A stretch of DNA of 64,000 bases from Stigmatella aurantiaca (GTDB taxonomy: Bacteria; Myxococcota; Myxococcia; Myxococcales; Myxococcaceae): assembly GCF_900109545.1 (NCBI RefSeq), contig NZ_FOAP01000004.1:372001-436000 (forward strand), in the 5' to 3' direction. Under the pieces are notes generated by a model. It was not told where the DNA came from. It saw only the letters and a list, made by a program, of their open reading frames with translations, and searched no databases. A program made the position numbers and the translations under genes. Below are positions 1 through 64,000 of the stretch, piece after piece (positions within the stretch are counted from its first letter, which is position 1; each line of letters begins with the position of its first letter).

Positions 1-122
1 ATCAATCGCCCCCGTAACGATTTCATACCAAAAACACGTGAGATGTCAGGCACTTAGGCAACGCGCCGTGTCACGAATGGGAAGAGATAAGGGGGCGGGC
101 AGGCGCATGCGCTCAAAAGCGA

Positions 123-151
123 TTGCCCTGTGCGAAAGTGCATGGTATTCG
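123..151 (+). promoter_or_regulatory. Putative sigma-70-type promoter of the tRNA gene
   Basis: A TTGCCC hexamer at 123-128 and a TATTCG hexamer at 146-151 are separated by 17 bases. That would place the transcription start about 7-10 bases before the tRNA at 168. The rest of bases 1-167 shows no gene. The match is moderate and rests on spacing and position only. Confidence 0.4.
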
Positions 152-167
152 CCCCGCCACGCCGCGC

Positions 168-243
<76 letters not shown>

Positions 244-260
244 AAAAAATCAAAGGTTTG

Positions 261-294
261 AGGGCCGGTTGCGAGAGCAGCCGGCCCTTTTTTT
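261..294 (+). terminator. Intrinsic terminator after tRNA-Thr
   Basis: A GC-rich inverted repeat (AGGGCCGG ... CCGGCCCT, with a GAGA-type apex) is followed by a run of seven T residues ending at 294. This is a canonical rho-independent terminator located 18 bases after the tRNA CCA. Confidence 0.9.
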
Positions 295-426
295 GGGTGC
301 TGAGTCCGCTCGAACAGGGGCCGGGCGTACCGCCTCTCGCCTCACGCCTTGTCCTACAGTCCAGTATCATGAGTTCCGGGACTCTCACTCTGGGCGAAAA
401 AGTGCCGCTGGGGTATCCATGATCCG

Positions 427-2088
427 ATGGAACCCTCCAGCGTGTCGCCTGCTGAAGACACTCTGTGCGAGCCGCAAGCGATGCAGGCCCTCCTGCAGGC
501 CCTCAGCGCCCGGCTGCGGAACCTGGAGGGGCCCGATGCGATCGCGGCGGCCGGCACGCAGCTGCTCGGGACGCACCTGCGGGCCAATCGCGTCACCTGC
601 TGCACCGTGAACGAGCGGGGCGAAGGCGCAACGGTCTGGTGGAGCTGGACGGATGGCTCGGTTCCCGAGCTGAAGGGCTCCTGCAGGATCAGCGACAGCT
701 GCGGCGGGGCCACTTACCGCGCTGGACAGATTCACCGGGTAGAGGACAGCGAGGTGTGGCCCGAGGGTACCGCTTTGCGCGAGGAGTTCCGGCAGTCCGG
801 TATCCGCGCCTCCGTCAGAGTGCCCCTGTTCAAGCTCGGGCAGCTCGCGGCGATCCTCGGCGTGAGCTGCGCGATGCCCCGGCGCTGGACGGAGGCCGAG
901 GTTCACCTCATCCGCGAGGCCAGCGAGCGGATCTGGCTGGAGGTGGAGCGCGCCCGTGCCGAGGCGGCACTGCGTGAGTCCGCGCTCAAGGATGCGTTCC
1001 TCTCCCGGCTGTCGCATGAGCTCGCCACGCCTCTGGCGGCGATGCGGCTGTGGATCGAGTTCCTCAGGAGCGATCCGGGCCGGTTGAACGGCGCGCTCGA
1101 GGCCCTGTCGCAGGCGGAACAGGCGCAGTCCCGGCTGGTGCGCGACCTGCTCGACATGTCCCGGGCGGTGAAGGGGACGTTCGGGCTGATGTTGGATGTC
1201 TGTGAGCTCATGGAGCCCGTGTCCGCGGCGGTGAAGCTCATGGGCCCCACCGCCCAGCAGAAGGGCCTCCACGTGGAGGTGATTCAGGAGGACCCGCCGC
1301 TGGTGAACGCGGATTCCAAGCGGCTCCAGCAAGCCATCTCCCACTTGCTGAGCAACGCGGTGAAGTTCACCGGGCCCGGGGGACACATCACCGTGCGCCT
1401 CGAAGGCGCGGCCCAGGGCGCGCTCCTGTCCATCCAGGACACGGGGCAGGGGTTCGCGCCGGACTTCCAGCCGCATCTCTTCGCTCCTTTCCGGCAAGCG
1501 GAAGAAGGCCCGAGCCGCACCCAGGGCGGCTTGGGCTTGGGCCTCTCGCTCGTGCGGCGGATCGTCGAGCTGCACGGAGGGTGGGTCTCGGGGGAGAGCC
1601 CGGGCGTGGGCCGTGGAGCGCTCTTCCGGGTGTGGATGCCCGCTTACGCGTTCGACGAGGACGCGCCCCCTGAGCCCCCGGCGCAGGCCGGGCAAGGGCC
1701 CGGGCTGGCCGACGTCGGCATTCTCGTCGTCGAGGACGAGCTGCTGACGCGGCAGGGGCTGAAGGCCGTGCTCGAGTCGCAGGGCGCGCGCGTGGAGGCC
1801 GTGTCGAGCGCGGCGGCGGCCCTGGAGGTGCTGAGCGGCCGTGTCTTCGATGTGCTGCTCTGCGACATCGCGATGCCCGGTGAGGACGGCTACAGCCTGA
1901 TCCACCGGATCCGTGCGATGCCAGGGCCCTCTGCGCGGATCCGCGCGGCGGCATACACCGCCCACATGCGCGAGGAAGACAAGCTGCGCGTGTTGGCGGC
2001 GGGCTTCCAGCTCTACATCCCCAAATCCGTGGAGCCCTCTCGGCTCAGCCAGCTCCTGTCCGGGCTCGCGGCCGCCGCGGCACGCTGA
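427..2088 (+). CDS. GAF-domain hybrid histidine kinase with C-terminal receiver
   Basis: 553-residue cytoplasmic sensor kinase with no membrane segment. A GAF-type sensory domain spans about residues 20-175. It is followed by a HisKA dimerisation domain with the phospho-accepting His197 in SHELATPL. The HATPase_c domain has N-box Asn310, the DTGQGF G1 box at about 338 and the GLGLGLSL G2 box at about 368-374. A receiver domain starts at about 430, with acidic residues VVEDE and phospho-acceptor Asp480 in LLCDIAMPG. The ATG at 427 lacks a strong ribosome-binding site, so the start is tentative. A LuxR-type response regulator follows 17 bases downstream and is the likely partner, making this a two-gene signalling operon. 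The signal is unknown. Confidence 0.9.
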   Translation: MEPSSVSPAEDTLCEPQAMQALLQALSARLRNLEGPDAIAAAGTQLLGTHLRANRVTCCTVNERGEGATVWWSWTDGSVPELKGSCRISDSCGGATYRAGQIHRVEDSEVWPEGTALREEFRQSGIRASVRVPLFKLGQLAAILGVSCAMPRRWTEAEVHLIREASERIWLEVERARAEAALRESALKDAFLSRLSHELATPLAAMRLWIEFLRSDPGRLNGALEALSQAEQAQSRLVRDLLDMSRAVKGTFGLMLDVCELMEPVSAAVKLMGPTAQQKGLHVEVIQEDPPLVNADSKRLQQAISHLLSNAVKFTGPGGHITVRLEGAAQGALLSIQDTGQGFAPDFQPHLFAPFRQAEEGPSRTQGGLGLGLSLVRRIVELHGGWVSGESPGVGRGALFRVWMPAYAFDEDAPPEPPAQAGQGPGLADVGILVVEDELLTRQGLKAVLESQGARVEAVSSAAAALEVLSGRVFDVLLCDIAMPGEDGYSLIHRIRAMPGPSARIRAAAYTAHMREEDKLRVLAAGFQLYIPKSVEPSRLSQLLSGLAAAAAR

Positions 2089-2105
2089 GTGCAGGAGAGC
2101 GCACG

Positions 2106-2741
2106 ATGGTGAAGCTCCGAGTTCTCGTGGTCGATGACCATTCCTTGATGCGCAGCACGCTTCGCAGCGTCATTGATTGGCAGCAGGACATGGAAGTCAT
2201 CGCCGAGGCCGCCGATGGGTCAGAGGCCATCGCCCAGGCGCGGCGGCTGACACCGGATGTGACGCTCCTGGATGTATCGATGCCAGGCATGCCAGGCATC
2301 GAGGTGGCCCAGCAGCTCAAGCGCGCGGTGCCCCGCATGAAGATCCTCGCGCTGTCCGCGCATGAGGATGAGGACCACGCCAGCCGGATGCTCTCCATGG
2401 GCGCGGATGGCTATGCGACCAAGAGCACGAGCTCCATGGACCTGCTGGACGCCATCCGGCGGGTGGCCGCCGGGGAGAGGTACTTGGACAGAAGCATCGC
2501 GGGCAAGGCCGGTGGCGCGGCCAGCCTGGACGGTGTCCTGGCCGATGCCTCCGTGTTGACCTCCGAGGAAGCGGAGGTGCTCAAGCAGTTCGCGCAAGGC
2601 TATCCCCTGAAGCAGATCGCCTCCACGCTCAAGCTCAATGCGGTGGCCGTGGAACGGCACAAGAAGCGGGGCATGGTGAAGCTGGGCCTCAAGACGCGTG
2701 CCGACGTGGCGCATTTCGCCTCCGCGCAAGGGTGGCTCTGA
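2106..2741 (+). CDS. NarL/LuxR-type two-component response regulator
   Basis: 211 residues. The N-terminal receiver has the acidic pair Asp10-Asp11 (VVDDH), phospho-acceptor Asp56 (LLDVSMPG) and an ALSAHEDED segment. The C-terminal LuxR-type helix-turn-helix spans about 146-205 (LTSEEAEVLKQFAQG, then LKQIASTLKL and a recognition-helix region). A GGAGAG ribosome-binding site precedes the ATG. It lies 17 bases after the hybrid kinase and is presumably co-transcribed and phosphorylated by it. The recognition helix departs from the usual S-x-K-TV-xxH pattern (VAVERHKKRG), so its DNA target may be unusual. Confidence 0.9.
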   Translation: MVKLRVLVVDDHSLMRSTLRSVIDWQQDMEVIAEAADGSEAIAQARRLTPDVTLLDVSMPGMPGIEVAQQLKRAVPRMKILALSAHEDEDHASRMLSMGADGYATKSTSSMDLLDAIRRVAAGERYLDRSIAGKAGGAASLDGVLADASVLTSEEAEVLKQFAQGYPLKQIASTLKLNAVAVERHKKRGMVKLGLKTRADVAHFASAQGWL

Positions 2742-2743
2742 CG

Positions 2744-3303
2744 TCAGCGCTCCTGGTGCGCCAGGACGGCAAGTTCCTCCATGGCCTCGATGAGCCCCTC
2801 GGCGCTCACCGGCTTGGCGACGTACAGATCGAAGCCTGCCTCGATCGCGCGGCGCCGGTCGGCGTCCCGGGCGTGCGCACTCACGGCACAGGCTGGGATG
2901 GCCTTCTGGCCCTGCTCCTGGCGGCGCTCGAGGGTGCGTCCGATCCGCTCGTAGCCACTCATGCCGGGCAGTCCAAGGTCGCAGACAATCACCTCGGGCG
3001 TCTCCTCGTCGAGCGCCGCCAGGGCCTCCGCACCCGAGCTGGCCTCGCGGATCCGCGCCCCCTCGCGCTCCAGCGTCCAGCGCATCGCGCGTGCTCACAT
3101 CGTCTTCGACGAGCAACACCTTCAGGCCGCGCAACAACTGGAGCGTGTTCCTGCTTGAGACACACAGGCCAGGTATCGGCGCCACCGAGCGGCGTGGCGC
3201 ACCAGTCGAATGCCCGGAAGTGAGCCCGCATCTTGCCGGGGCCGTCGAACAGGCGCTGCGCCACGGCGCTCGAACGCTCGGCCCGGTTCAAAGCCGTCCC
3301 CAT
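2744..3303 (-). pseudogene. Decayed hybrid histidine kinase: N-terminal stub joined to a frameshifted receiver
   Basis: Reading leftward from 3303, about 50 codons (ending in DWCATPLGGADTWPVCLK) match the stereotyped N-terminus of large PAS/GAF hybrid kinases. Shortly afterwards, in another frame, comes a receiver domain: GLKVLLVEDDVSTRDAL, then after a further frame change RWTLEREGARIREASSG and IVCDLGLPGMSGYERIG, ending VAKPVS at 2744. The whole sensor and kinase core is missing between the two parts. The break inside the receiver (about 3088) is what loss of one copy of a tandem CGCTG would produce. This is almost certainly a remnant rather than a working gene. The intact 113-codon receiver piece (2744-3085) could in principle be expressed but lacks its acidic pocket. 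Confidence 0.75.
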
Positions 3304-3356
3304 GCGGAGGCCCTGCTTTTCGATCCGGCGTGACGGCGAAGGGGTAGGGTAGGGCC

Positions 3357-4163
3357 ATGCACCTCGTCGCGTGTGTGCGGACGCCGAAAGATCTGGAGGC
3401 CGCCGCCAGCGTGTTGGGCGGTGTGCTGGGCTTGACCCTGGCGGAGGCCCGCATCCGTCTGGCCCCCGAGCCGCCGTCGATCCTCGCGAGCCTCATGCCC
3501 GAGGCGGCCTCCCAGCTCGTGGCCCGGTTGCGCCAGGCCGGGCTGGCCGTGCTCGGGGTGGACGGGGCGGAGCACGCCCAGGGCCAGCGCCTCGTGGCGC
3601 GCACCGCCACCCTGGAGCCCACGGGCGCCGTCTTCCAGTCACGCGAGGGGACGGCGCTCCCGCTGGCGTGGGCCGAGGTCTCGGCGCTCTTCCGGGGCGC
3701 GAGCACGGTCCGCTCCGAGAGCGCGGTCCTCCAGCAGAAGGCGAAGTTCTCCCTCTCGACGGCCATCGCCACCCAGGGCTTGAAGATGTCCCGCAAGGAG
3801 GAGCACACCGTGCGCTCCCAGCAGGAGGAGACCGAGCAGGTCATCCTCCTGTACGGCAAGGGGGGGCAGCAGGTGGTGCTGCGCGAGCGCGGGCTCGACT
3901 TCGCGTTCCTGGGGGCCGCGATGCAGCCCACGCGCATCGCCAACATGGCCGCCGTGGCGCGGTTGCTCAAGGACAAGACCCCGGGGGCCTTCTACGACGA
4001 GCGGCTGCTGCGGCTCGGGCGGCGGCCCCTTCCCGCGTTCGTGGGGGGGGAGACGCACGTGCAGATGGGCAAGACGTCGCAGACGCGCCTCGACACCGCG
4101 GAAGGGCTGGAGGTGCTCGGCAGGGCCCTGTGGCGCGCCGTGGAGGAGGGGCTCCTGCCGTGA
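3357..4163 (+). CDS. Conserved hypothetical protein
   Basis: 268 residues, soluble, with no signal peptide or membrane segment. The first about 65 residues (VLGLTLAEARIRL ... ASQLVARLRQAGLAVLGVD) have the alpha-beta rhythm of a small ribosomal L7/L12-C-terminal-like or ClpS-like adaptor fold; this is a resemblance only. The middle contains a basic and charged stretch (MSRKEEHTVRSQQEETEQ) and ends in a predicted beta-strand plus a segment rich in Phe and Gly. I do not recognise a family. It converges on the sigma-54 activator gene with a 6-base gap. Purine-rich AGGGTAGGG precedes the ATG. The N-terminus of the neighbouring kinase remnant lies just upstream on the other strand. Confidence 0.75.
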   Translation: MHLVACVRTPKDLEAAASVLGGVLGLTLAEARIRLAPEPPSILASLMPEAASQLVARLRQAGLAVLGVDGAEHAQGQRLVARTATLEPTGAVFQSREGTALPLAWAEVSALFRGASTVRSESAVLQQKAKFSLSTAIATQGLKMSRKEEHTVRSQQEETEQVILLYGKGGQQVVLRERGLDFAFLGAAMQPTRIANMAAVARLLKDKTPGAFYDERLLRLGRRPLPAFVGGETHVQMGKTSQTRLDTAEGLEVLGRALWRAVEEGLLP

Positions 4164-4169
4164 GGGGGC

Positions 4170-5978
4170 TCAGCCCGGTTCTTCGTCGGGCAGCAGCCCG
4201 CTGAACGGCGAGCTGCTTCCCGTCAGCTCCTTGTACAGGGCCTCCACCTTCTCCAGCTCCCGCTTGAGCACCTTGTGGTGGTTGCGGTTCTTCAGGAGGT
4301 TCTCGCGCCCCAGCAGCCGGAAGGCCTCCTCCCGGCCCAGCTCCTGGACCGCCTGGCCCAGCACCACGCCCGTGAGGGCCTCGGTCAGCCCCAGATCCAG
4401 CGGCGTGCCCCGGCGCCGGGCCTCCGCGATGAAGGCCGTGGCCACCTCGCGCATCGCTTCCGTCAGGGACAGGGGCTCCCCGCGGGGGACCACCGGCTCG
4501 CCCGTGGCCTCCTCGTATTCGAGGGCCCGGGAGATGTGGCCTTCCTTGAGCAACAGCTCCGGCGAGGCGCCATACTCCACCATCGCCAGCGTGTAGGCCC
4601 GGCGGATGATGTTGTCGAGCTGCCGCAGGTTCCCGGGCCAGGAGCGGTTGCTCAGCCGCTGCTCGGCCTCCGGAGACAGCCGCGCCTGCCCCGAGGGGAA
4701 CTGCTCGCGGTGCCGGCGGTTCACCATGTACTCCGCCCACTTCGGAATCTCGTCCCGGCGCTCGTCCAGCGGCGGCACCCGCAGCGGCAGCACGTTGATG
4801 CGGTAGTAGAGATCCTCGCGGAAGCGCCCCGCGCGCACCGCCTCGCGGAGATCCACGTTCGTGCCGATGACGAAGCGCACGTCCGCCGAGCGGTCTCCCG
4901 TCCCATCGCCGAGCACCCGGTAGGTCCGCTCCTCCAGCACCCGGAGCAGGCCGGCCTGGGCCTTCATCGACAGCTTGTCGATCTCATCGATGAAGAGCGT
5001 GCCGCCCTCCGCCCGGCCCAGGCTCCCCACGCTGTCGCGCACCGCGCCCGTGAAGGCCCCGCGCTTCCACCCGAAGAGCTCCGCCATCTGGAGATCCTCG
5101 GGCACGGAGATGAGGTCCAGCACCTCGAAGGGGCCCGGGCGGCGGTTCGAGCGCGCATGGCACCAGCGGGCCAGCCGGGACTTGCCCGCGCCGGTGGCCC
5201 CGCTGATGAGGATGCTCTCCTCCTGCTGGGAGAAGACGCCGAGGATGGGCAGCAGGTTGGCCATGGACGTGCCGATGACCGGCATGAACTCGTCCACTTC
5301 CGCCTGGGGGGCGGGAGGGAAGGGAAGACCCGTGAGGTAGGGCGCGGCGATCTCCGCGACCAACTGCAGCCGGTCCACACAGTCCCGCCAGACGAAGTCC
5401 TGGCCCATGGCGGGTGGGCAGTCGGCCTCCAGGGAGATCATCCCGCCGATGCCCGAGCCCGGCGTCCGCAGGGGGATGACGCACACGTGGGAGGCCTGCC
5501 GGCTCAGGAAGCTCTGCCGGCTCTCCTGGCTTCCGAAGCCTCCGGGCAGCAGTTCCTCCAAGCGCTCCGTGTCCTGGGGGGAGTAGGGCCGCAAGGTGCC
5601 CAGGATGGCGTCGATGAAGACCGGGCAGTTGTGCTGCACCACCGAGTGCCACGCGGTCGCCGACACCAAACTGGGGGCTTCCATTGCACCTCCGGCCGAT
5701 TTCACCGTGGCGGCCCCCTGTTCCAGAATGGCCAGGCGCAGGTATCCTCCCGAGCGCCGCAGGTGCACCATGCCTCGGAGTACTTTGCCGTGGTTCTTGT
5801 ACCGGCTGGTGGCGATCTCCTCCTCCGTGAGGCGCATCAAGCTGCTCAACGTCCGTGCCGCTGCATCCTCGAAGTCTCCCGCCTTTGAGAGCGCCACCAC
5901 CAACGAGGACAGATCCTCTTGCATGCCGTCATCCAAACCCAGGGAATCCCGGGCGTCCTGTTCTCTGCCTTTTTTCAT
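4170..5978 (-). CDS. GAF-domain sigma-54-dependent transcriptional activator (enhancer-binding protein)
   Basis: 602 residues from the ATG at 5978. The N-terminal GAF-like sensory region covers about 20-215. The AAA+ domain follows with Walker A GATGAGKS (about 260-267), the sigma-54-contacting GAFTGA loop (307-312), Walker B GTLFIDEID (326-334), the sensor regions and the WPGNLRQL R-finger/sensor-2 segment. It should hydrolyse ATP to open sigma-54 promoters. The C-terminus (about 520-602) does not show the usual Fis-type recognition helix; it ends in a Lys/Glu-rich coiled-coil-like segment. The gene is divergent from the patatin operon at 6117, with 138 bases between the starts, which makes that operon a likely target. 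Confidence 0.88.
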   Translation of the reverse strand: MKKGREQDARDSLGLDDGMQEDLSSLVVALSKAGDFEDAAARTLSSLMRLTEEEIATSRYKNHGKVLRGMVHLRRSGGYLRLAILEQGAATVKSAGGAMEAPSLVSATAWHSVVQHNCPVFIDAILGTLRPYSPQDTERLEELLPGGFGSQESRQSFLSRQASHVCVIPLRTPGSGIGGMISLEADCPPAMGQDFVWRDCVDRLQLVAEIAAPYLTGLPFPPAPQAEVDEFMPVIGTSMANLLPILGVFSQQEESILISGATGAGKSRLARWCHARSNRRPGPFEVLDLISVPEDLQMAELFGWKRGAFTGAVRDSVGSLGRAEGGTLFIDEIDKLSMKAQAGLLRVLEERTYRVLGDGTGDRSADVRFVIGTNVDLREAVRAGRFREDLYYRINVLPLRVPPLDERRDEIPKWAEYMVNRRHREQFPSGQARLSPEAEQRLSNRSWPGNLRQLDNIIRRAYTLAMVEYGASPELLLKEGHISRALEYEEATGEPVVPRGEPLSLTEAMREVATAFIAEARRRGTPLDLGLTEALTGVVLGQAVQELGREEAFRLLGRENLLKNRNHHKVLKRELEKVEALYKELTGSSSPFSGLLPDEEPG

Positions 5979-6116
5979 CCTGGCAGAGCCTCGTGGCGTG
6001 ATGAAAGCACCGTGGGTGGTGCATCCCGGACCCCGGGGCCGTGTGCATCGGGTCCGTAGTAGAAATGCCGTCTGGGCCCAGCAGCGAGACGCGGGGCCCG
6101 CAAGGAGTGGCGAGCG

Positions 6117-8483
6117 ATGATCGAGCTCGACGGCGGGCCGCCTCGAGAACGGGGGGAGCCGGAGATGGCTTCTCCACGCCACGCGGCCCTGAATGCATGG
6201 TTGCTCGCCCACCGGTATCTCATAGAGGAGGTGTTCCCGCTGCGGCGCTTCCCACAGGGCGCGTCCATCCGGTGCGGAGGGCCGGGCGTTCCGGGGCCTC
6301 GCGCCCTCATTGTCCTGTCTGGGGAGGTGGCCGTGACCCAGGTGCTGCCCGGCAGTGTGGACCCTTACAAATCCCTCTATGCGGGGGATGTCTGGGTTCA
6401 CCCCGCGGGCCCGGGCCTCGCCGCGGAGGAAGGGCTGTTTCCTGTTCACCTCGTGGCGGAGACGGCGTGCCAGCTCCGGGTGCTGGCGCCGGGGCAGCTC
6501 GCGGCGTTTCCCGAGCTGGAGGCGCTGCTCGGCGGTTACGGGGAGCTTCAGCAGAAGAAACACCTGTTCTTCGAGAGGCTCCGCAGGACGGCGCCGTTCC
6601 GGTGCATCCGCGCCCGGCAGCTCGTGGAGCTGCTCGATCGGGCGGAAGTCCGGACCTACTCGCGCGGGGAGCGCCTCTGCCACGGACGGGAGGGGGCAGG
6701 GGACGGGGTCTACCTGGTCCTCCGGGGGGAGCTGGCCGAGCTGCGCCGCGTGGCGGAACCCCTGGAAAGTCTCACGGAGCGAATCCTCGAGCGCCCCCTC
6801 ACTCCAGGCCACCTCTTCGGCCGCCCGGGGATGACGCCGCCGGACGGAAGCGAGCTGGCGTGGGTCGAAGTCCGCTCGAAGCACGCGGCCGTGGCCTTCC
6901 TCGCGCATCCTCCCGTCGAGTGCCAGCGGACCCGTCAGGCCCCAGGGGCCCGCGGCCTGCTGCCCGAGCTCGTCCTCTTCCGAAGTGACTTCAGCGCCGC
7001 GGTCCACGAGTGGGGCGCGGAACCGCTCCGGCTCCTGGTGGATAGGGTGGCGGAGGGAATTCGCACGGAGTATGGGGATGCCATTCTCATCGTGGATGTC
7101 ATGCCGGGGCCCGAGGTCCGGATGCCGCGGTGTCCGTCCCCCGTGGATGCTCAGGGCCGGTGGGTCACCCACCACCGGGTTCAAGCACCCCATGGGAAGG
7201 CCGCCGCCGAAGGACTGAGTGCCCTGGCGCGCGATGCGAGGGAGTGGGACTACTTTTTTGTCCGGGTCGCGCCCTCACTGTGGGAGGGGCTCCCCGGGCC
7301 AGGCGGCGGGGGGCATGGGAGCGCACCGGTTCGAGAGGAGAGGCTCGTCTGGAAGTTGGTCCAGCTCCACACGGGCTCCGGCGAGGTGCGCTTGCCGCCG
7401 GGCTTCGAGCCGGCCTCCACCCTGTTCACGGTGTTGCTGGGCCCCCATCCCCGGCGCGTCTCGCGGGCGGATCCGGTGGGTACCGTGAGGCTCCGGCTGG
7501 AGCCGCGCCGCCACCTGCACTGGGAGCGGTTCGAGGGGCTGTCCTCCCAGGAGCGTGACAGCGTGCTGCGCTGGGGGCGGGCCATCACCGGGCGGCTCGT
7601 CGGGGTGGCGCTGGGCGGGGGCGGCTCCTGGGGGCTCGCGGGCTTGGTGGTTCTCCAGGGCATGGTGGAGCGGAAGATCCCCATCGATCTCGTCAGCGGG
7701 ACGAGCTTTGGCGCCCTGGTGGCGTCCTTCTATTGCGGCCGGGGAACCGAGGGGCTGGCGCTGCTGCGGCAGCAAGTCCCGCGGCTGTCCTGGGTGGTGC
7801 GCGCCAGCTTCATCAGCTCCGAGGCGATTGCCTGGTACGTCGATCGCATGATGGGTGGCATCCACCTGGAGGAGCTGGAGGTGCACTGCTTCCCCGTGGC
7901 CACCGACATCTCGAATGCCCAGGTGCACATCGCGCGCTGGGGGAGCCTGGGCTCGGGCGTGCGTGCCAGCGGGGCCCTGGCGGGCGTGGTCTCGCCGGCC
8001 TTCGCGGAAGGCGGCCGCCGCCTGGTGGATGGCGGCTTCATCGCCAATGTCCCCGCGGCCATCCTGAAGACGTGGGGGGCCAGCTTGATCGTCGCCGTCA
8101 ACGGGGTGGCGAAGCCGCCGGCGCGCCGGGGCGCGAAGCCCCTGTTCCCCACCCGGGTGGGGTGGTTCCTGCATGGCCTCAACCCCATCGAGCGCGCCAT
8201 CGATGTCATGCGCTCGATGATCCTCGTGTTCCATGCCTCGGGACAGCAGTCCGCCCAGATGGCCGATGTCATCTTCAACAGCCCCTTCGTGAATTACTCA
8301 CCCTGGGACTACGGGCACTCCCAGGAGATTCTGGAGCAGGCGCGGATTGCGGCGCGGCCCGTGCTCGAGACGATCCAGAAGAAATGGGACGAGCTGCGTT
8401 TGACCCGAAGACAGCGGGAAGCGGTTCCCGCGCCCCCCGTTCAGGAGACACCGGATGCCGACCCCAACAGCGCCGCGGGTTGA
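6117..8483 (+). CDS. Patatin-like phospholipase with N-terminal cyclic-nucleotide-binding-like domains
   Basis: 788 residues. AAGGAG at 6102-6107 supports the ATG at 6117. The first half has cNMP-binding-like beta-roll segments (about 30-150 and 170-290: a jelly-roll with LSGEVAVTQV and YLVLRGELAEL). This arrangement is typical of the neuropathy-target-esterase branch of patatins. The catalytic domain starts near 495 with the oxyanion-hole glycines GVALGGGGSWGLAG, the nucleophile motif GTSFG (about 527-531) and the Asp motif LVDGGF (about 638), so the Ser-Asp dyad is intact. It is a probable phospholipase/lysophospholipase that hydrolyses acyl esters. It overlaps the next gene by 29 bases and heads a five-gene operon with fatty-acid-type enzymes. 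Confidence 0.9.
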   Translation: MIELDGGPPRERGEPEMASPRHAALNAWLLAHRYLIEEVFPLRRFPQGASIRCGGPGVPGPRALIVLSGEVAVTQVLPGSVDPYKSLYAGDVWVHPAGPGLAAEEGLFPVHLVAETACQLRVLAPGQLAAFPELEALLGGYGELQQKKHLFFERLRRTAPFRCIRARQLVELLDRAEVRTYSRGERLCHGREGAGDGVYLVLRGELAELRRVAEPLESLTERILERPLTPGHLFGRPGMTPPDGSELAWVEVRSKHAAVAFLAHPPVECQRTRQAPGARGLLPELVLFRSDFSAAVHEWGAEPLRLLVDRVAEGIRTEYGDAILIVDVMPGPEVRMPRCPSPVDAQGRWVTHHRVQAPHGKAAAEGLSALARDAREWDYFFVRVAPSLWEGLPGPGGGGHGSAPVREERLVWKLVQLHTGSGEVRLPPGFEPASTLFTVLLGPHPRRVSRADPVGTVRLRLEPRRHLHWERFEGLSSQERDSVLRWGRAITGRLVGVALGGGGSWGLAGLVVLQGMVERKIPIDLVSGTSFGALVASFYCGRGTEGLALLRQQVPRLSWVVRASFISSEAIAWYVDRMMGGIHLEELEVHCFPVATDISNAQVHIARWGSLGSGVRASGALAGVVSPAFAEGGRRLVDGGFIANVPAAILKTWGASLIVAVNGVAKPPARRGAKPLFPTRVGWFLHGLNPIERAIDVMRSMILVFHASGQQSAQMADVIFNSPFVNYSPWDYGHSQEILEQARIAARPVLETIQKKWDELRLTRRQREAVPAPPVQETPDADPNSAAG

Positions 8484-9006
8484 CGTGAGCGACAGCGGCT
8501 CCAACCCTTCATCCGTGATCATGGAGCTCGTCGGCATTCTTACTTTCGCAGAACTTGAGACGCTTCGAAGGGACTTCAGGCCAGAGGGGTTGATTGAACC
8601 GTCCCGGCAGACGCTCGTCAGCGCGTTCCCGCCCATCCAGGGCTATGCGAACTCATTTCTCTCCTATTTCTTCTCCGAGTCGAATCCGGCCACCGGGGAG
8701 ACGGTCTCCAGCCTGACGCCGCTGGAGCGCGAGCGGATCCTCATCACCTTGCAGGCCCTGCGCATGAACGGCAACGGCAGGTTCCTGGGCATCCACCTCT
8801 ACTGGGGGTTGATGACGGGGCTGTCGGTGCAGGAGATCGCTGATCAACTTTTTCTCATTGGCGTGTACGGCGGGCTGTCCTGCTACACGTCCGCGCTCGC
8901 CACCTTCCAGACGCTGCTCCGGAACCTGAAGCAATGCGTGGCCCGGGGGGACACCCAGGCGCCGTCGATCCTGGCGGCGACGGCCCAATGGTTTGCCGTG
9001 TCGTGA
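8455..9006 (+). CDS. Carboxymuconolactone-decarboxylase (CMD)-fold protein
   Basis: 183 residues. The start at 8455 lies inside the patatin gene and is supported by AGGAG at 8443-8447. Residues about 75-150 fit the CMD/AhpD helical fold: LTPLERERILITLQAL, then a histidine followed by a GLSVQEIADQLFLIG segment and GGLSCYTSALA. The redox CxxC motif of AhpD is absent (a single Cys in GGLSC), so peroxidase activity is not expected. The first about 60 residues are of unknown type. Its place between a lipase and a ketosynthase suggests a role in lipid or polyketide chemistry, but no reaction can be assigned. Confidence 0.75.
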   Translation: MPTPTAPRVDVSDSGSNPSSVIMELVGILTFAELETLRRDFRPEGLIEPSRQTLVSAFPPIQGYANSFLSYFFSESNPATGETVSSLTPLERERILITLQALRMNGNGRFLGIHLYWGLMTGLSVQEIADQLFLIGVYGGLSCYTSALATFQTLLRNLKQCVARGDTQAPSILAATAQWFAVS

Positions 9007-9031
9007 GCGAAGTGCCAAGGCGGAGGTGGTG

Positions 9032-10000
9032 ATGATTCCTGTACGCATCCTGGGCACGGCGAGCGCCGTGCCGGGCCGGACGGTGACGACGGAGGAGCTG
9101 GCCACGGCGTTGGGCCGGAATCCCCAGACCGTGGAGGCCCGGACGGGCATTCGCACGCGCCACTGGAGCGCGCCAGGAACCCGCATGGCGGAGGTGGGCG
9201 CGGAGGTGCTGCGCCGCGCGCTCGGCGCCGCGGGGCTGGAGGCCCGGGCGCTGCGCCGGCTCATCTTCGTCAACTCCACCGGCGGGGATGCCCTCATCCC
9301 CGCGACCGCCAACCAGGTTGCCGCCGCGCTGGGGCTCTCCGGCTCGTGCGATGCGTTCGATCTCAACAACGCCTGCATGGGCTTTCTGTCGGCCTTTGAT
9401 CTCGCGGCCCGCTCGATTGCCACGGGGTTGGGGCCGGTGGCCATCGTCACCGTGGAGATGCTCTCCCGGGCGGTGGCCCCCGAGGCGCCGCGCTCGTACC
9501 TGGTGCTGGGCGACGCGGCCGCCGCGGCGGTGCTGGGGCAGGCGCGCGAGGGCGAGGGGCTGCTCGGCTCGGTGCTGTCCAACAATGGCGCGTTGCCCCC
9601 GGACACGGTCCTGGCGCATCCCCTGCGGACGGGCCAACCGGAGCGGGTGCAGTTCCACGCCGCGAGGGAGGAGCTCCGGCGCATCGCCCTGGACGCGCTG
9701 GCCAGCGCCACGCACGCGGTGTTGGCAGAGGCCCGGGTCGCGCTGGGCGACATCGAATGGGTGCTGCCCCACCAGCCCAACGGCTCCATGTTCCAGTCCG
9801 TCCTGGAGATGCTGGGGGTGGATCCCGCCCGGACCGTACCGGTCGTGGAGGAGATTGGCAGCGTGGGCGCGGCGGCGATCCCCGTCAGCCTGGACCGGCT
9901 GCTGCGGACGCGGCCCGTGCGCCCCGGGGACCGGATCCTCATGACGGGCGTGGGGGCCGGGGTGGCCCAGGGCGCGCTCCTCTACCGGGTGGGTCCTTGA
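9032..10000 (+). CDS. 3-oxoacyl-ACP synthase III (FabH)-like ketosynthase with altered catalytic triad
   Basis: 322 residues from ATG 9032, chosen because GGAGG at 9022-9026 is correctly spaced; the upstream ATG at 8993 is not. The thiolase fold is complete. The nucleophile Cys115 is in LNNACMGF and His247 in LPHQPNGS. At the position of the third FabH residue (Asn in HGNTSAAS) this protein reads IGSVGAAAIP, i.e. Ser277 in place of Asn. The C-terminal glycine-rich GVGAGVAQGALL segment is normal. It may carry out a Claisen condensation or only acyl transfer. It lies 25 bases after the CMD protein, and the next gene overlaps its stop codon. Confidence 0.85.
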   Translation: MIPVRILGTASAVPGRTVTTEELATALGRNPQTVEARTGIRTRHWSAPGTRMAEVGAEVLRRALGAAGLEARALRRLIFVNSTGGDALIPATANQVAAALGLSGSCDAFDLNNACMGFLSAFDLAARSIATGLGPVAIVTVEMLSRAVAPEAPRSYLVLGDAAAAAVLGQAREGEGLLGSVLSNNGALPPDTVLAHPLRTGQPERVQFHAAREELRRIALDALASATHAVLAEARVALGDIEWVLPHQPNGSMFQSVLEMLGVDPARTVPVVEEIGSVGAAAIPVSLDRLLRTRPVRPGDRILMTGVGAGVAQGALLYRVGP

Positions 10001-10752
10001 GACACGCCGGGGGGGTTCCCCTGGCGTCCTGGCTGGCGGTGTTCCGGGCCCTTCGGGCCTGGCACCGGTACGAGGCCGTGGGGCTGGAGACCCTGCTGGC
10101 GCCGGGCGCGAAGTTGATCGTCGGCTACCACGGCCGGCCGCTCGCGTTCGACCAGTGCATGCTCACCGTCGAGCTCTACGAGCGGCTCGGCTACCTGCCC
10201 CACGGCATCATCCACGGGGCGTTTGCGCACAACCGGGTGCTGCGGTGGTGGATCCACGGCCTGGGCTTCGTCACCGGGGATGACGGCTCCCTCGCGGAGG
10301 CGGTGGCGCGTGGCGAGCACATCCTGGTCCAGCCCGGGGGAACCCGGGAGGGCTGCCGGAGCTTCCGCCACCGGTACCAGACCGACTGGGGGGAGCGGAC
10401 GGGCTACCTGCGCATGGCCATCAAGTACCGCCTGCCCATCGTGCCCGTGGCGGGCAATGGGGTGGACGATGCGTATGTCGGCCTCAACGACGGCCATGCG
10501 CTCGGCAAGCGCCTGGGGGCCCCCGCGCAGTTGCCGGTCTGGCTGGGGTTGGGCGCGACGGGGCTGTGGCCCTTCTCGCTCCCGTTTCCCGTGAAGATGA
10601 CGCAGTACGTGGGCACGCCCTTCACCCGGCACCTGGAGGGTCCGGTGGATCCGGGGGACCGGGCGGCCCTGCGACAGCTCCACCACGAGGTTCGCGGCAC
10701 CGTGCAGGCGCTTCTGGACCGTGCGCGCGCGGTTCACGGGAAGGCGTCATGA
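9997..10752 (+). CDS. Lysophospholipid/diacylglycerol acyltransferase-like protein
   Basis: About 251 residues. The frame is open far upstream inside the ketosynthase gene. The best start is the TTG at 9997, which overlaps the preceding TGA; no strong ribosome-binding site is seen, so GTG at 10048 remains possible. The sequence follows the plsC/DAGAT-like acyltransferase plan: a YHGRPLAFD segment in place of a strict HX4D box, then FVTGDDGSLAEAVARGEHILVQPGGTREG (split here as FVTGDDG and VQPGGTREG), KYRLPIVPVAGNG and a late hydrophobic WPFSLPFPVKM stretch. It probably acylates a lipid hydroxyl at the membrane. It overlaps the SDR gene by ATGA. Confidence 0.8.
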   Translation: MRHAGGVPLASWLAVFRALRAWHRYEAVGLETLLAPGAKLIVGYHGRPLAFDQCMLTVELYERLGYLPHGIIHGAFAHNRVLRWWIHGLGFVTGDDGSLAEAVARGEHILVQPGGTREGCRSFRHRYQTDWGERTGYLRMAIKYRLPIVPVAGNGVDDAYVGLNDGHALGKRLGAPAQLPVWLGLGATGLWPFSLPFPVKMTQYVGTPFTRHLEGPVDPGDRAALRQLHHEVRGTVQALLDRARAVHGKAS

Positions 10753-11564
10753 GCACGAGCCCTTGGGCTGTCATTCTGGGCGCCTCCTCGGGCACGGGGG
10801 CCGCCATCGCCCAGGAGATCGCCCGGGCGCGGGGCTTTGATGTGTTCGGCGTGCACCGCGGCCGGTACCTGGAGCAGGCCGTCCAGGTGGAGCAGGACAT
10901 CGCCCGGATGGGCCGCCGCATCGTGATGCACCGGGCGGACGCGGGCACCCCCGAGGGGGCGGCCCAGGGGGCCGATGCGGTGCTGGCCCAGGCCGGCCCC
11001 CGGAGCGTGAAGCTCTTCGTCCACTCGCTGGCCAGTGGGTCGGTGGGGCGCCTGGTCTCGGGGCAGAAGGATCAGCTCCACCCCCGGCAGCTGGAACGCA
11101 CCTTCCACGCCATGGCGCACTCGCTCGTCTACTGGGCCCAGGCGTTGATGGCGAGGGATCTGCTGGCACCGCAGGCGCTCCTGCTGGGCCTGACCAACCC
11201 CCTGACGGAGTCGCACTTGCACAACACGGCCGCCATCACCGCGGCCAAGGCGGCGCTGGAAATCTATGTCCGCCACCTGGCCATGGAGCTGGGGCCGATG
11301 GGCCACCGGGTGAACCTGCTCAAGTTCGGCACGGTGATGACGCCCGCCGTCCGGCACGTCTACTCACCGGAGGCGCAGGCGCACCTGGAACGGGTCCACC
11401 AGCACCTGAACCCAGTGGGCCGCATGTGCACCGTGGAGGAGGTGGCGCGCTTCGTCCCCGTGCTCCTGGGCGAAGAGGCCCGCTGGTTCAATGGCGCCAC
11501 CATCGACTTCACGGGCGGCATGACGTTGCAGTTGCTGGACCTGCTGCTCAACCCACGGCCGTGA
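10749..11564 (+). CDS. FabI-like SDR-family protein lacking the catalytic tyrosines
   Basis: 271 residues, starting with ATGA overlapping the preceding stop. The N-terminal Rossmann motif GASSGTGAAIA binds NAD(P). The order of segments (VHSLASG, TNPLTESH, AAKAALEIYVRHLAMELG, GGMTLQLL) matches enoyl-ACP reductases of the FabI type. Lys167 is kept. The active-site Tyr seven residues before it is Thr160, and the position of the second FabI tyrosine is occupied by Asn150. Either the chemistry differs from ordinary enoyl reduction or the protein binds without turning over. It is the last gene of the operon and its 3' end overlaps the convergent methyltransferase gene by 17 bases. Confidence 0.82.
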   Translation: MSTSPWAVILGASSGTGAAIAQEIARARGFDVFGVHRGRYLEQAVQVEQDIARMGRRIVMHRADAGTPEGAAQGADAVLAQAGPRSVKLFVHSLASGSVGRLVSGQKDQLHPRQLERTFHAMAHSLVYWAQALMARDLLAPQALLLGLTNPLTESHLHNTAAITAAKAALEIYVRHLAMELGPMGHRVNLLKFGTVMTPAVRHVYSPEAQAHLERVHQHLNPVGRMCTVEEVARFVPVLLGEEARWFNGATIDFTGGMTLQLLDLLLNPRP

Positions 11565-12423
11565 GGGGCGGGCGCTCGGCCCCCATCCGGAAAGTCAGGC
11601 AGTAGTAGAAGCGGGTGATCTGCTCGGCCTGTACGCCGGTGGCCCCGGGCGGCAGCAGTTCCTGGGGGCAGTGGGCATCCCGGGTGTAGAACGTGAGCAG
11701 CCGGAACGCCGCGCGCGTGGCCAGGGAGTAATCGCGGCTGGAGTCGAGCTGCTCGTCCACCACCACGATGGGGGTGCCTGGCTGGGCCACCCGGGCCATC
11801 TCCGCGAGGGCGCGCCGGGGATCGTGGTAGCCACCCACGCCGCCGATCTCGAACACCCGGTCGAAGGAATGATCCGCGAAGGGCAGGGTGTGCGCGTCCC
11901 CCATGAGCAGGTGGATCCCCCGGTGGCCCTTGCGGGCGATGCGCTTGCGGCATTCCCGGAGCATGCCCCGGCTGAGATCCAACCCCCACAGCTCGACGTC
12001 GAGCCCCGGGGGCAGCTCCTTCTCGATGAGCGGCAGGTTGGCGCCCGAGCCGATGCCGATCTCCAGCAGGCGGATGGGCTGGCCGTCCGGGCGGGGGCGC
12101 AGGGAGCGCAGCTCCAGGCGGTGCAGGTACCCCTCGCGCAGCCGGGCCTCGGTGGTGGCCTGGAGCACGGGGGTCAGCAGGAAGGTCATCGGATCATGCA
12201 GCGCGGGCAGCCCATCGTAGATGACGCGCATCAAGCGGTCGGTGCCCCGGACCTGCTCTTCCCGGTACAGCCGGGGCAGGCCGTCCTTCATGGGCCACCG
12301 CATGCCACAGCGCTCGCACCGCAGGTGGCCCTGGTGAAGCTGGCCTTCGCGCAGCCGCCCTGCCCAGGAAAGCGCGCCCCGGCAATCCGGACAGACGATC
12401 TGGCCCAGCTCCTGGACGTTCAT
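11548..12423 (-). CDS. SAM-dependent methyltransferase with N-terminal zinc ribbon
   Basis: 291 residues. A Trm112-like zinc ribbon at the N-terminus has Cys11, Cys14, Cys36 and Cys39, followed by the common WPMKDGLPRLY segment. The class I methyltransferase core carries the SAM motif LLEIGIGSGANLP (about 116-128), WGLDLSRGML and MGDAHTLPFADHSFDRVF. The UbiE/methyltransferase-11 type is closest; the substrate is unknown. Its start codon overlaps the stop of the large kinase gene (ATGA at 12420-12423), so the two form one operon. It converges on the lipid operon. Confidence 0.85.
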   Translation of the reverse strand: MNVQELGQIVCPDCRGALSWAGRLREGQLHQGHLRCERCGMRWPMKDGLPRLYREEQVRGTDRLMRVIYDGLPALHDPMTFLLTPVLQATTEARLREGYLHRLELRSLRPRPDGQPIRLLEIGIGSGANLPLIEKELPPGLDVELWGLDLSRGMLRECRKRIARKGHRGIHLLMGDAHTLPFADHSFDRVFEIGGVGGYHDPRRALAEMARVAQPGTPIVVVDEQLDSSRDYSLATRAAFRLLTFYTRDAHCPQELLPPGATGVQAEQITRFYYCLTFRMGAERPPLTAVG

Positions 12424-15400
12424 GCGCGGTCGAGCTCCTTCTGCACCCGGAGCACGTCACCCTCGGCCCCCAGGACCGAGAAGATCTCCCGGGCCTGCAG
12501 CAGGTGGTGCCGCCGCGCGGCCTCCTGCGGCGGCAGGTGACGGCCCAGCTCGAAGTGGGCCAGGCCTTCCTCGTAGGGCGTGGAGAACCGCCGCGCGGCG
12601 GCCAGGGCCTCCTCCCAGGCTTGATGGGCCTCGCTGGGGTTGCCCGACAGGAAGGCTTCCATGCCGCGGCAGAGCCAGGCGGCGGCCAGGGCGAAGGGGA
12701 AGGTCTGCGAGAAGGTGTCCAGGCTCCGCCGCGTGGCCCTCGCTCCTTGTGCCAGCGCCTCCTGATCGGGTGAGGAGGCGGCCGCGGCCTGCTCCCAGAG
12801 GGTGAAGTACACCTCGGCGATCGAGGAGATGCCGCTCTGGAGCCAGTACGCCACGGGCTTCAGGGTGTGCAGCGTCTCCAGCGTCCGGGCGGCCGTCTCG
12901 AGCGCGCGCGAGGTGTTGCCCATCCGCAGGTAGGCCAGCGCGAGCGAGCCCACGGCCATGATGCGCTCCGAGGTGCCGGCGCAGGTCTCGAACCAGGAGA
13001 CCTCGGGCTCCATGCTCGCCACCGCCTGCGCGTAGCGGCCCAGCCGCAGCAGGGGGCCCACGCGGATCATCGCGCCCCAGTGCTGGGTCTGCACGGCACC
13101 GCGGCGGTGCGCGGACGTCTGCATCTGGTCCGTCAGCTCGAGGGCGGTGACATACTGGCCGCTGTAGAAGCACGCGTTGGCGAGCATGGCGCACGCCTCT
13201 TCTACCTGGCGGAAGTCCCCCAGTTGGGAGGCCAGGGCCAACGCCCGCTGGAGCCACCCGTTGAGCTCCTGCCAGCGCCCCAGGGGCATGCCGCAGACGG
13301 AGCGGCGCGCCAGCACGAACGCCACGTCAACCGGGGTGCCCAGCGACTCGGCCATCTCCAGCGCGCGGGCGAGCCACGCCTCGGCGACGTGGCGCGTCTG
13401 GGGAATGCTGGAGGCCACCACGGCCATCAACGCGTACGCGCGGGCCAGCTCCGGCGAGGGGCCGAGCGGCTCGTAGAGGCTGAGCATGCGCATCCCGGAC
13501 CAGAGCAGGCGCGGGAAGTCCTGGGCGTAGATGAAGATCTCCGTGAGGCGCAGCAGCAGCCGCCCCGCCTCGATGGGGGGCCGGGTGAACTCCAGGGGCC
13601 CCGTTTCGAAGGCCGTGGGGAGCACCGGCAGGGCCATGCGCTGGATGATCTGCGCCAGGGCGCCTTCGCTCCAGCCCGGCTCTCCGGAGGCCGCATGGCG
13701 GTCGAAGTAGAGCAGGGCGCTCTCGGCATGCGCACAGCAGCGCGCCGTGTCCCCGAGCTGAAAGGTGGCCTCCGCGAGCAGCGCCTCGATGCGGCCCAGC
13801 GCGTAGCTCTGCGTGACGGACAGGTGCAGCGCATCGCCCTCGGAGGGCTTGCGCAGCGTCCGGGCCCGCTCCAGGTACTGGATGGCCTCCAGGCAGGAGT
13901 AGGCCGCGAGGGCCTGCTCACCGGCCCGCTGAGACCAGCGCGCCTCCTTCTCCAGCTCACCGGCCTTGCCCCAGTGGAGCGCCAGCGCGGAGGCCCAGTC
14001 CTGGGCCTCGGGGTACACGGACTCGATGGCCTCCGCGGCCTGGCGGTGCAGCAGGGGCTCGGCGAAGGCGGGCAGGTTCGCCAGCACCCCCTCGCGCAGC
14101 TTGTCGTGCGTGAAGCGCCACTGGCCCTCGAAGAGCTCCAGCACCGCGGCGCTCGCGCACTCCCCCAGCCAGGTGTTGACGTGCAGGGGGGTGGCACACG
14201 CGCGAAGGACCTTCACGTCGATCTGCCGCCCGATGACGGCCGCCAGCCGGAGGAGATCGAGGGCGGCGGAGTTCAGCTTGTCCAGCCGCCGCTGGATGAT
14301 CTGCTGCATGCCGCCGGGGAACACCTTGGCGGGCAGGGGCGTGGTGCCGATCCGGTCGAGCTGTCCGGTCTCCTCGGCCAGCGCGCGGACGACCTCCACG
14401 AGGAAGAAGGGGTTTCCTTCCGTCTCGCGCTGCAGCATCTCCACGAGCTGGGGCGACCGGCCCGCGGGGCCAATCATCGACTCGGTGAGCACCGCGATGG
14501 CATCCGCCCGGAGCCGGGGCAGGCGGATCACATCCATCATGGGCAGCTCTTGCGCCAGCCCGGGCCGCTCATCGTCCCGGAAGCTGCCGAGCACGAGCAG
14601 GGGCAGGTGCCGCGCCATGGCGGCGATGCGGGTGAGCAGGCGCAGCGACTCCGCATGCATCCACTGCAAGTCCTCCAGGATGAGCACCATGCGGCACGGC
14701 ACCCGCCGGAAGAGATCCTCCACCACCGCGAACAGGCGGCCCTGGGCCGCCTCGGGTTCGAGCTCGGGGGCCTCGTTCACCAGCCGCCCGAGCAGCGCCT
14801 CGATGTCCTCCACCAGCGGCTGGAGCACCGAGGCCTCGTGGTCCGTCGGCTCGGTCCAGAGCACCAGCCAGCGCAGCACCGAGCGCCACTCGTGGTACAG
14901 GCTTCCACCGCTGCTCACCGCCTGGCCGCGCACGGCCACGGCGCCGCGGACGAGTGGCAGGGTGCGCACCTCGTCCAGCAGCCGTGACTTGCCCACGCCG
15001 CTCTCGCCCCCGATGAGCCACGCGCTGCCGCGGTCGGTGAGGGTCTGGTCGAGCAGCTGCTCCATCCACGCCTGCTCCCGCTCGCGGCCCACGAGGCGGG
15101 CGCCCTGCAGGAAGCTCTCGCGCGTGGCCTGCGTCTCGGTGGGGATCTGCTGGCCGGTGGCGTCGGTCAGCGCGGCGAGGGCCTCCTCGGCGCTGGCGAA
15201 GCGCTCGTGGAGATTGGGGGCACTGAGCTTCTGGAGGAACCGCCCCACGGGGCTCTCGCCGAAGTCCGCGGGCAGCCCCGGGTTCTTGCCCAGGCCGCTG
15301 GGCATGGCGAACAGCCGGTAGGCGATCATCCCCAGGCTGTAGAGATCCGAGGCCGCCGAGGCGGCCTTCTTCTCGAACAGCTCCGGGGCCACGAAGCCCG

Positions 15401-15998
15401 GCGAGCCCACGGTCCGCCGCTGATCCAGCCCCTCGCGCGCCAGCGCCAGGCCGAAGTCGAGCACCTTCACCTGGCCATCGACGACCAGCACGTTGGCGGG
15501 CTTGAGGTCGCGGTGGATGACTCCCCAGCGGTGCATATAGGCCAGCGCCTGGAGCACCTGGGCCAGTAGCTGCACGCGCACGTCGTGGGGCTGGTTCTTG
15601 CCCGCATCGGTGATGGTCCGCGCGCCGGTGAGCAGATCCATCGTGTAATACGGGCGCTGCTGATCATCGAACCCGTAGTCCAGCACGCTGATGACGTGCG
15701 GGTGGTGCAGGGACGTGAGGACCTTGAACTCGTCGGCCAGCCCCAGGGCGATGTCGGGCTGGGTGTTTTTCGAGGCGTGGTGGGGGTGGCGGAGGGTCGT
15801 ATGGGCGATCTCCTCGACCGAGCGGTGCAGCCGTTTCAGCGCGACGACGCCCGAGAGCCGGTCCCGGGCTTGATACACCGTGCCCATGCCGCCGCGGCCG
15901 ACGACATTCATGATGTGGTAGCGCCGTCCGACCATCTCCGCGCCCGCTTGCGAGAGCGCTTCGATGTCTCCGTTGCTGCTTTCCATGACTGCGCTCAT
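12420..15998 (-). CDS. Ser/Thr protein kinase fused to AAA-type ATPase and TPR region
   Basis: About 1192 residues. The kinase domain (about 27-285) is complete: glycine loop GRGGMGTVY (34-42), Lys55, catalytic HRDLKP with Asp164, DFG at 181 and the APE-like APELF. A NACHT/AAA_16-type ATPase follows, with Walker A GGESGVGKS (about 330-338) and Walker B-like MVLILEDLQW. The second half is alpha-helical TPR-like repeats. The architecture is characteristic of myxobacterial signalling kinases, which act as ATP-dependent scaffolds. The frame is open to a GTG at 16019, but the ATG at 15998 is preferred; neither start has a convincing ribosome-binding site. It is co-transcribed with the methyltransferase and divergent from the gene at 16157. 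Confidence 0.88.
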   Translation of the reverse strand: MSAVMESSNGDIEALSQAGAEMVGRRYHIMNVVGRGGMGTVYQARDRLSGVVALKRLHRSVEEIAHTTLRHPHHASKNTQPDIALGLADEFKVLTSLHHPHVISVLDYGFDDQQRPYYTMDLLTGARTITDAGKNQPHDVRVQLLAQVLQALAYMHRWGVIHRDLKPANVLVVDGQVKVLDFGLALAREGLDQRRTVGSPGFVAPELFEKKAASAASDLYSLGMIAYRLFAMPSGLGKNPGLPADFGESPVGRFLQKLSAPNLHERFASAEEALAALTDATGQQIPTETQATRESFLQGARLVGREREQAWMEQLLDQTLTDRGSAWLIGGESGVGKSRLLDEVRTLPLVRGAVAVRGQAVSSGGSLYHEWRSVLRWLVLWTEPTDHEASVLQPLVEDIEALLGRLVNEAPELEPEAAQGRLFAVVEDLFRRVPCRMVLILEDLQWMHAESLRLLTRIAAMARHLPLLVLGSFRDDERPGLAQELPMMDVIRLPRLRADAIAVLTESMIGPAGRSPQLVEMLQRETEGNPFFLVEVVRALAEETGQLDRIGTTPLPAKVFPGGMQQIIQRRLDKLNSAALDLLRLAAVIGRQIDVKVLRACATPLHVNTWLGECASAAVLELFEGQWRFTHDKLREGVLANLPAFAEPLLHRQAAEAIESVYPEAQDWASALALHWGKAGELEKEARWSQRAGEQALAAYSCLEAIQYLERARTLRKPSEGDALHLSVTQSYALGRIEALLAEATFQLGDTARCCAHAESALLYFDRHAASGEPGWSEGALAQIIQRMALPVLPTAFETGPLEFTRPPIEAGRLLLRLTEIFIYAQDFPRLLWSGMRMLSLYEPLGPSPELARAYALMAVVASSIPQTRHVAEAWLARALEMAESLGTPVDVAFVLARRSVCGMPLGRWQELNGWLQRALALASQLGDFRQVEEACAMLANACFYSGQYVTALELTDQMQTSAHRRGAVQTQHWGAMIRVGPLLRLGRYAQAVASMEPEVSWFETCAGTSERIMAVGSLALAYLRMGNTSRALETAARTLETLHTLKPVAYWLQSGISSIAEVYFTLWEQAAAASSPDQEALAQGARATRRSLDTFSQTFPFALAAAWLCRGMEAFLSGNPSEAHQAWEEALAAARRFSTPYEEGLAHFELGRHLPPQEAARRHHLLQAREIFSVLGAEGDVLRVQKELDRA

Positions 15999-16156
15999 CC
16001 CGTTCTGAGGAAGGACCACGGACCGTGGGATTTAAACATGTCTCCGCCTTCGATGAGACATGACAACCTCCCTGGCGTGCCCGGAATGCCTGGGAATTAA
16101 AAGGCTTTCCAGTTTTGCGGTTCCGCAGCGACGATGCGGACCTCGGGGTGGTTTCC

Positions 16157-18325
16157 ATGGCTCGGTACGCGTTCACGCTCTTTACCAGCGCCTTTCTGCT
16201 CTTTGGGGTTCAACCCTTGGTAGGGAAGTTCGCACTGCCCTGGTTTGGCGGGACCCCGGCGGTGTGGACCGCCTGCATGTTGTTCTTTCAGGCCGCGCTC
16301 CTGGCGGGCTACGCCTACGCGCACGGGCTGGTGACGCGGTTTCCGCCCCGGCGTCAGGCGTTGATCCACCTGGGCTTGCTTGCTCTGGCGGTGGGCGTAC
16401 TGGCGGGGCGCGCCTTGCTGACAGGCTCGCCCGTGGCCCCAGGCCTGGCCTGGCGCTCCAGCGGCGTGGAGGGGCTGACGGGCCGCCTGCTGGCGATGCT
16501 GGCGGTGACCATCGGCCTGCCGTTCTTCGTGCTGTCCACCTCGGCGCCGCTGCTCCAGAGCTGGTTTGCCCGCGCCCGGCCCGGAACCTCGCCGTACCGG
16601 CTGTATGCCCTGTCCAACGCGGGCTCGCTGCTGGGGTTGTTGAGCTACCCCTTCCTGGTCGAGCCCCTGGTGCCGAGATCCCTCCAGGGCTGGGCGTGGG
16701 GCGTGGGGTTTCTCGTCTTCGCCGCCGGGTGCGCGGCCTGTGCCTGGGGCATGAAGGGCCGGACAGGGGACGCCGCCCCTTCGGAAGCGGTGGCCGAGGA
16801 CACCGGGGAGGGGGAACGCCCGGGGGCCGGGCGCACGGTACTGTGGCTCGGGCTGAGCGCCTGCGCGTCCGTGTTGCTGCTGGCCACGACGAACCAGCTC
16901 TCGCAGGACGTGGCGGCGGGCCCCTTCTTGTGGGTGCTGCCCCTGGCGATCTACCTGCTCACCTTCATCCTCGCCTTCGAGCGGGAGGCGCTCTACTCGC
17001 GCGCCTTCTTCTCCCTGCTCCTCGTGGTGGCCGTTGGGGGCGTGACGCGGGTGGTGCTGGAGGGGCCGCACACCCCGCTGGTGCTCCAGCTCCTGGCGTA
17101 CTGCGGCGCGCTGCTCGCGGGCTGCATGGTGTGTCACGGAGAGCTGTACCGCTTGCGGCCCGCCCCCCGTTACCTGAGCGCCTTCTTCCTCTGCGTGTCC
17201 ATCGGCGGGGTGCTGGGCGGCGCGTTCGTCAGCCTCGTGGCGCCCCACCTGTTCCTCACCTTCGCCGAGTACCCGCTGGCGTTGACGGCGTGCTGCCTGG
17301 TGGCGCTGGTGGCCGTGGTGGTGAGCCCCACGGGCGAGGAGCTGACGGGGCGGTGGCGGCGGATGCTGCGCATCTTCATGCTCGCCTTCGTGGTGGTGGG
17401 GCTGGGCGTGTCGGTGGTGGACTTCCGGCGGGAGATCCGGCTGACGGCGCGGAACTTCTTCGGCGTGGTGCAGGTGCTGGAGCAGGGGCGGGACGACGCC
17501 ACCAAGCACCGCTTCACGCTCAAGCACGGCGCCATCGTCCACGGCGTCCAGTACACCGAGCCAGAGCGGCGCAAGCAGCCCATGTCCTATTTCACGCGGG
17601 AGAGCGGGCTGGGGCTGGCCATCGCCGAGCACCGGCGCCTGCGCGAGGTGCTGGGGCTTCCCGAGGGCCTGCGCATCGGCGTGCTGGGGTTGGGCATTGG
17701 CTCCAGCGCCGCCCTGGCCCAGGAGGGGGACCGGGTGCGCTTCTATGAGATCAACCCGAAGATCATCTCCCTGGCACAAGGGGAGGGGGGCTACTTCAGC
17801 TACCTGAGCGATGCCACCGCCCGCATCGACATCGTGGAGGGGGATGCGCGCATCGCGCTGGAGCAGGAGCTGGAGCGCCAGGAGCCCCAGGGCTTCGATG
17901 TGCTCGCGGTGGACGTGTTCAGCTCGGACTCCATCCCGGTGCACCTGCTCACGGAGGAGGCCGTGGCGGTCTACCGCCAGCACCTGGCGCCCCATGGGGT
18001 GCTGGCCCTGCACATCAGCAACGCCCACCTGGATCTGGTGCCCATCACGCTCGCCCACGCCCAGGCGTTCCGGATGCACGCGACGCTCGTGGTCTACGAG
18101 CCCAAGGATGCGTCGGCGCGCAGCGTGTGGGTGATTCTCAGCCCGGATGCGGAGTTCTCCTGGGGCAGCACCTTCCGCGAGGCGGTGGCGGGCGTGCGCC
18201 GGCTGGAGCTGGAGGGGCCGCCGTCGCTCACCTGGACGGACGAGCGGGGCAGCGTGCTGCCCCTGCTCCGGCGGGGAGGCTGGGTGTCTCAGGCCCGGGA
18301 AGTCCTCCCGCCCCGCGCGCCCTGA
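16157..18325 (+). CDS. Membrane protein with C-terminal spermidine-synthase-like methyltransferase domain
   Basis: 722 residues. The N-terminal about 420 residues hold roughly a dozen hydrophobic helices (for example FTSAFLLFGVQPLVGKF, LLAGYAYAHGL, VLLLATTNQLSQDVA). This is the fused MFS/spermidine-synthase arrangement. The C-terminal domain has the SAM/dcSAM-binding fold: VLGLGIGSSAAL (about 509-520), FYEINPKI, DIVEGDARIALE and LAVDVFSSDSIPVHLLTEEA. The acidic catalytic Asp of true spermidine synthases may correspond to the D in AVDVFSSD. The start at 16157 (MARYAF) is chosen because the hydrophobic sequence begins there and GGGGTGG precedes it. Function is not proven; polyamine aminopropyl transfer or another methyl/aminopropyl transfer at the membrane is possible. 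Confidence 0.82.
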   Translation: MARYAFTLFTSAFLLFGVQPLVGKFALPWFGGTPAVWTACMLFFQAALLAGYAYAHGLVTRFPPRRQALIHLGLLALAVGVLAGRALLTGSPVAPGLAWRSSGVEGLTGRLLAMLAVTIGLPFFVLSTSAPLLQSWFARARPGTSPYRLYALSNAGSLLGLLSYPFLVEPLVPRSLQGWAWGVGFLVFAAGCAACAWGMKGRTGDAAPSEAVAEDTGEGERPGAGRTVLWLGLSACASVLLLATTNQLSQDVAAGPFLWVLPLAIYLLTFILAFEREALYSRAFFSLLLVVAVGGVTRVVLEGPHTPLVLQLLAYCGALLAGCMVCHGELYRLRPAPRYLSAFFLCVSIGGVLGGAFVSLVAPHLFLTFAEYPLALTACCLVALVAVVVSPTGEELTGRWRRMLRIFMLAFVVVGLGVSVVDFRREIRLTARNFFGVVQVLEQGRDDATKHRFTLKHGAIVHGVQYTEPERRKQPMSYFTRESGLGLAIAEHRRLREVLGLPEGLRIGVLGLGIGSSAALAQEGDRVRFYEINPKIISLAQGEGGYFSYLSDATARIDIVEGDARIALEQELERQEPQGFDVLAVDVFSSDSIPVHLLTEEAVAVYRQHLAPHGVLALHISNAHLDLVPITLAHAQAFRMHATLVVYEPKDASARSVWVILSPDAEFSWGSTFREAVAGVRRLELEGPPSLTWTDERGSVLPLLRRGGWVSQAREVLPPRAP

Positions 18326-18329
18326 GGCG

Positions 18330-20312
<1,983 letters not shown>

Positions 20313-20345
20313 CATTTGATGCTGTCACTGGCAAAGATGGGGTGT

Positions 20346-20375
20346 GAAGGGGGGCCAGGCGCAGGAGGCCCCTTC
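20346..20375 (+). terminator. Putative terminator hairpin after thiC
   Basis: GAAGGGGGGCC and GGCCCCTTC form a GC-rich stem with a small bulge, 33 bases after the thiC stop. Only a short T-containing tail (TGTTCT) follows, so efficiency is uncertain. Confidence 0.4.
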
Positions 20376-20395
20376 TGTTCTAGAGGGGTTTGCTC

Positions 20396-20779
20396 ATGGA
20401 GCCGCAGTACACGGGGTCGCAGTTTCTGACCGGTTCGCCGGTACCGACCCAGGACGAGAAGACGTGGGGCATGCTCGCGCACCTCAGTGCGCTGGTCGCG
20501 GGCATTTTTGGTTTCCCCTTTCTGGGCCCACTCATCGTGATGCTCACCAAGGGGAAGGAGTCGAAGTGGGTGGAGAGCCACGCGAAGGAGGCCCTGAACT
20601 TCCAGATCACCGTCACGGCGGCCATCTGGATCTCCGCGGCCCTCATGCTGTGCGTGGTGGGCTTCCTGCTGCTGCCCGTCATCGGCCTCGCGGCGTTGAT
20701 CCTCACCATCCTCGCCGGCATCAAGGCGAACAATGGGGAGATGTACCGCTACCCGGCCACGGTCCGGCTGGTGAAGTAG
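20396..20779 (+). CDS. DUF4870-like small membrane protein
   Basis: 127 residues. After a short polar N-terminus (QDEKTWGMLAHLSAL) come about three hydrophobic segments: ALVAGIFGFPFLGPLIVML, an amphipathic WVESHAKEALNFQ loop and a long ISAALMLCVVGFLLLPVIG / LAALILTILAGI stretch. The W..SHAKEALNFQ and AGIKAN elements match the DUF4870 family of membrane proteins. ATG 20396 is seven bases after AGAGGGG; a TTG two codons earlier is also in frame. Function is unknown. Confidence 0.82.
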   Translation: MEPQYTGSQFLTGSPVPTQDEKTWGMLAHLSALVAGIFGFPFLGPLIVMLTKGKESKWVESHAKEALNFQITVTAAIWISAALMLCVVGFLLLPVIGLAALILTILAGIKANNGEMYRYPATVRLVK

Positions 20780-20786
20780 TCCGGCC

Positions 20787-21806
20787 TCAGCCGCCAATGC
20801 CCATCATGGGCAGCAGCGTGGCGGCGTTGCCGGTCTCGGTGAAACGGTGGCCCTCGGGCTTCTCGCCCAGGGCCTGCCGGATGGCCAGCGCCAGCTCCGG
20901 GTCCGAGGCGCCTCCCCGGATGAGCTGGTGCAGGGGCGCCTGGGCGCGCCCTCCCAGGCAGCTGCGCAGGTCGCCATTGGAGGCCACCCGGACGCGGTTG
21001 CACCCGCCGCAGAAGTTCTGGGTCAGCGGGGAGATGAACCCCACCTGGCCCCCGGGCGCGCGCCAGTAGCGGGCCGGGCCCGAGGTGCTCACCTGGGTGC
21101 GCGCCTCCACCGGCTCCTCCTCCAGCGGGAGGCCCGAGGCCTGGAGCTGGGCCACCAGCTCGGCGCTGGGCACGGGCTCGCCCTGGCCAAACGGCATCAG
21201 CTCGATGAAGCGGGGGATGATGCCCCGCGCGTGGGCATAGGCCACCAGCGCCGCGGCCTCGTGCTCGTTCACGCCCCGCATGACGACGACGTTGAGCTTG
21301 AGCGAGGCGAAGCCCGCCGCGGCGGCCGCGTCGATGCCGCGCAGCGTGGCGGCGAAGTCCCCCTGCTTGGAGATGCGCCGGAAGGTCTCCGCCTGAAGGG
21401 TGTCCAGGCTGATGTTGAGCTGGCTGACACCGGCCTCGCGCAGCGGGACGGCCAAGCGCTCCAGGTGGCTGGCATTGGTGGTGATGGCCACCCGCTCCAC
21501 GCCGGGCAGGGAGGACAGGGCCCGGGAGATCTCCAGGATGTCTGGCCGGATGAGGGGCTCGCCGCCGGTCAACCGCACGCGCTGGATGCCCATGCGCGCG
21601 AAGACGGAGACGATGCGCTCGAACTCCTGGGGGGTGAGCAGGTCCTTCTTGCCGCCCCACGAGGCGGGCGAGCAGTACGTGCAGCGGAAGTTGCACCGGT
21701 CCGTCACGCTCAGGCGCAGGTACGTCATCCTCCGGCCCTGGGCATCCAGAAGCGGGGGCGCGAGCGGGTCGCGCGGGCTGACGGTGGGGTGCATGGCAGG
21801 AGTCAT
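20787..21806 (-). CDS. moaA: GTP 3',8-cyclase MoaA
   Basis: 339 residues. This radical-SAM enzyme catalyses the first step of molybdopterin synthesis, with MoaC. The N-terminal cluster motif CNFRCTYC (Cys38, Cys42, Cys45) follows RLSVTDR, and the SAM-binding GGEPLIRPDIL segment is present. The second 4Fe-4S cluster uses the C-terminal CGGCNRVRVASNGDLRSC region. The protein ends in the Gly-Gly dipeptide (MGIGG) needed for activity. No other moa gene is adjacent; moeA is at 47452. It is on the same strand as the HD-GYP gene, with a 76-base gap. Confidence 0.96.
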   Translation of the reverse strand: MTPAMHPTVSPRDPLAPPLLDAQGRRMTYLRLSVTDRCNFRCTYCSPASWGGKKDLLTPQEFERIVSVFARMGIQRVRLTGGEPLIRPDILEISRALSSLPGVERVAITTNASHLERLAVPLREAGVSQLNISLDTLQAETFRRISKQGDFAATLRGIDAAAAAGFASLKLNVVVMRGVNEHEAAALVAYAHARGIIPRFIELMPFGQGEPVPSAELVAQLQASGLPLEEEPVEARTQVSTSGPARYWRAPGGQVGFISPLTQNFCGGCNRVRVASNGDLRSCLGGRAQAPLHQLIRGGASDPELALAIRQALGEKPEGHRFTETGNAATLLPMMGIGG

Positions 21807-21882
21807 AACCGGGCCGCCGTCTTAACCCATGCCTTCGTTGCCCAGAACAGCCGGTTTCAGACCGAGTGTCCTGGAGTGGGAC

Positions 21883-23121
21883 TCAAGCAACCTTGTTGCC
21901 GGACAGCGACGGCGCGGAAGGAACCGGGGTGAGCTCCAGGTCGTCGTCATCGGTGAGCCGCTCCAGCTCGGCCTCGGCCTCCTGGGCCCGGACCTCGGCC
22001 TCCAGGGGCTTCAGCTTGCGCTCGGCCATCTCCATCTTGATGCGGACCAGCCCCTCCTCGCCAATGTCGAGGAACGCGCGGACCACCTCGGGATCGAACT
22101 GCGTGTTGGCGCAGCGTTTGATCTCCTGGATGGCGTTGGCGAACGTGGTGCCCTTGCGGTAGGGCCGGTCGCTCGTCATCGCGTCCAGCGTGTCGGCCAC
22201 CGCGAAGATGCGCGCGCCGACGTGAATCTCGTGCTTCTGGAGGTTGCGCGGGTAGCCCGCGCCGTCCCACCGCTCCTGGTGCGAGAGGACGATCTGCGCG
22301 GGGGTAGAGAGGAAGGGGATGTTCTGGATCATCTGGAAGCCGATGTCCGGATGCTTGCGCATCTCCATCCACTCGTCCGGGGTGAGCTTGCCCGGCTTGA
22401 GCAGCACCGCGTCCGGCACGCCGATCTTCCCGATGTCGTGCAGGAGCGCGCCGCGGCCGATCTCCTCCAGCTCCTTGCCCTGAATGCCCATGATGTTGGC
22501 GATGGCGGAGGTATAGGAGACCACCCGCTGCGAGTGGTCCGACGTCTCGTGCTCGCGCGCATCGAGCGCGGCCACCAGCGCCAGCAGGGTGTTCTGATAG
22601 GTGTTGGCGATGTCCTTGAAGGCCGTGCGCAGCTCGGCGGTCCTGTCCCGCACCTTGCGCTCGAGCTTCTTCTGGTAGCGCTTGCGCGCCAGCTCGATGC
22701 GGCGCTTGGCCAGCGCGCGCTCGATGGCCCGGATGAGGTCCGTCAGCTTGGGTGGCTTGAGCAGGTAGTCCACCGCGCCCCGGCGCAGACAGTCCACCGC
22801 GGACTCCGTGTCCCCGTAGCCGGTCAGCATGATGACCGAGGTGTCCGGGAGCCGCTCGCGCAGGTTGTCGAGCAGCCAGAGCCCGTCCTTGCCCGGCATC
22901 TTCATGTCGCTGATGACGAGCGGGGTCTCTGCCTCGCCCGCGACATCCAGCGCCATCTCGGCGCCGTTGGCGACCACGCAGTTGTAGCCCTCCTCCGCGA
23001 GAAGGACAGAGATGACGTCGCGGACGGAGTCATCGTCATCGACGATCAAAATTCGGGGCGGGGCAGGAGGAATGGCTTCCACGGGGGGGGATTCTAAAGG
23101 TTTCCGGGTTTCGATCGCCAA
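21883..23121 (-). CDS. Response regulator with HD-GYP phosphodiesterase domain
   Basis: About 412 residues. The N-terminal receiver has ILIVDDDD and phospho-acceptor Asp in VISDMKMPGKDG, with LLKPPKLTDL as the Lys segment. A coiled-coil linker (KRRIELARKRYQKK region) leads to an HD-GYP domain: HSQRVV, HDIGKIGVPD, HQERWDGAGYP and DTLDAMTSDRPYR. Both the HD and GYP signatures are intact, so c-di-GMP hydrolysis is expected. A poorly conserved C-terminal tail ends the protein. No ATG lies near the receiver start: TTG at 23121 is used here, and GTG at 23082 is possible. The frame extends to an ATG at 23268, but that segment looks non-coding. Confidence 0.85.
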   Translation of the reverse strand: MAIETRKPLESPPVEAIPPAPPRILIVDDDDSVRDVISVLLAEEGYNCVVANGAEMALDVAGEAETPLVISDMKMPGKDGLWLLDNLRERLPDTSVIMLTGYGDTESAVDCLRRGAVDYLLKPPKLTDLIRAIERALAKRRIELARKRYQKKLERKVRDRTAELRTAFKDIANTYQNTLLALVAALDAREHETSDHSQRVVSYTSAIANIMGIQGKELEEIGRGALLHDIGKIGVPDAVLLKPGKLTPDEWMEMRKHPDIGFQMIQNIPFLSTPAQIVLSHQERWDGAGYPRNLQKHEIHVGARIFAVADTLDAMTSDRPYRKGTTFANAIQEIKRCANTQFDPEVVRAFLDIGEEGLVRIKMEMAERKLKPLEAEVRAQEAEAELERLTDDDDLELTPVPSAPSLSGNKVA

Positions 23122-23281
23122 CAGGTAAGGGAAATTACCACCTTCCCTGCCTTCTCGGCTGCCCTCCTTTCTGGGATGGGGGGAACTTTCCCAAGGGAAG
23201 AAAGCCCCCGGACGAGAGCGCTCGGTTGCCCGGACGAGGCAAGGGTTGACGGGGGAAGGTGGCTCCATTACTCATAGGAGC

Positions 23282-23374
23282 GTGCGTCTTTCCTTCAGCC
23301 ATCATCCCCATGCGCATCATCGGCTCGGCCCCGACGGGACCGTTCGCCGCGCGCATGCTGGGGTGATTGTCTGA
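23282..23374 (+). CDS. Histidine-rich leader peptide of the his operon attenuator
   Basis: A 30-codon reading frame from GTG 23282 to TGA 23372-23374 contains six histidines, five of them in the block HHPHAHH (23300-23320) and one further on (RRAHAG). All six are CAT codons. The frame is also open from a TTG at 23246, which has GAGG at 23236-23239 and would add one more CAT. GGAG sits too close to the GTG, so the true start is uncertain. It lies 37 bases before a strong terminator and 104 bases before hisG. Slow translation at the His codons when histidyl-tRNA is scarce would be the sensing step. The peptide is too short for ordinary gene calling. Confidence 0.75.
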   Translation: MRLSFSHHPHAHHRLGPDGTVRRAHAGVIV

Positions 23375-23419
23375 GAAGACCCACTCCTCCGGCCCTGCCG
23401 CAGTGACCGAAAGCCCGTC
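23333..23419 (+). promoter_or_regulatory. Candidate antiterminator pairing in the his leader
   Basis: GACGGG at 23333-23338 can pair with CCCGTC at 23414-23419, which is inside the 5' arm of the terminator. GACGGG begins 13 bases after the last codon of the HHPHAHH block. It would be free when a ribosome stalls on the His codons and covered when the ribosome reads on to the stop. This is the classical arrangement for his attenuation. The pairing is only six base pairs and is an inference. Confidence 0.5.
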
Positions 23420-23440
23420 CTCCCTGGACGGGCTTTTTTC
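23411..23440 (+). terminator. Attenuator terminator of the his operon
   Basis: AAGCCCGTCC (23411-23420) and GGACGGGCTT (23426-23435) form a perfect ten-base-pair stem with a TCCCT loop, followed by a run of six T residues (23434-23439). No plus-strand gene ends upstream of it: the two nearest upstream genes are both on the minus strand. The terminator therefore makes sense only as part of the his leader. Confidence 0.85.
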
Positions 23441-23478
23441 GTTTCAGCGTCTCCCTCGTCATCCCCCTGGAAGCTCCC

Positions 23479-24336
23479 ATGCTGAAGATCGCTCTTCCCA
23501 ACAAAGGCCGTCTCTCCGAAGAGGTCCGTGAGCTGTTCAATGATGCTGGGCTCGAGGTGCGCGTCCGCGGAGAGCGGGCCCTCACCGCCTCGCTGGGTGG
23601 CGAGTTCGAGGCCATCTTCGTCCGGGCCCAGGACATCCCCGAGTTCGTCGCGGATGGGGCCGCCCACGCGGGCGTCACCGGGTGGGACCTGGTGAATGAG
23701 TCCGGGCGCGAGCTGGACCTGTTGATGGACCTGGAGTTTGGCAAATGCCGCCTGGTGGTGGCCGCCCGGGAGGAGAGTGGCCTCACGTCGGTGGAGGGGG
23801 TGAAGGACGGGATGCGCGTGGCCTCGTGCTTTCCCCGGCTGACGCAGGAGTTCTTCCAGCGCCGGGGGCAGCAGGTGACGGTGGTGCCTGTCTCCGGCGC
23901 GGCGGAGATCGCCCCCCACCTGGGCATCGCGGACATCGTCGTGGACCTGACCTCCACGGGCTCCACGCTGAAGATGAACGGCCTGCGCGAGGTGGGCACC
24001 GTGCTGGAGTCCAGCGCCCGGCTGGTGGCGTGCAAGCGCAATAACGAAGAGGCCTCGATCCGGCTGGGGGAGCTGAGGCAGGCCCTGGGCTCGGTGCTGG
24101 CGGCCCGGGGCAAGCGCTACCTGATGGCCAACGTGCCGCGCAAGGTGCTGCCCCAGGTGCGGGAGATCCTCCCGGGGCTCAATGGGCCCACCGTCGTGGA
24201 CATCATGAACGGCGGGGACTTTGTGGCCGTACACTCCGTGGTGCCCGCGAAGACCATCTACCGCACCATCAATGGGCTGAAGGCCCTGGGGTGTGAGGGC
24301 ATCCTCGTCACCCGCATCGAGAGGCTGATGCCATGA
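23479..24336 (+). CDS. hisG: ATP phosphoribosyltransferase HisG (long form)
   Basis: 285 residues. It catalyses the first, feedback-inhibited step of histidine synthesis, ATP + PRPP to phosphoribosyl-ATP. The conserved N-terminal LKIALPNKGRLSEE, the phosphate-binding DLTSTGSTLKMNGL and the C-terminal regulatory domain (from about 210; KRYLMANVPRKVLPQV and GLNGPTVVDI) identify the long HisG form that works without HisZ. It is the first gene of the operon, 39 bases after the attenuator terminator, and overlaps hisD by four bases. Confidence 0.97.
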   Translation: MLKIALPNKGRLSEEVRELFNDAGLEVRVRGERALTASLGGEFEAIFVRAQDIPEFVADGAAHAGVTGWDLVNESGRELDLLMDLEFGKCRLVVAAREESGLTSVEGVKDGMRVASCFPRLTQEFFQRRGQQVTVVPVSGAAEIAPHLGIADIVVDLTSTGSTLKMNGLREVGTVLESSARLVACKRNNEEASIRLGELRQALGSVLAARGKRYLMANVPRKVLPQVREILPGLNGPTVVDIMNGGDFVAVHSVVPAKTIYRTINGLKALGCEGILVTRIERLMP

Positions 24337-25634
24337 GCGGGGGAACGCTGAAGTACCGGGGCGCGCTCTCCGCCCTGTCCGCCGAGGCCCGGCGCCGTCT
24401 GCTCGATCGGACGGGGACGTCGGATTCGCAGGTCGCCGCGAGGACCCGGGAGCTGATCGCCCGGGTGCGCCAGGACGGGGACGCCGCGCTGCGGGCGCTG
24501 GCGCTCCAGTTCGACCGGGTCCAGCTCTCCTCGCTGGAAGTCCCCCGGGCACGGTGGGAAGAGGCGCTGGCCTCGCTGGAGCCGAAGGTCCGGACTGCCC
24601 TGGAGCGGGCCGCCCGCAACATCGCCACGGCCCATGCGGCCCAGAAGCCCCAGGCCATCGAGGTGGAGACGGAGCCGGGCATCGTCGTGGGCCGGAGGCC
24701 GGATCCGCTCGGCCGGGTGGGCGTCTACGCGCCGGGAGGCCGGGCCGTGTATCCCAGCAGCGTGTTGATGGGGGTGGTGCCGGCGAAGGTGGCCGGGGTG
24801 GGGGAGGTCATCGTTTGCTCGCCCCCCGGGCCAGAGGGGCTGCCCTCGGCCGGGGTGCTGGCGGCGGCGCTGCTGGCGGGCGCGGACCGGGTGTTCGCCC
24901 TGGGCGGCGCGGGGGCGGTGGCCGCCATGGCCTATGGAACGCAGAGCGTGCCCCGGGTGGACCGCATCGTGGGGCCCGGCAATGCGTATGTCGCCGCCGC
25001 CAAGCTCCAGGTGGTGGACGCGGTGGCCATCGACGCCCCGGCGGGGCCCAGCGAAATCCTTGTCGTCGCGGATGGCTCGGCGGACCCCGAGGCGATTGCC
25101 CGCGAGATGTTGGCCCAGGCCGAGCACGATCCGGACGCCTGCTGCGTGACGCTGGCGGTGGGGGAGGCCCAGGCCGAGGCGGTGGCCCAGGCCGTCGAGC
25201 GGGCGGCGGCCCGGGCGCGGCGGCAGGAGATTGTCTCCACCTCCTTGAAGGAGCGCGGGGCCGTGTTGAGCGTAGGCTCCCTGGAGGAGGCCTGGCCCTT
25301 CGTGTCGGACTTCGCGCCCGAGCACCTGCTCCTCGCCACCGCCGCCCCCCAGGAGCACCTGGGGCGGGTGCGGCACTGTGGCACCGTCTTCCTCGGCGAG
25401 CGCGCCTCGGTGGCCTTCGGGGACTACATGACGGGGGCCAACCATGTGCTGCCCACCGCGGGGCTGGGCCGTGCCTACTCGGGCCTGTCCGTGCTCGATT
25501 TCTACCGGTGGACCGCCTGGCAACGGGTGGAGCGCGAGGCGGCGGCGCGGCTCGCGGAGGACGTGGGGACGCTCGCCGACAGTGAGGGGCTCTTCGCCCA
25601 CGCGGACGCCGCCCGGGCCTGGAGGAACGCGTGA
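24333..25634 (+). CDS. hisD: Histidinol dehydrogenase HisD
   Basis: 433 residues. It performs the last two oxidations from histidinol to histidine. Segments seen include GRVGVYAPGGRAVYPSSVLM (partly shown), VGPGNAYVAAAK, the family hallmark AGPSEILVVADGSADP, the zinc-binding AQAEHDPDA and FAPEHLLL, and a C-terminal TAGLGRAYSGLSVLDF. It starts with ATGA overlapping hisG, and its stop overlaps the hisC start, indicating translational coupling. Confidence 0.97.
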   Translation: MSGGTLKYRGALSALSAEARRRLLDRTGTSDSQVAARTRELIARVRQDGDAALRALALQFDRVQLSSLEVPRARWEEALASLEPKVRTALERAARNIATAHAAQKPQAIEVETEPGIVVGRRPDPLGRVGVYAPGGRAVYPSSVLMGVVPAKVAGVGEVIVCSPPGPEGLPSAGVLAAALLAGADRVFALGGAGAVAAMAYGTQSVPRVDRIVGPGNAYVAAAKLQVVDAVAIDAPAGPSEILVVADGSADPEAIAREMLAQAEHDPDACCVTLAVGEAQAEAVAQAVERAAARARRQEIVSTSLKERGAVLSVGSLEEAWPFVSDFAPEHLLLATAAPQEHLGRVRHCGTVFLGERASVAFGDYMTGANHVLPTAGLGRAYSGLSVLDFYRWTAWQRVEREAAARLAEDVGTLADSEGLFAHADAARAWRNA

Positions 25635-26668
25635 TGCGCACCCGTCCGTCCTATCGAGACATCTCGCTCTACTCGCCGCCCACCGTGCCGTGCCGGGTGG
25701 ACCTGAGCGACAACACCAACCTCTTCGGCGTGCCCCCGGCCGCCGAGCGGGTGCTGCGGGAGGCCGCGCCCTCGCTCATCACCCGCTATCCCGTCAGCTA
25801 TGCGCCGGACCTCAAGCAGGCCCTCTCGGGCTACACGGGCTTCGAGCCCTCGTGGCTCACCACGGGCTGCGGCTCGGATGACCTCATCGACTGTGCCCTG
25901 CGCGCCTTCCTGGAGCCCGGAGAGCGCATCGCCGTGCCGGATCCGTCCTTCTCGATGATGTCCTACTTCGCCCGGGTGAATGGCCTCGAGTTCTCCCCGG
26001 TGCCGCTCCGGCCAGATTGGGACATTGATGTGGACGCGATGCTCGCCACCGGCGCGCGGTTGCTCTACGTCTGCTCGCCCAACAACCCCACCAGCACGGT
26101 GGCCTCCCGCGCCGCCCTGGAGCGGCTGGTGGACGCGGCGCCCGGCATCGTCCTGCTGGACGAGGCGTACACGGAGTTTTCCAACGGCAGCCACGTGGAC
26201 CTGGTCCGCTCGCGGCCCAATGTCCTCGTCACGCGGACGCTGTCCAAGGCCTTTGGCCTGGCGGGCATGCGCGTGGGCTACGCCATCGGGCGTCCCGAGC
26301 TGGTGGCCGAGGTGGAGAAGGCCCGGGGCCCCTACAAGCACAACGGCATCGCCGAGCGCATGGCCATCGCCGCCCTCACCGAGGATCTGCCCTGGGTGAA
26401 GGCGCGGGCGGAGGAGGTGCGCGCCCTCCGGCAGCGGCTGGTGGCGGCGCTGGAGGGAATGGGCCTGAAGCCCCTGCCCACCGAGGCCAACTTCGTCTTC
26501 GTCCCGTTCCCGGGAGCGCCCCAGGTGGCCGCCCGCATGCGGGAGCGGAGCGTGAACATCCGGGCGTTCCAGGGGCTCACCGGCATGGGGGATGCGTTCC
26601 GGATCGGCTGCGGCCCCTGGCCCTTGATGGAAGCGGCGCTCGACGCGCTGCGGGAGGCATGGCGATGA
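25631..26668 (+). CDS. hisC: Histidinol-phosphate aminotransferase HisC
   Basis: 345 residues. It is a PLP-dependent fold-type I aminotransferase. The substrate/cofactor segments SPNNPTSTV and VLLDEAYTEFS and the PLP-lysine motif TLSKAFGLAGMRVGYA are intact. The C-terminal RIGCGPW carries the conserved Arg. The start is GTG at 25631, overlapping the hisD stop; the next codon is ATG, also usable. Confidence 0.95.
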   Translation: MMRTRPSYRDISLYSPPTVPCRVDLSDNTNLFGVPPAAERVLREAAPSLITRYPVSYAPDLKQALSGYTGFEPSWLTTGCGSDDLIDCALRAFLEPGERIAVPDPSFSMMSYFARVNGLEFSPVPLRPDWDIDVDAMLATGARLLYVCSPNNPTSTVASRAALERLVDAAPGIVLLDEAYTEFSNGSHVDLVRSRPNVLVTRTLSKAFGLAGMRVGYAIGRPELVAEVEKARGPYKHNGIAERMAIAALTEDLPWVKARAEEVRALRQRLVAALEGMGLKPLPTEANFVFVPFPGAPQVAARMRERSVNIRAFQGLTGMGDAFRIGCGPWPLMEAALDALREAWR

Positions 26669-27258
26669 GAGTCACCCTGTTCGACTACGGCGCGGGGAAC
26701 ATTCACTCCCTCGCCAAGGCCCTGGCCACGGCCCCGGGCGCGGACGTGCGCGTGGAGACGGATCCCCTGAAGGCACTGGACACGGAGGTGCTCGTTCTTC
26801 CGGGCGTGGGGGCCTTCGGTTCCGCGGCGGCGCGGCTCGCGCCCGGCCGGGAAGCCATGCGCCAGGCGCTGGAGCAGGGCCTGCCGTGTCTGGGCATCTG
26901 CCTGGGCATGCAGCTGCTCTTCGAGGGCAGTGACGAGGGCGAGGGCCAGGGGCTCGGCCTCTTCCGGGGCCGGGTGACGCGGCTGCGCGCCCAGCAGGTG
27001 CCCCACATCGGCTGGAACACCGTGGAGGAGGATGCCGCGGTGAAGGGGGCGAGGCTGGACTCGGTCTATTACGCGCACAGCTTCGCCTGCCGGGCCGGGG
27101 AGTCCGGCGTGGTGTCCGGCTGGACGGCGCACGAGGAGGACCGCTTCCCGGCCTCGGTGCGGCGGGGAAAGGTGCTCGGGGTGCAGTTCCATCCCGAGAA
27201 GAGCTCGTCGGCCGGGGTGGGGTTTCTGCAGGCCTTTCTGAAGGACGTGACGTCATGA
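26665..27258 (+). CDS. hisH: Imidazole glycerol phosphate synthase glutaminase subunit HisH
   Basis: 197 residues. This class I glutamine amidotransferase supplies ammonia to HisF. The nucleophile is in LGICLGMQLLFEGSDEG; His and Glu are in GVQFHPEKSS; the oxyanion-strand PGVGAFG is present. Two ATG codons are in frame. GGGAGG at 26652-26657 lies seven bases before the ATG at 26665 but only one base before that at 26659, so 26665, which also overlaps the hisC stop, is chosen. Confidence 0.95.
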   Translation: MRVTLFDYGAGNIHSLAKALATAPGADVRVETDPLKALDTEVLVLPGVGAFGSAAARLAPGREAMRQALEQGLPCLGICLGMQLLFEGSDEGEGQGLGLFRGRVTRLRAQQVPHIGWNTVEEDAAVKGARLDSVYYAHSFACRAGESGVVSGWTAHEEDRFPASVRRGKVLGVQFHPEKSSSAGVGFLQAFLKDVTS

Positions 27259-27968
27259 TCGCCATTCCCGCCATTGATTTGAGAGAGGGCGCCTGCGTGC
27301 AGCTCGTGGGCGGCTCGTACGACGCCGAGCGCGTGCGGGTGAACGACCCGCTCGATGCGCTGAAGAAGTGGCGCGGCCTCGGCTTCCGGACGTTCCATGT
27401 GGTGGACCTGGACGCCGCGCTGGGCAAGGGCTCCAACCTGGAGGTCATCTCCCGGCTGCTCTCCCACGAGCCGGGGCTCACCTTCACGGTGGGCGGCGGC
27501 GTGCGGGAGGCCGCGAGGGTGGAGGCGGTGCTCGCCGCCGGCGCCGCGTTCGCCGTGGTGGGCACGCGCGCCATCGAGGACACCGCGTGGCTGGCGGAGG
27601 TGGCGGGGCGCTTCCCGGGCCGGTTGGTGGTGGCCGCGGACGTGAAGGGCCGCGAGGTGGTGACGCGCGGCTGGACGGCGGGCAGTGCGCGGGACGTGAA
27701 GGACGTGCTCGCGGCGCTGGACCCGCTGCCCCTGGGCGGCTTGCTGGTGACGGCCGTCCACAAGGAGGGGCAGATGGGCGGGGTGGATCTGCCGCTGATG
27801 CAGGAGGTGGTCCAGGGCAGTCGCCACCGGGTGTACGCCTCGGGAGGCGTGACGACGCTGGAAGACCTCCGGGCCCTGGCGGCCGCGGGGGCCTATGGGG
27901 CCGTCATTGGCATGGCCCTCTACACGGGGACGCTCGACGCGGCCTCGGCCGCACGGGAGTTCGCATGA
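27255..27968 (+). CDS. hisA: Phosphoribosylformimino-AICAR ribotide isomerase HisA
   Basis: 237 residues, a TIM barrel. The catalytic Asp is in AIDLREGACVQLV; the second is in LVVAADVKGREV. Phosphate-binding loops are TVGGGVREA and YASGGVTTLEDL. It performs the ring-opening isomerisation in the pathway. It overlaps hisH by ATGA and hisB by ATGA. Confidence 0.95.
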   Translation: MIAIPAIDLREGACVQLVGGSYDAERVRVNDPLDALKKWRGLGFRTFHVVDLDAALGKGSNLEVISRLLSHEPGLTFTVGGGVREAARVEAVLAAGAAFAVVGTRAIEDTAWLAEVAGRFPGRLVVAADVKGREVVTRGWTAGSARDVKDVLAALDPLPLGGLLVTAVHKEGQMGGVDLPLMQEVVQGSRHRVYASGGVTTLEDLRALAAAGAYGAVIGMALYTGTLDAASAAREFA

Positions 27969-28501
27969 CGATCGTGACTCGGGAGACGAAGGAGACGCAG
28001 ATCCGCGTCGAGCTGACGCGGGGCAAGGGCGTGGCCCAGGTGGACACGGGCCTGAAGTTCTTCGACCACATGCTGGGGACCTTCGCCCGCTACGCGGGGC
28101 TGGACCTGACGCTCCACGCGCGGGGGGACCTGCGCCACCACATCATGGAGGACGTGGCCATCACCCTGGGCACGGCGGTGTACCAGGTCATCCCGCCCAC
28201 CGCCGCGCGCTATGGCGAGCGCACGCTGCCCATGGACGACGCGCTGGTGCAGGCGGTCATCGACACCTGCGGGCGGTTCTATTACCGCGGGCCGCTGCGC
28301 AACCGGCTGTACGAGCACTGGATGCGCTCGTTCTGTGAGCACGCCAAGGTGACGCTCCACCTGCGCATCCTCCGGGGCAAGGACAGCCACCACCTCACCG
28401 AGGCGGCCTTCAAGGCGCTGGGCCTGGCGCTCCGGGATGCCATGGTGGACTCGGGCACCGTCTTCAGCACCAAGGGCTCCATCGCCCTGGAGGTGAAGTG
28501 A
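27965..28501 (+). CDS. hisB: Imidazoleglycerol-phosphate dehydratase HisB (single-domain)
   Basis: 178 residues, the dehydratase only, without the N-terminal histidinol-phosphatase of enteric HisB. Metal-binding histidine motifs are [25 protein letters not shown] and [14 protein letters not shown]. It starts with ATGA overlapping hisA. Its position after hisA, not before hisH, is less common in his operons. A separate histidinol-phosphatase gene must lie outside the window. Confidence 0.95.
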
Positions 28502-29262
28502 TGCTGGCGCGGCGGCTGATCGTCTGTCTGGACATGAAGGGCGGCCGGGTGGTGAAGGGCGTCCAGTTCGAGGGCCTGCGGGACGTGGGCGACCCCGTGA
28601 CGCTGGCCATGCGCTACGAGGCGGAAGGGGCCGACGAGGTGACGTTCCTCGACATCTCCGCCAGCGCCGAGGAGCGCGAGACGTTGTGGGACGTCGTCCA
28701 GCGCACCTCCGAGCGGCTCTTCATCCCCCTGACGGTGGGGGGCGGCGTGCGCACGGCGGATGACGTGGGCCGGGCGCTCCGGGCCGGGGCGGACAAGGTG
28801 AGCATCAACTCGGCGGCGGTGGCGAATCCGGAACTGCTCACGGCATGTGCGGAGCGCTTCGGCGCCCAGTGCGTGGTGGCCAGCATCGATGCGCGGCGCG
28901 AGGAGGGCCGGTGGCGCGTCTACACCCGGGGGGGCCGGACGCCCACGGGCCTGGACGCGGTGGAGTGGGCCCGCGAGTGCGTGCGCCGGGGCGCGGGCGA
29001 GGTGCTGCTCACGAGCATCGACCGGGATGGGGCCCGCACGGGGTACGACCTGGAGCTGACGCGGGCCGTGGCCGAGGCGGTGGCCGTGCCCGTCATCGCC
29101 TCGGGGGGCGCGGGGAATGCCCAGCACGTGCGCGAGGCGCTCACGGACGGCAAGGCGGACGCGGCGCTGGTGGCGGGCATCCTCCACGATGGCCTCACCA
29201 CGGTGGGCGCCATCAAGACACTGCTTCAGGACAACGGCCTCCGGGTCAGGAGCCAGGCGTGA
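28501..29262 (+). CDS. hisF: Imidazole glycerol phosphate synthase cyclase subunit HisF
   Basis: 253 residues, a TIM barrel paired with HisH. The catalytic Asp residues are in [12 protein letters not shown] and [18 protein letters not shown]. Phosphate loops [13 protein letters not shown] and [13 protein letters not shown] are present. ATG 28501 has GGAGGTG at a better distance than the in-frame GTG at 28498. Its last base is shared with the ATG of hisIE. Confidence 0.95.
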
Positions 29263-29885
29263 TGTTGGATCTCTCCAAGCTGGATTTCACCAAGGGCAAT
29301 GGGCTCGTCACCGTGGTGACGCAGGATGCGCGCAGCGGCGATGTGCTGATGGTGGCGCACGCGGACCGCGAGGCGCTGGAGCGGACGCTGGCCACGGGGG
29401 AGATGCACTACCGCTCGCGCACCCGGGGCCTGTGGCACAAGGGCGCCACGAGCGGCAACGTGCAGCGGGTCGTCTCCCTGTCGGCCGACTGCGATGGGGA
29501 TGCGGTGCTGGCGCGGGTGGAGAAGGCGGGCCCCGCGTGCCATACGGGCGAGGAGACCTGCTTTGGCCCGGGCAAGTGGGATGCGCTGGTGGCCCTGGAG
29601 GCCACCCTCACCGAGCGCGCGGCCCAGGCCCCCCCTGCCGGGGAGAAGCCCAGCTACACGCGAAGACTGCTGGACGACCGCAACCTCCGGCTGAAGAAGA
29701 TTGGCGAGGAGGGGGCGGAGCTGGTGACGGCCTGCGCGGACGGGGACCGGGGCCGGGCCGTGGAGGAGGCCGCCGACGTGCTCTACCACCTGCTGGTGGC
29801 GGTGCGCCCTCTGGGCATCCACCTGGAGGACGTGAAGCAAGTCCTGGCCCAACGGGCCGGGAAGGCCCCTCCTCGGCCGGGGTAG
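29262..29885 (+). CDS. hisIE: Bifunctional phosphoribosyl-AMP cyclohydrolase / phosphoribosyl-ATP pyrophosphatase HisIE
   Basis: 207 residues. The N-terminal HisI domain (1-about 115) has the signature RSRTRGLWHKG, the metal-binding DCDGDA and the ACHTGEETCF cysteines. The HisE domain (about 125-200) has RRLLDDRNLRLKKIGEEGAE and EEAADVLYHLLV. The fusion performs steps 2 and 3 of the pathway. It closes the his operon; an imperfect hairpin lies just downstream. Confidence 0.95.
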   Translation: MLDLSKLDFTKGNGLVTVVTQDARSGDVLMVAHADREALERTLATGEMHYRSRTRGLWHKGATSGNVQRVVSLSADCDGDAVLARVEKAGPACHTGEETCFGPGKWDALVALEATLTERAAQAPPAGEKPSYTRRLLDDRNLRLKKIGEEGAELVTACADGDRGRAVEEAADVLYHLLVAVRPLGIHLEDVKQVLAQRAGKAPPRPG

Positions 29886-29901
29886 GGGGAAGGTGTGACC
29901 T

Positions 29902-29933
29902 GACAGGTTGACTCCAGGGTCAAGAGCCTGTCT
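29902..29933 (+). terminator. Possible terminator hairpin after the his operon
   Basis: ACAGGTTGAC and GTCAA-GAG-CCTGT form a stem with one bulge, 17 bases after the hisIE stop. There is no T-run, so it may act with Rho or only stabilise the mRNA 3' end. Confidence 0.35.
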
Positions 29934-30068
29934 GCTAGCGGCATCTGAGCTTGCTCAGGGGCGTGAAGGGACAGTTCCCTTCGATGTCCCCGGCCGCGTC
30001 ACCGGAGCGTGGGGACCTTGGAGCGCCCGCTCCGGTGGCGTGAGCCGGTTGGCCCGCCCCGGCAGGGC

Positions 30069-30401
30069 TCAGTGGCCCGTGCTCTTCGAGAAGAGGTTGA
30101 TGACCAGGCAGCCGCCGAGAATCATCGCGATGCCGGCGATGGCCGCGGGGTCCAGCTTCTGTTGGTAGAGCACGTAGCCCGCGATGGCCACCAGCACGAT
30201 GCCCACGCCGCTCCAGAGCGCATAGGCGATGCCGATGGGAATCGAGCGCAGGGACAGGCTCAGGAAATAGAAGGCGGTGCCATAGCCCACGACGACGAAG
30301 AGGCTCGGCCACAGGCGGGTGAACTCGGCGCTCGCCTTGAGCGAGGAGGTGGCGATCACCTCCGCCAGGATGGCCACCGCGAGGAAGGCATAGGCTTTCA
30401 C
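30069..30401 (-). CDS. Small multidrug resistance (SMR) family transporter
   Basis: 110 residues, four hydrophobic helices. The essential proton/substrate Glu14 is in ILAEVIATSS, and Tyr60 and Trp63 are at the EmrE positions (IAYALWSGVG). It is an antiporter-type protein of the EmrE/QacE group and should form dimers in the inner membrane and export lipophilic cations. GGGAG precedes the ATG by four bases. The gene is convergent with the his operon and on the same strand as the acyltransferase upstream (45-base gap). Confidence 0.92.
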   Translation of the reverse strand: MKAYAFLAVAILAEVIATSSLKASAEFTRLWPSLFVVVGYGTAFYFLSLSLRSIPIGIAYALWSGVGIVLVAIAGYVLYQQKLDPAAIAGIAMILGGCLVINLFSKSTGH

Positions 30402-30446
30402 GCATCGTCTCCCGGGAAGCGGGGCCCCCGCTCCGCCCTGGGCCCC

Positions 30447-31625
30447 TTACAGCTTGGAGGTCCACGGGATGGGAGGGGCCTCCCCACGAGGCGCTTCCCG
30501 CGAGGAGGGCGGGGACGGCAGGCGCCTGGGAATCCCGGCGCTCCAGTGGAACAGGGGATGGCCCTTGAAGCACTGGAAGAGGATCCACGGGCCCAGGCAC
30601 CCGGCCACGAAGCCCAGCACCAGGTGCACCGCGAGCAGTGTCTCCGGATGCCAGCGCTGCAGCACCATGCGCATCCCCGACACGAAGTAGAGGTGGAACA
30701 GGTAGATGATCATGCTGATGGAGCCGGCGAAGACGAACCGGCCCCACACGTCCTGCCAGATCGCCGCGCCCAGGCGGGCCCGGTTGCGCAGGAAGATGGC
30801 GAGCGAGAACAGCATGCAGAAGCCCAGCGGGCCGTTGATGACGTAGGCGAAGTCATAGTGCGCGCGGGGCAGGGCCGCGTAGACGAGCACGATGACCGCG
30901 AACAGCCCCACGGGCAGCAGCGCCTGGTGCGTGCCCCGGAGCCGGGAGAGCGCCTGGCGTGCCGGGATCAGCCATGGGTGCAGGAGCAGCCCCAGCGCGA
31001 AGAAGCGGTTCCAGTACAGGATGAGCGTCAGGTAGTCCCCGGGCCCTTGGCTGAGCAGGGGCCGGACGAGGAGCGCCCCGAAGTACAGCAGCAGCGCGAG
31101 GACGAAGTAGGTGGGCCCGCCCCAGCGGCCCAGCTTCGGGAAGGCGAACCGCTGGAACAGCCACGTCAGCAGGGTGCAGCCGACCAGCGCGTGCACGAAC
31201 CAGAAGATGGCGTACGGCGGGAACCAGGTGTGGGGCACGTTGCCCAGCAGCCGGAGCCAGCCCTCCGTTCCGTGAGGAATGCCCCGGGAGAACTCCTGCA
31301 TCACGTACAGCACGGGCGCCCACACCAGCATCGGGACGATGAGCTTGTTCAGCTTCTTGCGCAGGAAGTGCGAGAACGACGCGTCCGCCCGCCCGAAGGC
31401 GGCCACCGCCACCCCCGAGCAGATCAACATCACCGCCATGTTGAAGCTGTGGATGAGCTCCACCGCGATCCGCAGGTCCATCCGGTTCGCGGGGAAGAGC
31501 TTCCTCACCCCATGGACGGCATCCACGCCCAGCACATGCACGAACACCACGAGCAAGATGCCGACACCCCGCATGCAGAACAGATCATTCGAGAGCGTCT
31601 GCGGATCTTCCCGTCGGTCGCGCAT
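30447..31625 (-). CDS. Acyltransferase-3 (OafA/YrhL-type) membrane protein
   Basis: 392 residues. The ATG at 31625 follows AAAGGA; the frame is open further upstream but without supporting signals. About ten hydrophobic helices are visible. The family's N-terminal motif is present as FCMRGVGILLVVFVH, with Arg19 and His30 at the usual positions. Members O-acylate sugars, polysaccharides or lipids at the membrane. The C-terminal about 30 residues are Pro-rich and hydrophilic. An AT-rich stretch just upstream (31639-31670) may hold the promoter. Confidence 0.85.
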   Translation of the reverse strand: MRDRREDPQTLSNDLFCMRGVGILLVVFVHVLGVDAVHGVRKLFPANRMDLRIAVELIHSFNMAVMLICSGVAVAAFGRADASFSHFLRKKLNKLIVPMLVWAPVLYVMQEFSRGIPHGTEGWLRLLGNVPHTWFPPYAIFWFVHALVGCTLLTWLFQRFAFPKLGRWGGPTYFVLALLLYFGALLVRPLLSQGPGDYLTLILYWNRFFALGLLLHPWLIPARQALSRLRGTHQALLPVGLFAVIVLVYAALPRAHYDFAYVINGPLGFCMLFSLAIFLRNRARLGAAIWQDVWGRFVFAGSISMIIYLFHLYFVSGMRMVLQRWHPETLLAVHLVLGFVAGCLGPWILFQCFKGHPLFHWSAGIPRRLPSPPSSREAPRGEAPPIPWTSKL

Positions 31626-32155
31626 GCCGTCCTTTCGTAAGACTTTATTATTGCGAAATACCCGAAAAATGAGAAGGGGCCCACCACGTGAATCCCGCCC
31701 GTCCCCAGCACTTACAGTGTCGGCCATGAATGATCCACGATCGAGGGGTGCGCGGACGCGCGTCAGGCCTCGTCCGGGCCCCTTGTTTCTAACCACCCGG
31801 CCGAACCGCCCCCCATCGCCCCGGAGCGCACGCACAGTGTCGCAGGTGCGAATTCCCGCCTTTTCGAACTGATCCTGTCCCCGGGAGACGCCTGGGCGCC
31901 CGGCTTCGGGAAAGGGGAAGTGCCGCCGGAACAGGCGTGAGGTCATCCCGGCGGCACTTCGTCGACGGCGGAGGTTCCAGTTCCACCGGCCGCGCCAACA
32001 GGAGGAGGGAAAATTCATTCCCGGGGCCGGGCGCGGCCCGCGAGGTTCCGGGACAGGACGGTCTCCTCTGACCTGGGTCTGAGTTGAAGCAGCCCGGGAG
32101 GGTGAGGACTTTGCGGTCACTCTCGGAGCCGTCGAGAGGGGGGAGCGACGCACGC
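31626..32155. other. Intergenic region between the acyltransferase and the YcaO cassette
   Basis: 530 bases between divergent genes. It has an AT-rich part (31639-31670) close to the acyltransferase start, a perfect 12-base inverted repeat (31918-31959) and purine-rich sequence before the gene at 32156. I searched it on both strands for a RiPP-like precursor of 20-80 codons. The only ATG-started candidate is 31726-31872, Arg/Pro-rich with no Cys block, which I do not accept. Confidence 0.7.
31918..31959. repeat. Perfect 12-bp inverted repeat upstream of the YcaO cassette
   Basis: AAGTGCCGCCGG at 31918-31929 is exactly complementary to CCGGCGGCACTT at 31948-31959, separated by 18 bases. It may be an operator for a dimeric regulator or a stable RNA hairpin. 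No T-run follows. Confidence 0.7.
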
Positions 32156-33088
32156 ATGAGCCTTGCCGCGATGAACACCCCGGTGGCCCCGGCCCGTCTG
32201 GCCGGACTGCGCCCGCTGTTGAGTGAGCTGCTGGACCTCAAGCGGGTGCGCACGCCGGACCATCCGGAGGGGCTGTCGGCCCACGGCTTCCGCCGGGCCT
32301 GGGCCGCGCTCGCCGCGGGGGTGGACCCGGGCCGGGTGGCGCTGCGGGAGACGGCGCTGGCCCTGGCCGCGGTGCGCCTGGGGGGCATGGACCTGGAGGT
32401 GCTCCAGCGTGCGGGGATGTCTTCCGAGGAGGCCACGAGCCTGCTGCGCCGGGGCGTGGAGTCGGCGTCCGGGAGCGTGGAGCCGCACCTGCGGGAGCGG
32501 TTGATCGCCGCGGTGGCGGAGCCGCTCAGCACGGAGCGGACCGCGCCCCCGGCGTTCGTGGAGCGGCTGGTGCGCCAGCCTCGCGCGGGCGCCACCAGCC
32601 CCCATGGCCCCCGCATCCTCATGGAGCCGCTGGAGAGCCACGCCGACCACTGCTACGCGGTGGCGATCTCGGCGGTCCTGGTGGCGCCCCTGATGGAGGC
32701 GGAGCTGGCGATGCCGTTCCTGGCCGGGATGAGCCACCACCTGTACAACGCGGAGCTGCCGGACGCGGGCTTCGCCGGGGAGGTGCTGCTCGGGGAGCAG
32801 CTGGTGCCCCTCATGAACCGCCTCACCGAGCGGGTCCTGGGCAGCCTCGAGGCAGGCCCCGCGGCCCGGGTGAGGGCGGCGCACGGGCTGCTGTCCCACT
32901 CCGGCACGCCGGAGGCCCGGGCCTTCCATGCCGCGGACGCCTTGGACCGGGTGCTGGAGATGGACTACCACGCCCGGGTCGCGGGCTTCACCCTGGGGCA
33001 GGCGCTGGAGGACCTGGAGCTGGTCCACGAGGGGCCGCACCAGGCCTTCGAGCAGTCGGTGGTGAAGGCCGCCGGAGTGTGGCCGTGA
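32156..33088 (+). CDS. HD-superfamily-like protein, first gene of the YcaO cassette
   Basis: 310 residues, soluble. The first about 150 residues are helical and unassigned. From about 160 there is an HD-phosphohydrolase-like core: ESHADHCYAVAISAVL, then AGMSHHLYNAELPDAGF. This matches the H...HS / YHDxSE...GD plan of YfbR-type HD proteins. However, the defining His-Asp pair reads His-His, so metal binding would have to be rearranged. A GGGGGGAG precedes the ATG. Its stop overlaps the start of the methyltransferase gene (GTGA), so the three genes 32156-35804 form one operon. Function is unknown. Confidence 0.72.
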   Translation: MSLAAMNTPVAPARLAGLRPLLSELLDLKRVRTPDHPEGLSAHGFRRAWAALAAGVDPGRVALRETALALAAVRLGGMDLEVLQRAGMSSEEATSLLRRGVESASGSVEPHLRERLIAAVAEPLSTERTAPPAFVERLVRQPRAGATSPHGPRILMEPLESHADHCYAVAISAVLVAPLMEAELAMPFLAGMSHHLYNAELPDAGFAGEVLLGEQLVPLMNRLTERVLGSLEAGPAARVRAAHGLLSHSGTPEARAFHAADALDRVLEMDYHARVAGFTLGQALEDLELVHEGPHQAFEQSVVKAAGVWP

Positions 33089-34284
33089 ACTCCGTGCGTG
33101 TGGCCGAGGCGCCGTCCCTGGGCCTGCGCGGCCCGTTGAGCCAGCAGCCCCTGCACCTGGTGGCCCCCGGGGTGCTGTCCGACGGCGACACGCGCTGGCC
33201 GGTGGTGGATGGCATTCCGTACCTGCGCACGGGCCGTGAGCCGCTCCTGGCCGAGGCGCTCGCCGCGCTGAAGCGGGGGGATCGCCGCCTGGCGCTGGCC
33301 CACCTGCTGAGGGATCAGGATGACTGGGCCCGTTCCCCGCCGCCCTCCCTGGAAGAGACGCTGGCGGTGGTGGACGGCGTCGACACGGGCACCCTGGGGC
33401 TGCGCCAGGCGATGGAGCGGCTGCGCTTCGGCCCGGTGGCGCACTACTTCACGCACCGCGGGTCGGCGCCCACGTTTCTGAGCGCCCTGGGGCTGCTGGC
33501 GCAGCACTGGGATGCGCCCCCGTGCGTGGTGGAGATCGCCTGCGGCATCGGCCAGGTGCTGCGCGAGGTCATCCAGCGCGGCACGCCCGGGGTGGGCCTC
33601 GACGTGGTGTTCGCCAAGCTGTGGCTGGCGCGCCACTTCGTCGTCCCGGAGGCGAGCCTGGTGTGCGTGGATGCCACGGTGGCGCTGCCGCTGGAGCCCC
33701 TCGCGGGGGCGGCCGTGCTGTGCCATGACGCGCTCTACTTCCTGCTGGAGAAGCGGCGGGTGCTGTCGGAGATGCGCCGCGTGGCCGGCGCCTCGGGCCG
33801 CGTGCTGGTGGGCCATGCCCACAACCGCCTCGTGGACCAGCGCGGCATCGGGGGCGTGCCGCTCACCCCCGAGGAGTACGCGGCGCTGCTGCCCGGCGCG
33901 GCCTGCTATGACGACGCCGACTTCGTGACGGCGTTCCTGGAGGGCAAGGCCGCCCCGGCGCGCGCCCCGGCGGCCCTGGGCCGCGCGGAGGCCCTGTGCT
34001 TCAGCGCGCCCGCGGGCCCCGCGCGGGGTTCCATCGATTTCGGGCGGCCCAACCCGGGGACCCCGCTGAAACCCAACCCGTTGCTGGTGGAGCGCAACGG
34101 CCTGCTGCACCCCTCCTGGCCCTCGCCGGGGCTGGCCGACGAGTATGCCTGCGCGAACTACCTGGGCGGGCAACCCTCCCTGGGCGCGGACCTCCTGCGC
34201 CGGGCCGCCTCGGGCCTGGTGGATGACGAGATCGCGCTGCTGGCCCGGCGGCGGATGCTGCTGGAGCTCCCCGAGCGGTGGTGA
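33085..34284 (+). CDS. SAM-dependent methyltransferase-like protein, second gene of the YcaO cassette
   Basis: 399 residues from the GTG at 33085, which overlaps the preceding stop; CCGGAGTG at 33072-33077 is well placed. The N-terminal segment WPVVDGIPYLRTG resembles the end of Trm112-type ribbons but lacks cysteines. The class I methyltransferase core has motif I VVEIACGIGQVL (about 148-159), the acidic VGLDVVF strand and VCVDATVALPLE. The last about 120 residues, rich in Pro and Ala, are unassigned. The substrate is unknown; it may act on the same target as the YcaO protein, 47 bases downstream. Confidence 0.78.
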   Translation: MNSVRVAEAPSLGLRGPLSQQPLHLVAPGVLSDGDTRWPVVDGIPYLRTGREPLLAEALAALKRGDRRLALAHLLRDQDDWARSPPPSLEETLAVVDGVDTGTLGLRQAMERLRFGPVAHYFTHRGSAPTFLSALGLLAQHWDAPPCVVEIACGIGQVLREVIQRGTPGVGLDVVFAKLWLARHFVVPEASLVCVDATVALPLEPLAGAAVLCHDALYFLLEKRRVLSEMRRVAGASGRVLVGHAHNRLVDQRGIGGVPLTPEEYAALLPGAACYDDADFVTAFLEGKAAPARAPAALGRAEALCFSAPAGPARGSIDFGRPNPGTPLKPNPLLVERNGLLHPSWPSPGLADEYACANYLGGQPSLGADLLRRAASGLVDDEIALLARRRMLLELPERW

Positions 34285-34331
34285 GCCTTCACCGAGCGGC
34301 CCCCACACCTTACCCCCATGCAGGAGCCGTC

Positions 34332-35804
34332 ATGAGCTTGAGAGAAGCCCGGGAAACCTATCTCCGCGCGATGCCCCAGGGAGAGCTGGAGTTGTTCCGC
34401 ATCGATGGCCTGGACCGGCTGAGCGTGCCGGTCGTCGCGGGCAGCCTCCGGGTGCCCAACGGGCTGTGGTTCCTCTCCTACGGCTATGGCAGCACGCAGG
34501 AGGAGGCCGAGGTCAGCGCGCTGGGGGAGCTGGCCGAGTATGTGTTCACCAGCCAGGCCCTGGGCACCATGCCCCTGTTCGAGGGCAGCTACAGCGAGCT
34601 GGTGCAAAGCCGCGGCGCCCGGGGCGTGGCGGATCCGCTCACCCTGGGGTTGCCCGTGGGCAGCCCCTACCACCCGGACATGCCGCTGACCTGGGTGGAG
34701 ATGAGGCGGTTCGCCACGGGCGAGCGCGTGCTGGTGCCGGAGGAGTACATCGTCAGCTACCCCGAGCAGCGCCGGGGGCGCTCGGCCTCGCTCATCACCC
34801 CCATCACCAATGGCCAGGGCGCGGGGCTGAGCTTCTCCCAGGCGCTGGCCCACGCCCTGCTGGAGATCCTCCAGCGCGACGGCAACGGCCTGCAGTTCCG
34901 GGCCATGGACCAGGGCACGGTGCTGGATCTGGAGGGCGCCGACCTGCCGGCCTCCGTCGTGTCGCTGCTGGAGCACTACCGCCGCGCGGGCATCGAGGTG
35001 GTGGCGAAGCTGGCCAGCACCGAGTTCGGCATCGCCAACGTGTACGTGGTGGGCAATGACCCGAACCCCGGCGAGCAGCCGCTGATGGTCACCTCCTGTG
35101 GCGAGGCGGCGGACCCGGACCGGGACCGGGCCCTGCGCAAGGCGGTGCTGGAGTACGCCGCCTCCCGGTCGCGCAAGGCCTTCATGCACGGGCCCCTGGA
35201 GGCCGTGAACCGCGTGGCCCCGGCCGGGTACCTGAACCGGTTCCTGCCGTTGTTGGATCTGCACCTGGAGGAGACGCGCGCCCTCAACTCCATGATGGAG
35301 TGGGCCAGCATGCCCCTCAGCGTCCTGCGCAAGCTGACCTCCAGCACGCTCCACTGCCGCCACAAGGTCCCCTTCGGCTCGCTGCCCCAGTCGGCCGTGG
35401 CCGGGGAGCCCACCGCGCGCTGCGCGCAGGTGGTGGAGCGGCTCCAGGCGGCGGGCTTCGACATCCTGGTGGCGGACCTGCCGGCGGAGGATGGCTCCGC
35501 CCACGTCGTCAAGGCGCTCGTCCCCGGGCTCGAGGTGGAGACGATGTCCTACTACCGCATCGGTGAGCGCAACCTGACCCGCTTGCTGTCGCGGGGAGAC
35601 CCGCTGGTGGGCCTCGGGGCGCCGCCCGAGGGCGCGCTGCCCGTGCGGCTGACCGCGGAGGCCCAGGAGCGGGTGGGGGGCCCTGCCTGGTTCAACGTCC
35701 GGCTGGCCGAGCAGCGCGTGGGGCGGCTCTATCCGCTCTACCGCGAGCCGAGTGACCACAGCGTCCAGATGGCCCTGAAGTCCCGCCGCTACGGCGGGGC
35801 CTGA
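34332..35804 (+). CDS. YcaO-domain protein
   Basis: 490 residues. AGGAG at 34322-34326 selects the ATG at 34332. The three ATP/Mg-binding blocks of the YcaO fold are seen in order: EEAEVSALGELAEYVF (about 56-71), FSQALAHALLEILQRDGNG (about 172-190) and ALRKAVLEYAASRSRKAFM (about 268-286). YcaO proteins use ATP to activate a backbone amide, or assist beta-methylthiolation of ribosomal protein S12. The C-terminus (SRRYGGA) lacks the PxPxP of azoline-forming cyclodehydratases. No E1-like partner, TfuA, dehydrogenase or precursor peptide is adjacent, so this is not a standard TOMM locus. Confidence 0.85.
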   Translation: MSLREARETYLRAMPQGELELFRIDGLDRLSVPVVAGSLRVPNGLWFLSYGYGSTQEEAEVSALGELAEYVFTSQALGTMPLFEGSYSELVQSRGARGVADPLTLGLPVGSPYHPDMPLTWVEMRRFATGERVLVPEEYIVSYPEQRRGRSASLITPITNGQGAGLSFSQALAHALLEILQRDGNGLQFRAMDQGTVLDLEGADLPASVVSLLEHYRRAGIEVVAKLASTEFGIANVYVVGNDPNPGEQPLMVTSCGEAADPDRDRALRKAVLEYAASRSRKAFMHGPLEAVNRVAPAGYLNRFLPLLDLHLEETRALNSMMEWASMPLSVLRKLTSSTLHCRHKVPFGSLPQSAVAGEPTARCAQVVERLQAAGFDILVADLPAEDGSAHVVKALVPGLEVETMSYYRIGERNLTRLLSRGDPLVGLGAPPEGALPVRLTAEAQERVGGPAWFNVRLAEQRVGRLYPLYREPSDHSVQMALKSRRYGGA

Positions 35805-35828
35805 GGGGGCGCACCCCACGGTGGAGGC

Positions 35829-36989
35829 TCAGCGCGTGCCGTGGGCCTCCACTTCGTAAAGGCTGATTCGCTCCGCGCCGGGAAACACGCTGAGGGCCTC
35901 CACGTCCAGCAGGGGCACCTTCAGAGCGCACGTCTCCCACTTCCCCGTGCCCTTGAACGTGCAGGCGGTGGGGTTCACGAACCAGGTGCCGCGCTCGGGG
36001 TCCTTCAGGCCCGCCTCGGCGGGGGTGCGGACGATGGCGCGCAGCGCCCCCGGGCCCTGGGCTCGGACCCGCACGGACACCAGCTGCGTGAGGGGCGGCT
36101 CGAACTGGGCGCGCAGCGCGCCATCCGTCTCCCAGCTCTTGCCAAAGACGCCATTGCCCAGGTCCACCCCGGAGCGCTCCTTGCCGTCGAACGCGTGGGA
36201 GGCCGCCTCCGCGCCCTGGAGCTTCGCGGGAGCCTGGGGGGTGCCCGGCCCGGTGGCCTGCGTGGCCAGCCCCGCCAGCGCACCGGCCTGGGCACCCTGC
36301 TGAATCACCACCGCGCTCACCAGCGCCGGGGGGAGATGGCCCCCCGGGACGCACAGGGGCGCGAGCGTGTCGCGCAGGGACGGGTGGACGGGCAGCACGG
36401 CGCCCTGGGTGAGGGCCGCGGGGAGGAACACGAAGCGGCCCAGCTCCGCGCAGGCGAGCCCGGTTCCCGGCCCGGCATGCTCCAGGTTCCAGCGCAGGGC
36501 CTCCGGCGAGGCCACGTTGCCCGAGACGAGGGCCCCCTGGAGGCCCCGGCTGAAGAGGCTGGCGCACGGGTTGCGGGGGCCGGGACACTGGGTGCACAGG
36601 GTCTCCAGCAGCCCGCGCAGCCCCGGATAGGGACCGGACAGGGGTGCCCGGGCATCCAGCGCATGGCCCAGCTCACAGGCCCGGACGGGCGGCTCGGGGC
36701 ACTGGGTGAGCTGTTTCTGGGCCTCGGCCAGGGGCGGGGCCTCCTCCGGGCTGGCCACGGCGCCCAGCAGCGCCCGATCGAGCGTGTTACAGGCAGGTAA
36801 CAGGCCGTTGGACGGGCCCTGTGGGAGGGAAGGGGAGGCGGGAGCGCCCGCCTGGGGGATTTTCGCGCCCGAACCGGGGGCCTGGGCCTCTTCCGGAGGT
36901 TTCGGAGGGTGGGTGGCCCACCACATGCGCCCGAAGACGATCAGGGCCACCACCATGAGGAGAAGGGTTCGGAGCGGGAAGCGGCGCAA
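35829..36989 (-). CDS. Membrane-anchored hypothetical protein with Pro/Ala linker and Cys-rich domain
   Basis: About 386 residues. The start is probably TTG at 36989, seven bases after GGAG; a TTG at 36995 is too close. One N-terminal membrane helix (LRTLLLMVVALIVFGRMWW) is followed by a Pro/Ala-rich linker. A middle region has about nine cysteines (CNTLD, CPEPPVRAC, CTQCPGPRNPC). The C-terminal about 120 residues resemble a beta-sandwich (SWETDGALRAQFEPPL, VRVRAQGPGALRAIV). It is probably periplasmic with disulfides. The family was not recognised. It converges on the YcaO gene with a 24-base gap and is not part of that operon. Confidence 0.72.
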   Translation of the reverse strand: MRRFPLRTLLLMVVALIVFGRMWWATHPPKPPEEAQAPGSGAKIPQAGAPASPSLPQGPSNGLLPACNTLDRALLGAVASPEEAPPLAEAQKQLTQCPEPPVRACELGHALDARAPLSGPYPGLRGLLETLCTQCPGPRNPCASLFSRGLQGALVSGNVASPEALRWNLEHAGPGTGLACAELGRFVFLPAALTQGAVLPVHPSLRDTLAPLCVPGGHLPPALVSAVVIQQGAQAGALAGLATQATGPGTPQAPAKLQGAEAASHAFDGKERSGVDLGNGVFGKSWETDGALRAQFEPPLTQLVSVRVRAQGPGALRAIVRTPAEAGLKDPERGTWFVNPTACTFKGTGKWETCALKVPLLDVEALSVFPGAERISLYEVEAHGTR

Positions 36990-37063
36990 ATGCAAACTCC
37001 TTGATTCTCACCGGGAGCGGGGGTTATCAGCCGCCCGAGGTTCTAACCGTAACGGAGGCGTGC

Positions 37064-38461
37064 GTGGCTGAGACGTTTGACGTGGTGATCATCGGTTCCG
37101 GCCCCGGCGGCTACGTGGGTGCCATCCGGGCGGCTCAGCTGGGCCTGAAGACGGCCATCATCGAGAAGGACAAGCGCCTGGGGGGCACGTGCCTCCACCG
37201 GGGCTGCATCCCGACCAAGTCCCTGCTGTGGACCGCGGAGCTGTTCCACCACATCCACGAGGCGGCCGACTTCGGCATCGACGTGGCCAGCCCGGTCATC
37301 AACTGGGCCAACGCCCAGAAGCACAAGGAGAAGGTGGTCACCAAGGGTGCCAACGGCATCGACTACCTGATGAAGAAGAACAAGATCTCCGTGTTCAAGG
37401 GCCACGGCCGCATCGCCGGCAAGGGCAAGGTGGAGGTGACGGCGGAGGACGGCTCCAAGCAGACGCTGGACACCAAGAACATCATCATCGCCACGGGCTC
37501 GGTGCCCAAGTCCCTGCCCAACGTGCAGGTGGACCACAAGAAGGTCCTCAACAGCGACTCCATCCTGCTCATCGACCGGGTGCCCAAGAGCATCATCGTG
37601 CTGGGCGCGGGCGCGGTGGGCTGTGAGTTCGCCTCCGTCTTCAACCACGTGGGCAGCCAGACGGCCATCGTCGAGTACATGCCCAACCTGCTGCCCATCG
37701 AGGACATCGACGCCTCGAAGGAGCTGGAGAAGATCTTCAAGAAGCGGAAGATCGACGTGCACACCGGCGCCAAGGTGGAGAAGGTGGAGCACACCGCCAC
37801 GGGCGTGAAGGTGACGATGACGGTGGGCAGCGAGACCAAGACGATCGAGGCCGAGCTGCTGCTGTCCGCGGTGGGCCGGGCGCCGGTGACCGAGGATGTG
37901 GGTCTGCAGAAGACCGGCATCCAGCCCGAGCGCGGCTACATCAAGGTCGATCAGATGATGCGCACCTCGGAGCCCAACGTGTACGCCATCGGCGACGTCG
38001 TCCCCACGGCGATGCTGGCGCACGTGGCGAGCGCCGAGGCGGTGCTGGCGGTGGAGCACATCGCGGGCAAGAACCCCACGCCCATCAACTACGATCTCGT
38101 GCCGTCGGCCACCTACTGCTACCCCGAAGTGGCCTCGGTGGGCCTCTCGGAGAAGAAGGCCAAGGAGCGCGGCTACGACGTGAAGACGGCGATCTTCCCG
38201 TTCAGCGCCGTCACCAAGGCCTCCATCTCCAACGAGGGCCACGGCATGGTGAAGGTCGTCTCCGACAAGAAGTATGACGAGGTGCTGGGCGTTCACCTCG
38301 TGGGCCCGCACGCCACCGAGCTGCTGGCCGAGGCCTGCGTGGCGCTCCGCCTGGAGATCACCACCGAGGAGCTCGCGCACACCATGCACGCGCACCCGAC
38401 GCTCTCCGAAATCCTCAAGGAAGGCGCCGAGGCCACGCTGGGTCACCCGATCCACATCTGA
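37064..38461 (+). CDS. lpdA: Dihydrolipoyl dehydrogenase (E3)
   Basis: 465 residues from the GTG at 37064, placed five bases after GGAGG. It is the FAD-dependent E3 of 2-oxoacid dehydrogenase complexes. The FAD motif is VVIIGSGPGGYVGAIRAAQLG (partly shown), the redox disulfide is GGTCLHRGCIP (Cys43, Cys48), the NAD-binding fold is VLGAGAVGCEFASV, and the His-Glu pair lies in MHAHPTLSEIL. FAD loop YAIGDVV is intact. It is the first of several lipoate-related genes in the region (lipA, E2, lipB). No E1 gene is adjacent. Two GC-rich hairpins without T-runs follow. Confidence 0.96.
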   Translation: MAETFDVVIIGSGPGGYVGAIRAAQLGLKTAIIEKDKRLGGTCLHRGCIPTKSLLWTAELFHHIHEAADFGIDVASPVINWANAQKHKEKVVTKGANGIDYLMKKNKISVFKGHGRIAGKGKVEVTAEDGSKQTLDTKNIIIATGSVPKSLPNVQVDHKKVLNSDSILLIDRVPKSIIVLGAGAVGCEFASVFNHVGSQTAIVEYMPNLLPIEDIDASKELEKIFKKRKIDVHTGAKVEKVEHTATGVKVTMTVGSETKTIEAELLLSAVGRAPVTEDVGLQKTGIQPERGYIKVDQMMRTSEPNVYAIGDVVPTAMLAHVASAEAVLAVEHIAGKNPTPINYDLVPSATYCYPEVASVGLSEKKAKERGYDVKTAIFPFSAVTKASISNEGHGMVKVVSDKKYDEVLGVHLVGPHATELLAEACVALRLEITTEELAHTMHAHPTLSEILKEGAEATLGHPIHI

Positions 38462-38482
38462 GCCTCACCCCCGCAGGGCCGG

Positions 38483-38511
38483 GGCCCCTCCCGCTGTCCG
38501 AAAGAGGGGCC
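38483..38511 (+). terminator. GC-rich hairpin after lpdA
   Basis: GGCCCCTC (38483-38490) and GAGGGGCC (38504-38511) form a perfect eight-base-pair stem, 21 bases after the lpdA stop. CCCGC-GTCAA-GCGGG follows a little further on. No T-run is present, so termination is uncertain. Confidence 0.35.
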
Positions 38512-38614
38512 TCTGGCCTCCCGCGTCAAGCGGGAAGAATCGGCTTTCCTTGAATAGTTCCGCTGAATGCTGCAACTTCCCGGCGCACTTTCCGCTGATT
38601 GGAAGGAGCACCGC

Positions 38615-40663
38615 ATGCAGCGTCGCACCGGCCTCACGCCCTGGAAGCTGTTCACCCTCTCGCTTCTGTCCGCCTTCGCGTGGGGGCAGGGGGGCTGTAA
38701 CGCCGTCGAGGAGGCCGAGGTCGCTGCGCCCGCCGCCGAGGCCGCTCCCGCCGAGGCCGCGCAGCCGCTGGCCGTGACGGGCTTCGCCGAGCTTCACCAC
38801 CACATGTTCGCCGAGGAGGCCTTCGGGGGCGGCTGGTTTCACGGGAGCCACACCGGCACCCTGTCGAGCTGCGATGGCGGCCTGCCCGAGAGCGATCACG
38901 CCCGGGTGCGCATGGATCTCAGCTCCATGCTCAACCTGTGCCCCAACTCGGGCAGCGTGAACCTGGGCGGCGTGCCGCTCCTGTCCTCGCTGTTCGGCAT
39001 TGGCGGGGCCGTGGGCTCGGAGTTCCTTGGCAAGATTGAGGGCACCGAGGGCGACACCGGCATCCACCTGGGCCGCATGAACGTGCCGAACCAGTGGCCG
39101 CGCTGGGACACCATCGCCCACCAGCAGTCGTGGGAGGGCTGGCTCCAGAAGGCCCACCAGGGTGGCATGTCCCTGGTGATGATCTCCCTGGTGAGCAACA
39201 ACTTTCTCTGCAACGCGCTGCCCTACCAGAACCTCAAGCGCCCGTGCGATGAGATGGTGGACGTCGACGTGCAGCTCCAGATGGCGCGGGACTTCGATGC
39301 GCGCACGGGCTGGGCGGAGATCGCCCTGAGCCCGGCCCATGCCCGGCAGATCATCGCCTCGGGCAAGCTGGCGATGGTGCTCTCCATCGAGTCGAGCAAG
39401 CTGTTCGGCAGCAAGGACTGGCGCGCGGAGCTCAACCGCGTCCACGCGCTCGGCGTGCGCTCGCTCCAGCCCGTGCACCAGCTCGACAACCGCTTCGGCG
39501 GCGCGGCGCCCCACAACGCCATCTTCCAGGTCGCCCAGTTCCTGGAGAATTGCTACATCGACACCGACTGCGGCATCACTGGCAACGGGTTCACCCTCGG
39601 CTTCGACGTGGACTCCAGCTGCCGCAACGTCAAGGGGCTGACCGCCGACGGCAAGGCGCTCGTCCAGGAGATGATGAACCGCGGGATGATCATCGACGCG
39701 GCGCACATGTCCGAGCGCAGCGTGCAGGACACCTTCTCGCTCTCCCAGGCCAACACCTACTACCCGCTGTTCATCTCCCACGGCCACTTCCGCGAGGTGA
39801 TGAACCCGGAGCTGGCCTCCACCGAGAAGACGACGCCCGCCTGGGTGGTGCGCTACCTGCGCCAGTCCGGAGGCATGTTCGGCCTGCGCACCGCGCACGA
39901 CGAGACGCTGGAGTACTCGAAGTCCAACGTCGCCAACAACTGCCAGGGCTCCACGCGCTCGCTGGCCCAGGCCTACGAGTTCGGCCGCCAGGGGCTGAAG
40001 GTGCCCATGGGCTTCGGCGCGGACTTCAACGGCTTCATCCAGCAGACCCGCCCGCGCTTCGGGGAGCACGGGGCGTGCTCGGCCGGCTTCGCCGTCGAGG
40101 CGGATGACCAGAAGAACCAGCAGCGCGTCTCGGGCCCGGGCCGTGTGGGCTCGGACCTCGACATCTACGGCCTGGCCCACGTGGGCCTGCTGCCGGACGT
40201 GGTGAAGGACCTGAAGCAGCTGGGCGTGAACACCACCGGCCTGGAGAGCTCGGCCGAGACGTTCATCCGCATGTGGGAGCGCGCCAACAGCCCCCGCAGC
40301 GGCGTGGCGGACGCGGCGCTGGACATCGACACCAGCGGGGTGAAGCCCTACGTCGCCAAGGCCACCCGCGAGGCGGCGTACCCGCAGATCTGCGGCAAGC
40401 GCTACGCCCCCGCCTCCAAGACGTTCGGTGAGAGCTGCCGCTTCGACCAGGAGTGCGGCAGCGGCACGTGCAGCGCGGATGACGCGTGTGGCGAGACCAC
40501 CGGCACCTGCGTCTGCAAGTCCCATGCGGACTGCGGCTCCACCCAGTACTGCGGGTGGGGGCTCAACGAGGGCAAGTGCCAGCCCAAGAAGGCCAAGGGC
40601 GCCATCTGCGCCAACGGCTACGAGTGCCTCTCGAACTCGTGCAGCTGGCTGACCTGCCGCTAG
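38615..40663 (+). CDS. Secreted M19 membrane-dipeptidase-like protein with Cys-rich tail
   Basis: 682 residues; GAAGGAG precedes the ATG at 38615. A signal peptide (LFTLSLLSAFAWGQGG then Cys28) suggests export and possibly a lipoprotein, although QGGC is not a textbook lipobox. The enzyme region has the metal-site pattern of M19 dipeptidases: ELHHHMF, VLSIESSKLFG, IIDAAHMSERS and FISHGHFREV. About 600-682 is a compact Cys-rich module (about 13 cysteines; CRFDQECGSGTC, CVCKSHADCGS, CANGYECLSNSCSWLTC), like the small disulfide modules common in myxobacterial surface proteins. Substrate is unknown; a dipeptide or D-amino-acid peptide is likely. Confidence 0.85.
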   Translation: MQRRTGLTPWKLFTLSLLSAFAWGQGGCNAVEEAEVAAPAAEAAPAEAAQPLAVTGFAELHHHMFAEEAFGGGWFHGSHTGTLSSCDGGLPESDHARVRMDLSSMLNLCPNSGSVNLGGVPLLSSLFGIGGAVGSEFLGKIEGTEGDTGIHLGRMNVPNQWPRWDTIAHQQSWEGWLQKAHQGGMSLVMISLVSNNFLCNALPYQNLKRPCDEMVDVDVQLQMARDFDARTGWAEIALSPAHARQIIASGKLAMVLSIESSKLFGSKDWRAELNRVHALGVRSLQPVHQLDNRFGGAAPHNAIFQVAQFLENCYIDTDCGITGNGFTLGFDVDSSCRNVKGLTADGKALVQEMMNRGMIIDAAHMSERSVQDTFSLSQANTYYPLFISHGHFREVMNPELASTEKTTPAWVVRYLRQSGGMFGLRTAHDETLEYSKSNVANNCQGSTRSLAQAYEFGRQGLKVPMGFGADFNGFIQQTRPRFGEHGACSAGFAVEADDQKNQQRVSGPGRVGSDLDIYGLAHVGLLPDVVKDLKQLGVNTTGLESSAETFIRMWERANSPRSGVADAALDIDTSGVKPYVAKATREAAYPQICGKRYAPASKTFGESCRFDQECGSGTCSADDACGETTGTCVCKSHADCGSTQYCGWGLNEGKCQPKKAKGAICANGYECLSNSCSWLTCR

Positions 40664-40691
40664 GCAGGAGAGCAACCAGCAGGCCGCAGGC

Positions 40692-40723
40692 CACCGGAGG
40701 GGCGCCCACGGGCCCTTCCGGTG
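40692..40723 (+). terminator. Hairpin after the dipeptidase-like gene
   Basis: CACCGGA (40692-40698) and TCCGGTG (40717-40723) form a stem extended by GGGC/GCCC inside the loop, 28 bases after the stop codon. No T-run follows. Confidence 0.35.
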
Positions 40724-40770
40724 CCCCGGGGAGGGGAGTGCGTTAAAGAGGGAGGGTTGTCCAGAAGCCT

Positions 40771-40799
40771 TTGTCAGGGCTGACGCTTCGCGTTAGAGG
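40771..40799 (+). promoter_or_regulatory. Putative promoter upstream of lipA
   Basis: TTGTCA (40771-40776) and TAGAGG (40794-40799) have a 17-base spacer and lie about 50 bases before the lipA ATG. The -35 match is good and the -10 match weak. Confidence 0.35.
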
Positions 40800-40848
40800 C
40801 TTCTCGCTTGACCCTGCTTTTCCCCCAACCGTACAAGGCCCGCGACCC

Positions 40849-41778
40849 ATGGCGACTCCCGATCGGTTCCCGCTTCCCCAGGTCTCCGAGAGCACCCGTA
40901 AACCCGAGTGGTTGAAGGTGCGCCTCCCGCATGGGGAGGGCTACGAGCGGGTCAAGGCCATCGTCAAACGCACGAAGCTGTCCACGGTGTGCGAGGAGGC
41001 CCGCTGCCCCAACATCGCCGAGTGCTGGGGCGGAGGCACCGCCACGGTGATGCTCATGGGCGAGGTGTGCACCCGGGCGTGCCGCTTCTGCCACGTGAAG
41101 GTGGGCGCGCCCCCGCCGTTGGATCCGATGGAGCCGGTGCACCTGGCCCAGGCCGTGCGGGAGATGGACCTGGAGTACATCGTCGTCACGTCCGTGAACC
41201 GCGATGACCGGCCGGACGGCGGCGCCAGCCACTTCGCGCTGGCCATCCGCGAGCTGCGCAAGGAGAGCCCCAAGACGATCGTCGAGGTGCTCATCCCGGA
41301 CTTCAAGGGCGTGGAGAAGGACCTGACCACGGTGGCCGAGGCCCGGCCGCACGTGGTGGCCCACAACGTGGAGACCGTCGAGCGCCTGACGCCCACGGTG
41401 CGCGACCGGCGCGCCGGTTACCGCCAGTCCCTGCGCGTGCTGGAGTACCTCAAGCGCCGCCCCGAGGGGCTCTACACCAAGAGCTCCGTCATGGTGGGGC
41501 TGGGCGAGACGGATTCCGAGCTGGAGCAGACCTTCAAGGATCTGCGCGAGGCGGGCGTGGACGTGCTCACCCTGGGCCAGTACCTCCAGCCGTCCCAGTA
41601 CCACCTGCGCGTGGAGCGCTTCGTCACCCCGGCGCAGTTCCAGGCGTACAAGACGCTGGCCGAGTCCTACGGCTTCCTCTATGTGGCCTCGGGTCCCCTG
41701 GTGCGCTCCAGCTACCGGGCCGCCGAGTTCTTCATGAAGGGACTCATGGAGCGCGAGCGCCTGGAGCGCATCGGTTAG
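40849..41778 (+). CDS. lipA: Lipoyl synthase LipA
   Basis: 309 residues from the ATG at 40849. This radical-SAM enzyme inserts two sulfurs into octanoyl groups on lipoyl domains. The auxiliary cluster cysteines are in CEEARCPNIAEC, and the radical-SAM cluster is CTRACRFC. Other family segments are TVMLMGEVC, VTSVNRDDRPDGGA, MVGLGETDSE, TLGQYLQPS and the terminal RSSYRA. It is upstream of the E2 gene (46-base gap), whose lipoyl domain is a likely substrate. Confidence 0.96.
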   Translation: MATPDRFPLPQVSESTRKPEWLKVRLPHGEGYERVKAIVKRTKLSTVCEEARCPNIAECWGGGTATVMLMGEVCTRACRFCHVKVGAPPPLDPMEPVHLAQAVREMDLEYIVVTSVNRDDRPDGGASHFALAIRELRKESPKTIVEVLIPDFKGVEKDLTTVAEARPHVVAHNVETVERLTPTVRDRRAGYRQSLRVLEYLKRRPEGLYTKSSVMVGLGETDSELEQTFKDLREAGVDVLTLGQYLQPSQYHLRVERFVTPAQFQAYKTLAESYGFLYVASGPLVRSSYRAAEFFMKGLMERERLERIG

Positions 41779-41824
41779 TCCGCTAGTCCGCCGCCCCCCA
41801 CCCTTAAGGACGGATCTCTTTCCC

Positions 41825-43084
41825 ATGGCTCATTTCGAATTCAAGCTCCCCGATCTCGGTGAAGGCGTGATGGAGGGTGAGCTCGTCAAGTGGCACGTGA
41901 AAGAAGGGGACACGGTCAAGGAGGACCAGGTCCTCGCCGAGGTGATGACCGACAAGGCCACCGTCACCGTGCCCAGCCCCAAGGCCGGCCGCGTCCTCAA
42001 GACGCACGGCAAAGAGGGCGAGGTGGCCAAGGTCCATCAGCTCCTGGTGACGATCGAGATCGAAGGGGCCGCCCCCGCGCAGGAGGCGGGCCCTGCGAGC
42101 GCCCCGGCGACCCAGGCGGCCGCCGCCGCGCCGGCCCAGGCCGCGGGGGCCGATGGCTCCCCGTCCGGGAACAAGGTGCTGGCCACGCCGCTCACCCGGC
42201 GCATGGCGCGCGAGCACGGCCTGGATCTGGCGGCGATCGCTGGGACGGGCCCTCAGGGCCGGGTGACGAAGGCGGACGTGGTGGCGGCCCTGGAGGCCAA
42301 GCCCTCGTCCAACGAGGTGCGCGCTCCGGCGCCCGCGGCCCCCGCCCGGGCGCCCGCGCCGCTCGTCACGGGCCGCTCGGATGAGCGCGTCCCGCTGCGG
42401 GGCCTGCGCAAGAAGATCGCCGAGAAGATGGTGCGCTCGAAGTTCACGATGCCGCACTTCGCCTTCGTGGAGGAGGTGGATGGCACGGAGCTGGTGCGCC
42501 TGCGCAAGCGCCTCAACACGCAGCTCCAGACGGCCGGGGAGTCCACGAAGCTGACCTTCCTGCCCTTCATCGTGAAGGCGGTCATCGCCGCGCTGAAGAA
42601 GTTCCCCCACCTCAACGCCAACTTCGACGAGGCGGCGCAGGAGCTGGTCGTCCGGGGCGAGTTCAACATCGGCATCGCGGCGGCCACGCCGGACGGCCTC
42701 ACGGTGGCGGTGGTGCGCAACGCGGACCGGCTGACGCTGCGCGAGCTGGCCCAGGAGATTGCCCGCCTGGGGACGGCCGCCCGCGAGCGCAAGCTCAAGA
42801 TGGAGGAGCTGACGGGCGGCACCTTCACCATCACCTCGCTGGGGCAGAGCGGCGGCCTGTTCGCCACGCCCATCATCAACCACCCCGAGGTGGGCATCCT
42901 GGGCGTCCACAAGCTGCGCAAGCGCCCGGTGGTCCGGGATGACGAGATCGCCATCCGCGAGATGATGAACCTGTCGCTGTCGTGCGATCACCGCGTCATC
43001 GACGGCTCGGTGGCCGCGGACTTCGTGTACGAGGTCATCAAGTATCTGGAGCACCCGGACATGCTGTTCCTCGCCATGGCGTGA
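41825..43084 (+). CDS. 2-oxo acid dehydrogenase E2 (dihydrolipoamide acyltransferase)
   Basis: 419 residues. One N-terminal lipoyl domain has the modified Lys44 in VMTDKATVTV. A Pro/Ala-rich linker leads to a peripheral-subunit-binding domain (about 119-153; ATPLTRRMAREHGLDL). The catalytic domain has the active-site SCDHRVIDGS near the C-terminus. The single lipoyl domain and VMTDKATV sequence resemble branched-chain or 2-oxoglutarate-type E2 more than pyruvate E2, but the substrate cannot be fixed from sequence. The neighbours lpdA, lipA and lipB provide E3 and lipoylation; E1 is not in the window. Confidence 0.92.
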   Translation: MAHFEFKLPDLGEGVMEGELVKWHVKEGDTVKEDQVLAEVMTDKATVTVPSPKAGRVLKTHGKEGEVAKVHQLLVTIEIEGAAPAQEAGPASAPATQAAAAAPAQAAGADGSPSGNKVLATPLTRRMAREHGLDLAAIAGTGPQGRVTKADVVAALEAKPSSNEVRAPAPAAPARAPAPLVTGRSDERVPLRGLRKKIAEKMVRSKFTMPHFAFVEEVDGTELVRLRKRLNTQLQTAGESTKLTFLPFIVKAVIAALKKFPHLNANFDEAAQELVVRGEFNIGIAAATPDGLTVAVVRNADRLTLRELAQEIARLGTAARERKLKMEELTGGTFTITSLGQSGGLFATPIINHPEVGILGVHKLRKRPVVRDDEIAIREMMNLSLSCDHRVIDGSVAADFVYEVIKYLEHPDMLFLAMA

Positions 43085-43127
43085 GAGGGGGGGCGCGGCC
43101 GGGCCGGGAGGAGGTTAGGCTTGCGCC

Positions 43128-44648
43128 ATGGCCAATCCTCGCGAACACATCCGGGCTGCGCAGGCCGCGGAACTCAGAGGCGACACCGCGGCCGCCATCT
43201 CCGAGCTGCTCAAGGCGGCGGAACTCTACCGGCAGACCGGGAGCTTCGCCCGTGCCCTCCAGTTGCTGCGTCACGCCCGCGCGTTGGATCCGGAGCGGGA
43301 GGACCTCTCCGAGGAGGTGAAGCAGCTCGAGTGGCTGCCCGACACCGCGCGGGGGCGCATCCTGGAGGAGCCCGAGACCCGGGAGGTCGACCTGGAGCTC
43401 ACGGCGGAGACCACGCCGGAGATGGCCGGGCGCCAGCGTGTCATCGACGCGGCGATGCGTGGGGTGAGCCCCGGCGGGGGCCGGGCCGGCGCGCAGGATG
43501 AAGTCCAGCGCTGGCTCGTCGAGAACGGTCCGGGCAAGGAGAAGAAGGCCTCCGAGGCGGCCTCCGCCGCGAGCCAGCGGGCCCTGGAGTGGGCCCTGGA
43601 GCATGCCCAGGACGAAGACGCCCTGATGGCCACGTCCCGGAAGGGGATTGCCGAGCCGCAGGACGGGGAGGAGGCGCCCCAGGAACTCGCCGCGCTTTCC
43701 TCGCCCGGGAAGGATGCAACCGAGGAGCCCTCCCTCATCGAGCGGGGCCCGACCCGGGCCGATCCGTCCATGGATGCTTGGTGCTCGTTCTGCTGCCGTC
43801 CCCGGGGGGAAGTGGGAGAGCTGGTGGCGGGGCCCGCGGGAGCCTTCATCTGCTCTGGGTGCACCGGGGAGTCCCGGTCGCTGCTCGGGCTGACCGGACC
43901 GGAGGCGGCCCCTGCGGCGCGTCCCCCGAGCCCCCCGCGCGCGGCGGGAGGCGGCCCGGAGGTGTTCGCGCTCGTGGGCCAGGCGGAGCCCCAGGCACAG
44001 CTGGAGAAGGGCATCCTGGCAGGGGCCCGGCGGATGTTGATCCTCGGCCCCGAGGGGGTGGGGAAGACCGTGTGGTTCCAGGCGCTGGCCAAGCGGGTGA
44101 TGGGCACGGTGATGACCTTCGAGGCGCTGGAGCAGGGGACGGGGGGCGGGGTGGCGCTCCTGGAGGACGTGGACCGGCTGCCCCCGGAGGCGCAGGCCCG
44201 GCTCGGGGCCTTCCTGGGCCGGCATCCGGACCGCGTGGTGTTGATGAGCGCGCGGGGGAGCCTGAGCGCGGATCCTCCGATCCTGCTCAAAGGGGGCGCG
44301 GGAAGCCTTCCGGTGCGCACCACCGAGGCACTCTCCAAGGCGGTGCAGGGCGGCCTGGCCCAGACGCTGCTGGAGCAGGTCCAGTTGTGCGTCGCGCTCC
44401 AGGCGCCCTCCGAAGCCGAGTACGCGGAGATCGCCCGCAGGCGGCTGGCGCCCCGGTCCCCGGAGGTCACCGTCTCCCCGGAGGTGGTCGCCGCCTTCGC
44501 GGCGGAGGCCGTGCGCTCCCCCCGGGCCGGCCATGAGCTGAATGCGTTGCTGAACCGGGTGCTGGCCGGCTCCTGGAGCATCGAGGTCCCCAAGCCCGCC
44601 GCCAAGCCCGCCGCCAAGCGCAGCCGGCGAAAGAAGGTGGAGCCGTGA
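43128..44648 (+). CDS. ATPase-like protein with helical N-terminus and ClpX-type zinc finger
   Basis: 506 residues. The N-terminus (1-about 65) is a TPR-like helical pair (IRAAQAAELRGDTAAAISEL and ALQLLRHARALDPE, in parts). At about 218-245 is a C4 zinc finger of ClpX type: CSFCCRPRGEVGELVAG and then FICSGC. The C-terminal half has a P-loop GPEGVGKT (about 306-313) and an acidic LLEDVDRLP strand in place of a full Walker B, with AAA-like helices beyond. It ends in a Lys/Arg-rich tail. It could be a chaperone or helper for the neighbouring lipoylated enzymes, but this is only contextual: E2 ends 43 bases upstream and lipB overlaps its stop. Confidence 0.72.
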   Translation: MANPREHIRAAQAAELRGDTAAAISELLKAAELYRQTGSFARALQLLRHARALDPEREDLSEEVKQLEWLPDTARGRILEEPETREVDLELTAETTPEMAGRQRVIDAAMRGVSPGGGRAGAQDEVQRWLVENGPGKEKKASEAASAASQRALEWALEHAQDEDALMATSRKGIAEPQDGEEAPQELAALSSPGKDATEEPSLIERGPTRADPSMDAWCSFCCRPRGEVGELVAGPAGAFICSGCTGESRSLLGLTGPEAAPAARPPSPPRAAGGGPEVFALVGQAEPQAQLEKGILAGARRMLILGPEGVGKTVWFQALAKRVMGTVMTFEALEQGTGGGVALLEDVDRLPPEAQARLGAFLGRHPDRVVLMSARGSLSADPPILLKGGAGSLPVRTTEALSKAVQGGLAQTLLEQVQLCVALQAPSEAEYAEIARRRLAPRSPEVTVSPEVVAAFAAEAVRSPRAGHELNALLNRVLAGSWSIEVPKPAAKPAAKRSRRKKVEP

Positions 44649-45760
44649 GCACGCTGACGGTGTACCGGCTCGGCCAGGTGGAATACGGGGATGGGCTCAC
44701 GCTGATGCAGCGCTTCGCGGATGCGCGGCGCCAGGGGCTCGTGGGTGACTCGCTGCTCCTGCTGGAGCATCCCCCCGTGCTCACGCTGGGCCGGGGCGCC
44801 AAGCGCGAGAACCTCCTGGCCAGCACGGAGCGGCTCCAGACGGAAGGCGTGGAGGTCTTCGAGACGAACCGGGGCGGCGACGTCACCTACCACGGCCCGG
44901 GCCAGATCGTCGGCTATCCCGTCTTCCAGCTCATGGAGGAGCGCCGGGATGTGCGCCGCTACGTGCGGGACGTGGAGCGCTGCGTCCTCCAGACGCTGGC
45001 GGAGTACGGGCTCCACGCCAACATCATCCCCAAGTGGCCGGGGGTGTGGCTGGGCGAAGAGGGTTCACCGGAGGCCCGGAAGATCGCCGCCATCGGGGTC
45101 CACATCTCCCGCTGGCTGACGACGCACGGCTTCGCGCTCAACGTCAACACGCACCTGCCGCACTTCAACCTCATCGTGCCGTGTGGCATCCGGGAGGCGG
45201 GCGTCACCTCCATGCAGCGTGAACTGGGGCGTCCCATCTCCGTGCCCGAGGTGGAGGAGGCCCTCGCCCGGCACTTCTGCACCGTCTTCGAGAGCGAGCG
45301 GCAGGCGCCCGCGGTGGCCCCCCTGAAGACGGTCAGCGTCGTGCTGATGCGGGGGCATGGCCCGGAGGCCCGGGTGCTCCTGGCCCGCCGCATCCCCGAG
45401 CGGGGCGGCTTCTGGCAGATCCTCACCGGGCGGGTGGAGGCGGGCGAGAGCGCGGCGCAGGCCGCGGCGCGTGAACTGGAAGAGGAGACCGGCCTGCGGC
45501 TGCCCGTGACGCCGCTGGATTACCGGCACGCCTTCGCGCTCGGGGAGCAGCTGCCCCCGCGGCTCGTGGAGGAGACGGCGTTCGTGGCGTGGTGCCCGGA
45601 GGGCCAGGCGGTGCGGCTCGGGCCCGAGCACGACGCCCAGGAATGGGTGGAGGTGCCCACCGCGCTGGAGCGGCTGCCCTTCCTGGGGCTGCGGGAGGCC
45701 ATCCGGCGGGCGGTGAAGGCCACGGGGGGCGCCGCGGCCAGCGCCCCCGCGCTCATTTGA
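44645..45760 (+). CDS. lipB: Octanoyltransferase LipB fused to a NUDIX hydrolase domain
   Basis: 371 residues against about 210-240 for ordinary LipB. The LipB part (1-about 220) has EHPPVLTLGRGA, the signature RGGDVTYHGPGQIVGYP, the catalytic Lys in ARKIAAIGVHISRW and the catalytic Cys in LIVPCGI. It transfers octanoyl from ACP to lipoyl domains. The second part (about 230-360) has a complete NUDIX box GRVEAGES...ARELEEETGL, with all conserved G, E, R, E and E positions. The GTG start overlaps the preceding stop. The NUDIX substrate is unknown. The 3' end overlaps the convergent MBL gene by eight bases. Confidence 0.92.
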   Translation: MSTLTVYRLGQVEYGDGLTLMQRFADARRQGLVGDSLLLLEHPPVLTLGRGAKRENLLASTERLQTEGVEVFETNRGGDVTYHGPGQIVGYPVFQLMEERRDVRRYVRDVERCVLQTLAEYGLHANIIPKWPGVWLGEEGSPEARKIAAIGVHISRWLTTHGFALNVNTHLPHFNLIVPCGIREAGVTSMQRELGRPISVPEVEEALARHFCTVFESERQAPAVAPLKTVSVVLMRGHGPEARVLLARRIPERGGFWQILTGRVEAGESAAQAAARELEEETGLRLPVTPLDYRHAFALGEQLPPRLVEETAFVAWCPEGQAVRLGPEHDAQEWVEVPTALERLPFLGLREAIRRAVKATGGAAASAPALI

Positions 45761-46677
45761 CCTGAAGCACCATCTGCTCCCGGGCGGCGATGGCCTCGGG
45801 GCGGTGCTTGCGCACCTGGCGCAGCAGGCGCGTCATGCCCGCATCGTCGCGGGACGGATCATGGTGGAAGAGCACCAGCGTCTTCGCCTGGGACTCGTTG
45901 GCCGCGCGCACCGCGGTCTGCCAGGTGGAGTGGCCCCAGCCCGTCCGGGGCGGACCATGGCGGCCGCAGTACTCGTCCTCGGTGTACATCGAGTCGTAGA
46001 TGAGCAGGTCGGCGCCCTTGGCGAACGCGAAGAAGCGGGCATCGCCCTCCTCGCTCTGCTCGATGTCCGTGGCGTACACCACCGAGCGGCCCTCACACTC
46101 CACGCGGTAGCCGAGGTTGCCGCCCGGGTGGTTCAGCTCCAGGGTGCGGATGCTCGCGGGGCCCACGGTGAGCGCATCGCCCGCGTGGACATCGCGGTAC
46201 TTCAGCTGCGCGCGGAACGTGCCCTCGGCCGTCACCGGGAAGTAGGGCTGCATCATCTGCCCCGAGAGGATCTCCTTCAGCGACTGGCCGTTGCGCGGCG
46301 AGCCGTAGAAGGTGAAGGCGTTCCGAGGCTGGAAGATGGGCGTGAAGAACGGCAGGCCCTGCAGGTGATCGTAGTGGTAGTGCGACAGGAAGATGGAGGC
46401 CTGGACGGCCTTCTCCTTCGCCATGAGGTGATCGCCCAGCGGCCGGGCCCCGGTGCCCAGATCGAAGATGAACAGCTCCTCGCCCACGCCCATCTCCACG
46501 CACGGGGTATTGCCCCCGTAGCGGCGGGTGTGGGGGCCGGGAGAGGGGATGGACCCTCGCACTCCCCAGAAGCGGATGTGGAACGGCGTCTTGGCGGGTT
46601 GGGTACCTTTCGCCGGCGGCGCCTCGGTCTGAGACCGACGCAAGGATTCGCGCGCGCGGAGCTGCCTTAGCGGCTTG

Positions 46678-47349
<672 letters not shown>

Positions 47350-47451
47350 AGTGGAGCCAATCTCCCAAGAAGAAGAGCCCTTTTCAGGGGGCAGTGGGGG
47401 CCAAGTCAAGCCGTGCTCGAGAATGAGATGCCGCAGCTTTTTATACGTTCT

Positions 47452-48687
47452 TCAAACGGTCCAGGAGACGGGCAAGAGTTCCACATACGATCCATGAGGC
47501 AGGCTGGCTGCCTGCCGAGGGAAGTGAAGCAGGTGGGTGGCCGTGCTGGCCGAGCGCAAGGCCCCGGACGTCTGGGTGGCGAGCGGGCGGACCCACAGCT
47601 CGCCGTCCCGCCAGGTGGCCTGCGTGCGGACGTAATGGGCCAGCCCCATGGGCTTGCGCAGCTCGCCGTCCAGGCGGCCTGACACCCGGGGCGGCTCCAC
47701 GTCGGTGAGCCCCAGCAGGCGCCGGATCACCGGGCGCACGAACAGCTCGAACGTCACCAGGGAAGAGGTGGGGTTGCCGGGCAGTCCCATGTACAGGGTG
47801 TGGCCCTTGCGGCCCACGGCCAGGGGCTTGCCGGGCTTGATGGCCACGCGCCAGAAGTCCATCGCCACGCCTTGCCCCTCCAGCGCGGCTTTCACGAAAT
47901 CCCGCTCGCCCACGGAGACGCCCGCGCTGGTGAGCACCACGTCGAAGTCCCGCGCGTCCGCGAGCCGCGCGGACACTTCCTCCAGGGTGTCCCGGGCGAT
48001 TCCCAGGGGCGTGGGCACGCCGCCCGCCCGGGCCACCGCCAGGGCCAGGGTGGGGGCATTGGTGTCGACGATGCGGCCCTCGGGGGGCTCGTCTCCCCGG
48101 CACAGCTCGTCTCCCGTGGAGAGGATGGCGACCCGGGGCCGGCGCGGCACGGGCACCGAGAACAGGCCCTGCCCGGCGATCAGCCCCAGCTCGGGAATGC
48201 CCAGCGGCGTGCCCCGGCCCAGCAGCAGCGTGCCCTTCTGCGCGTCCTCCCCCTGGGGGCGGACGAAGGTGCCGGGGGCCACCGCCTCCAGGATGTCCAC
48301 GGCCGGGGGGCCCTCGGCCTCGGGTACCTTCCGGGTGCGCTCCTGCATCACCACCGCGTCGGCCCCGGCGGGAAGGGGCGCGCCCGTCATGATCCGGGCA
48401 CAGGTGCCGGGGCGCAGTTCCACCCGGGGCGTCTGCCCGGCATGGATCGTCTCGCCGATGGTGAGCCGCACGGGCAGGGCGCCCGAGAGATCCGCCGCGC
48501 GCACCGCGTACCCATCCATGGCCGAGTTGTCCCAGGGGGGCAGCGTCCGCTGCGCCAGGAGGTCCGCGGCCAGGGCCCGGCCCAGGGCCTCGTCGAGGCG
48601 CGCCCACTCCATCGGCAGCGGGGAGGTCAGGGCGAGCGTGCGGGCTCGCGCGTCTTCCACCGCCAGCAATTCCGTTCCCATGCTCAT
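47452..48687 (-). CDS. moeA: Molybdopterin molybdotransferase MoeA
   Basis: 411 residues from ATG 48687 (MSMGTEL); the frame is open to 48750. It inserts molybdate into adenylated molybdopterin. Conserved parts are LPPWDNSAMDGYAVR, IMTGAPLPAGADAVV, ILSTGDEL, the MPT-binding SAGVSVGERDFVKAAL and the GLPGNPTSSLVTFELFVRP segment (partly shown). It complements moaA at 20787, although the two genes are about 27 kb apart. Confidence 0.93.
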   Translation of the reverse strand: MSMGTELLAVEDARARTLALTSPLPMEWARLDEALGRALAADLLAQRTLPPWDNSAMDGYAVRAADLSGALPVRLTIGETIHAGQTPRVELRPGTCARIMTGAPLPAGADAVVMQERTRKVPEAEGPPAVDILEAVAPGTFVRPQGEDAQKGTLLLGRGTPLGIPELGLIAGQGLFSVPVPRRPRVAILSTGDELCRGDEPPEGRIVDTNAPTLALAVARAGGVPTPLGIARDTLEEVSARLADARDFDVVLTSAGVSVGERDFVKAALEGQGVAMDFWRVAIKPGKPLAVGRKGHTLYMGLPGNPTSSLVTFELFVRPVIRRLLGLTDVEPPRVSGRLDGELRKPMGLAHYVRTQATWRDGELWVRPLATQTSGALRSASTATHLLHFPRQAASLPHGSYVELLPVSWTV

Positions 48688-48845
48688 GGGCGCACTGAGG
48701 TCGAACTCCCTAGGAAATTCAAGACTTTGTTTGACAGGCCCGCTGATCACCGTTACAAGCTGCGGTGATCGCGTGACACGCGTCCCAGCAAGGGCGATCC
48801 CGCCAACCCGTTGAAATTAAACGGGAAACTGAGGAGACAGCGTCG

Positions 48846-50225
48846 ATGGCCAAGCCCAAGTCCGGGGCCAAGAAAGCGACCCCCGCCCCCAAGAAAGAAG
48901 ACAGCGCGGCGAGGCTGGAGTTGCTCAAAAGCGCGAGTAAGCGGGTGGCGAAGGTGGCAACGAAAGTGGCCAAAGCCGTGAAAGACGTGAAGGACAAGGT
49001 GACCAAGTCCGCCAAAACCAAGGCGCCCGCCAAGGCGTCCCCGGACAAGGCAGTCGAGAAGTCCGTGGACAAGCCCGCCAAGGGCGCCAGCGAGAAGGCC
49101 CCGGCCAAGGCGAAGACCGCTGCCACCGCCAAGGGCGCTCCCGCCAAGAGCGCCCCCGAGGCGCCCGCCAAGGCGAAGGGTGCCACGTCCAAGGGCGGCA
49201 AGGCCGCCGCGGCGCCCCAGCCCCCGCCTCAGGAGCGGCCGCGTCCCCGGGCCACGAAGTTGCCCCCCGTGGGCGAGCCCCTGACCAAGCGCGAGACGGA
49301 GCAGTTGCTCACGGCCGGTGAAGGCCGGGGCGTGATGGGCGAGGGCAGCCTCAAGGGCCGGCTGGTGGTGAGCGACGGCATGCCGCACCTCGTCGTGGTT
49401 GGCCGCGACAAGCGCGAGCTGACCTTCCTGCTCCAGGGGCCTGATCAAGAGGTGCTCCCGGCCTATGTGGAGCACAAGGTCTCCGTCAGCGGGTTGATCC
49501 GCAAGCTGACGAACTACGGCGGCACGGTGGATGTCCGCAAGTACTCGGCGAAGAAGAATGAGGCGGAGGTTCCCGTCGCCACGCCCGTGGAGACCGAGGC
49601 CAAGCTGCGCTACCTGTCGCCCGGGGAGGTCTCCATGGTGACGAGCGCTGGCATGGGCTCGGGCATCAAGGGCTTCGCCTCGCTGCGCGGCAACCTGGAG
49701 ATGACGGGCGAGGACTTCGTCCTGGTGCTCTCCAACGGGGGCACGCGCCAGCAGGTGTCCTTCCTGCTGGAGGGCAAGAACGCCAAGGGCATGCGCCGCC
49801 ACGTGGGCCAGCTGCTCGTCGTCACCGGCGTCGTCGAGAAGGCGTCCGGCTGGGGCGGCAAGGTCATCGTGGAGAACTTCGAGCCCCGGCCCGCCGAGGC
49901 CCGCGTGTCCCGCGAGGACATGGAGATCGTCCACGTGGAGGGCGAGGTGCCCACCTCGGTGGACGTGAAGCTCAACCACGGGCTCACCGTGCGCCTGCAG
50001 GAGCAGCCAGGGTACACCTGGGCCATCGAGCCCACCCTGGCCAAGCGCGTGGGCCTGCGGGAAGCCCGCTACGAGCCAGGCTCCGATGAGACACCGGCGA
50101 CGCGGGAATTCTTCTTCACCCCGCGCAACCCCGGCGTCAGCGAGGTGGAGTTCTTCCTCGCCAAGGCCCTCACGCCCGGGGTCGTCGAGCGCTCGTTCAA
50201 GATCAACGTAACGGTCAAACCTTGA
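48846..50225 (+). CDS. Histone-H1-like tail protein with tandem beta-domains and a chagasin-type C-terminus
   Basis: 459 residues. The first about 140 are almost only Ala, Lys, Pro and Ser (KSGAKKATPAPKK; APAKAKG repeats), like histone-H1 tails. Two related segments follow at about 175-245 and 270-355, each with a beta-rich, OB-like RLVVSDGMPHLVVVGRDKREL or LEMTGEDFVLVLSNGGTRQQ pattern. The C-terminus (about 375-459) looks like a chagasin/I42 peptidase-inhibitor domain: GLTVRLQEQPGYTWAIEP, then FFFTPRNPGVSEVEFFLAK. A hairpin (CCCGTT/AACGGG) and GAGGAG precede the ATG. Cytoplasmic or DNA-bound location is likely from the tail; no signal peptide is seen. Confidence 0.75.
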   Translation: MAKPKSGAKKATPAPKKEDSAARLELLKSASKRVAKVATKVAKAVKDVKDKVTKSAKTKAPAKASPDKAVEKSVDKPAKGASEKAPAKAKTAATAKGAPAKSAPEAPAKAKGATSKGGKAAAAPQPPPQERPRPRATKLPPVGEPLTKRETEQLLTAGEGRGVMGEGSLKGRLVVSDGMPHLVVVGRDKRELTFLLQGPDQEVLPAYVEHKVSVSGLIRKLTNYGGTVDVRKYSAKKNEAEVPVATPVETEAKLRYLSPGEVSMVTSAGMGSGIKGFASLRGNLEMTGEDFVLVLSNGGTRQQVSFLLEGKNAKGMRRHVGQLLVVTGVVEKASGWGGKVIVENFEPRPAEARVSREDMEIVHVEGEVPTSVDVKLNHGLTVRLQEQPGYTWAIEPTLAKRVGLREARYEPGSDETPATREFFFTPRNPGVSEVEFFLAKALTPGVVERSFKINVTVKP

Positions 50226-50246
50226 GGGATTGGCGCGGACCCACGC

Positions 50247-50284
50247 CTGGCCAGGAGACATTCGTGGCCAGGGGGGTTCCCCCC
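50247..50284 (+). terminator. Tandem GC hairpins before the RNase R gene
   Basis: CTGGCCA/TGGCCAG (50247-50271) and GGGGGG-TT-CCCCCC (50271-50284) are back-to-back hairpins starting 22 bases after the preceding stop. No T-run follows. They could terminate that gene or shape the RNase R leader. Confidence 0.4.
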
Positions 50285-50340
50285 AAGGCTCGTCAGGCCT
50301 ACCCGTTCTATAGGCGGGAAGGCCCGCGCCGTGATCCTTC

Positions 50341-53103
50341 GTGAACCCAACCTCTGAGCAGATCAAGCAGCTTCTCTCCGATGCCGACCACCCCTTGGGG
50401 GTGAAGGAACTCCTTCGGCTCGCTGGCCTGCACCCCGGTCAACAGACCGAGCTCAAGCGCACCCTCCGGGAGATGGTTCGCGGCGGGCAGATCCTCAAGG
50501 AAGGCAAGCGCTTCCGGGTCGAAGAGCCCCGGCACGTCAGCGCCGCGTCCCGCCCTCACGGTGGCCCCCGGGGCCACGAGGCGCCGGGGCAGCTAGAGGG
50601 GGTTCTCCACGTCCATCGCGATGGCTACGGGTTCGTTCATCCCCTGTCGGGCGAGGGGGACAACGTCTTCCTGCCGCCCTCTGAGGCCGCCCGGGCCCTG
50701 GACAATGACCGGGTGCTGGTGGAGGTGATGGGCCGTCCGGGCCGCCTGGAGGGCCGCCTGGTCCGGGTGATGGAGCGGCGCCGCCAACTCGTGGTGGGGA
50801 CCTATGAAGAGCGGGGCGGGCGGCATGCGGCGGTGGTGCCGCTCGATGCCAGCCTGCAGGGGCCCATCCGGGTGCCGCGCACCCAGATGGCGCGCGATGG
50901 GGACCTGGTGAAGGTCCGCCTCGGCGTGGGCTCGCAGATCCTCGATGCGGAGGAGGGGCTCTTTGGCGAGGTGGCCGGCTCGCTGGGCAAGCGGGGCGAC
51001 CCCAGCGCCGAGGTGCTCTCGATTGCCTACGGGCAGGGCTTCAACGACGAGTTCCCGCCGGAGGTGATGGACGAGGCGGACCGGGTGGGACCGGCCGTCT
51101 CCGAGGAGGAGGCGCGCGGGGAGTCCCGGAAGGATCTGCGCGCCCTGCCGCTCATCACCATTGATGGCGAGGACGCGCGCGACTTCGATGACGCGGTGTA
51201 CGCGGAGCCGCAGGGCAACGGCTGGCGGCTGGTGGTCGCCATCGCGGACGTGACGCACTACGTGCGCGAGGGCATGGCGCTGGACGCGGAGGCGCTGCGC
51301 CGGGCCACCTCGGTGTACCTGCCGGACCGGGTGCTGCCCATGCTGCCGGAGCGGTTGAGCAACGGCATCTGCTCGCTGCGCCCCGAGGAGGACCGGCTGT
51401 GCATGGTGGCGGACATGGTGTTCGATGCCCGGGCCCACCTGCGCTCCTATGAGCTGTACCCGGGCGTGATGCGCAGCGTGGCCCGCTGCACCTACAACGA
51501 GGTGCAGGCGGTGCTGGACGGGGAGGACGTGCCCCATCGCAATCACCTGCGCCCCCAGTTCGAGCGGCTCCTGGCCCTGTCGCGCGCGCTGCGCAAGATG
51601 CGCCAGGGCCGCGGGGCCATCGACTTCGACTTGCCCGAGCACAAGGTGGTGATGGGCGAGGAGGGCCAGCCCGAGCGCATGGAGAAGCGCGAGCGCAAGG
51701 AGAGCCACCGCCTCATCGAAGAATGCATGCTCGCCGCCAACGAGGCGGTGGCGAAGTTCTTCCAGGACGAGGAGCTTCCTTCCGTCTACCGCTTCCACGG
51801 TGAGCCGGACGAGCAGAAGCTGGCCTCCTTCGCCACGCTGGCGCAGGCCTATGGCTTCAAGCTCCGGATGGACGATGGGCTGAGCTCGAAGGATCTGAAC
51901 GCCTTCGTCTCCCAACTGGAGGGCCACCCCGAGCAGCGCGCGCTGAACCAGCTGCTGCTGCGCTCGATGATGCAGGCCGTGTATTCGTCCACCCAGGTGG
52001 GACACTACGGCCTGGCGGCGGAGCACTACCTGCACTTCACCTCGCCCATCCGCCGCTACCCGGACCTGCTGGTGCACCGGCTGCTCAAGGCGCACTGGGT
52101 GCGCCGGGGCAAGCAGCGCTCCGCGGTGATGGTGGAGCGCGAGGAGGAGCGGCTGGAGGCCATGGCGGAGCAGAGCTCCGAGCGCGAGCGCGCCGCCATG
52201 CTGGTGGAGCGCGAGGTCATCTCCTTCTACGCCACCCTCCTGATGAAGGACCGGGTGGGCGAGGAGTTCGACGCCACCGTCTCCTCCGTCACCGACTTTG
52301 GCTTCTTCGTGGAGCTGGACACCGAGCACGTCGAGGGGCTGGTGAAGACCGACGCCCTGGGGTTCGGCGGCCGGTTGGACAAGCTGCTGCACGCGCTGGT
52401 GTACCCGGACGGCCGGCGGATCCGCGTGGGCCAGAAGTGCCGGGTGCGCTTGGTGTCCGTGAGCACCGAGCGGCGGCAGATGGACTTCGAGCCCCTGGAG
52501 CTCGACAGCCAGCCCGTGACACGCCCGGAGCCGCGGCCCCGCCGCCCGTGGGAGAGGGAAGAGCTGCCCCACGTCGCGGAGCCTCCCCGGCACCGCCGGT
52601 TCGTCCGCGAGGGGCAGCGCGAGGAAGCCGCCCCGAGCCGCTTCGAGAAACGCCGCCCCACGCCCCGCGAGGCCCCCCGGTCTCCGGCGGCCGAGGAGCC
52701 GCGCCGCCGCCGGTTCGTGGTGCGTCCCGCCCTGGCTCCGGAGACGCCCCCGGAGGCCGAGGCGCCTTCCCGGTGGCAGCCTCCCGCCAGGGAGCCGGAC
52801 GAGGGGGCCTCCGGGCCGGACGCTCCCGCGAAATCGCCACACCCCGGCTTCGATCGCATCCGGGCCCTGGCCGCCCAGAGCCACCGTGCGGCGCAGAGCC
52901 CCCGGATGGCGCCCGCTCACCCGCGGGAAGAGCCTTCCCCGGAGCACTGGGCTCAGAGGTCTGCCCGCAAGGCGGCCCCGAGCGGCAAGAAGACCCAGCG
53001 CAGCGAGGCGCCCGCAGGCAAGCGCAAGGGGGCCCCGGGCGGAGGCAAGCCCAGCGCCCCCAAGGCCCGGGGCAAGTTCAAGCCGGGGCGGCGCTCCCGC
53101 TGA
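50341..53103 (+). CDS. rnr: Ribonuclease R (RNB-family 3'-5' exoribonuclease)
   Basis: 920 residues, longer than the usual about 750-810. An N-terminal winged-helix segment (1-about 60, NPTSEQIKQLLSDADHPLGV) is followed by cold-shock domains, then the RNB nuclease with TIDGEDARDFDDAVYAE, whose Asp residues bind Mg2+, and ESHRLIEECMLAANE. An S1 domain (about 635-715; FDATVSSVTDFGFFVEL) follows. About 200 residues of Arg/Pro/Ala/Lys-rich tail end the protein. It degrades structured RNA, ribosomal RNA and mRNA. The start is GTG at 50341, without a strong ribosome-binding site. Confidence 0.92.
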   Translation: MNPTSEQIKQLLSDADHPLGVKELLRLAGLHPGQQTELKRTLREMVRGGQILKEGKRFRVEEPRHVSAASRPHGGPRGHEAPGQLEGVLHVHRDGYGFVHPLSGEGDNVFLPPSEAARALDNDRVLVEVMGRPGRLEGRLVRVMERRRQLVVGTYEERGGRHAAVVPLDASLQGPIRVPRTQMARDGDLVKVRLGVGSQILDAEEGLFGEVAGSLGKRGDPSAEVLSIAYGQGFNDEFPPEVMDEADRVGPAVSEEEARGESRKDLRALPLITIDGEDARDFDDAVYAEPQGNGWRLVVAIADVTHYVREGMALDAEALRRATSVYLPDRVLPMLPERLSNGICSLRPEEDRLCMVADMVFDARAHLRSYELYPGVMRSVARCTYNEVQAVLDGEDVPHRNHLRPQFERLLALSRALRKMRQGRGAIDFDLPEHKVVMGEEGQPERMEKRERKESHRLIEECMLAANEAVAKFFQDEELPSVYRFHGEPDEQKLASFATLAQAYGFKLRMDDGLSSKDLNAFVSQLEGHPEQRALNQLLLRSMMQAVYSSTQVGHYGLAAEHYLHFTSPIRRYPDLLVHRLLKAHWVRRGKQRSAVMVEREEERLEAMAEQSSERERAAMLVEREVISFYATLLMKDRVGEEFDATVSSVTDFGFFVELDTEHVEGLVKTDALGFGGRLDKLLHALVYPDGRRIRVGQKCRVRLVSVSTERRQMDFEPLELDSQPVTRPEPRPRRPWEREELPHVAEPPRHRRFVREGQREEAAPSRFEKRRPTPREAPRSPAAEEPRRRRFVVRPALAPETPPEAEAPSRWQPPAREPDEGASGPDAPAKSPHPGFDRIRALAAQSHRAAQSPRMAPAHPREEPSPEHWAQRSARKAAPSGKKTQRSEAPAGKRKGAPGGGKPSAPKARGKFKPGRRSR

Positions 53104-53107
53104 GGCG

Positions 53108-54010
53108 TCAGTCGAGCCAGTTCGGGAAGAGGTGCAGGTAGTCCGACTGGCGCATGCGCGTGGAGAGGGGCCGGTAGCTCACGCCGTTGTAGGTGCACTG
53201 GTTGTAGAAGGGGGCCAGCAGGTCCCCCGAGCACCGCTGCCGGCACGAGCCGATGAACTTCAGGGGCTCGCACAGGGGGCCCGTCTCGCCGCCTCCCTCC
53301 AGCTCGCCGCAGGCCCGCGTGAGGTAGCTGGCCTCATCGAACACCGTCTTGTCGATGCCGAAGTAGAGCCCCTCGCCGTTGAAGAGGTTCCCGAAGAAGC
53401 AGGCCTCGCGGACATTGAACTGGGCCAGCTCGACGACGCTGTAGGGGATGGGGTCTCCGTCCGCGGCGCGCCCCAGCACCGAGATGGTGACGTGCTCGCC
53501 GTACCGGTTCACGTGCGCCAGCATGCACGAGGTGATGGTCTGCTGCTCGGCCAGGGAGGCCGGCGCCCCTCCGGCCCACGCGGGCGCCAGGCCCAGCCCT
53601 CCTGCCCATTTGTAGGTCTTCCCCGTGGGCGGGTAGGTGAACGCGCGCGTCTGTCCGGCCGGGACCGCGCAGCGCACCACGTAGGTCATCACCATGTCGG
53701 ACAGCTCGGGATCCGTCGAGAACCACCCCGCGAAGGCCTCCGTGGACAGGCCATTGGCGGAGAGGCCGTTGGCGGAGAGGCCGTTGGCCGACAGTCCATT
53801 GGCGGACAGTCCATTGGCCGACAGCCCATTGAAGGAGGAAAGCGCCGGGTGATGGGTGTTGAGCCTCGGAGCCTCCACCTCGGGCTCGTGAGGTCCACAA
53901 TTCGATGCTCCCGCCCACACGAAGACCATGGCGAGCCTCATCCAGGCCTGTAGTCTTGCCTCCGCCCCGGGGCGGGCCTGACGCTCTTCCGTGTTCGATG
54001 CGGCCGTCAT
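53108..54010 (-). CDS. Secreted protein with six NGLSA pentapeptide repeats
   Basis: 300 residues in the frame; a start at the internal Met24 (MRLAMVFVWAGASNC) would give a better signal peptide, with a Cys that may be lipidated. Residues about 61-90 are six tandem NGLSA repeats encoded by 15-base units. A following about 200-residue region has about nine cysteines (MTYVVRCAVPAG, FFGNLFNGEGLYFGI, CGELEGGG, CRQRCSGDLLAPFYNQC). It is probably cell-surface or periplasmic. No enzyme motif was recognised. Similar repeats occur in other myxobacterial secreted proteins. It is divergent from the cyclase gene at 54252. Confidence 0.78.
   Translation of the reverse strand: MTAASNTEERQARPGAEARLQAWMRLAMVFVWAGASNCGPHEPEVEAPRLNTHHPALSSFNGLSANGLSANGLSANGLSANGLSANGLSTEAFAGWFSTDPELSDMVMTYVVRCAVPAGQTRAFTYPPTGKTYKWAGGLGLAPAWAGGAPASLAEQQTITSCMLAHVNRYGEHVTISVLGRAADGDPIPYSVVELAQFNVREACFFGNLFNGEGLYFGIDKTVFDEASYLTRACGELEGGGETGPLCEPLKFIGSCRQRCSGDLLAPFYNQCTYNGVSYRPLSTRMRQSDYLHLFPNWLD
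53746..53835 (-). repeat. Six 15-bp tandem repeats encoding NGLSA
   Basis: Six consecutive 15-base units (about 53746-53835) of the type acagnccattggcgg, with one or two differences each and the last more diverged, encode the NGLSA block. They are in frame, so copy number can change without frameshift. Confidence 0.9.
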
Positions 54011-54083
54011 GACGAATCCTTTCTCTGTGCGAGGATGCCCAATGCTTCCTGGTGTATGGAGAGCGCCTCCATTTCATGTGATC

Positions 54084-54110
54084 CCCCTTTGCGATTCCGA
54101 ACGGAAGGGG
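54084..54110. promoter_or_regulatory. Nested inverted repeat between divergent genes
   Basis: CCCCTT (54084-54089) and AAGGGG (54105-54110) enclose TTCCG-AA-CGGAA. The site lies between the starts of the NGLSA-repeat gene and the cyclase gene and could be an operator for either. There is no other support. Confidence 0.3.
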
Positions 54111-54251
54111 CGTGCAGTGGTGGACACCCCTCGGAAGATTCGTCTCTTTTCCAATGAGAGGGGATGACCCTGGGCCAGGGATGACTCTCTTTGGCCAGAG
54201 GCTTGCGGACCCGGCCGTAGGGGGCGGTTCCACGAACTCACACGCCGGCGC

Positions 54252-57200
54252 ATGAACCTTCTCGCACCCACCATGGAGGCGCCGTCCGGCACGGTCGCCC
54301 TCGTCTTCACCGACATTCAGGGGTCCACCCTGTTGTGGGAGCGGTGCAGCACCGCCATGCGCACGGCGCTGGAATTGCATGACCGGATCCTGCGCACCCT
54401 GCTGGCCTCCAGCGGGGGCTACGAGGTGAAGACGCAGGGCGACTCGTTCATGGTGGCCTTCCCCTCGGCGCTGGAGGCGGTGCGCTGGTGCCTGGAGGTG
54501 CAGGAGGTCCTCTTGAGCGCGCCCTGGCCGCCGGAGCTCCTGGAGGAGCCCGAGGCGGCCGAGGTGATTGGCCCCCACGGGCTGCTGTACCGGGGGTTGC
54601 GCGTGCGCATGGGCGTGCACGTGGGCGAGCCCGAGCTGCGCATCAACACCCGCACGGGCCAGGTGGACTACATCGGCCGCATGGTGAACGTGGCGGCCCG
54701 CGTGGCGGAGGCGGGCCACGGCGGGCAGGTGCTGCTCAGCGGCATGGCCTGGGCGCAGGTGGCGGGCATGGTGGACCGCCTGGGGCGGCCCGCGGTGCGC
54801 GTGCTGGGCTCGTTCCGGCTCAAGGGCATTGGCGATCCGCTGCCCCTGCTGGAGGTGCTGCCCCCGTCGCTGGCGGACCGGCGCTTCGAGTCCCTGCGGG
54901 TCCAGGAGGCCCGCCGGGGCAACCTCCCCGAGGAGCCCGGGGACATCATCGGCCGCGAGGAGGAGCTGGAGTGCCTGCGCCTGTGGCTGGTGGAGGGCTG
55001 CCGGCTCATCACCATCCTGGGGCCCGGCGGCATGGGCAAGACGCGGCTGGCCACCCACTTCGGCGGCCTCCAGATGGGGAGCCGGCAGTGGGAGGGCGGC
55101 GTCTGGTGGTGTGATTTGACCGAGGCGAAGACGCTGGAGGGCTTCTGCCACGCCGTGGGCCAGGCGCTCGGCGTGCAGCTGACCAGCGGCGGCGCGGAGG
55201 AGGCCCCGGTGGATCTGCTGGGCCGCGCGCTGGGAGGCCGGGGCGCGGCCCTGGTCATCCTCGACAACCTGGAGCACCTCACCCAGCTCATGCCCGCGAC
55301 GCTCCGGCGCTGGCTGGCGATGGCGCCGCAGGTCCGCTTCCTCGTCACCTCCCAGGAGTCGCTGCGGATGGCGGGCGAGCGCATCCTGGATCTGGCGCCC
55401 ATGGGGCTGCCCGACTACCGGGACACCTCGCTGGAGGCGGTGTCGCGCTCGGACGCGGTGCGCCTGTTCGTGCGGCGGGCCCAGGCGGCCCGGGGCTCCT
55501 TCGAGCTGACCGCGGCGGATGCCCCCCTGGTGGCGGACATCGTGCGCCGGTTGGACGGCATCGCGCTGGCCATCGAGCTGGCCGCCGCGCGCACGGCCTT
55601 GCTGGGCATCCGCCAGCTCCGGGAGCGCCTCTCGCGGCGCTTCGAGCTGCTCAACAGCGGCATGCGCGACGCGGTGGCGCGGCAGGCCACGTTGCGCGGG
55701 GCAATCGACTGGTCGTGGAGCCTGCTGGACATGACCGAGCAGGTGGTGCTGGCGCAGTGCTCGGTGTTCCGCGGGGGCTTCACCCTGGAGGCCGCCGAGG
55801 CGGTCATCGCCCTGCCGCATGGCGGGCCTGATGTGCTGGAGGTGGTGCAGGCGCTGCGGTCCAAGTCGCTCCTGCGCTCGGATGCCGCCGAGGGGCTGTC
55901 CGGTGAGCTGCGCCTGAGCATGTACGAGAGCATCCGCGAGTACGCCTCCGCCCGGCTGGACGAGACGGGGCTGGGCGCGGAGCTGGTGTCCCGCCACGCG
56001 GAGTACTACCTGTCGCTGGCCCGGGAGCTCCGGGGCCCCGCGAAGGGCGGGGGCGTGGAGGCCCTGCGCCGGCTGACGCTCGAGCGGGAGAACCTGCTGT
56101 CCGTCTGCGACTACGCGTTCAAGGAAGGGTCTCCCACGCTGGAGTCGGTGCAGCGGGCGCTGGAGGCGCTGGTGCTGCTTGAGCCCGACGTCATCACCCG
56201 GGGGCCCCTGGGGCTCACGCTGTCGCGGCTGGACAAGGCGCTGGAGCAGGCCGCCACGCTGTCCGGGGAGTGGCTGCTGAGCGCCGAGGCCCTCGCGGTG
56301 CGGGGCCGCATCTACCTGGAGACGGGCCAGATCGAGGCGGCCCGGAGGGATCTCGAGGCGGCACGCAAGCCCTTCCAGCAGCTCGGGGAGGTGGCCCGGG
56401 AGAAGCGGCTGCTCGTGGATCTGTCGATCGTCGCCCGGCACGAAGGGGACGTGGCCTCCGCGTGGGAGCTGATCCAGGAGGCGCTCCAGCTCCCCTCGGG
56501 CGGGGACCGCTGGCTGGACGCGTACGCGCTCGGCAACCTGGGCATCACCGAGCAGGTGCGCAGCGGGCCCGAGGCGGCCATCACGCACCTGCACGAGGCG
56601 CTGAAGCTGTTCCAGCTCGTGGGGGACGCGGCCTTCGAGGTGCTGTTCCTCAACAACCTGGCCTCCGCCATTGGCGAGTCCGGCAGGACGATGCAGGCGG
56701 TGGGCTTCCTGGAGGAGGCCTTCGCCAAGGCGCTGGGCTCGGGGAGCCGCGCGGGACAGGCGTTCGCGCGGCTCAACCTGGGCTGCTACCTGCTGGAGGC
56801 GGACCAGCCCACCGAGGCGATTCAGCACCTGGAGGCGGTGGTGGAGCTGGGGCGCCAGCTCGGCCTGCGCATCGTGGAAGGGTGTGCCCGGGGCGAGCTG
56901 GGACGGGCATGCCTCAACGTGGGGGAGACGGAGAACGCGCGGGCCCACCTGCTCAACGCCACCTCGCTCCTGACGGGCGTGTCCCGGTGGCACGCCCTGC
57001 GCTTCTCCCTGCACCTGGCGGCGGTGCAGGCCGCCCAGGGGCAGTTGCTGGAGGCCCGGCGGGGCTTCGCGGCGCTGGGCGGCACGCAGGAGATCCGCAA
57101 TGATCCCGTGCTGCGCGAGCTGGCGGGGCTGCTCTTCGCCACGGTGGCGCTCGCCGAGCTGCGGGCGGTGCCCGGCGGCGGCCTGGAGGCGGAGCAGCGC

Positions 57201-57350
57201 CGGGCGGACATCCAGCAGCGCCTGGACCGGGCCCGGCTGGTGCCCCCGGAGGGGGCCTCCTCGGACCTGCGGGGCTGGTGGAGGTTGCTGGATCGCGAGC
57301 TGGGCATGGACGGCCCCACGCTCGAGGTGCCCAGCACCCCGTTGGTGTAG
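54252..57350 (+). CDS. Class III adenylate/guanylate cyclase fused to NB-ARC-like ATPase and TPR region
   Basis: 1032 residues, cytoplasmic. The cyclase domain (about 10-205) has metal-binding LVFTDIQGST and TQGDSFMVAFP and the transition-state VNVAARVAE. A P-loop ATPase follows with GREEELECLRLW, Walker A GPGGMGKTRLATH (about 257-269), Walker B LVILDNLEHL and the signature MRDAVARQATLRGAIDWSW (partly shown), as in LuxR-type/AfsR ATPases. The rest (about 650-1000) is TPR repeats (EAARRDLEAARKPF and others). No HTH is seen, so it is probably a signalling switch that makes cAMP or cGMP under control of its ATPase and TPRs. Confidence 0.9.
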   Translation: MNLLAPTMEAPSGTVALVFTDIQGSTLLWERCSTAMRTALELHDRILRTLLASSGGYEVKTQGDSFMVAFPSALEAVRWCLEVQEVLLSAPWPPELLEEPEAAEVIGPHGLLYRGLRVRMGVHVGEPELRINTRTGQVDYIGRMVNVAARVAEAGHGGQVLLSGMAWAQVAGMVDRLGRPAVRVLGSFRLKGIGDPLPLLEVLPPSLADRRFESLRVQEARRGNLPEEPGDIIGREEELECLRLWLVEGCRLITILGPGGMGKTRLATHFGGLQMGSRQWEGGVWWCDLTEAKTLEGFCHAVGQALGVQLTSGGAEEAPVDLLGRALGGRGAALVILDNLEHLTQLMPATLRRWLAMAPQVRFLVTSQESLRMAGERILDLAPMGLPDYRDTSLEAVSRSDAVRLFVRRAQAARGSFELTAADAPLVADIVRRLDGIALAIELAAARTALLGIRQLRERLSRRFELLNSGMRDAVARQATLRGAIDWSWSLLDMTEQVVLAQCSVFRGGFTLEAAEAVIALPHGGPDVLEVVQALRSKSLLRSDAAEGLSGELRLSMYESIREYASARLDETGLGAELVSRHAEYYLSLARELRGPAKGGGVEALRRLTLERENLLSVCDYAFKEGSPTLESVQRALEALVLLEPDVITRGPLGLTLSRLDKALEQAATLSGEWLLSAEALAVRGRIYLETGQIEAARRDLEAARKPFQQLGEVAREKRLLVDLSIVARHEGDVASAWELIQEALQLPSGGDRWLDAYALGNLGITEQVRSGPEAAITHLHEALKLFQLVGDAAFEVLFLNNLASAIGESGRTMQAVGFLEEAFAKALGSGSRAGQAFARLNLGCYLLEADQPTEAIQHLEAVVELGRQLGLRIVEGCARGELGRACLNVGETENARAHLLNATSLLTGVSRWHALRFSLHLAAVQAAQGQLLEARRGFAALGGTQEIRNDPVLRELAGLLFATVALAELRAVPGGGLEAEQRRADIQQRLDRARLVPPEGASSDLRGWWRLLDRELGMDGPTLEVPSTPLV

Positions 57351-57354
57351 CGGC

Positions 57355-57945
57355 CTACAGGAAGAGCGTGGGATCGAACTCGTCCACGCGCACCGGCAGC
57401 AGCCGGGGCAGCGGACGCTGGAACACCTTGGCGTTCAGCTCCAGGTCGATGATCTCCAGGCCCAGGGGGGTGAGCTCCCGGAACCGCGAGCTGACGTGCT
57501 CGCGCAGCCCCAGAATGGCCACCTGCCGCTTCTCCTCGAGCAGGGGCTTCAGGGCCGCGGCGAAGTCCGCGCCATCGTGGCTGGCGAGCGCGACGGCGGC
57601 CCCGGGGCGCTGGGTGCGGATGGTCTCCAGCAGCTTGAGGATGCCCAGGTCGACGACCTTCTGGTCGCTCCGGCCGTGTAGGAGCGCCACCTCGCACCCG
57701 GCGGACTTCAGCGCGCGGACGAAGCCGATCATCGCGTCCGGCAGTTGCTCGCCGCGGGCGTTGAGCACCACCACGCAGCGCACGGGGGTGGGGAAGTGAC
57801 TCTCACAGAAGGACACCAGCCGGTCGAACTGCACCCGGTCCTGGGGTTCAGGCTTGCGTCCCACGACATTGGAGACCGCCCAATCGACGTTTTCGGCGTC
57901 GATGAGCACGTAGGAAGCAGCTTGGGGACGTCCGGAGGGAAGCAT
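57355..57945 (-). CDS. NYN-domain (PIN-like) protein
   Basis: 196 residues. The N-terminal YVLIDAENVDW (Asp16) is the NYN-domain signature; further conserved acidic residues are in SDQKVVDLGILKLL and ALASHDGADFAAAL. NYN proteins are predicted Mg-dependent ribonucleases. The C-terminal part (ELTPLGLEIIDLELN) may be a regulatory extension. It is on the opposite strand to the cyclase gene (a 4-base gap between stops). Confidence 0.85.
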   Translation of the reverse strand: MLPSGRPQAASYVLIDAENVDWAVSNVVGRKPEPQDRVQFDRLVSFCESHFPTPVRCVVVLNARGEQLPDAMIGFVRALKSAGCEVALLHGRSDQKVVDLGILKLLETIRTQRPGAAVALASHDGADFAAALKPLLEEKRQVAILGLREHVSSRFRELTPLGLEIIDLELNAKVFQRPLPRLLPVRVDEFDPTLFL

Positions 57946-58031
57946 GGACGGGGACCATACCCGGAGCGGCTACCGCGTCCGGTCCTTTTTGAAGCCCGGA
58001 GGGTGCGGATGCACCCTGGGTATGTCCCAAA

Positions 58032-60431
58032 TCATGCCCTCAGCGCGACGACGGTGACGCCGTCACCGCCTTCGTGGCTCTCCCCGGGCCGGAACATGCG
58101 GACGTAGGGCGAGTTCGTCAGGTAGTCGCGGATGGCCTGCTTGAGGGCGCCGGTGCCGTGGCCGTGGATGATGAGGGCCGCTTCCTCGCCGCTGCGCATG
58201 CCCTGGTCGAAGAAGCGCTCCATCTCCGCCAGTGCATCATCGGCCCGCATGCCCCGCACATCGCAGCGGAAGTTCGTCGCCTGCACCTCGGCGGCGGCGG
58301 CCGCGGAGGCCTTCTTCAGCGCGGCTTCCTGGCGGTTGCGCTCCGGAAACCTCTGCTGGGGCTTCGCCGTGCGGGAGCCGGACAGCTCCGAGGTGGGCAC
58401 GCGCATCTTCAGGATGCCCGCGGCCACCAGGGCCTCATCCCCGTTCAGCTCGAGGATCTCCACGTCCTTGTCGAACCCGGAGTGCCGCACCCAGGCGCCC
58501 ACCTTGAGCGTCGGCGGGGCCGGGGCCACCACCTGGTACAGCTCCGCCCGGGCCTCCTTGGCGCGCTTGCCGGCCTCCTCGGCCCGCTGCTGCAACGCCA
58601 CGCGCGCCTCCTGGGCCGCCTTCTCGTTGGACTGTGCCCGCAGCTTCACCAGCAGCTCGCGCACCTCGGCCGCCGCGTGCTCGCTGGCTGCCTCGACGTC
58701 CTCGTTGAAGCGCATCATCTTCTCTTTGCGATCGCGCTCGAAGGCCTGCTTCTGCGCCTCCAGCTCCTTGCGCAGCTTCTCGGCCGCCTCGGCCGCCACC
58801 TTCGCCCGGTCCAGCTCCTCGTTGAGCTTGCGCCGCTCCTCCTCGGCCGCCGCCAGGGCCTTGGCCAGCGGGCCGCCCGCGTTGAGGGACAAGTCCCGGG
58901 CGCGCTGGCAGATGCGCTCGGGCAGGCCCATGCGCGCCGCCACGTCGATCGCCGAGGAGGCCCCCGACGCGCCGAGCTGCAGCCGGTACGTGGGCGCCAT
59001 CCGCTTCGAATCGAAGCCCACGCGCGCGTTGAGGAAGCGCGGGTCCATGTGCGCCAGGGCCTTGAGCTCCTCCAGGTGCGTCGTCACCAGCACCACCGCG
59101 CCCTTGTCCAGCAGCTCCTCCAGCACGGCGATGGCGATGGCCGCGCCCTCGCGCGGATCCGTGTCCGCGGCGATCTCGTCGATGAGGACCAGCGAGTCCT
59201 TGCCCACCGCCGCGGCGATGTCGCGCAGCATCGCCACGTGCGCGCTGAACGTGGAGAGGCCCTGGGACAGGTCCTGCGCGTCGCCCACCGTGGAGTGCAC
59301 CGAGCGGGAGAGCGGCATCCGCGAGCCCTCGGCCACGGGGATGGGCAGGCCGCAGCGCAGCATCAGCGAGCACAGGCCCACGGCCGTCAGGGTGACCGTC
59401 TTGCCGCCCGCGTTGGGACCGGAGATCACCAGGGCCCGGGCCTGGCCGGAGAGCACCACGTCATTGGGCACCACCTCCGTGCCCTTGAGCGCCAGCAGGG
59501 GGTGGCGCACCAGCCGCAGCGCCATCTCCTCCACGCCCGTGAACACCGGGGTGTGCGCGTCCAGGTCCGCGGCGAGCAGGGCCACCGCCTCGGCCTCGTC
59601 CAGCACCGCCACCGCGTCCAGGCCGTCCTGGACCCGGGTGGCTTCCTTGCCGAGCTGGTTGGACAGATCCTGGAGGATGCGCCGCTCCTCCTCGGCCACC
59701 ACCGACTGGGCAATGGCCAGGTCGTTGCCCAGGCTCACCATGGCCTGGGGCTCGATGAAGAGCGTCTGGCCCGTCTGGCTCGCGTTGTGGACGATGCCGG
59801 GCACCTCGCCGCGGTAGTTGGACACCACGGGCACCACGTACCGGCCGTTGCGCAGCGTGTAGTAGTTCTCGCGCAGCTTCGGCAGGAAGGCCTCGTCGTG
59901 CAGCAGCTCGTCCAACCGGCTCTTGATGCGCCGGTGCAGGCCGCTGGCCCGGTCCCGGGCCTCCTTCAGGTCCGGACTGGCCCGGTCGGAGATCGTCCCG
60001 TCGGGCTCGAAGCTGCGGTCGATGCGGGAGGCCAGCGCCTCCAGCATGGGCAGCCGGCGGCCGAGGGTGGCCAGGATGGGAACCGCGTCCTCACGCTCCT
60101 CCAGCGCATCGCGGGTGCGGGCGAAGGCGTACAGGAGCTGGGCGGCGGCGATGAGATCCCTCGGCTCCAGCATTCCACCCTTGGAGGCCCGGTTGACCGC
60201 CTCCCTCAGGTCGCTGACGCCTCCCAGGGGGAGGGAGAACTGCTCCTGGGCCAGGCGGCGGGCTTCCGCCACGAGCGCCAGGGCTTCCGCGACGCGCTCC
60301 TCGGTGTCCAGGAAAGGGCGGGCCAGGGCGCGCTCTTTGCCGGGCGTGGTCCGGCAGCGGTGGGCCAGGGCGCGGAGCACCTCCGCGAAGCCAAGATCCT
60401 CGAGTGTTCTTTGGGCAATCTGCACGGACAT
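58032..60431 (-). CDS. mutS2: MutS2 (RqcU-type) ATPase-endonuclease
   Basis: 799 residues from ATG 60431 (MSVQIAQ); the frame is open to 60461. The MutS core domains III and V are present, with Walker A SGPNAGGKT (about 358-366), Walker B LVLIDEI and STFSAHVA. A long Glu/Lys/Ala coiled coil follows (about 530-640). The C-terminal Smr domain has RCDVRGMRADDAL and LIIHGHGTGALK. MutS2 acts in ribosome rescue and recombination control rather than mismatch repair. It is divergent from the TPR gene at 60504. Confidence 0.94.
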   Translation of the reverse strand: MSVQIAQRTLEDLGFAEVLRALAHRCRTTPGKERALARPFLDTEERVAEALALVAEARRLAQEQFSLPLGGVSDLREAVNRASKGGMLEPRDLIAAAQLLYAFARTRDALEEREDAVPILATLGRRLPMLEALASRIDRSFEPDGTISDRASPDLKEARDRASGLHRRIKSRLDELLHDEAFLPKLRENYYTLRNGRYVVPVVSNYRGEVPGIVHNASQTGQTLFIEPQAMVSLGNDLAIAQSVVAEEERRILQDLSNQLGKEATRVQDGLDAVAVLDEAEAVALLAADLDAHTPVFTGVEEMALRLVRHPLLALKGTEVVPNDVVLSGQARALVISGPNAGGKTVTLTAVGLCSLMLRCGLPIPVAEGSRMPLSRSVHSTVGDAQDLSQGLSTFSAHVAMLRDIAAAVGKDSLVLIDEIAADTDPREGAAIAIAVLEELLDKGAVVLVTTHLEELKALAHMDPRFLNARVGFDSKRMAPTYRLQLGASGASSAIDVAARMGLPERICQRARDLSLNAGGPLAKALAAAEEERRKLNEELDRAKVAAEAAEKLRKELEAQKQAFERDRKEKMMRFNEDVEAASEHAAAEVRELLVKLRAQSNEKAAQEARVALQQRAEEAGKRAKEARAELYQVVAPAPPTLKVGAWVRHSGFDKDVEILELNGDEALVAAGILKMRVPTSELSGSRTAKPQQRFPERNRQEAALKKASAAAAAEVQATNFRCDVRGMRADDALAEMERFFDQGMRSGEEAALIIHGHGTGALKQAIRDYLTNSPYVRMFRPGESHEGGDGVTVVALRA

Positions 60432-60503
60432 GGGTTTCATTCGTGGCCACGTGGCCGTCAAGGGATGATTGAGGGGCGGGGCCCACTCTGTTATCAGCCG
60501 TCC

Positions 60504-61199
60504 ATGGTGTGGCTCCTCCTGGCCGGCATTCTCGCGGGTGCCTCGGACGTGCCCGCGAACAGGGGCCTGACGGAGGCCCTCGCCCGGGAAGAGGCGGGGG
60601 ACTCCGCCGGGGCGCTGGCGGCTTTGGAGGCCCTCATCCTTAACGCCCCACGCTGGGAGCTGCCCAGGCTAGAGGCCGCGCGGTTGCTGCTCAAGCTGGG
60701 AGGCGGGCTGGACCGGGCGGAAGCCCACCTGGACGCCGTGGCCGCCCTGGCGCCCGAAAACCCCCGGAGCCACTACCTGCGAGGCCTGCTGTGGGAGGAG
60801 CGTGGACAGCCCCTGCGTGCCGCGAAGTCCTATGAGGAGGCGCTGCGCTACCGCCCCTCTTATGAGGATGCCCGGTTCCGGGTGGCGGGCCTCTGGTTCG
60901 CCCAGGGGGACTTGCTCAAGGCGGAGATGCACTACCGCCTGCTCCTCAAGGCCCGGCCGGAGTGGGTGCAGGTGCGCATCCTCATGTCCCAGGTGCTGGA
61001 AGGGCAGGGGCGGTGGGAGGACGCGGAGCGCGAGCTGGAGGCGGCCCGCCAGTTCCAGCCGGACAGCGTTCCGCTGAAGCGGCGGCTGGCGGAGCTCTAC
61101 GAGCGGACAGGCAGGCCCAAGCTCGCCGAGAAACTGCGCGCCTCGCTCACGCCGCCGCCCGCGAAGCGCATGCGCCCCTTGAAGCCCTCCCGGCGCTAG
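60504..61199 (+). CDS. Secreted TPR-repeat protein
   Basis: 231 residues. A short N-terminal hydrophobic segment (MVWLLLAGILAGASDVPA) looks like a signal peptide. At least four TPR units follow (for example PENPRSHYLRGLLWEERGQP, KAEMHYRLLLKARPEWVQ and EDAERELEAARQFQPDS, shown in parts), ending in a basic KRMRPLKPSRR tail. Function is unknown; a scaffold role in the envelope is likely. The cyclase gene follows four bases later, so the two are probably co-transcribed. Confidence 0.82.
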   Translation: MVWLLLAGILAGASDVPANRGLTEALAREEAGDSAGALAALEALILNAPRWELPRLEAARLLLKLGGGLDRAEAHLDAVAALAPENPRSHYLRGLLWEERGQPLRAAKSYEEALRYRPSYEDARFRVAGLWFAQGDLLKAEMHYRLLLKARPEWVQVRILMSQVLEGQGRWEDAERELEAARQFQPDSVPLKRRLAELYERTGRPKLAEKLRASLTPPPAKRMRPLKPSRR

Positions 61200-61203
61200 T
61201 TCC

Positions 61204-62562
61204 ATGGGCCAGGCCCACGGCGATTGCGCTGGGGACTCAGCCGCATACACTGCGCGTGCTTTGAAGACCGCCAACCTCGCCATTGTCTTCACCGACATCA
61301 AGGGCTTCACCGAGCGCACCAGCCGGCAGACCCACGAGCAGAACCAGCGCCTGCTCCAGACGCACAACGCGCTGTTGGCGCCACTCTTCAAGGCCTTCGG
61401 GGGCCGCATCCTCAAGTCCATTGGCGATGCGTTCCTGGTCACCTTCGAGTCCCCCACCCAGGCGGTGCTCAGCGGCATCGCCATCCAGGACCGGCTCTGG
61501 CACTACAACCTCTCGGCCGAGGAGGACTCGCGGCTCCACGTGCGCGTGGCCGTCAACGTCGGGGAAGTGCGCGTCGAGTCCAGTGATGTCTTCGGCGAGC
61601 CGGTGAACATTGCCGCGCGCGTGGAGGGCATCACCGAGGCCGGGGAGGTGTTCTTCACGGAGGCCGTCTACCTGGCGATGAACAAGGCGGAGGTGCCCTC
61701 CCAGGAGGTGGGCACCTACGAGCTCAAGGGCATTCCCGGGAAGATTCGCATCTTTCGTGTGCCCAAGGCGCCCTACCGCGTGGAGGCGCCGCTGCTGCCC
61801 GCCCCGCCTCCCGTGGAGCCCGCGGTGGAGGGGCCTCCCTTTGGCAACATCGCGCTCTCCCGGGTCCCGGAGACAGGCCCGGGGCAAGAGCTGGCGGCCA
61901 CCGCCGCGGCGCTGGGCCAACATGCCGCGGCGCTGGGAGGCCGCGCGAAGAGCCTGGGCGGCCAGATCCTGGAAGGCGCGTCCCGGAGCTTCTCGCCCCT
62001 CAAGGCCCGCCTGAACCCGGAGGGAAAGCTCCAGCTTCCTGCCGGGCTCACCCGGCGGCGCCTGGCCCTGGGGCTGGGGGGGCTGGCGGTGGTGCTGGGC
62101 GTGGGGGTGGTGGCCTTCCGGGGCAGTGCCGCGGAGCGGGCCATCTCCGACTTCGAGTCCGCGGCGCCCTCGGAGCGCAACGCCCTGGAAGTCAAAGCCC
62201 GCAAGCTCATTGAACAGGAGAAGAACGCCGGGGTGCAGAGCTATCTGTACGGGCGCCTGGAGGAGGCGGACGGCTCCTGGGATGGCGCCCTCCGGCGCTA
62301 CCGGACGGCCATCAAGGCGGGCGAGGGCGATGCCGAGGACCGGCTCATCGGCTTGATGGAGCACCCCAAGTGCGCCGTGCGCACGGCGGCGGCGGAGATG
62401 GCCGGAGAGCTTCGGTTGAGCAGCGCACGGAGCGCGTTGAAGTCGCTGGCGGCCTCGGGCGGACCGGACGACAAGGGCGGCTCCGGGGCCTTGGGCCGTT
62501 TGTTCAACTGTGATTCCCGGCGCGCCGCGAAGAGCGCGCTGGAGCGCCTGAAGGATGGCTGA
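61204..62562 (+). CDS. Class III adenylate/guanylate cyclase with membrane helix
   Basis: 452 residues. The cyclase domain (about 20-185) has IVFTDIKGFTE, SIGDAFLVTFES and PVNIAARVEG; both metal-binding Asp residues and the Asn/Arg pair are intact. A Pro/Ala-rich linker leads to a single membrane helix near 285-300 (LALGLGGLAVVLGVGVVAF), and a C-terminal helical region (about 305-450) rich in Ala and Lys may be HEAT-like. The ATG at 61204 is used; a TTG at 61261 just before the domain is an alternative. Confidence 0.85.
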   Translation: MGQAHGDCAGDSAAYTARALKTANLAIVFTDIKGFTERTSRQTHEQNQRLLQTHNALLAPLFKAFGGRILKSIGDAFLVTFESPTQAVLSGIAIQDRLWHYNLSAEEDSRLHVRVAVNVGEVRVESSDVFGEPVNIAARVEGITEAGEVFFTEAVYLAMNKAEVPSQEVGTYELKGIPGKIRIFRVPKAPYRVEAPLLPAPPPVEPAVEGPPFGNIALSRVPETGPGQELAATAAALGQHAAALGGRAKSLGGQILEGASRSFSPLKARLNPEGKLQLPAGLTRRRLALGLGGLAVVLGVGVVAFRGSAAERAISDFESAAPSERNALEVKARKLIEQEKNAGVQSYLYGRLEEADGSWDGALRRYRTAIKAGEGDAEDRLIGLMEHPKCAVRTAAAEMAGELRLSSARSALKSLAASGGPDDKGGSGALGRLFNCDSRRAAKSALERLKDG

Positions 62563-62592
62563 GGCAGTCCTTCCGGGAGGAAGAGGGCAACC

Positions 62593-63774
62593 GTGACGAA
62601 GGTGAAGACGGGACTGGACGTGTGGGTGGCGCAGGGGTTCTCCGCGCTCAAGGGGCGGCGCGTGGGGGCCATCGTGAACCCCACGAGCGTGGACTCACGC
62701 TTCCTCCACCTCGCGGACCTGCTGGGGCAAGCCTCCGGGGTGACGCTGGCGGCGCTCTTCGGTCCCGAGCACGGCATCCGCGGCGAGGCCCAGTACATGG
62801 TGGCGGTGGGCGAGGCGAAGGACCGCAAGACGGGCGTCCCCGTGCACAGCCTCTACGGCTCGACCTTCGAGTCGCTGTCCCCGCGCCCGGAGTGGCTCAC
62901 GGGCCTGGATGCCCTCGTCTTTGACATCCAGGATGTGGGCAGCCGCTACTACACCTACGTCTACACCATGGCCCTGGCGATGAAGGTGGCGGCCCAGGCG
63001 CGCGTGCCCTTCTACGTGCTGGACCGGCCCAACCCGCTGGGCGGCGTGGCCATCGAAGGCAACCTCGTGGGCGAGGGCTACCGCTCCTTCGTGGGGCTCT
63101 ACCCGCTGCCCAACCGCCACGGCATGACGGCGGGGGAGCTGGCGCGGCTCTTCAACGCGGAGTTCGGCATCGGCTGCGAGCTGACGGTGGTGCCGTGCGA
63201 GGGCTGGCGCCGCGAGATGTACTGGTCCGACACGGGGCTGCCCTTCCTGCCGCCCTCGCCCAACATGCCCACCCCCGACACGGCGCTCGTCTACCCGGGC
63301 ATGTGCCTGGGCGAGGGCACCAACGTCTCCGAAGGCCGGGGCACGTGCCGGCCCTTCGAGCAGTTCGGCGCGCCGTGGCTGGACGCGGAGGCGCTGGTGG
63401 CCCGCCTGGAGAAGGAGCGCCTGCCGGGCGTGGCCTTCCGGCCCGTGGGCTTCACCCCCACCTTCGACAAGTTCCGGGGCGAGTCCTGCAACGGCGCCTT
63501 CATCCACGTCACGGACCGGGCCACCTTCCAGCCCCTGCGCACGGGCATCGCCATCTTCCAGGCGGTGCGCGAGGTGAGTGGCGGCCAGTTCGCCTGGCGG
63601 GCGGATGCCTACGAGTTCGTGGAGGATGTGCCCGCGTTCGACTTGCTCTGCGGCACGGATCAGGTGCGCCGGGGCATCGAGGAGGGCTGGCCCCTGAGCA
63701 AGCTTCTGGAGGGCTTCTCCGCCCAGGCCGAGCGCTTCAAACAGCAACGCGCCCCCTACTTGCTGTACACTTGA
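62593..63774 (+). CDS. NamZ-type exo-beta-N-acetylmuramidase (DUF1343)
   Basis: 393 residues; GGAGG and GGAAGAGGG precede the GTG at 62593. The DUF1343 signature is seen in GAIVNPTSVD, FGPEHGIRGEAQ, VFDIQDVGSRYYTY, LDRPNPLGG and YPGMCLGEGTNVSEGRGT (partly shown). Characterised NamZ proteins remove N-acetylmuramic acid from the end of peptidoglycan fragments. No signal peptide is visible, which suggests cytoplasmic muropeptide recycling rather than export. A metallophosphoesterase follows after 13 bases. Confidence 0.88.
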   Translation: MTKVKTGLDVWVAQGFSALKGRRVGAIVNPTSVDSRFLHLADLLGQASGVTLAALFGPEHGIRGEAQYMVAVGEAKDRKTGVPVHSLYGSTFESLSPRPEWLTGLDALVFDIQDVGSRYYTYVYTMALAMKVAAQARVPFYVLDRPNPLGGVAIEGNLVGEGYRSFVGLYPLPNRHGMTAGELARLFNAEFGIGCELTVVPCEGWRREMYWSDTGLPFLPPSPNMPTPDTALVYPGMCLGEGTNVSEGRGTCRPFEQFGAPWLDAEALVARLEKERLPGVAFRPVGFTPTFDKFRGESCNGAFIHVTDRATFQPLRTGIAIFQAVREVSGGQFAWRADAYEFVEDVPAFDLLCGTDQVRRGIEEGWPLSKLLEGFSAQAERFKQQRAPYLLYT

Positions 63775-63787
63775 GCGGGATTCTTCC

Positions 63788-64000
63788 GTGATCGGTGTGC
63801 TCTCCGACAGCCATGGCGATTTGGCGGCCCTCGACGCGGCGTACGAGCTGCTGCGGGCAAAGGGCGCCCGCCGCTTCCTGTTCGCCGGGGCGCGCTACGC
63901 GGACCTGGACGAGTGGATCCTCAGCCGCCGGGAGAAGAGCCGGGGCGGCCGGGAGTACTCGGACATGGACTTCCTGGCGGACGTGAGCCAGTGGCTCGTC
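63788..64000 (+). CDS. Metallophosphoesterase-like protein (5' part, cut by window end)
   Basis: 71 codons are visible from the GTG at 63788. GVLSDSHGDLAALDAAYELL is the N-terminal metal-binding signature (Asp-x-His) of the calcineurin-like YfcE/MJ0936 group. The next conserved Asp segment, normally HxGD, reads FAGARYADLDE here, so it may be atypical. The C-terminal part lies outside the window. Confidence 0.75.
   Translation, partial: MIGVLSDSHGDLAALDAAYELLRAKGARRFLFAGARYADLDEWILSRREKSRGGREYSDMDFLADVSQWLV

What the first reader, a model, noticed from the sequence alone, without database searches (positions are those of the whole stretch)
32156..35804. Three-gene HD-like / methyltransferase / YcaO cassette without a known partner set
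A YcaO protein is coupled to an HD-fold protein and a class I methyltransferase in one operon. No E1-like protein, TfuA, dehydrogenase, protease, transporter or precursor peptide is adjacent, and the YcaO C-terminus lacks PxPxP. The set may modify a protein (as for S12 or methyl-coenzyme M reductase) or a distant precursor. This is the best candidate here for an undescribed modification system.
Basis: partly seen in the sequence, partly recalled or inferred. Interest (0 to 1): 0.75.

Follow-up and report, generated by a model that had tools for sequence, protein, structure and literature searches.

The report
Split YcaO inositol-sugar pathway cassette
Three neighbouring genes of a myxobacterium are one part of a conserved nine-gene pathway, shared with leaf-dwelling bacteria, that looks as if it builds an inositol and amino-sugar molecule with the help of a YcaO enzyme, a type so far known for editing peptides.

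Summary
The three genes are real and under purifying selection: an HD-fold protein, a class I methyltransferase and a YcaO (start probably 34332). They are not a free-standing set. In 62 of 68 long loci (mostly Methylobacterium and Sphingomonas) they sit in one collinear cluster: inositol-3-phosphate synthase, HD, MT, Gfo/Idh, (MBL-fold), YcaO, TIM barrel, BshA/MshA-like glycosyltransferase, PIG-L deacetylase. In this genome the other genes lie on another contig with a second YcaO (69% identical) and lack exactly HD and MT: the cluster is split. Among the neighbours examined I found no precursor peptide, TfuA or E1 protein. Best reading: a small-molecule pathway beginning like mycothiol/bacillithiol synthesis, in which YcaO activates a carbonyl or amide of a sugar/cyclitol intermediate. 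Rival: YcaO modifies the nearly invariant glycosyltransferase tail CRFRxxPHLL. Against simple models: seven Aureimonas and Microvirga loci carry this YcaO without the other genes, beside a sugar-type ABC importer (7 of 7) and, in three, a UV-photoproduct-lyase gene. My paper searches listed no description of the cluster. The product is unknown; UV protection is a lead only.

The parts
32156..33088 (+). HD-fold protein, YfbR/HDDC2-type fold in residues 130-310, with HH where the HD motif is expected; helical N-terminal part
33079..34284 (+). class I SAM-dependent methyltransferase with a conserved C-terminus LPERW
34297..34335 (+). possible scar: codons like the end of the MBL-fold gene (RPPHLTPMQEPS-stop against RPHTQPIPMRELS-stop in L112), as if GFO and MBL had been lost between MT and YcaO; suggestive only, since the ribosome-binding site may explain part of the likeness
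   Evidence: compared by eye
34332..35804 (+). YcaO protein, 490 aa; nearest solved relative MJ1094

Best explanation
The cassette is the relocated part of a conserved biosynthetic cluster, ordered MIPS-HD-MT-GFO-(MBL)-YcaO-TIM-GT-PIGL, with a MATE exporter in front in myxobacteria. In this genome the remaining genes are at G000:C10 with a second YcaO, and the two loci together hold the whole set. SHOWN: gene order, co-occurrence, complementary split, purifying selection, family assignments. INFERRED: inositol-3-phosphate synthase makes inositol phosphate; a BshA/MshA-like glycosyltransferase adds an N-acetylamino sugar; the PIG-L protein removes the acetyl group; the HD protein acts on the phosphorylated intermediate; Gfo/Idh and the TIM barrel oxidise and epimerise or dehydrate the ring; MT methylates it (optional: not found in four of the eight YcaO-bearing genomes). 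YcaO uses ATP to activate a carbonyl or amide of this small molecule for attack by a nitrogen or sulfur nucleophile, so it works without a precursor peptide. Pathway membership of the three genes: about 0.9. Small-molecule substrate of YcaO: about 0.45.
For: 62 of 68 loci of at least 20.5 kb carry MIPS, HD, MT, GFO, YcaO, TIM and GT (61 also PIGL, 15 also MBL), all 62 collinear on one strand; median gaps are -10 to +31 bases, although single gaps of up to 826 bases appear, partly through misplaced starts. In 59 relatives HD is in exactly the 8 genomes with a close YcaO (55% identity or more), and the GT in 7 of those 8 and in no other at E 1e-60. Complementary split: L112, L114, L116 and L118 have MATE-MIPS-GFO-MBL-YcaO-TIM-GT-PIGL without HD/MT; the window, L113, L115 and L117 have HD-MT-YcaO. 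G034 keeps HD-YcaO with a remnant of the MBL C-terminus between them, has no TIM match, only fragments of MBL and MIPS and no GT at E 1e-60, and shows substitutions at conserved sites; GFO and PIGL were not searched genome-wide there. GT: nearest folds include BshA and MshA. MIPS: nearest solved inositol-3-phosphate synthase, 1e-108. PIG-L: weak BshB/MshB similarity. TIM: sugar epimerases, IolE, IolI. No small-ORF family shared between lineages in 3-kb flanks other than alternative frames of one shared gene (limits given under Tried and rejected). The lone YcaOs of Aureimonas and Microvirga lie near a carbohydrate-type ABC importer in 7 of 7 loci, which points to a sugar-like substrate.
Against: As far as I know (recall) every characterised YcaO acts on a peptide or protein. 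The YcaO keeps most of the conserved acidic pattern, but one glutamate seen in E. coli YcaO and MJ1094 is Gln181 here. Seven lone YcaOs have no HD homologue and at best weak TIM homologues in their genomes, so this YcaO can exist without the pathway. The HD protein has His195 and Asn/Ser198 where YfbR has Asp and Glu (aligned by eye), so it may not be a phosphatase. The MBL protein reads SHxHG where HxHxDH is expected and was not detected in 47 of the 62 clusters. The nearly invariant GT tail is unexplained by this model. HD Ka/Ks in the decayed G034 copy against G017 is 0.48, still below 1.
Confidence: 0.5

Rival explanations
1. YcaO modifies the pathway's own glycosyltransferase: the tail CRFRxxPHLL is a built-in core peptide or switch on the enzyme, and its backbone amide or cysteine is converted by YcaO.
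For: 77 of 79 GT sequences end in this motif (one with Tyr for Phe); of the two exceptions one is cut by a contig end and one reads PQLL. It follows a stretch with no invariant and one nearly invariant column. In the predicted GT structure the last two blocks have pLDDT 68 and 56, from an alignment of only 14 rows, so the tail is not confidently packed on the enzyme. In 59 relatives the GT occurs only with the YcaO.
Against: The MT also ends in a conserved tail (LPxRW, 74 of 74), so such tails may serve protein contacts. The seven lone YcaO loci lack the cluster's GT; their genomes were not searched for it. No binding was modelled.
Confidence: 0.2
2. A RiPP system with a precursor peptide encoded elsewhere in the genome; sugar enzymes decorate the peptide.
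For: YcaO with a methyltransferase is common in RiPP clusters (general knowledge); the second YcaO and a MATE exporter fit natural-product biosynthesis.
Against: No small-ORF family crossing lineages in the 3-kb flanks; no protease, E1, TfuA or leader-binding partner among the conserved genes scanned; inositol synthase, sugar dehydrogenase and sugar epimerase are not usual RiPP enzymes (general knowledge). The whole genome was not searched for precursors.
Confidence: 0.1
3. A protein-modifying YcaO, as for ribosomal protein S12 or methyl-coenzyme M reductase, that has merely become linked to sugar genes.
For: The nearest solved relative is MJ1094 (3e-25), and NCBIfam's McrA-thioamidation model scores 97 bits (cut-off 365). 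Lone YcaOs exist.
Against: Conserved gene order from Alphaproteobacteria to Myxococcota, with seven of the nine genes in a planctomycete contig, and joint decay in G034; no TfuA or RimO-like protein among the conserved genes scanned.
Confidence: 0.07

Closest known systems
Mycothiol and bacillithiol front end (Ino1, MshA/BshA, MshB/BshB)
   Same: An inositol-3-phosphate synthase, a GT4 glycosyltransferase whose nearest folds include BshA and MshA, and a PIG-L deacetylase stand in one gene cluster.
   Different: All three score far below the mycothiol/bacillithiol equivalog cut-offs; no cysteine ligase was seen, though none was sought; YcaO, HD, Gfo/Idh, TIM barrel and MT are added.
Archaeal McrA-glycine thioamidation YcaO (MJ1094; TIGR03266)
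   Same: Nearest solved sequence relative of the YcaO; that MJ1094 belongs to this class is recalled.
   Different: 97 of 365 bits needed; different gene neighbours.
Azoline-forming YcaO of RiPPs (SagD, LynD, TruD) and standalone amidine-forming YcaO
   Same: YcaO domain; weak profile similarity to LynD/TruD/MusD.
   Different: 117 of 219 bits for SagD; no PxPxP; no E1 partner or precursor seen nearby.
Mycosporine-like sunscreen pathways (cyclase, methyltransferase, ATP-dependent ligase; from recall)
   Same: Logic only: cyclitol former, methyltransferase, ATP-dependent step, UV-repair genes beside a few loci.
   Different: No mycosporine enzyme was seen among the conserved genes; the comparison is an idea, not a test.
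E. coli YfbR / human HDDC2 HD phosphohydrolases
   Same: Fold of HD-protein residues 130-310, Z 11.7-13.9.
   Different: HH instead of HD, and Asn/Ser at the position of the YfbR glutamate (aligned by eye); extra N-terminal helical part.

Membership tests
YcaO superfamily | YcaO domain profile | tested here: met
   Pfam PF02624 1.7e-54, 185.8 bits against cut-off 25.7; TIGR00702 90.6 against 75.65
YcaO superfamily | conserved ATP/Mg-binding acidic pattern | tested here: inconclusive
   Most aligned acidic positions are kept against E. coli YcaO and MJ1094, but one Glu is Gln181; the roles of the residues are recalled, not tested
TOMM/azoline cyclodehydratase (SagD) | score above the curated SagD cut-off | tested here: not met
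   117.2 of 219.25 bits
TOMM/azoline cyclodehydratase (SagD) | C-terminal PxPxP | tested here: not met
   C-terminus read directly
TOMM/azoline cyclodehydratase (SagD) | E1/ocin-ThiF partner and precursor peptide nearby | tested here: inconclusive
   None among five window neighbours or the conserved cluster genes; no lineage-crossing small ORF in 3-kb flanks, window itself not included; distant genes not examined
McrA thioamidation YcaO | score above the curated TIGR03266 cut-off | tested here: not met
   97.1 of 365 bits
Mycothiol/bacillithiol biosynthesis | GT above MshA or BshA equivalog cut-off | tested here: not met
   83.2 of 462.5 and 81.7 of 273.7 bits for the Sphingomonas GT, although BshA and MshA are among the nearest folds
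Mycothiol/bacillithiol biosynthesis | cysteine ligase MshC or BshC in the cluster | not tested
   Not seen among the conserved genes, but no targeted search was made
HD phosphohydrolase (YfbR type) | HD fold | tested here: met
   Z 13.9 to 4dmb over 167 residues, 2.8 A, model pLDDT 89
HD phosphohydrolase (YfbR type) | catalytic H-HD-D set and YfbR glutamate | tested here: inconclusive
   By eye, His165, His194 and Asp261 are kept, but Asp is replaced by invariant His195 and Glu by Asn/Ser at 198; the automatic profile alignment to YfbR covered only 18 columns

The most novel reading that the evidence does not exclude
A YcaO enzyme that does not act on a ribosomal peptide or protein but on a non-peptidic inositol/amino-sugar metabolite, within a widespread pathway of leaf and soil bacteria, possibly making a UV-protective compound. 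Aureimonas and Microvirga may take up the sugar part and keep only the YcaO step.
Probability: 0.4. Interest if true: 0.9.

Novelty: new variant of a known kind. Interest (0 to 1): 0.7.

Why it matters
If YcaO acts on a small molecule here, the reaction scope of the superfamily extends beyond peptides and proteins, and a conserved pathway of abundant phyllosphere genera (Methylobacterium, Sphingomonas) gains a testable product. If instead it acts on the glycosyltransferase tail, this would be a biosynthetic enzyme carrying its own YcaO substrate. Either result gives a function to a YcaO group that met none of the specific class models that it was tested against here.

Tried and rejected
Rejected: free-standing three-gene system (partners at G000:C10). 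Rejected as filing: SagD, McrA-thioamidation, mycothiol/bacillithiol equivalogs (below cut-offs). Considered: myo-inositol-oxygenase-like HD oxygenase; the structural comparison ranked HDDC2 and YfbR highest and did not list that family, which excludes nothing. Remnants of other cluster genes around the window cassette: no hit better than E 0.03. Small-ORF search: ORFs of 20-120 aa in 3-kb flanks of the held loci, window itself left out, low-complexity filter on, and only families that cross lineages and include Sphingomonas or Methylobacterium were printed; the five families found are alternative frames of the shared photoproduct-lyase gene. Families confined to myxobacteria were not examined. 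An even draw of 240 genomes of the class of the Sphingomonas locus L044 had the HD protein only in the centre genome itself (1 of 240), with at most 9 candidates scored per genome, so misses are possible. Automatic profile alignments to E. coli proteins were weak: YfbR 18 columns, E 0.18; YcaO 45 columns, E 0.00024.

Paper searches whose listings showed no description of the cluster: (24, 33, 104 and 105 found no paper;'s 91 papers 20 were listed). One search was too broad to be informative: none of its 15 listed papers of 2,723 held the word YcaO. The library lacks most subscription papers. The lead to UVA-absorbing compounds and methylobamine of Methylobacterium rests on passages in PMC12573535 and PMC9664959; I saw no structure, and the original 2017 and 2018 papers were not read. 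PMC8561711, PMC8210630, PMC11333920, PMC10875822, PMC8841488, PMC8442711 and PMC11002830 were seen as passages only.

Dropped or chosen rows: the tree used 43 YcaO rows that I picked from those held; alignments used hand-picked rows (A1 19, A2 14, A3 20, A4 14, A5 8, A6 10, A7 10, A8 9). One search kept the best 80 of 118 relatives, so the 62-of-68 count is of the closest relatives, most of them Methylobacterium, and related strains are not independent. The 68 leave out 12 shorter loci: five of these hold MIPS to PIGL without MBL, six are cut-down or partial clusters (L032, L034, L073, L087, L106, L111) and one is a lone YcaO. One PIG-L reading (L033) and some gene starts are wrong because starts were chosen by a simple rule, so the gap figures are approximate.
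Full report
Observation. The window holds three same-strand genes: an HD-like protein (32156-33088), a methyltransferase (33079-34284) and a YcaO protein ending at 35804. Pfam gives HD_3 just below cut-off, Methyltransf_11, and YcaO at 1.7e-54. The YcaO start is probably ATG 34332: in G004 and G005 the stretch before it contains an in-frame TGA. Ka/Ks values of 0.20-0.42 (HD), 0.21-0.33 (MT) and 0.12-0.26 (YcaO), in four of the six possible pairs among four congeneric genomes, show that all three are maintained. Five neighbours scanned with Pfam are an acyltransferase, an SMR transporter, a disulphide oxidoreductase, a peptidase-M19 protein and one ORF without a match.

Co-occurrence among relatives. 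In 59 related genomes (own genome included), 26 have some YcaO match, but a close one (55% identity or more) is present in 8: G000, G001, G004, G005, G013, G017, G033, G034; matches elsewhere are at 27-33%. The HD protein is found in exactly these 8. The MT is found full-length in 4 (G000, G001, G004, G005); the other 6 genomes with hits show only partial methyltransferase-domain matches. The cluster's glycosyltransferase is in 7 of the 8, the exception being G034, and in no other at E 1e-60.

The larger cluster. A scan of genome contigs returned 80 loci, the best of 118. Of the 68 loci with at least 20.5 kb, 62 hold inositol-3-phosphate synthase (MIPS), HD, MT, a Gfo/Idh oxidoreductase, YcaO, an AP_endonuc_2 TIM barrel and a GT4 glycosyltransferase; 61 also hold a PIG-L deacetylase and 15 an MBL-fold protein; all 62 are collinear on one strand. 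The MBL assignment passes the Pfam cut-off in L112 and L033 but not in L034 and gave no MBL match in the Sphingomonas member; its N-terminus looks like a zinc or rubredoxin knuckle, below cut-off. The 62 are mainly Sphingomonas and Methylobacterium/Methylorubrum, with Lichenibacterium, Erythrobacter and Myxococcus qinghaiensis (L033), which has all nine genes plus a MATE exporter. A planctomycete contig (L034, 10.9 kb) has seven of the nine. The remaining 6 of 68 are lone YcaOs of Aureimonas and Microvirga.

The split in this genome. G000:C10 carries MATE-MIPS-GFO-MBL-YcaO-TIM-GT-PIGL, with a YcaO 69% identical to the window's, and no HD or MT; HD and MT have one match each in this genome, the window's. 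The window carries HD-MT-YcaO. The same complementary arrangement is seen in G001, G004 and G005 (L113 to L118). Just before the window YcaO lie codons resembling the end of the MBL gene, which suggests that GFO and MBL were deleted from a second copy; this is by eye and suggestive only. G034 shows a clearer case: HD and YcaO remain, separated by a readable remnant of the MBL C-terminus (29 residues at 72%), with substitutions at otherwise conserved sites in both (YcaO Glu66 reads Lys; HD Asp261 reads Asn), no TIM match, a MIPS fragment elsewhere, and no GT at E 1e-60. YcaO has duplicated repeatedly in myxobacteria: two tandem copies in G017 and three in L032.

The parts. HD: a confident model (pLDDT 89) aligns residues 130-310 with HDDC2 (Z 13.9, 2.8 A, 167 residues) and YfbR (Z 11.7); Foldseek itself gave no match below E 0.001. 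Invariant residues include His162, His165, His194, His195, Asp203 and Asp264. By eye against E. coli YfbR, the HD aspartate is His195 and the catalytic glutamate (role recalled) is Asn/Ser at 198, so the chemistry may differ from a phosphatase. YcaO: nearest solved sequence MJ1094 (3e-25), then LynD, TruD and a chain named YcaO; below the SagD and McrA-thioamidation cut-offs. GT: nearest folds BshA, a sucrose-phosphate synthase and MshA. MIPS: nearest solved inositol-3-phosphate synthase 7nwr, 1e-108. Gfo/Idh: nearest 1,5-anhydro-D-fructose reductase, with inositol dehydrogenases lower in the list. TIM: UlaE, IolE, IolI and sugar epimerases. The MBL protein reads SHxHG where HxHxDH is expected, and its best solved match, PqsE, is weak.

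A tail to explain. 77 of 79 glycosyltransferases end in CRFRxxPHLL (one with Tyr for Phe), after a stretch with no invariant and one nearly invariant column. The model leaves the tail at low confidence. The MT ends in LPxRW in 74 of 74. These may be contact signals between pathway enzymes, or the GT tail may be the YcaO substrate.

Lone YcaOs. Seven loci (L069, L072, L093, L094, L097, L100, L105) have the YcaO without any other cluster gene nearby. Their genomes show no HD homologue (0 of 7) and at best weak TIM homologues (5 of 7, 25-34% identity). One search had no positive control of its own, but the same model matched 4 of 4 cluster-bearing genomes. A carbohydrate-type ABC importer (solute-binding protein, PF01547 in L072) lies downstream in convergent orientation in 7 of 7. 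A spore-photoproduct-lyase family gene (TIGR03886, 620 bits against a cut-off of 438 in L072) is directly upstream in L069, L072 and L097, and was not found in L093, L100 and L105, which have 10 kb upstream; L094 is cut short there. UvdE is in L072 and L097 only. The same lyase gene lies just downstream of the full cluster in Sphingomonas L108, and in none of the other loci searched. That is 4 loci in all, so the UV link is a lead, not a rule.

Mechanism. The set MIPS, BshA/MshA-like GT and PIG-L resembles the first steps of mycothiol or bacillithiol synthesis, but all three score far below those equivalog cut-offs. I infer an amino-sugar-inositol intermediate, further oxidised, epimerised or dehydrated and sometimes methylated. 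YcaO proteins activate amide carbonyls with ATP (recalled). With no precursor peptide found and small median gaps between the genes, the most likely substrate is the small molecule itself (about 0.45), then the GT tail (0.2), a distant peptide (0.1) or another protein (0.07); the rest is unassigned.

Novelty. No listed paper joined YcaO with this gene set; the library omits most subscription papers and I saw listings rather than texts for most, so a prior description cannot be excluded. Members of every family here are known; the combination appears new. I therefore file it as a new variant of a known kind, with a bolder reading (a small-molecule YcaO) at 0.4.

Noticed in passing
G000:C10 (L112 1-19001): Second YcaO locus of the same genome, MATE-MIPS-GFO-MBL-YcaO-TIM-GT-PIGL, complementary to the window cassette.
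   Followed up: yes
L032 2-4848; L121 9043-12059: Tandem YcaO copies, three in a Myxococcaceae MAG and two in G017; why several copies are kept is unexplained.
   Followed up: partly
L069, L072, L097 upstream of YcaO; L108 14259-15311: Spore photoproduct lyase family gene (TIGR03886 in L072 and L097, homologues in L069 and L108) next to YcaO or to the full cluster, with UvdE in L072 and L097: possible UV-stress link.
   Followed up: partly
L069, L072, L093, L094, L097, L100, L105: Carbohydrate-type ABC importer genes convergent to the lone YcaO in all seven.
   Followed up: partly
GT C-termini, e.g. L044 12318-13523: Nearly invariant tail CRFRxxPHLL after a variable linker.
   Followed up: partly
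L035-L111, alphaproteobacterial loci: The MBL-fold gene is present in the Sphingomonas/Erythrobacter clusters but was not detected in the Methylobacterium and Lichenibacterium ones.
   Followed up: no
window 23479-29885: A histidine-biosynthesis-like gene run lies upstream of the cassette (recognised by eye from the translations, not searched).
   Followed up: no
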